From the NCBI GenBank assembly GCA_013215865.1, contig JABSQL010000018.1, positions 1 to 16,886 on the forward strand: DNA of 16,886 bases. The letters run 5' to 3'. How positions within the stretch are numbered: position 1 is the stretch's first letter; the number at the start of each line of letters is the position of its first letter. The notes below the pieces were generated by a model. It worked only from the letters and a program-made list of their open reading frames with translations, ran no database searches and was not told the DNA's origin. This document shows, in pieces, positions 1-16,886 of the stretch. The position numbers and the translations under genes were made by a program. The stretch comes from Candidatus Margulisiibacteriota bacterium (GTDB lineage: Bacteria > Margulisbacteria > Marinamargulisbacteria > DT-59).

Positions 1-2
1 AG

Positions 3-1589
3 ATGAGTACAAATTGTCGGTTACTTTTAATGGAGGCTGTAAAACGCGGAAACAGTACATTGGTTAAATTGATGAGCGAGTTTCCTAAACTCTATCACTT
101 TACCCCGGACGGTTCAGATTCTCTGGTCCATTTTGCCATCGAGTATGAGCAATGGGATATAGCATTAGCGTTATGTCGAGATCCTCATTTTAGAGAAATA
201 GAAAGCAAGACTTCTATTTTAGAGAAAGTAATGGCAACCAATGATCCTGTTCGAATCGGGTCTTTTATGGCGCTTTATGCGACCCAACAACTTCCAGAGT
301 CTGAAATATCCCATTTGGAAGATGTGATACGGAAGGGAAATTTGACAGATTTTTGCCGCTTTCTTGAAATAGGGTTTGATCTTAATCAACCGATTATAGA
401 TAGCGATATTATTTTGGGAGACTATATTTTACCCCTGATCATTTCTGAGGGGAAAATAGAGCTCTTATCATTGCTTTCGGGGGTCATGGGTGGGGTAGCT
501 AATCGCGAGTTAGTTGTTGAGGCTCCTGTATCGAAACTAACTGTGATGGAATTATGCCATTTACAGTCAGATGACATAAAGGGTCCATTATTGGACTTTC
601 TTAAAAAAGAAATGAGACAGGCCACTTCTTATGAGCTGCTTTGTATTGAACGTATACAGGCCGCGATCGCATTATCGGGAGATGAATTTAGACATCGGTT
701 TGATATGGTGTGTTCTCTGATACAAGATCTTTCAGACATGATGCAAGCCGATACGAGTCGGGTTATCACTGATCAGATACAGGCAATGGTGCCCATATGT
801 ATATCTTCAGGTTTCAATGATGTTGTGGCGTTATTGGATAAAGTTGGATTCATTCAAGAGGTAGATCTGCGTTGGTTTGCATCTGCTGAACATAATGAAG
901 AGATGTTTATATTTTTGCTGAATGTACTTTCTAAAACAACCCCTTTATCCACAAAAAATGTGGATCGATTACCCTTCTGGAAGGTGAGTCAAGAGGAGAC
1001 ATTACATGCTCCGATTGGATTGATATTGCTTCATGTGGCGATTGAATATGGGTTTCTTGATGTGGTGAGAACGATTTTAGCTAGTGACAGCATTGATGTG
1101 AATGAGGTTATTGACGGACAAACAGCGCTCCAATTGGCAGCAGCCAAAGACCTCAATATTTCAAAAGCATTATTAGGTGCCAAGGCAAACCCCTTCTTTG
1201 TCAACCATGAGGGAAGGCGTGCCATAGATATAAGTCCAGATCTTGAAAGAGGGTTAAGAGATTTTCAAGTGAACATTGAAAAACGTATATCAGCTATGGT
1301 GAATATACCAATACTTAAGATTCTAAAAAAATCAAAAAATATGATTGAAGCCATGGTGGTATTGGTAATGGAAGATCCCATGAGCTGCTCTTATTTAATT
1401 GATGTGTATTATGAATCTAAAGTCCAATTTGGACGAACAACAAGATGGTTTGGTTTGAAGAAAGTGGATCCTGAAAAAGATAAACGAAGTGCCTTGATGG
1501 CTGCTTTGGAAAAGAGTGGGTGTTTGGCTGCCACAAAACATAAAATCAGAGAGCTCATTAACCGTTCCCGATTTGGAGAAGTGATATGA
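3..1589 (+). CDS. Ankyrin-repeat-like protein, possibly 5'-truncated by the window edge
   Basis: The reading frame is open for 528 residues. It begins at an ATG only two bases from the window edge, so no ribosome binding site or upstream stop can be seen and the true start may lie further upstream. The clearest ankyrin-type helices lie at about residues 338-411: a segment beginning LHVAIEYG at residue 343, then DGQTALQLAAA at residue 371, then EGRRAIDIS at residue 403. Weaker copies of the same helix-turn-helix pattern appear at about residues 5-60, 104-130 and 140-160, so the protein may be a degenerate ankyrin solenoid. Residues 415-528 resemble nothing I recognise. No signal peptide or membrane segment is evident. 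Ankyrin repeats usually mediate protein-protein binding. The stop overlaps the start of the following SecA-like gene by four bases, implying coupled translation and a shared role. The function is unknown; ankyrin identity is moderately supported by eye only. Confidence 0.7.
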   Translation: MSTNCRLLLMEAVKRGNSTLVKLMSEFPKLYHFTPDGSDSLVHFAIEYEQWDIALALCRDPHFREIESKTSILEKVMATNDPVRIGSFMALYATQQLPESEISHLEDVIRKGNLTDFCRFLEIGFDLNQPIIDSDIILGDYILPLIISEGKIELLSLLSGVMGGVANRELVVEAPVSKLTVMELCHLQSDDIKGPLLDFLKKEMRQATSYELLCIERIQAAIALSGDEFRHRFDMVCSLIQDLSDMMQADTSRVITDQIQAMVPICISSGFNDVVALLDKVGFIQEVDLRWFASAEHNEEMFIFLLNVLSKTTPLSTKNVDRLPFWKVSQEETLHAPIGLILLHVAIEYGFLDVVRTILASDSIDVNEVIDGQTALQLAAAKDLNISKALLGAKANPFFVNHEGRRAIDISPDLERGLRDFQVNIEKRISAMVNIPILKILKKSKNMIEAMVVLVMEDPMSCSYLIDVYYESKVQFGRTTRWFGLKKVDPEKDKRSALMAALEKSGCLAATKHKIRELINRSRFGEVI

Positions 1590-4462
1590 CGTTCTTCAAA
1601 ATTCTAGCTGTTCCGAATAAAAGCGCCCTTTTTGGAAAGAGGACCGGGAGTATGTGGGAAAGGAGCCAAGTCAAAAAGTTCTTCATGTCAATGAATGAGA
1701 AGGCAAAACCAGTATACTTCACATTTTACGGACTTTTAAAAGAAGCAAACAGAAAGGAAATTTTATCCCAATCTGATGAATGTATATTTCTTGAACTCGC
1801 GCATATGTATGGTTCCACTATTCCAGGTAAGAAATTGTTTGCGCTCATTAATTGGGGTGTCAGAATCAAAAAAGAGCTGGATTCTGATATCTTTCAATGG
1901 GTATTTATCGACGTTGCCCGCCAGAAGCGCACATCTTTTGAAAATTTACTTTTGCTATGTCAAACCATTTCAGATATATCTTCACTGGTTCCCGAGAAAG
2001 CAGAGGAATGTATAGAAAGGGTCATGGACAAAGGTATACAAGATATCAATACGATCATTTCAGAATTAAAGAAAGAAAAATCGGTGATCATGGCAGAATT
2101 ATTCCCGGAAAAGCCAATAGGAGAAGTCAATCACGAATTTTCTACCTTAAATAGAGATGTTGAACATCTTTTAGATACGTCCGAATTGGGAGAGGTTATC
2201 GCAGATTATTTAGACATTCAACGGTTGGGGAAGGAGATGGTGGCTTTACCCGTTTCTGATTTGCAAAGCCAAGCAAAAGAAATAATAAGAGCCGGTCACT
2301 GGTCTCCTGGTGATACAACACGATTTTTAGCCATTGCTCGGGAACTCATACGGCGAACGTATCAGATTTTTCCGTATAATACACAAATGTATACGGTGTT
2401 AGGGTTGTTACGATATAAACCTGAGTCACTCTCGGGGCGATTGGCACAAGTGAGAACAGGTGAGGGTAAGTCAACCATCATCGCTTTGCTTTCAGTGTTA
2501 TTGGCGGCTAAGGGGTTGAGTGTAGATATTGTGACCTCTTCCCGGTATTTGGCAAAGCGAGATGAAAAAAAATATCGTCCATTTTTTGAACTATTTGGGT
2601 TATCATCCAGTCATATATGTATGGAAAGGCCCACATCGAAGAATTTTTCTGGAGATATTGTGTTTGGAACGAATACAGATTTTGAGTTTGCCATTATGAG
2701 GGACCAGTTGTTTAATGCACAATCACGGGTCAAAAACGTAGGAGATCGTGTTGTACCGAAGCCTTTTCATGCCGTGATCGTTGATGAAGTGGATAATATG
2801 TTTATTGATAAGTCACGAAATTCTGCACGAATGGGTGTGTCTGCAACGTCAAAAGACCAGTGGATTTTCCGCCTCATTTTCAGTTTTGTAAGCTTTGGTA
2901 GAGCGTCAGGCTTTGATCCGGTGAGTGATTTTAAAGCACGTCTCAAGCATATTGATCCTGATAGGCAATGGGAATTCAGTGATTTTGATATCCGAAAATG
3001 GATTGTTAGTGCTCAAGGGGCCCTCACAGAATATGTAGAAGGTAGAGACTACGTGGTAAAAATTGAGGAAAATATAGGCGATGATGGGTCAAAATCCCAT
3101 CAAAAATCGATTGTCATTATGGATTACCAACACACAGGGCAGCTCAGTACGGGAAGCCGTTGGCAAAATGGAATACATGAATTTTTAGAGCTCAAACATG
3201 GGATTAAAATGGGACAGAAATCAAAGACAGGTGCCGCCATGGGGCATCCCGTATATTTTGGAGAATACGATCAGCTATTTGGCTTATCAGGGACAATGGG
3301 AAGCCGGGTAGAGAGAGAAGAGATCCAAAACGTTTATGATGTGGATACATTTGATGTACCTTCGCATCTTACCAATAGAAGAGTAAATTTACAGCCTGTA
3401 TATCAGCACACAAAAGAGGAGTATTACACATATATTTTTAGCGAAATAGACAAAATGAAGGCACTCGGGCGTCCCGTGTTAATTTTGGTGAGAACCACCA
3501 ATGATAGTCTCGAAATATCCGCAAAAATGAAAGAAAAACACATGACGCATCATGTGTTAAATGCCATTCAGGAAGAAGATGAGGACTATATCATATCTCG
3601 GGCGGGGAATGCAGGAATGGTTACTGTTGCCACGAATACAGCGGGCCGCGGTACCGATATTATATTGTCGAGAGACGCACTAGAGGCGGGAGGGCTTCAT
3701 GTCATATTCGGATTTTATCCCATCAATGATCGGGTGGAGGCACAGGGAATTGGACGGGCAGGGCGCCAGGGGCAGCCAGGTTCTTCACAAATTGTGGTTC
3801 ATTCACAAGACGAAGCCATGGCCCAGATTCAGCTGTTTGAAAGAGAAGAATTATTTCGAGCCCTACTTCTTGGAGATGCATCGAAATTGGAAATAAAATC
3901 AGAACAAGTGTTTGAGAAGTTAAAAGCAGCCAGGGTGCAGAATACACATATGGAGTCCATATCCCGGCAACATCATGCAAAAATAGAACAGATTAATCAT
4001 GAGATGCTGACGCAATTCTATGACAAGCTCAGGGTATGGTATCAGGCCATAGATGACCTGTACTTAGAGGCACTTTCTGCCAAACTTGCCAAGCAACAAT
4101 TGACCAAAGTTGTTCCTGAAAAAACGGAGGATGGCTATATACTTAGCCTTGGTAGAATGTTGGACAAACTGATTTTAGAGAAAAATCTTAAAGAATCTAG
4201 ATACCGTACCGTGCTTGAAGGAGTGAAGCGTTACATTGAAACCAAATGTATTTTAAAGCCTTGGGCGGATTTTTATAGTCAATTGGGAGATGTGTATCAA
4301 CAGTGTTCCCTCAATGGACCACAACTTGTAGAAGAAGCCTATGTAGAAGAAACAGAGAGGCAGTTTAGAGAATTATTTGATAAATTTGAGCCTATTTTCC
4401 AGAATTCAGATACCTCTTTTCGAGGGTATTTTCGGCAATGGCTTGGCATTGAATTTTTATAA
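1586..4462 (+). CDS. Divergent SecA-like ATPase (not canonical SecA)
   Basis: This 958-residue protein carries the DEAD-like motor of the preprotein translocase ATPase SecA. Visible motifs are a Q-motif glutamine at Q267, Walker A TGEGKST (K295), Walker B DEVD (400-403), a preprotein-crosslinking-like segment at about 490-545 (TGQLSTGSRWQNGIHE), the LSGTMG motif, AGRGTD of the second nucleotide-binding domain (686-691), and GIGRAGRQG with candidate arginine fingers R724 and R727. In housekeeping SecA, Walker A lies near residue 105, so about 190 residues are extra at the N terminus and match nothing I recognise. The C-terminal 200 residues look helical and lack the CxC...CH zinc tail that binds SecB. 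The start is supported by GGAG at 1575-1578, 7 nt upstream. The ATGA overlap with the ankyrin-like gene suggests one functional unit. It may be a specialised SecA paralogue or a motor for another process; its substrate cannot be read from the sequence. Confidence 0.85.
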   Translation: MTFFKILAVPNKSALFGKRTGSMWERSQVKKFFMSMNEKAKPVYFTFYGLLKEANRKEILSQSDECIFLELAHMYGSTIPGKKLFALINWGVRIKKELDSDIFQWVFIDVARQKRTSFENLLLLCQTISDISSLVPEKAEECIERVMDKGIQDINTIISELKKEKSVIMAELFPEKPIGEVNHEFSTLNRDVEHLLDTSELGEVIADYLDIQRLGKEMVALPVSDLQSQAKEIIRAGHWSPGDTTRFLAIARELIRRTYQIFPYNTQMYTVLGLLRYKPESLSGRLAQVRTGEGKSTIIALLSVLLAAKGLSVDIVTSSRYLAKRDEKKYRPFFELFGLSSSHICMERPTSKNFSGDIVFGTNTDFEFAIMRDQLFNAQSRVKNVGDRVVPKPFHAVIVDEVDNMFIDKSRNSARMGVSATSKDQWIFRLIFSFVSFGRASGFDPVSDFKARLKHIDPDRQWEFSDFDIRKWIVSAQGALTEYVEGRDYVVKIEENIGDDGSKSHQKSIVIMDYQHTGQLSTGSRWQNGIHEFLELKHGIKMGQKSKTGAAMGHPVYFGEYDQLFGLSGTMGSRVEREEIQNVYDVDTFDVPSHLTNRRVNLQPVYQHTKEEYYTYIFSEIDKMKALGRPVLILVRTTNDSLEISAKMKEKHMTHHVLNAIQEEDEDYIISRAGNAGMVTVATNTAGRGTDIILSRDALEAGGLHVIFGFYPINDRVEAQGIGRAGRQGQPGSSQIVVHSQDEAMAQIQLFEREELFRALLLGDASKLEIKSEQVFEKLKAARVQNTHMESISRQHHAKIEQINHEMLTQFYDKLRVWYQAIDDLYLEALSAKLAKQQLTKVVPEKTEDGYILSLGRMLDKLILEKNLKESRYRTVLEGVKRYIETKCILKPWADFYSQLGDVYQQCSLNGPQLVEEAYVEETERQFRELFDKFEPIFQNSDTSFRGYFRQWLGIEFL

Positions 4463-4486
4463 CATTTCACAGGTATTTTCTAGTTG

Positions 4487-4515
4487 TTGACAGGGTAAAA
4501 CCTTCATGATAGAGT
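4487..4515 (+). promoter_or_regulatory. Sigma70-type promoter for the rpmG-secE-nusG-rpl-rpoBC operon
   Basis: A perfect -35 hexamer TTGACA (4487-4492) is followed after exactly 17 nt by TAGAGT (4510-4515), which matches four of six -10 consensus bases. Transcription would start near 4522, leaving a leader of about 37 nt before rpmG. It lies just after the SecA-like gene ends, at the switch from the accessory pair to the housekeeping cluster. The gap 4463-4558 shows no convincing terminator. This is inferred from sequence alone. Confidence 0.65.
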
Positions 4516-4558
4516 TTCACCTTGCATATTAATTTTTTGAGGTAGGTGACCTGAAAAC

Positions 4559-4708
4559 ATGAGAGAAATATTGACACTAGAATGTGAATCATGCGGACGA
4601 AGGAATTACACCTCCAATAAGAATAAGCGGAATACTGCGAGCAGGCTTGAGTTGAAAAAATATTGCAGGTGGTGTAAGTCACATACTTCGCATAAGGAAA
4701 CCAAATAG
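4559..4708 (+). CDS. rpmG: 50S ribosomal protein L33
   Basis: This short gene encodes a 49-residue protein beginning [14 protein letters not shown]33 is a small, zinc-ribbon-type protein of the large ribosomal subunit near the E site. The two CxxC pairs (C9/C12 and C36/C39) are present, so this is the zinc-binding form rather than the cysteine-free form. The length is normal for the family. The AGGTG at 4544-4548 lies 10 nt before the ATG and serves as a reasonable ribosome binding site. It is the first gene after the predicted promoter and is followed 3 nt later by tRNA-Trp. The order rpmG, tRNA-Trp, secE, nusG is common in bacteria and supports the call. Confidence 0.95.
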
Positions 4709-4711
4709 CTT

Positions 4712-4788
4712 AGGCTCGTAGCTCCAATTGGTAGAGCGTCGGTCTCCAAAACCGAATGTTGTCGGTTCGAATCCGACCGAGCCTGCCA
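4712..4788 (+). tRNA. trnW: tRNA-Trp (anticodon CCA)
   Basis: A complete 77-nt cloverleaf with encoded 3' CCA can be folded by eye. The acceptor stem AGGCTCG pairs perfectly with CGAGCCT. The D stem is GCTC/GAGC, the anticodon stem TCGGT/ACCGA encloses loop CTCCAAA, the variable loop has 5 nt, and the T stem GTCGG/CCGAC encloses TTCGAAT. The discriminator base is G. Anticodon CCA reads UGG (tryptophan). It sits between rpmG and secE, as in many bacteria, and is probably released from the operon transcript by processing. Confidence 0.97.
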
Positions 4789-4826
4789 GACGTACTGTGA
4801 AAAGGAATATACTAAGTGACGTATAA

Positions 4827-5039
4827 ATGAAATCAAAAGCTGTTGAAAAATCAAAGTCTTCGTTTAGGGGCTTTTTTTCTGATACAAAAGTTGAACTGAA
4901 GAGGGTAAGTTGGCCGGATCGTGAAAGTGTTACGAGGGCTTCAATCATTATTATGGCGATCGTGATTGCGTCTACATCGTTTATAGCTGTGCTGGATATG
5001 ATTTTTTCGAAGCTGTTTATCATTTTTAGGGGTGTTTAG
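4827..5039 (+). CDS. secE: Preprotein translocase subunit SecE
   Basis: A 70-residue single-span SecE of the short type found outside enterobacteria. SecE clamps the SecY channel in the inner membrane and is essential for Sec export. The cytoplasmic amphipathic part carries the family motif ELKRVSWPDRE (about residues 24-34), followed by one hydrophobic span (about residues 40-62). The ribosome binding site is weak; the best candidate is AAGTGA about 6-7 nt before the ATG. The gene is preceded by tRNA-Trp and followed 3 nt later by nusG, the classic secE-nusG order. This canonical SecE should not be assumed to partner with the divergent SecA-like protein upstream. Confidence 0.95.
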   Translation: MKSKAVEKSKSSFRGFFSDTKVELKRVSWPDRESVTRASIIIMAIVIASTSFIAVLDMIFSKLFIIFRGV

Positions 5040-5042
5040 TTA

Positions 5043-5840
5043 ATGACAGAGAATGACCAGGTGGAATCAACTGCGATAGTAGAAGGGCTGGAAGCTCAAG
5101 AAGAGCCGCCAAAAGAAGAAGAGGTATTGCAGGCTGAAGTCACTGAGACTCCAGAAGAGGATAAGGCTCCAGAAGAGGATGCGAAAGCACCTGTTGATAC
5201 GGAAGAAGAGCCGTCAGCTGAGAATACTGAGAGTAAAGATGATACTTCTGATTCAGATGACGTTCAATCTGATGGTGACGAGAAAGTTGAGGAAGCGACA
5301 CCGGATGACGGTCGTCAATGGTTCATACTTCAGTGTTTTACAGGACAAGAGCTAAAGGTCAGCGCAAGGATACAGCGGCTAGTTGATGAAAAAAAGTTAG
5401 AAAGCAAGGTATTGAGGGTATTGGTGCCTGAAGAAGAAACGATTGAAATTCGAGATAACAAGCGATTTGAAAAGACATCTCGCATATTTCCAGGGTATGT
5501 ATTTATTCAGATCATAATAGATAGCCAGCTTTGTTTTGAGCTGAGTCGAATAACGGGAGTCGCCAAATTTGTGGGCACAAAAAGTACACCAACGCCTGTT
5601 ACGGATGATGAAATATTAAAAGTGCTTCGAAAAATAGGGGATAAAACGAAAAAAGTTGAAGTTGATTTTGAAGAAGGGGAGGTGATTAAAGTGATCGGTG
5701 GACCGTTTAGGGGATATTCTGGATCGATTTCGGAAATTAATCCTGAGAAGGGAAAATTAAAGACATTGATATCAATATTTGGCAGAGAAACACCTGTAGA
5801 GCTCGAGTTTGATCAAGTAGAGAAGGCGGTAGCGAGATAA
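5043..5840 (+). CDS. nusG: Transcription elongation/antitermination factor NusG with acidic N-terminal tail
   Basis: NusG binds the RNA polymerase clamp, suppresses or modulates pausing, and links polymerase to Rho or ribosomal protein S10. The conserved part starts near residue 91 with [13 protein letters not shown] (NGN domain, with the FPGYVFIQ motif further on). It ends with a KOW domain at about residues 209-262 ([16 protein letters not shown]). This core of about 175 residues is the normal length. The odd part is an extra N-terminal segment of about 89 residues made mostly of E, D, A, P, T and S, with no predicted fold. The start is well supported: AGGGGTG at 5028-5034 lies 8 nt before the ATG, and no ATG lies near the NGN boundary. 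The stop is followed one base later by rplK, so the genes are translationally linked. The call is certain; the role of the tail is unknown. Confidence 0.95.
5149..5180 (+). repeat. Two-copy tandem repeat (18-nt period) inside the NusG acidic tail
   Basis: The 14-mer CTCCAGAAGAGGAT occurs at 5149-5162 and again at 5167-5180, giving an 18-nt, six-codon period. It encodes two consecutive PEED units (PEEDKA then PEEDAK). Being in frame, it suggests that the tail grew or varies by duplication without disrupting nusG. Confidence 0.8.
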
Positions 5841-5841
5841 C

Positions 5842-6282
5842 ATGGCAAAAAAAATTAAAAAAGAAATTATGACAATTATTAAGTTGCAAATACCTGCGGG
5901 AAAGGCAACGCCGGCACCCCCTATAGGACCTGCGTTGGGTCAGCATGGTGTAAATATAATGGACTTTTGTAAGGCATATAATGACCAAACGAAAGATAAA
6001 GGTGGCACGATAGTGCCTGTTGAGATATCAGTTTATAAAGACAAATCCTTTTCATTGGTATTGAAAACCCCGCCTGTAAGTCAGCTGATATTGAAAGCAG
6101 CCAAGACGCCCAAGGGGTCTCCGACACCGCATATTAAGAAAGTCGGTAAGCGGTTGACCAAAGAAGATTTGAAAAATATTGCGACCATAAAAATGCCAGA
6201 TTTGAATACGGACGTTATGGAGCAAGCGATTAAAATAATAAAGGGTTCTGCGCGAAGCATGGGCGTTGAGGTAGAGAGATGA
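5842..6282 (+). CDS. rplK: 50S ribosomal protein L11
   Basis: A 146-residue L11, slightly longer than the usual 141 or so. L11 binds the GTPase-associated centre of 23S rRNA at the base of the L7/L12 stalk and is the target region of thiostrepton. The N-terminal domain shows the proline-rich signature [20 protein letters not shown] (residues 17-36). The C-terminal rRNA-binding domain ends with [15 protein letters not shown]. The ATG follows the nusG stop by one base, so there is no intergenic leader, and the gene overlaps rplA by 4 nt. It lies in the standard L11-L1-L10-L7/L12 order. Confidence 0.97.
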
Positions 6283-6962
6283 GAAGAAGTCGGCTATATA
6301 GAGAAAAGGTAGAAGGTGTTGATCTAGATCAACAATATAGCATAAAAGATGCGGTACAGCTTGTAAGGAAAACAGCGTATGCAAAATTTGATGAAACGAT
6401 TGAAGCGCATTTTAATTTAGGGATCGACCCCAAGTATGCGGAGCAGCAAGTACGGGGTACGGTAGCGTTACCGCATGGAACGGGAAAAATGTTACGTGTC
6501 ATTGTTATTGCGGAAGGTGATGCGATAAAAGAGGCGAAAGAAGCCGGAGCGATAGAGGCGGGATGTGATGAATTGATTGAGAAAATAAAAGGGGGTTGGT
6601 TTGAATTTGATTTGGTGATTGCGACGCCTTCAGTCATGCCGAAGGTTGGCAAGTTGGGCAAAGATCTTGGCACGAAGGGGCTGATGCCAAGTCCTAAAAG
6701 CGGCACAGTGACGGATAATATAAAAAAGACTGTTTTGGAATTCATGTCAGGTAAAATTGAGTACCGCAATGACAAGGAAGGCAATCTTCATGTGTCCATC
6801 GGAAAATTATCCTTTTCGGATGAACAAATTGAATCTAATTTCAAATGTGTCCATGAAACGATACAGAAGGTGAAGCCGGCTTCCCTTAAAGGTGTGTATA
6901 TGAAAACAACCGTGATATGTTCCTCTATGGGGCCGGGGATCAAGGTGAATCATCATGAATAA
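6279..6962 (+). CDS. rplA: 50S ribosomal protein L1
   Basis: A 227-residue L1, normal length. L1 forms the mobile stalk that helps release deacylated tRNA from the E site, and in many bacteria also represses translation of its own L11-L1 mRNA. Recognisable segments are [13 protein letters not shown] near residues 58-70, [25 protein letters not shown] near 118-142, and [16 protein letters not shown] near the end, matching the L1 family. The start ATG overlaps the rplK stop (ATGA), and the stop lies inside the beginning of rplJ (8-nt overlap). Translation is therefore likely coupled on both sides. Confidence 0.97.
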
Positions 6963-7497
6963 ATCCGTTGAAGTTGTATGTTCTGAGAAAGTTGATGCGG
7001 TCAAGACCATACGAGAACGTATTGAGGCTTCTTCAGTAACAGTATTTGCGGATTATAGAGGTCTTTCTGTTCAGGATATGACGGAGTTACGAAAGCAGTG
7101 TAGAGCGATAAATTCAGATATGACTGTTATAAAGAACACATTGATCCGTCGCGCATTGGGTGATCTGGGTTTGAATTTTTCTCCTAAAATATTGGAGGGC
7201 CCAACGGTGTTGGTCAATACGAAAGATGACCCGGGGAAAATTGCAAAAGCGATCTATTCTTTCATAAAGGAGAAGGGTTTTCTAGCTGTCAAGGGCGGTG
7301 TATTGGATGGATCTATGTTGGAAGAAAGTACGCTAAAGGCACTTTCAAAGTTACCCTCACGCGATGAATTGATTGCGAGAACGGTGGGGGGATTAAAATC
7401 ACCAATAAGCGGATTGGTCATGACATTGGCCAGTCCAATTAGAGGATTTATAGGTGTTGTGCAGGCGATAAAAACAAAAAAAACAGGAGGTGAATGA
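6955..7497 (+). CDS. rplJ: 50S ribosomal protein L10
   Basis: A 180-residue L10, slightly longer than the E. coli protein (165). Its N-terminal domain binds 23S rRNA beside L11, and its C-terminal helix carries the L7/L12 dimers. The N-terminal signature VFADYRGLSVQDMTELRKQ (residues 30-48) and the following VIKNTLIRRAL match the family. The start is set by AAGGTG at 6942-6947, 7 nt upstream and within rplA. Because rplA and rplJ overlap by 8 nt, there is no space for the separate L10 leader that controls rplJL in many bacteria. The stop lies 3 nt before rplL. Confidence 0.96.
   Translation: MNKSVEVVCSEKVDAVKTIRERIEASSVTVFADYRGLSVQDMTELRKQCRAINSDMTVIKNTLIRRALGDLGLNFSPKILEGPTVLVNTKDDPGKIAKAIYSFIKEKGFLAVKGGVLDGSMLEESTLKALSKLPSRDELIARTVGGLKSPISGLVMTLASPIRGFIGVVQAIKTKKTGGE
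7485..7493 (+). promoter_or_regulatory. Near-perfect Shine-Dalgarno for rplL
   Basis: AGGAGGTGA at 7485-7493 is complementary to the full anti-Shine-Dalgarno sequence and lies 7-8 nt before the rplL ATG. It is the strongest ribosome binding site in the window and overlaps the rplJ stop. This fits the need for several L7/L12 copies per L10. Confidence 0.9.
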
Positions 7498-7500
7498 CTA

Positions 7501-7977
7501 ATGGCTGAAGAAACAACTTCTACAACGGAGAAAGCTGTTGTAGAAAAGTCAACCGATCAAGAAAAGAGTAGTGAAAAGAAGGCAGATACTTCAGGTGAAA
7601 AAGATTTGTCCAAAACGGCAAAGCAAGTTCTAGAAACAGTTGAAAAGATGACTGTATTGGAGCTATCTGAATTGGTAAAAGTATTGGAAGATAAATTTGG
7701 TGTTGTTGCTGCGGCTCCAGCTGCTGTTGCAGCTGCGGGTGCGGATGCGGATGAGGATAGTGAGCCGGCAACTGTTAGTGTCATATTAACAGAATGTGGC
7801 GACAAGAAGATTCAAGTTTTGAAAGCAATTCGTGAGATTACGAGTTTAGGATTAAAGGAAGCCAAAGAAATGGTGGATACTGTTCCAAAAGCTGTAAAAG
7901 AGGGAATTGAGAAAGCAGAAGCGGAAGAAATAAAGAAAAAGCTTGAAGCGCAAGGTGGAAAAGTAGAAATTAAGTAA
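7501..7977 (+). CDS. rplL: 50S ribosomal protein L7/L12 with N-terminal extension
   Basis: L7/L12 forms the flexible stalk that recruits and activates EF-G, EF-Tu and other translational GTPases. Here it has 158 residues, against about 120-130 usually. The canonical N-terminal dimerisation domain begins near residue 37 ([21 protein letters not shown]). It is followed by an alanine-rich hinge (about 75-92) and the conserved C-terminal factor-binding domain with [19 protein letters not shown] (about 109-127). The first 36 residues are an additional low-complexity segment rich in E, K, S and T. The start is unambiguous: a near-perfect Shine-Dalgarno lies 7-8 nt upstream and no other ATG precedes the core domain. 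A probable attenuator follows the gene. Confidence 0.96.
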
Positions 7978-7995
7978 TCGGTATTATTGGTGAAA

Positions 7996-8030
7996 TGACC
8001 TGAGGCAATGAATGTCTCAGGTCACTTTTT
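7996..8030 (+). terminator. Intrinsic terminator-like hairpin between rplL and rpoB (probable attenuator)
   Basis: A perfect 9-bp stem, TGACCTGAG (7996-8004) with CTCAGGTCA (8016-8024), can extend by one G-U pair (8005/8015) around a 9-nt loop. It is followed by C and then TTTTT (8026-8030). The structure ends 5 nt before the rpoB ribosome binding site. E. coli has a partial terminator at this place that lowers rpoBC relative to rplL. The same job is inferred here, since complete termination would silence essential rpoBC, for which I see no separate promoter in the gap. Confidence 0.8.
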
Positions 8031-8034
8031 AGAC

Positions 8035-8040
8035 GAGGTG
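8035..8040 (+). promoter_or_regulatory. Shine-Dalgarno that decides the rpoB start
   Basis: GAGGTG (8035-8040) is 8 nt from the ATG at 8049 but only 2 nt from the in-frame TTG at 8043. The ATG is therefore the start, removing two residues (M-C) from the longest possible frame. Confidence 0.85.
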
Positions 8041-8048
8041 ATTTGTGT

Positions 8049-11000
8049 ATGGCAGGAAAAAGTAAAGTGCGGCAAAGAAAGCCACTACATTCGGAAATTC
8101 CAAGGGACGTTCTTGAAATTCCTAATTTATTAGAGTTACAGACTGGATCTTTTAAAAAATTTATTAATGAGGGTCTCAAAGAAGAGTTTGACCACATATC
8201 ACCCATAGTTGGTTATGGTGGGAAATATGAGATGGAGTTTCTTCCTGGATATCGATTAGAGAAAGCAGAGTTATCATTGGAGGAGTGTCGCAGACGGGAG
8301 GTCACGTATTCTGCGTCTCTGAGCGTGCCTGTTCGGCTTATTAATAAAGAAACGGGCGAAATAAAGGAACAAGAAGTATTTATGAGTGACATTCCTGTTA
8401 TGACAGATATGGGCACATTTTTAATAAATGGTGCTGAGCGGGTTGGTGTGAGTCAATTTATTCGATCTCCAGGAATATATTTCAGGAAAAAGGTGGGTGT
8501 AACCCGGGACAAGATAACATATTTGGCAACGATTATACCTAACAGAGGTGCTTGGTTAGAAATTGAAACAGATAACCATCAGGTTATTTATGCTCATATT
8601 AATAAAGTGAAAAAAATGCCTGTATCGATATTATTGGGTGCGTTGGGTTTTACAAAAGAAGATATCCTTAAAAAGGTTACCAATCCAGAATTGATGATGC
8701 GAACTCTTGAGAAATGTCCTGTGGTATCGCCGGAAGAGTCTTTATTAGAAATTCACCGTCGGTTGCGGCCTGGCGATCCTTTAACACTAGAGGGCGCCAA
8801 GAGTTTATTAAAAGGCTTGTTTTTTGATCCAGTAAAGTATGATTTAGGAAAAGTGGGTCGATATAAAATAAATAAGCGGATGAATATTGATGAAAAAATT
8901 ACCAAAACGGTTTTAACATCTAATGACATATATGGTGCTGTAAACTATGTGCTTGATCTTTTAGACAACAAAGGAATAACGGATGATATTGATCATTTGG
9001 GAAATCGACGAATTCGAACTGTTGGTGAGCAGCTACAGAAACAGTTTCGTGTCGGGTTGGCACGATTAGAACGACTTATCAGAGAACAGATGGCAGTAAA
9101 GGGGCAGGAAAAAATTGTGCCTCAGAACTTAATTAATATTCGACCATTGGTAGCTGTTATGCGAGAATTCTTCGGTAGTTCTCAATTATCACAGTTTATG
9201 GATCAAACCAATCCTTTAGCTGAAATTGCCCATAAAAGGCGTTTAAGTGCATTAGGTCCGGGTGGTTTAACAAAGGAAAGGGCGGGCTTTGAGGTAAGGG
9301 ATATTCATCCATCACATTATGGTCGAATTTGTCCGATTGAAACGCCAGAGGGACCCAACGCGGGTCTTATTGGGCCGCTTGCTACTTTTGCTCGTGTAAA
9401 TGATTTTAGTTTTATAGAGACACCCTATTATGAAGTGAGCAAAGGGGTGGTCGGAACGGAGGTTCAATATTTAACAGCAGATGTTGAGGAAAAATATAAT
9501 ATATCTCCGTGGGATACACCCACAAAAAAGGGTAAGTTATTGGGAGAGTCTGTTATTGCAAGGTTTAACAGAGAGTTTATCTTTGTAAACCCTAAAGATG
9601 TAAATTTCATTGGGGTTGCACCCAGACAGTTGCTGGGAGTGTCTTGTGGACTGATTCCTTTTCTAGAGCATGATGATGCAAACAGGGCGCTCATGGGAGC
9701 CAATATGCAGCGTCAGGCAGTACCTCTTATAACACCAGAAGCGCCTTATGTGGGAACCGGTTTAGAAAAGATTCTTGCCAGAGACGGGTGTGTATTGGTC
9801 AAATCTGATGTTGCTGGGAAAGTATCCCAGTTAAATGCTGAAAGAATTGTTATAAAGCAATCAAATGGAAAGGATCGGGAATATCTTCTTAAAAAGTATG
9901 ACCGTTCGAATCAAAATACATGTAAAAATCAAAAACCAGTTGTTCGTTTGGGTGATGTTGTGAAGCCAGGTGATTTATTGGCAGACGGCACGTCGACAGA
10001 CCAAGGAGAGTTATCTTTGGGTCGGAATGTATTGATCGCATTTGTACCTTGGGAAGGATATAATTTCGAGGATGCGATTATCATTTCGGAAAGGCTTTTA
10101 AAGGATAATGTATTTACATCTATACATATTCATCGTTATGAAGTGGACGTACGAACCACAAAATTGGGTCCGGAGGAAATTACAAGGGAAGTACCCAATA
10201 TGTCTGAGGAGGCATTGGCTAATTTAAATGAAGAAGGCATCATTCGGGTGGGAGCCAAAGTAAAAGCAGGAAATATTCTTGTTGGGAAGGTGACGCCAAA
10301 AGGAGAAACGGAACCTCCTGCTGAGGAAAAATTACTGCGTGCCATATTTGGTGATAAGGCACGGGATATGAGGGATACTTCACTCAAAGTATTATCTGGA
10401 GAATCAGGCAAGGTAATAGGGGTTCGGGTATTTTCTAGGGATGCAGGAGACGAGCTTCCTCCAGGCGTTAATCAAGTTGTAAGGGTGTATGTTGCACAGC
10501 TAAGGAAAATTTCTGTTGGAGATAAAATGGCGGGACGCCATGGAAATAAGGGGGTTATTTCAACGATTCTTCCTGAAGAAGATATGCCATTTATGCCGAA
10601 TGGACAACCGATTGATATTATATTGAACCCGTTAGGCGTGCCTTCACGTATGAATGTAGGGCAGTTATTTGAAACAATGTTAGGGATGGCGTCTCATGTA
10701 TTGGGCGATAATTATCAAGTTCAAATGTTTGATGAAGTTATTGAAGAGCATGCGTCTGTAAACAAAGTACAAGAAAAATTAAGAGAAGCGGCTAAGTACG
10801 AAGAGTTTTCGTGGATAAAACCTTCAGGTACAGCGATGTTGCGTGACGGACGAACAGGTGAACCATTTGAGCGAGAAATAACCTGTGGTTACATGTATAT
10901 GTTGAAATTAATCCATCTAGTGGAAGATAAAATCCATGCGCGTTCTACAGGACCATATTCATTGGTTACTCAGCAGCCGCTTGGGGGTAAAGCGCAATAT

Positions 11001-11258
11001 GGTGGGCAGCGATTTGGTGAAATGGAGGTTTGGGCTCTGGAAGCATATGGAGCAGCACATACATTACAAGAGATGCTTACCATAAAATCTGATGATTTAA
11101 CGGGCAGGGCAAAGGCATATGAATCTATCATCAAGGGAAGGCCTTTATCTCGACCGGGTACACCTGAGTCATTCAGGGTGTTGCTGAGGGAGCTTCGGTC
11201 TATTGCTTTAGATGTCAGGGTGATGTCTGCTGATGGTATCGAAATTGACACAAGATAA
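8049..11258 (+). CDS. rpoB: DNA-directed RNA polymerase beta subunit (minimal form)
   Basis: Beta forms one pincer of RNA polymerase and half of the active site. From the ATG at 8049 it has 1069 residues, against 1342 in E. coli. The rifampicin pocket (about 378-402) has S381, Q382, D385, H395, R398, S400 and L402, each matching the sensitive E. coli residue at an offset of 131. The active-site lysines K826 and K834 (GDKMAGRHGNKG) correspond to E. coli K1065 and K1073, an offset of 239. These offsets show that about 131 residues are absent before the rifampicin pocket and about 108 between it and the lysines, in the places of the two lineage-specific beta insertions. The C terminus stops soon after VMSADGIEIDTR. 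The frame ends in tandem TAA stops (11256-11261), 27 nt before rpoC. Upstream control is probably by the attenuator. Confidence 0.98.
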   Translation: MAGKSKVRQRKPLHSEIPRDVLEIPNLLELQTGSFKKFINEGLKEEFDHISPIVGYGGKYEMEFLPGYRLEKAELSLEECRRREVTYSASLSVPVRLINKETGEIKEQEVFMSDIPVMTDMGTFLINGAERVGVSQFIRSPGIYFRKKVGVTRDKITYLATIIPNRGAWLEIETDNHQVIYAHINKVKKMPVSILLGALGFTKEDILKKVTNPELMMRTLEKCPVVSPEESLLEIHRRLRPGDPLTLEGAKSLLKGLFFDPVKYDLGKVGRYKINKRMNIDEKITKTVLTSNDIYGAVNYVLDLLDNKGITDDIDHLGNRRIRTVGEQLQKQFRVGLARLERLIREQMAVKGQEKIVPQNLINIRPLVAVMREFFGSSQLSQFMDQTNPLAEIAHKRRLSALGPGGLTKERAGFEVRDIHPSHYGRICPIETPEGPNAGLIGPLATFARVNDFSFIETPYYEVSKGVVGTEVQYLTADVEEKYNISPWDTPTKKGKLLGESVIARFNREFIFVNPKDVNFIGVAPRQLLGVSCGLIPFLEHDDANRALMGANMQRQAVPLITPEAPYVGTGLEKILARDGCVLVKSDVAGKVSQLNAERIVIKQSNGKDREYLLKKYDRSNQNTCKNQKPVVRLGDVVKPGDLLADGTSTDQGELSLGRNVLIAFVPWEGYNFEDAIIISERLLKDNVFTSIHIHRYEVDVRTTKLGPEEITREVPNMSEEALANLNEEGIIRVGAKVKAGNILVGKVTPKGETEPPAEEKLLRAIFGDKARDMRDTSLKVLSGESGKVIGVRVFSRDAGDELPPGVNQVVRVYVAQLRKISVGDKMAGRHGNKGVISTILPEEDMPFMPNGQPIDIILNPLGVPSRMNVGQLFETMLGMASHVLGDNYQVQMFDEVIEEHASVNKVQEKLREAAKYEEFSWIKPSGTAMLRDGRTGEPFEREITCGYMYMLKLIHLVEDKIHARSTGPYSLVTQQPLGGKAQYGGQRFGEMEVWALEAYGAAHTLQEMLTIKSDDLTGRAKAYESIIKGRPLSRPGTPESFRVLLRELRSIALDVRVMSADGIEIDTR

Positions 11259-11262
11259 TAAA

Positions 11263-11274
11263 TTGCTTCGGCAA
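11263..11274 (+). other. Small UUCG-tetraloop hairpin between rpoB and rpoC
   Basis: TTGC-TTCG-GCAA forms a 4-bp stem closed by C(UUCG)G, an exceptionally stable tetraloop type. It lies immediately upstream of, and adjacent to, the rpoC Shine-Dalgarno AGGAG (11275-11279). There is no T-tract, so it is not a terminator. It might limit structure around the ribosome binding site or act as an RNA stability or processing element; function is not shown. Confidence 0.55.
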
Positions 11275-11285
11275 AGGAGAAATAC

Positions 11286-14200
11286 ATGAATCGAATGTTA
11301 GTGACAAGTCCAAGTGATTTTGATTATCTTGAAATAGGTTTAGCCAGTCCTGATCGGATACGTTTTTGGTCTCATGGTGAAATTGAAAAGCCAGAAACAA
11401 TCAACTACCGAACATTTAAACCAGAGCGTAAGGGGTTATTTTGTGAAAAAATATTTGGTCCAGTAAAAGATTGGGAATGTTCTTGCGGTAAGTATCGACG
11501 TGTTCGTTACAGGGGTATTGTGTGTGAGCGGTGCGGTGTTCAAGTAACTCATTCAAAAGTTCGAAGAGAGCATATGGGGCATATTGAGCTTGCAGCACCT
11601 GTTTCACATATATGGTTTTTAAAAAGCATCCCAAGTTACATGGGTCTTGTATTAGATATGTCTTCAAGGAATCTTGAGGAAGTATTGTATTATGATTCTT
11701 ATATTGTTTTAAAGGTGGATAAATCCATATCTGATGAGATTAGTGTCAAGCAAACATTTTCAACAGTAGAATATATGGAGTTGAAGGAAAAGTATGGTGA
11801 GAAGTTTAAGGTAGGGATGGGGGCATCTGCTATACGCGATATTTTAACGGATATAAATCTTGAGAAATTAACAAAGGAACTTAGAGCAAGTTTAGATGAA
11901 TCTAAGGGCCAAAAACGACTTAAAAATATTAAGCGGTTACGAATTGTTGAGGCGCTACATAAATCAGGCAATAGACCAGAATGGATGATTCTTGATGCTA
12001 TTCCGGTAATGCCGCCTGATTTACGACCGATGGTACAGTTAGAGGGTGGTCGGTTTGCCACTTCTGATTTAAACGACTTATATCGTCGAGTCGTCAATCG
12101 TAATAATCGATTAAAGCGATTGATGGATATTGGCGCTCCACAGATGATCATTCGAAATGAAAAGCGAATGCTTCAGGAGTCAGTTGATGTATTGATTTCG
12201 AATGGTAAGCGAGGACGTGCCGTGACAGGCTCTAATGGGCGTCCACTTAAATCATTGGGAAATATTATTGAAGGAAAGCAGGGTCGGTTCAGGCAAAATC
12301 TACTCGGTAAACGTGTTGATTATTCAGGACGGTCTGTGATTGTTGTTGGCCCTCATTTTAAGCTGCATCAATGTGGTTTGCCCAAGGAAATGGCTCTGGA
12401 GTTATTTAAGCCATTTGTTATAAGAGAATTGGTATCTCGTGGGCATGTGACCAATGTGAAAACTGCCAAGCGAAAAATTGAATCAAGAGATGTTGTTGTT
12501 TGGGATGTTTTAGAAGATGTGATTAAGGGCCAGCCTATTTTACTTAATCGTGCACCTACACTTCATCGGTTGGGAATTCAGGCGTTTGAACCGGTTCTTG
12601 TTGAGGGATCAGCGATACAAATTCATCCGTTAGTATGTACCGCATTCAATGCTGATTTTGATGGAGACCAAATGGCTGTTCATGTTCCTTTGTCTTTGGA
12701 GGCTCAGTCAGAGTGTCGTCTCTTGATTATGTCAACCAACAATATTTTATCTCCATCCAATGGTAAATCTATCGTAACGCCTTCTCAGGACATGGTATTG
12801 GGAATTTACTATCTTACGATTGATGACCCGGAATCTGAAAAGGGTAAAGGCAAAGTATTTGCGGATATAGCAGAGGCATGGCGGGCTTTGGAAAACAAAG
12901 CCATTGGGTTGCAAACTAATATTAAAGTTCGCATTGATAAGGAGCGCATTGCGACAACTATCGGGCGAATTATATTTAATGATACTGTCAACACGATATT
13001 GAAGGATCATAATCTTCCTAAACATGATTATATCAATCGAACGTTAGGAAAAAAAGAGCTCTCAGATTTAGTTTTTGAATGGTATAACAAACACGGTAAT
13101 AATGTAACATCAGAAATAATTGATCGCATTAAATCCTTGGGTTTTAAGTATTCGACATTATCAGGTATATCCATTTCGGTTGACGATTTAATCATTCCTA
13201 AAAATAAGGCACAAATCATTGCTAATACTGAAAAAGAAATACTGAGGTTAGATAAGTTGGCTTCCAGTGGTGTTATTACGAACCGTGAAAAAATCTTAAG
13301 AAGTAATGACTTGTGGCGTGAAACCACATGGGAAGTTTCATCGCAAATGGAAGCTGAGTTTGGGCGCTTAAACAATATATTTATTATGGCAAATTCAGGC
13401 GCAAGGGGAAATATTGATCAAGTGAGGCAGCTTGCGGGAATGCGGGGTCTTATGTCGGACGCTCAAGGGCGTGTTGTAAATGTACCTATTAAGGCTAATT
13501 TTAAAGAGGGGCTATCTCTCACGGATTATTTTATATCGTCGTATGGTGCACGTAAAGGGTTGGTAGATACGGCTCTAAGGACGGCTGATTCAGGATATTT
13601 AACCAGGAGACTGGTTGATGTTGCCCAGGACGTTATGATTACTGAAACAGACTGTGGGACAAAGCAAGGGTTGGTTATTGAATCTGTAAAAGACGGGGTT
13701 AGTATCGTTGTTCCTTTATCTGAAATGATTAAAGGACGTATCGCCACTGAATCGCTTAAGAAACCGGGATCTAATAATCTAATAGTGTCAGTTGGAGAGT
13801 TGATAACGGAGGACATTTCAAGGGAGATAGAGGAGCTTAATAATGATTCTTTTGAAGTACGTAGTATCTATAAGTGTCAATCTGAACGTGGGGTATGTCA
13901 AAAATGTTATGGATTGAGTCTAGCAACAAATAAATTGATTAATTTAGGAGAAGCTGTTGGCATTATTGCCGCCCAGTCTATCGGGGAACCTGGTACGCAG
14001 TTAACAATGAGAACCTTCCATACGGGTGGTGTTGATCTTAGGAAGGCATCTAAAACTGAAATTTCTTCAAAGCATGAAGGAATGATCACTTTTGATGAAT
14101 TGTTGTCGATAAATCGGATAAAGGATGAGCAAGGCAATATGATCATGGTGTCATCAAGCGATGGTAAAATAGTGATATCCAACAAGAATGACAAGTGGGT

Positions 14201-15518
14201 ATATCCCGTTGCCATGGGAAGTACGATACATGTTAAACCCAATCAGAAAGTGAAGATGGGTGATACATTAGCTGAGTATGATCCTAATTTTGAATATATT
14301 GTCTCTAAGAGTGATGGTATCATTCGTTATTTTGGAGCTAACGTCAAAGAAAGGAAGGATGACAAGGGAAAATCGATTGAGTTGTATGCTCAAAATGACG
14401 GGGAAATATTCATATACAATCCCAAATCCTCTACTACATTTAAAATTCCCAAAGACAGTGCATCATTGTACAAAAAAGGTGATCGCATTAAGGCGCACAC
14501 AGAAATAGCACCCGGTAATGAGCTAGAAATGGGTGGTATAGTCGCGAGTATTGAGAAAGGTAAAGAGGACACTTATGATTTAACAGTGGGCCATGGTGAG
14601 GCATATCATATCTTCTCTGGTGCACGTTTTTTTATTCATGAGTCTGGAAAGGTTAAGTATGGGGACATTATAGCTGTTGAGCGTGTGGGAGATCTTGATG
14701 AGTCAAAAACAAAAGATATTGTTCAGGGGCTTCCGCGTGTTGAAGAATTATTTGAAGCAAGGAAACCAAAAGATCATGCGATTATTGCGGGTCATTCAGG
14801 AACTGTAGAAGTTATTGAAAAAGATGGTAACCGATTTGTAACGATTAGTAATAAAGAAGAAAAAAATGATTATAAGATACCGTATGGTGTGAGATTGAAA
14901 GTGCATTCAGGCCAAGCGATTATAAGGGGAGAGCAGTTATCCTATGGTGTCATCAATCCGCATGATATTTTATCTGTAAGTGGGATTTTCAAAGCGCAAG
15001 CTTATCTTAGTAATGAAGTCCAAAAAGTGTATCGTTCCCAAGGGGTAACAATTAACATTAAGCACATTGAAGTTATTGTGCGGCAAATGACACGAAAAAT
15101 GAATATTACTACCATTGGGGATGGGCCATTTTTACCAAATGATTTGATAGATATACAAGTGTTTAACAAGATGAACCAAAAACTTATTGAGGATGGAAAA
15201 GTACCGTCTACAGGAGAACGGATATTGTTGGGCATTACCCGTTCATCATTGAATACAGATAGCTTTATTTCTTCAGCTTCATTTCAGGAGACATCAAAAG
15301 TACTTGCAGATGCTGCAATAAAAGGGAAGAAAGATCTCATGAGAGGGTTAAAGGAAAATGTGATTATTGGAAAGCTTATTCCGGCGGGAACAGGACTGGA
15401 TGTTTATAAAAGGATCAGTCTGGAAACGGATGAGGGCAAAGAGTTGCATCATTCTGAGGAAGATAGGGTGTTTAATAAGTCTGAAGCCAAAGTTGAAGAA
15501 ACGGTTTCTACGGCCTAG
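11286..15518 (+). CDS. rpoC: DNA-directed RNA polymerase beta' subunit
   Basis: Beta' (1410 residues) forms the clamp and the catalytic magnesium site of RNA polymerase. The N-terminal zinc ribbon has C65, C67, C80 and C83. The catalytic motif NADFDGD is at 455-461 with D457, D459 and D461. The second zinc site is C790, C864, C871 and C874. Bridge-helix sequence ([17 protein letters not shown]) and trigger-loop sequence ([10 protein letters not shown]912) are conserved. Between G915 and [16 protein letters not shown] (about 1147) lies an insertion of about 225 residues at the site of the E. coli SI3 insertion (188 residues). It is probably built from sandwich-barrel hybrid motifs. The gene is not split as in cyanobacteria. 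The start has AGGAG 6 nt upstream. The last 30 residues form an acidic tail. Confidence 0.98.
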
Positions 15519-15543
15519 GGTTTGACAATATACTGGCCCTAGG
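15514..15543 (+). other. Inverted repeat around the rpsL promoter -35 box
   Basis: CCTAGGG (15514-15520) and CCCTAGG (15537-15543) are perfect 7-bp inverted arms. Two further T-G wobble pairs are possible inside. The repeat contains the rpoC stop codon at its left arm and the -35 hexamer in its loop. No T-run follows, so a strong intrinsic terminator is unlikely. It could be an operator or a 3' end stabilising hairpin for the rpoC transcript. Confidence 0.5.
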
Positions 15544-15550
15544 ATAGTAT
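15522..15550 (+). promoter_or_regulatory. Sigma70-type promoter for rpsL-rpsG-fusA
   Basis: A perfect TTGACA (15522-15527), a 17-nt spacer and TAGTAT (15545-15550) place a transcription start near 15557, about 25 nt before rpsL. The layout repeats that of the promoter before rpmG (TTGACA, 17 nt, TAGnnT). It would give the str genes expression independent of rpoBC read-through. Confidence 0.7.
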
Positions 15551-15581
15551 GACTCGTTCAAAAAATTTAAGGAGAATATAA

Positions 15582-15965
15582 TTGCCAACTACTAATCAGT
15601 TATTACGTAAAAAACGAAAAAAAGCATTTAAAAAGGGAAAGTCCCCAGCACTGATGAAGTCTCCACTACGAAGGGGGGTATGTCTCAAGGTATATACAAC
15701 CACCCCAAAAAAGCCAAATTCTGCTCTTCGTAAAGTAGCAAAGGTCCGTTTAACAACTGGCTATGAAGTAACGACTTATATCGGGGGAGAGGGCCACAAT
15801 CTTCAAGAACATTCTGTTGTTATTATTCGGGGTGGTAAATTGAAGGATTGCCCAGGCGTTAGATATCATACTGTCCGTGGAAAATTAGATACACAAGGCG
15901 TGAGTGGACGAAAGCAGTCCCGATCAAAATATGGAACTAAAAAAGAAAAGAGCAATAAACAATGA
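15582..15965 (+). CDS. rpsL: 30S ribosomal protein S12 (TTG start)
   Basis: S12 lies at the decoding centre of the small subunit and controls translational accuracy. The 127-residue protein contains [15 protein letters not shown] (residues 38-51) and the [12 protein letters not shown] and [10 protein letters not shown] motifs. K43, K44 and K88, the positions (numbered with the initiator Met) at which streptomycin resistance mutations arise, are wild type, as is D89, the site of methylthiolation in other bacteria. The start codon is TTG: AAGGAG at 15569-15574 is 7 nt upstream, and the sequence from the second residue (PTTNQL) matches the family N terminus. The stop overlaps the rpsG start by 4 nt. 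Confidence 0.96.
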
Positions 15966-16432
15966 CACGAAAAAAGAGATCATATAAACGACAAGTTGTA
16001 GCTGACTTTAAGTATAACAGTGCCATGATAACGCGTTTTATCAATCGAGTCATGAAATGTGGAAAGAAGAGTACGGCTGAGTCCATCGTTTACGAAGTTT
16101 TGGAAATGCTGGGTGAGAAAACGGGAAAAGATCCGTTAGCAGCATTTCAAACAATCATTAAAAATGTAACACCTTTGATGGAGGTTAAATCTCGGCGCGT
16201 AGGCGGATCAACTTATCAAGTTCCTATTGAAGTGAAACATGATAGAGGTTTATCCCTTGCAATGAGGTGGATCATTCAAAATGCGAGAAATGGAAATAAT
16301 GGAACGATGGTAACGCATTTGTTTTCAGAAATGCATGATGCTTTTAATAATACCGGTTCTTCAATCAAGAAAAAAGACGATACACACCGAATGGCAGAAG
16401 CAAATAAAGCCTTTGCCCATTTCAGATGGTAG
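15962..16432 (+). CDS. rpsG: 30S ribosomal protein S7
   Basis: S7 (156 residues, the usual length) is the primary assembly protein of the 30S head and contacts E-site tRNA. The family signature near residues 20-35 ([16 protein letters not shown]), the [22 protein letters not shown] block near 69-90, and [10 protein letters not shown] are clear. The C terminus ends with the usual [15 protein letters not shown]. The ATG overlaps the rpsL stop, and the last 7 nt overlap fusA, so all three genes are likely translated in a coupled way, as expected for the str operon. S7 represses its own operon in E. coli; no comparable rpsL-rpsG spacer exists here to host that site. Confidence 0.97.
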
Positions 16433-16886
16433 ATACTCCAGACAGAAAATATTCTTTAGATAAGACCCGAAATATTGGAATTGCCGCGCATATAGATGCA
16501 GGCAAGACAACATTAACGGAGAGGATATTATATTATACAGGTAAGTCTCATAAAATTGGTGAAGTTCATGATGGAAATGCCACAATGGACTGGATGGTAC
16601 AAGAGCAAGAGCGTGGGATCACAATCACAAGTGCTGCAACAACCTGTTATTGGGATGAGCATTGTATTAATATCATTGATACGCCAGGACACGTAGATTT
16701 CACAGTTGAGGTGGAAAGATCACTTCGTATTTTGGATGGGATGGTCGCTGTATTTTGTGCGGTTTCAGGTGTACAACCACAAAGTGAAACAGTATGGCGG
16801 CAGGCTTCCAAATATCAGGTACCTCGAATCGCTTTTGTCAATAAAATGGATCGCGTAGGGGCTGATTTTGACAATTGTGTACAAAT
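16426..16886 (+). CDS. fusA: Elongation factor G, 5' part (truncated by window end)
   Basis: EF-G is the GTPase that drives translocation of tRNA and mRNA and, with ribosome recycling factor, splits ribosomes. The first 153 codons are present. They contain the P-loop AHIDAGKTT (about residues 21-29), the switch I block [12 protein letters not shown], the G3 motif DTPGH and the G4 motif NKMD, in correct order and spacing. The start is the ATG at 16426, the only in-frame start before the P-loop. It overlaps the end of rpsG by 7 nt and lacks a strong Shine-Dalgarno, which suggests translational coupling. The reading frame is open to the window edge; the rest of the gene, and anything following such as tuf, is not visible. 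Confidence 0.97.

What the first reader, a model, noticed from the sequence alone, without database searches (positions are those of the whole stretch)
3..4462. Coupled ankyrin-like protein and divergent SecA-like ATPase: candidate undescribed module
Seen: an ankyrin-type protein and a 958-residue ATPase with complete SecA motor motifs overlap by ATGA. The ATPase has about 190 extra N-terminal residues before Walker A and lacks the C-terminal zinc tail of housekeeping SecA. Known: accessory SecA proteins export special substrates, and ankyrin proteins bind partners. Inference: the ankyrin protein may be an adaptor or substrate selector for the motor, in place of SecB or zinc-tail recognition. 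This is the best candidate for a new system in the window.
Basis: partly seen in the sequence, partly recalled or inferred. Interest (0 to 1): 0.72.

Follow-up and report, generated by a model that had tools for sequence, protein, structure and literature searches.

The report
Ankyrin giant paired with SecA-like motor
Next to the ribosomal genes of a little-known bacterium lies a two-gene unit, an ankyrin-repeat protein followed by a motor related to the SecA export ATPase; the same pairing, sometimes as one fused protein, recurs in Legionella relatives, so it looks like a real protein-handling module whose function is still unknown.

Summary
In detail: an ankyrin ORF (3..1589) overlaps by ATGA a 958-aa SecA-like ATPase (1586..4462) with intact motor motifs. 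The host looks like a margulisbacterium (RpoB). A canonical secA lies elsewhere, so the first refuter fails; the second holds within the phylum (ATPase in 1 of 74 genomes) but not in Legionellales. There, 15 of 143 genomes carry the ATPase at 17 places: 13 with a same-strand ankyrin ORF directly upstream, 3 fused to ankyrins (one of them also among the 13), 2 with neither. The ATPase lies apart from canonical SecA, lacks the wing/scaffold signature and zinc tail, but is predicted to keep the SecA fold. The full partner in Legionellales is 2286-2663 aa: an uncharacterised N-region plus 13-22 ankyrin hits. That N-region also occurs in the window's genome at the end of contig C400, so the window's ankyrin ORF, which starts at a contig edge, is probably the C-terminal part of such a giant; the link is not shown. 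One 2765-aa ORF joins all three parts. I read it as an ankyrin-guided protein unfoldase or translocase, probably host-directed and horizontally acquired; function is inferred. My literature searches found no description of the pairing.

The parts
3..1589 (+). Ankyrin-repeat ORF, 528 aa as it stands; starts at the contig edge, probably the C-terminal part of a larger protein
   Evidence: relatives
1014..1190 (+). Best-scoring ankyrin repeats (Ank_2)
1586..1589 (+). ATGA stop/start overlap of the two genes; one Legionellales pair (L251) also overlaps by 4 bases
1586..4462 (+). SecA-like ATPase, 958 aa
1586..2176 (+). N-terminal extension (residues 1-197) before the stretch that aligns with SecA: predicted all-helical, no Foldseek PDB match at E <= 0.001
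2459..2473 (+). Walker A GEGKS (residues 292-296)
2783..2794 (+). DEVD box (residues 400-403)
3287..3295 (+). SGT (residues 568-570)
3644..3658 (+). GRGTD (residues 687-691)
3752..3772 (+). GRAGRQG (residues 723-729)
3812..4444 (+). C-terminal helical region (residues 743-953): long predicted helix 772-821 as in a SecA scaffold, but no SecA_SW match and no zinc tail

Best explanation
The two genes encode one functional unit: a giant protein (N-region plus ankyrin repeats; the window probably holds only its C-terminal part) and a SecA-derived ATPase that kept the polypeptide-gripping motor but lost sequence features that tie SecA to the housekeeping Sec route. The ankyrin protein recognises a target and delivers it to the motor, which unfolds or threads it. 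Since named relatives come from Legionella and Chlamydiae, and members carry ankyrin, TPR or F-box domains, the targets are most likely eukaryotic host proteins, so the pair acts as an effector-like unfoldase or remodeller. Shown: the pairing and its recurrence, the fusions, the motor motifs and predicted fold, purifying selection in Legionellales relatives, a separate canonical SecA. Inferred: complex formation, unfolding, delivery, host target.
Against: No interaction, unfolding or delivery is shown. Ankyrins are promiscuous and common in such genomes. The phylum of the window otherwise lacks the ATPase (1 of 74). The C400/C90 link is inferred: no exact overlap of 10 to 199 bases at the ends, the C400 gene holds an in-frame TAG, and the C400 ORF upstream of that TAG has no significant BLASTP match of its own to the L260 N-region (best E 0.46). 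The window's ankyrin stretch resembles the Legionellales one only weakly (E 2e-4 over 44 aa). Two of 17 loci (L254, L255) lack a partner. The 17 loci are not independent. Strict motor motifs are not universal in the family (GEGK[ST] 103, DE.D 90, GRGTD 96, GR.[GA]RQ 87 of 111). No ADP/ATP translocase was found in the genome, but that search rang nowhere, controls included.
Confidence: 0.5

Rival explanations
1. Accessory Sec system: the ATPase is a SecA2-like translocase that exports the giant ankyrin protein, or substrates chosen by it, through SecYEG.
For: SecA motor motifs; preprotein cross-linking domain in 92 of 94 members at E <= 0.01; model aligned to SecYEG-engaged SecA, model 198..952 to 14..778; NCBIfam SecA and SecA2 models match.
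Against: Every SecA and SecA2 NCBIfam score lies far below its curated cut-off (e.g. 225.5 of 930). SecA_SW not detected. Finger motif LR..[IVM].LR in 0 of 111 family members against 12 of 26 canonical ones, zinc tail 0 of 111 against 14 of 26; the canonical set is itself mixed, so the motif test is only moderate.
Confidence: 0.2
2. A conflict or defence module: a large recognition protein plus a helicase-like motor, working against phages or competing bacteria.
For: Sporadic distribution; recognition repeats plus ATPase; weak PADLOC matches, DpdF to the motor (E 0.0012) and PDC-M72A to the ankyrin stretch (E 0.0003).
Against: Those matches fall on generic motor and ankyrin parts. The two C400 N-region ORFs match no PADLOC family at E <= 0.01. 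Of the six family members given a taxon by a source, five are Legionella or Chlamydiae; that such lineages live in amoebae is recalled.
Confidence: 0.12
3. A horizontally acquired unit that is decaying in this genome: the SecA-like gene is intact, but the partner's upstream part is interrupted.
For: In-frame TAG at L269 9991-9993 between two ORFs of one frame; unit not found at this position in 18 class relatives.
Against: The SecA-like ORF is intact with its motifs. The TAG may be an assembly error, and C400 may not belong to the window's gene. The Legionellales genes are under purifying selection.
Confidence: 0.13
4. Coincidence: an ankyrin gene and a divergent SecA that happen to be neighbours.
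For: Within the window alone the adjacency could be chance; not conserved in its phylum.
Against: Recurrence in another phylum, always directly upstream or fused where present.
Confidence: 0.05

Closest known systems
Canonical SecA
   Same: Motor domains, motifs and overall predicted fold
   Different: 185 extra residues before Walker A, no SecA_SW match, no zinc tail; 33% identity to its own genome's canonical SecA over the matched part; canonical SecAs on one side of a branch with support 100
Accessory SecA2 (TIGR03714, TIGR04397, TIGR04221, NF012136)
   Same: A further SecA beside the housekeeping one, without a zinc tail
   Different: Far below every curated cut-off; ankyrin partner
Eukaryotic-like SecA-domain giants of endosymbionts (Wolbachia wBol1_1091/1092, PMC3639933; Amoebophilus, PMC3482391; passages only)
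   Same: SecA-like domains in host-associated bacteria; two adjacent genes in Wolbachia
   Different: Possible equivalents at hand (own C374, Megaera plasmid) do not join the window's protein in a tree, but deep forks are open; no ankyrin partner is mentioned in the passages seen
SecA DEAD-like gene lfa2470 of Legionella fallonii (PMC4256840, passages)
   Same: SecA-DEAD protein of unknown function in Legionella
   Different: Listed there as transferred from eukaryotes; no ankyrin partner mentioned in the passages seen; whether it belongs to this family was not tested
Ankyrin-repeat effectors of intracellular bacteria
   Same: Ankyrin repeats in host-associated bacteria
   Different: Here a giant with an uncharacterised conserved N-region next to an ATPase gene

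Membership tests
Canonical SecA | Motor with Walker A, DEVD and motifs V and VI | tested here: met
Canonical SecA | Wing and scaffold domain signature (PF07516) | tested here: not met
   Window: no match at E <= 1. 48 members: not in the full list. 46 more: not among the 25 of 27 families shown. Control: own canonical SecA 186.8 bits
Canonical SecA | Two-helix-finger motif LR..[IVM].LR (pattern recalled) | tested here: not met
   0 of 111 family members, 12 of 26 canonical ones; moderate test
Canonical SecA | C-terminal zinc tail (SEC-C) | tested here: not met
   own canonical SecA has it
Canonical SecA | SecYEG-dependent export | not testable with these tools
   needs an assay
Accessory SecA2 | Score over a curated SecA2 cut-off | tested here: not met
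   225.5 of 930, 250.6 of 1085, 188 of 725, 190.2 of 1100
Eukaryotic-like giant SecA proteins | Groups with giant SecA-like proteins in a tree | tested here: inconclusive
   only 4 giants, very long branches, deep forks open
Ankyrin/SecA-like pair as defined here | Same-strand ankyrin gene directly upstream of the SecA-like gene, or fused to it | tested here: met
   window; 15 of 17 Legionellales loci
Ankyrin/SecA-like pair as defined here | Partner carries the conserved N-region | tested here: inconclusive
   N-region present in the same genome on contig C400; physical link to the window not shown
Translocated ankyrin effector | Delivery into a eukaryotic host | not testable with these tools
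   only VirB4-type ATPases were looked for

The most novel reading that the evidence does not exclude
A previously undescribed class of two-subunit (sometimes single-chain) machine in which a SecA motor has been retooled, away from SecYEG, into an ankyrin-guided unfoldase or translocase for foreign proteins, passed horizontally among protist-associated bacteria of different phyla.
Probability: 0.3. Interest if true: 0.85.

Novelty: new variant of a known kind. Interest (0 to 1): 0.66.

Why it matters
SecA is the textbook export motor of bacteria. A branch that has dropped sequence features of the Sec route and travels with a giant ankyrin partner would mean that the motor has been reused for another protein-handling task, probably in contact with eukaryotic hosts. 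It would also hint at host association in this margulisbacterium; an intracellular member of that phylum has been reported (PMC6784892, passages). The pair can be tested with purified proteins.

Full report
What is there. The window is contig G000:C90 of a 2.2 Mb draft genome in 495 contigs, 78.5% complete. Two ORFs precede rpmG, tRNA-Trp, secE, nusG and the rpl/rpo operon: an ankyrin ORF (3..1589) and a 958-aa SecA-like ATPase (1586..4462), overlapping by ATGA. The ankyrin ORF begins at the contig edge.

Distribution. Of 74 genomes of the phylum only the window's own reaches a family-level score (1021 bits; next 403.5). Upstream of secE-nusG-rplK, 19 class relatives were fetched; one begins at secE and cannot be tested; in the other 18 neither gene was found (BLASTP E <= 1e-4 against ORFs of 45 aa or more; one further relative with an rplK hit, G010, was not fetched; upstream stretches range from about 2.7 to 6 kb). 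So among the genomes examined the cassette is specific to this one and was probably acquired. Six family members carry a taxon: Legionella nautarum, Neochlamydia, three Chlamydiales/Chlamydiae bins and one Burkholderiales bin.

The pairing recurs. With the same profile, 15 of 143 genomes of the order of a Legionellaceae bin (L076, named) carry the family at 17 places (E <= 1e-130). In the fetched stretches 12 loci have a non-fused SecA-like gene with a same-strand ankyrin ORF directly upstream; L251 has such an ORF upstream and is itself fused to ankyrins; L252 (weak hit, E 9e-5, cut at its 5' end) and L253 are fused; L254 and L255 have neither. Thus 13 of 16 loci with an upstream neighbour; no downstream neighbour is an ankyrin ORF; among other ORFs 2 of 62, both in L241. 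The loci are not independent: L245/L246/L247 are about 97% identical and L249/L250 93%, and L240/L241 come from one genome. L254 and L255 pair far from the rest. The ankyrin model behind these counts starts from a recalled consensus; Pfam confirmed ankyrins in the four giants tested. dN/dS is 0.12-0.28 for the ATPase (four pairs) and 0.27 for the ankyrin gene (two pairs).

The partner is a giant. In 11 loci extended upstream the ankyrin ORF is 2286-2663 aa, the first ankyrin hit starts at residue 1008-1227, and there are 13-22 hits. The region before it is conserved (8 of the 11 aligned as A5, mean column identity 38%) and in the four proteins scanned shows nothing in Pfam there but one marginal hit (RNase_H_2, E 0.048). 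Searched in the same 143 genomes at E <= 1e-10, the N-region occurs in 13, of which 12 are among the 15 with the ATPase (Fisher p 6e-14, not corrected for kinship). The model was built beside the ATPase, so the informative part is its rarity elsewhere: 1 of the 128 genomes without a strong ATPase hit. In G098 the two hits lie on different contigs. L253 is one ORF of 2765 aa with N-region, ankyrins and SecA-like core (the N-region match reaches past one TGA); its core does not match GEGK[ST].

The missing part of the window's gene. The N-region finds, in the window's own genome, contig C400 (E 1.3e-17 and 7.2e-13; profile E 4.2e-27 and 1.1e-19). C400 ends inside a 638-aa ORF with a block 63% identical to L260 over 46 aa, a second block 26% over 133 aa and a short VIGGCGM block. 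The 435-aa ORF before it, in the same frame and separated by one TAG, has no significant match of its own (best E 0.46); the match spans the TAG. In the relatives ankyrins begin soon after the GGCGM block, which is about where C400 stops and where the window could begin. The ends do not overlap, other contigs also carry ankyrins, and the window's ankyrin stretch resembles the Legionellales one only weakly (E 2e-4 over 44 aa). The link is likely, not shown. In the phylum one other genome, G027, has an N-region match (E 4.8e-16) without a family-level ATPase.

How it may work. Recurrent adjacency and fusion indicate one functional unit. A SecA-type motor grips polypeptide in a clamp between motor and cross-linking domains (known for SecA, recalled); a long ankyrin surface is a natural target binder; the losses suggest that the motor no longer works on the housekeeping Sec route. 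Ankyrin, TPR and F-box attachments, the taxa of named members, and three reports seen as passages favour a host-directed role: SecA-like domains among Amoebophilus effectors (PMC3482391), a SecA DEAD-like Legionella gene listed as transferred from eukaryotes (PMC4256840), and adjacent eukaryotic-like secA genes in Wolbachia (PMC3639933). The genome has three VirB4-type matches over the Pfam cut-off, a possible but untested route. No ADP/ATP translocase was found, but that search rang in none of its controls. An intracellular margulisbacterium is on record (PMC6784892, passages).

Print. Searches showed no paper that describes an ankyrin/SecA-like gene pair; two searches listed 20 of 30 and 20 of 275 papers. 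The library holds open-licence papers only, and papers were seen as listings or passages, none whole.

Noticed in passing
L221 (G000:C374) 1-4791: A third SecA-like ORF in the genome (1596 aa, open at its 5' end) with a far more divergent core; recalls the giant eukaryotic-like SecA proteins of endosymbionts.
   Followed up: partly
L181 1-11792 (Candidatus Megaera polyxenophila plasmid CP113870.1): Two adjacent SecA-like domain proteins, about 5225 and 1589 aa, in tandem on a plasmid of a ciliate endosymbiont, like the adjacent Wolbachia secA genes in print.
   Followed up: partly
L269 (G000:C400) 9991-9993: In-frame TAG between two ORFs of one frame in the N-region gene of the window's own genome; mutation or assembly error not decided.
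   Followed up: partly
G027:C135:10592-10969: N-region match (E 4.8e-16, 628-aa frame) in another margulisbacterium without a family-level SecA-like hit.
   Followed up: no
G000:C417:3367-3564: Weak further N-region match (E 8.1e-7) in the window's own genome.
   Followed up: no
P0054 (protein): Family member listed with F-box domains, hinting at a link to host ubiquitin machinery.
   Followed up: no
L179 and L171 (virus-contig loci): SecA-like proteins in IMG/VR contigs with frames of 1132 and 3555 aa; one groups with canonical SecA, the other with the Megaera giant.
   Followed up: partly
window 5043-5840: NusG has an acidic N-terminal extension of about 90 residues before its NusG domain.
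   Followed up: no
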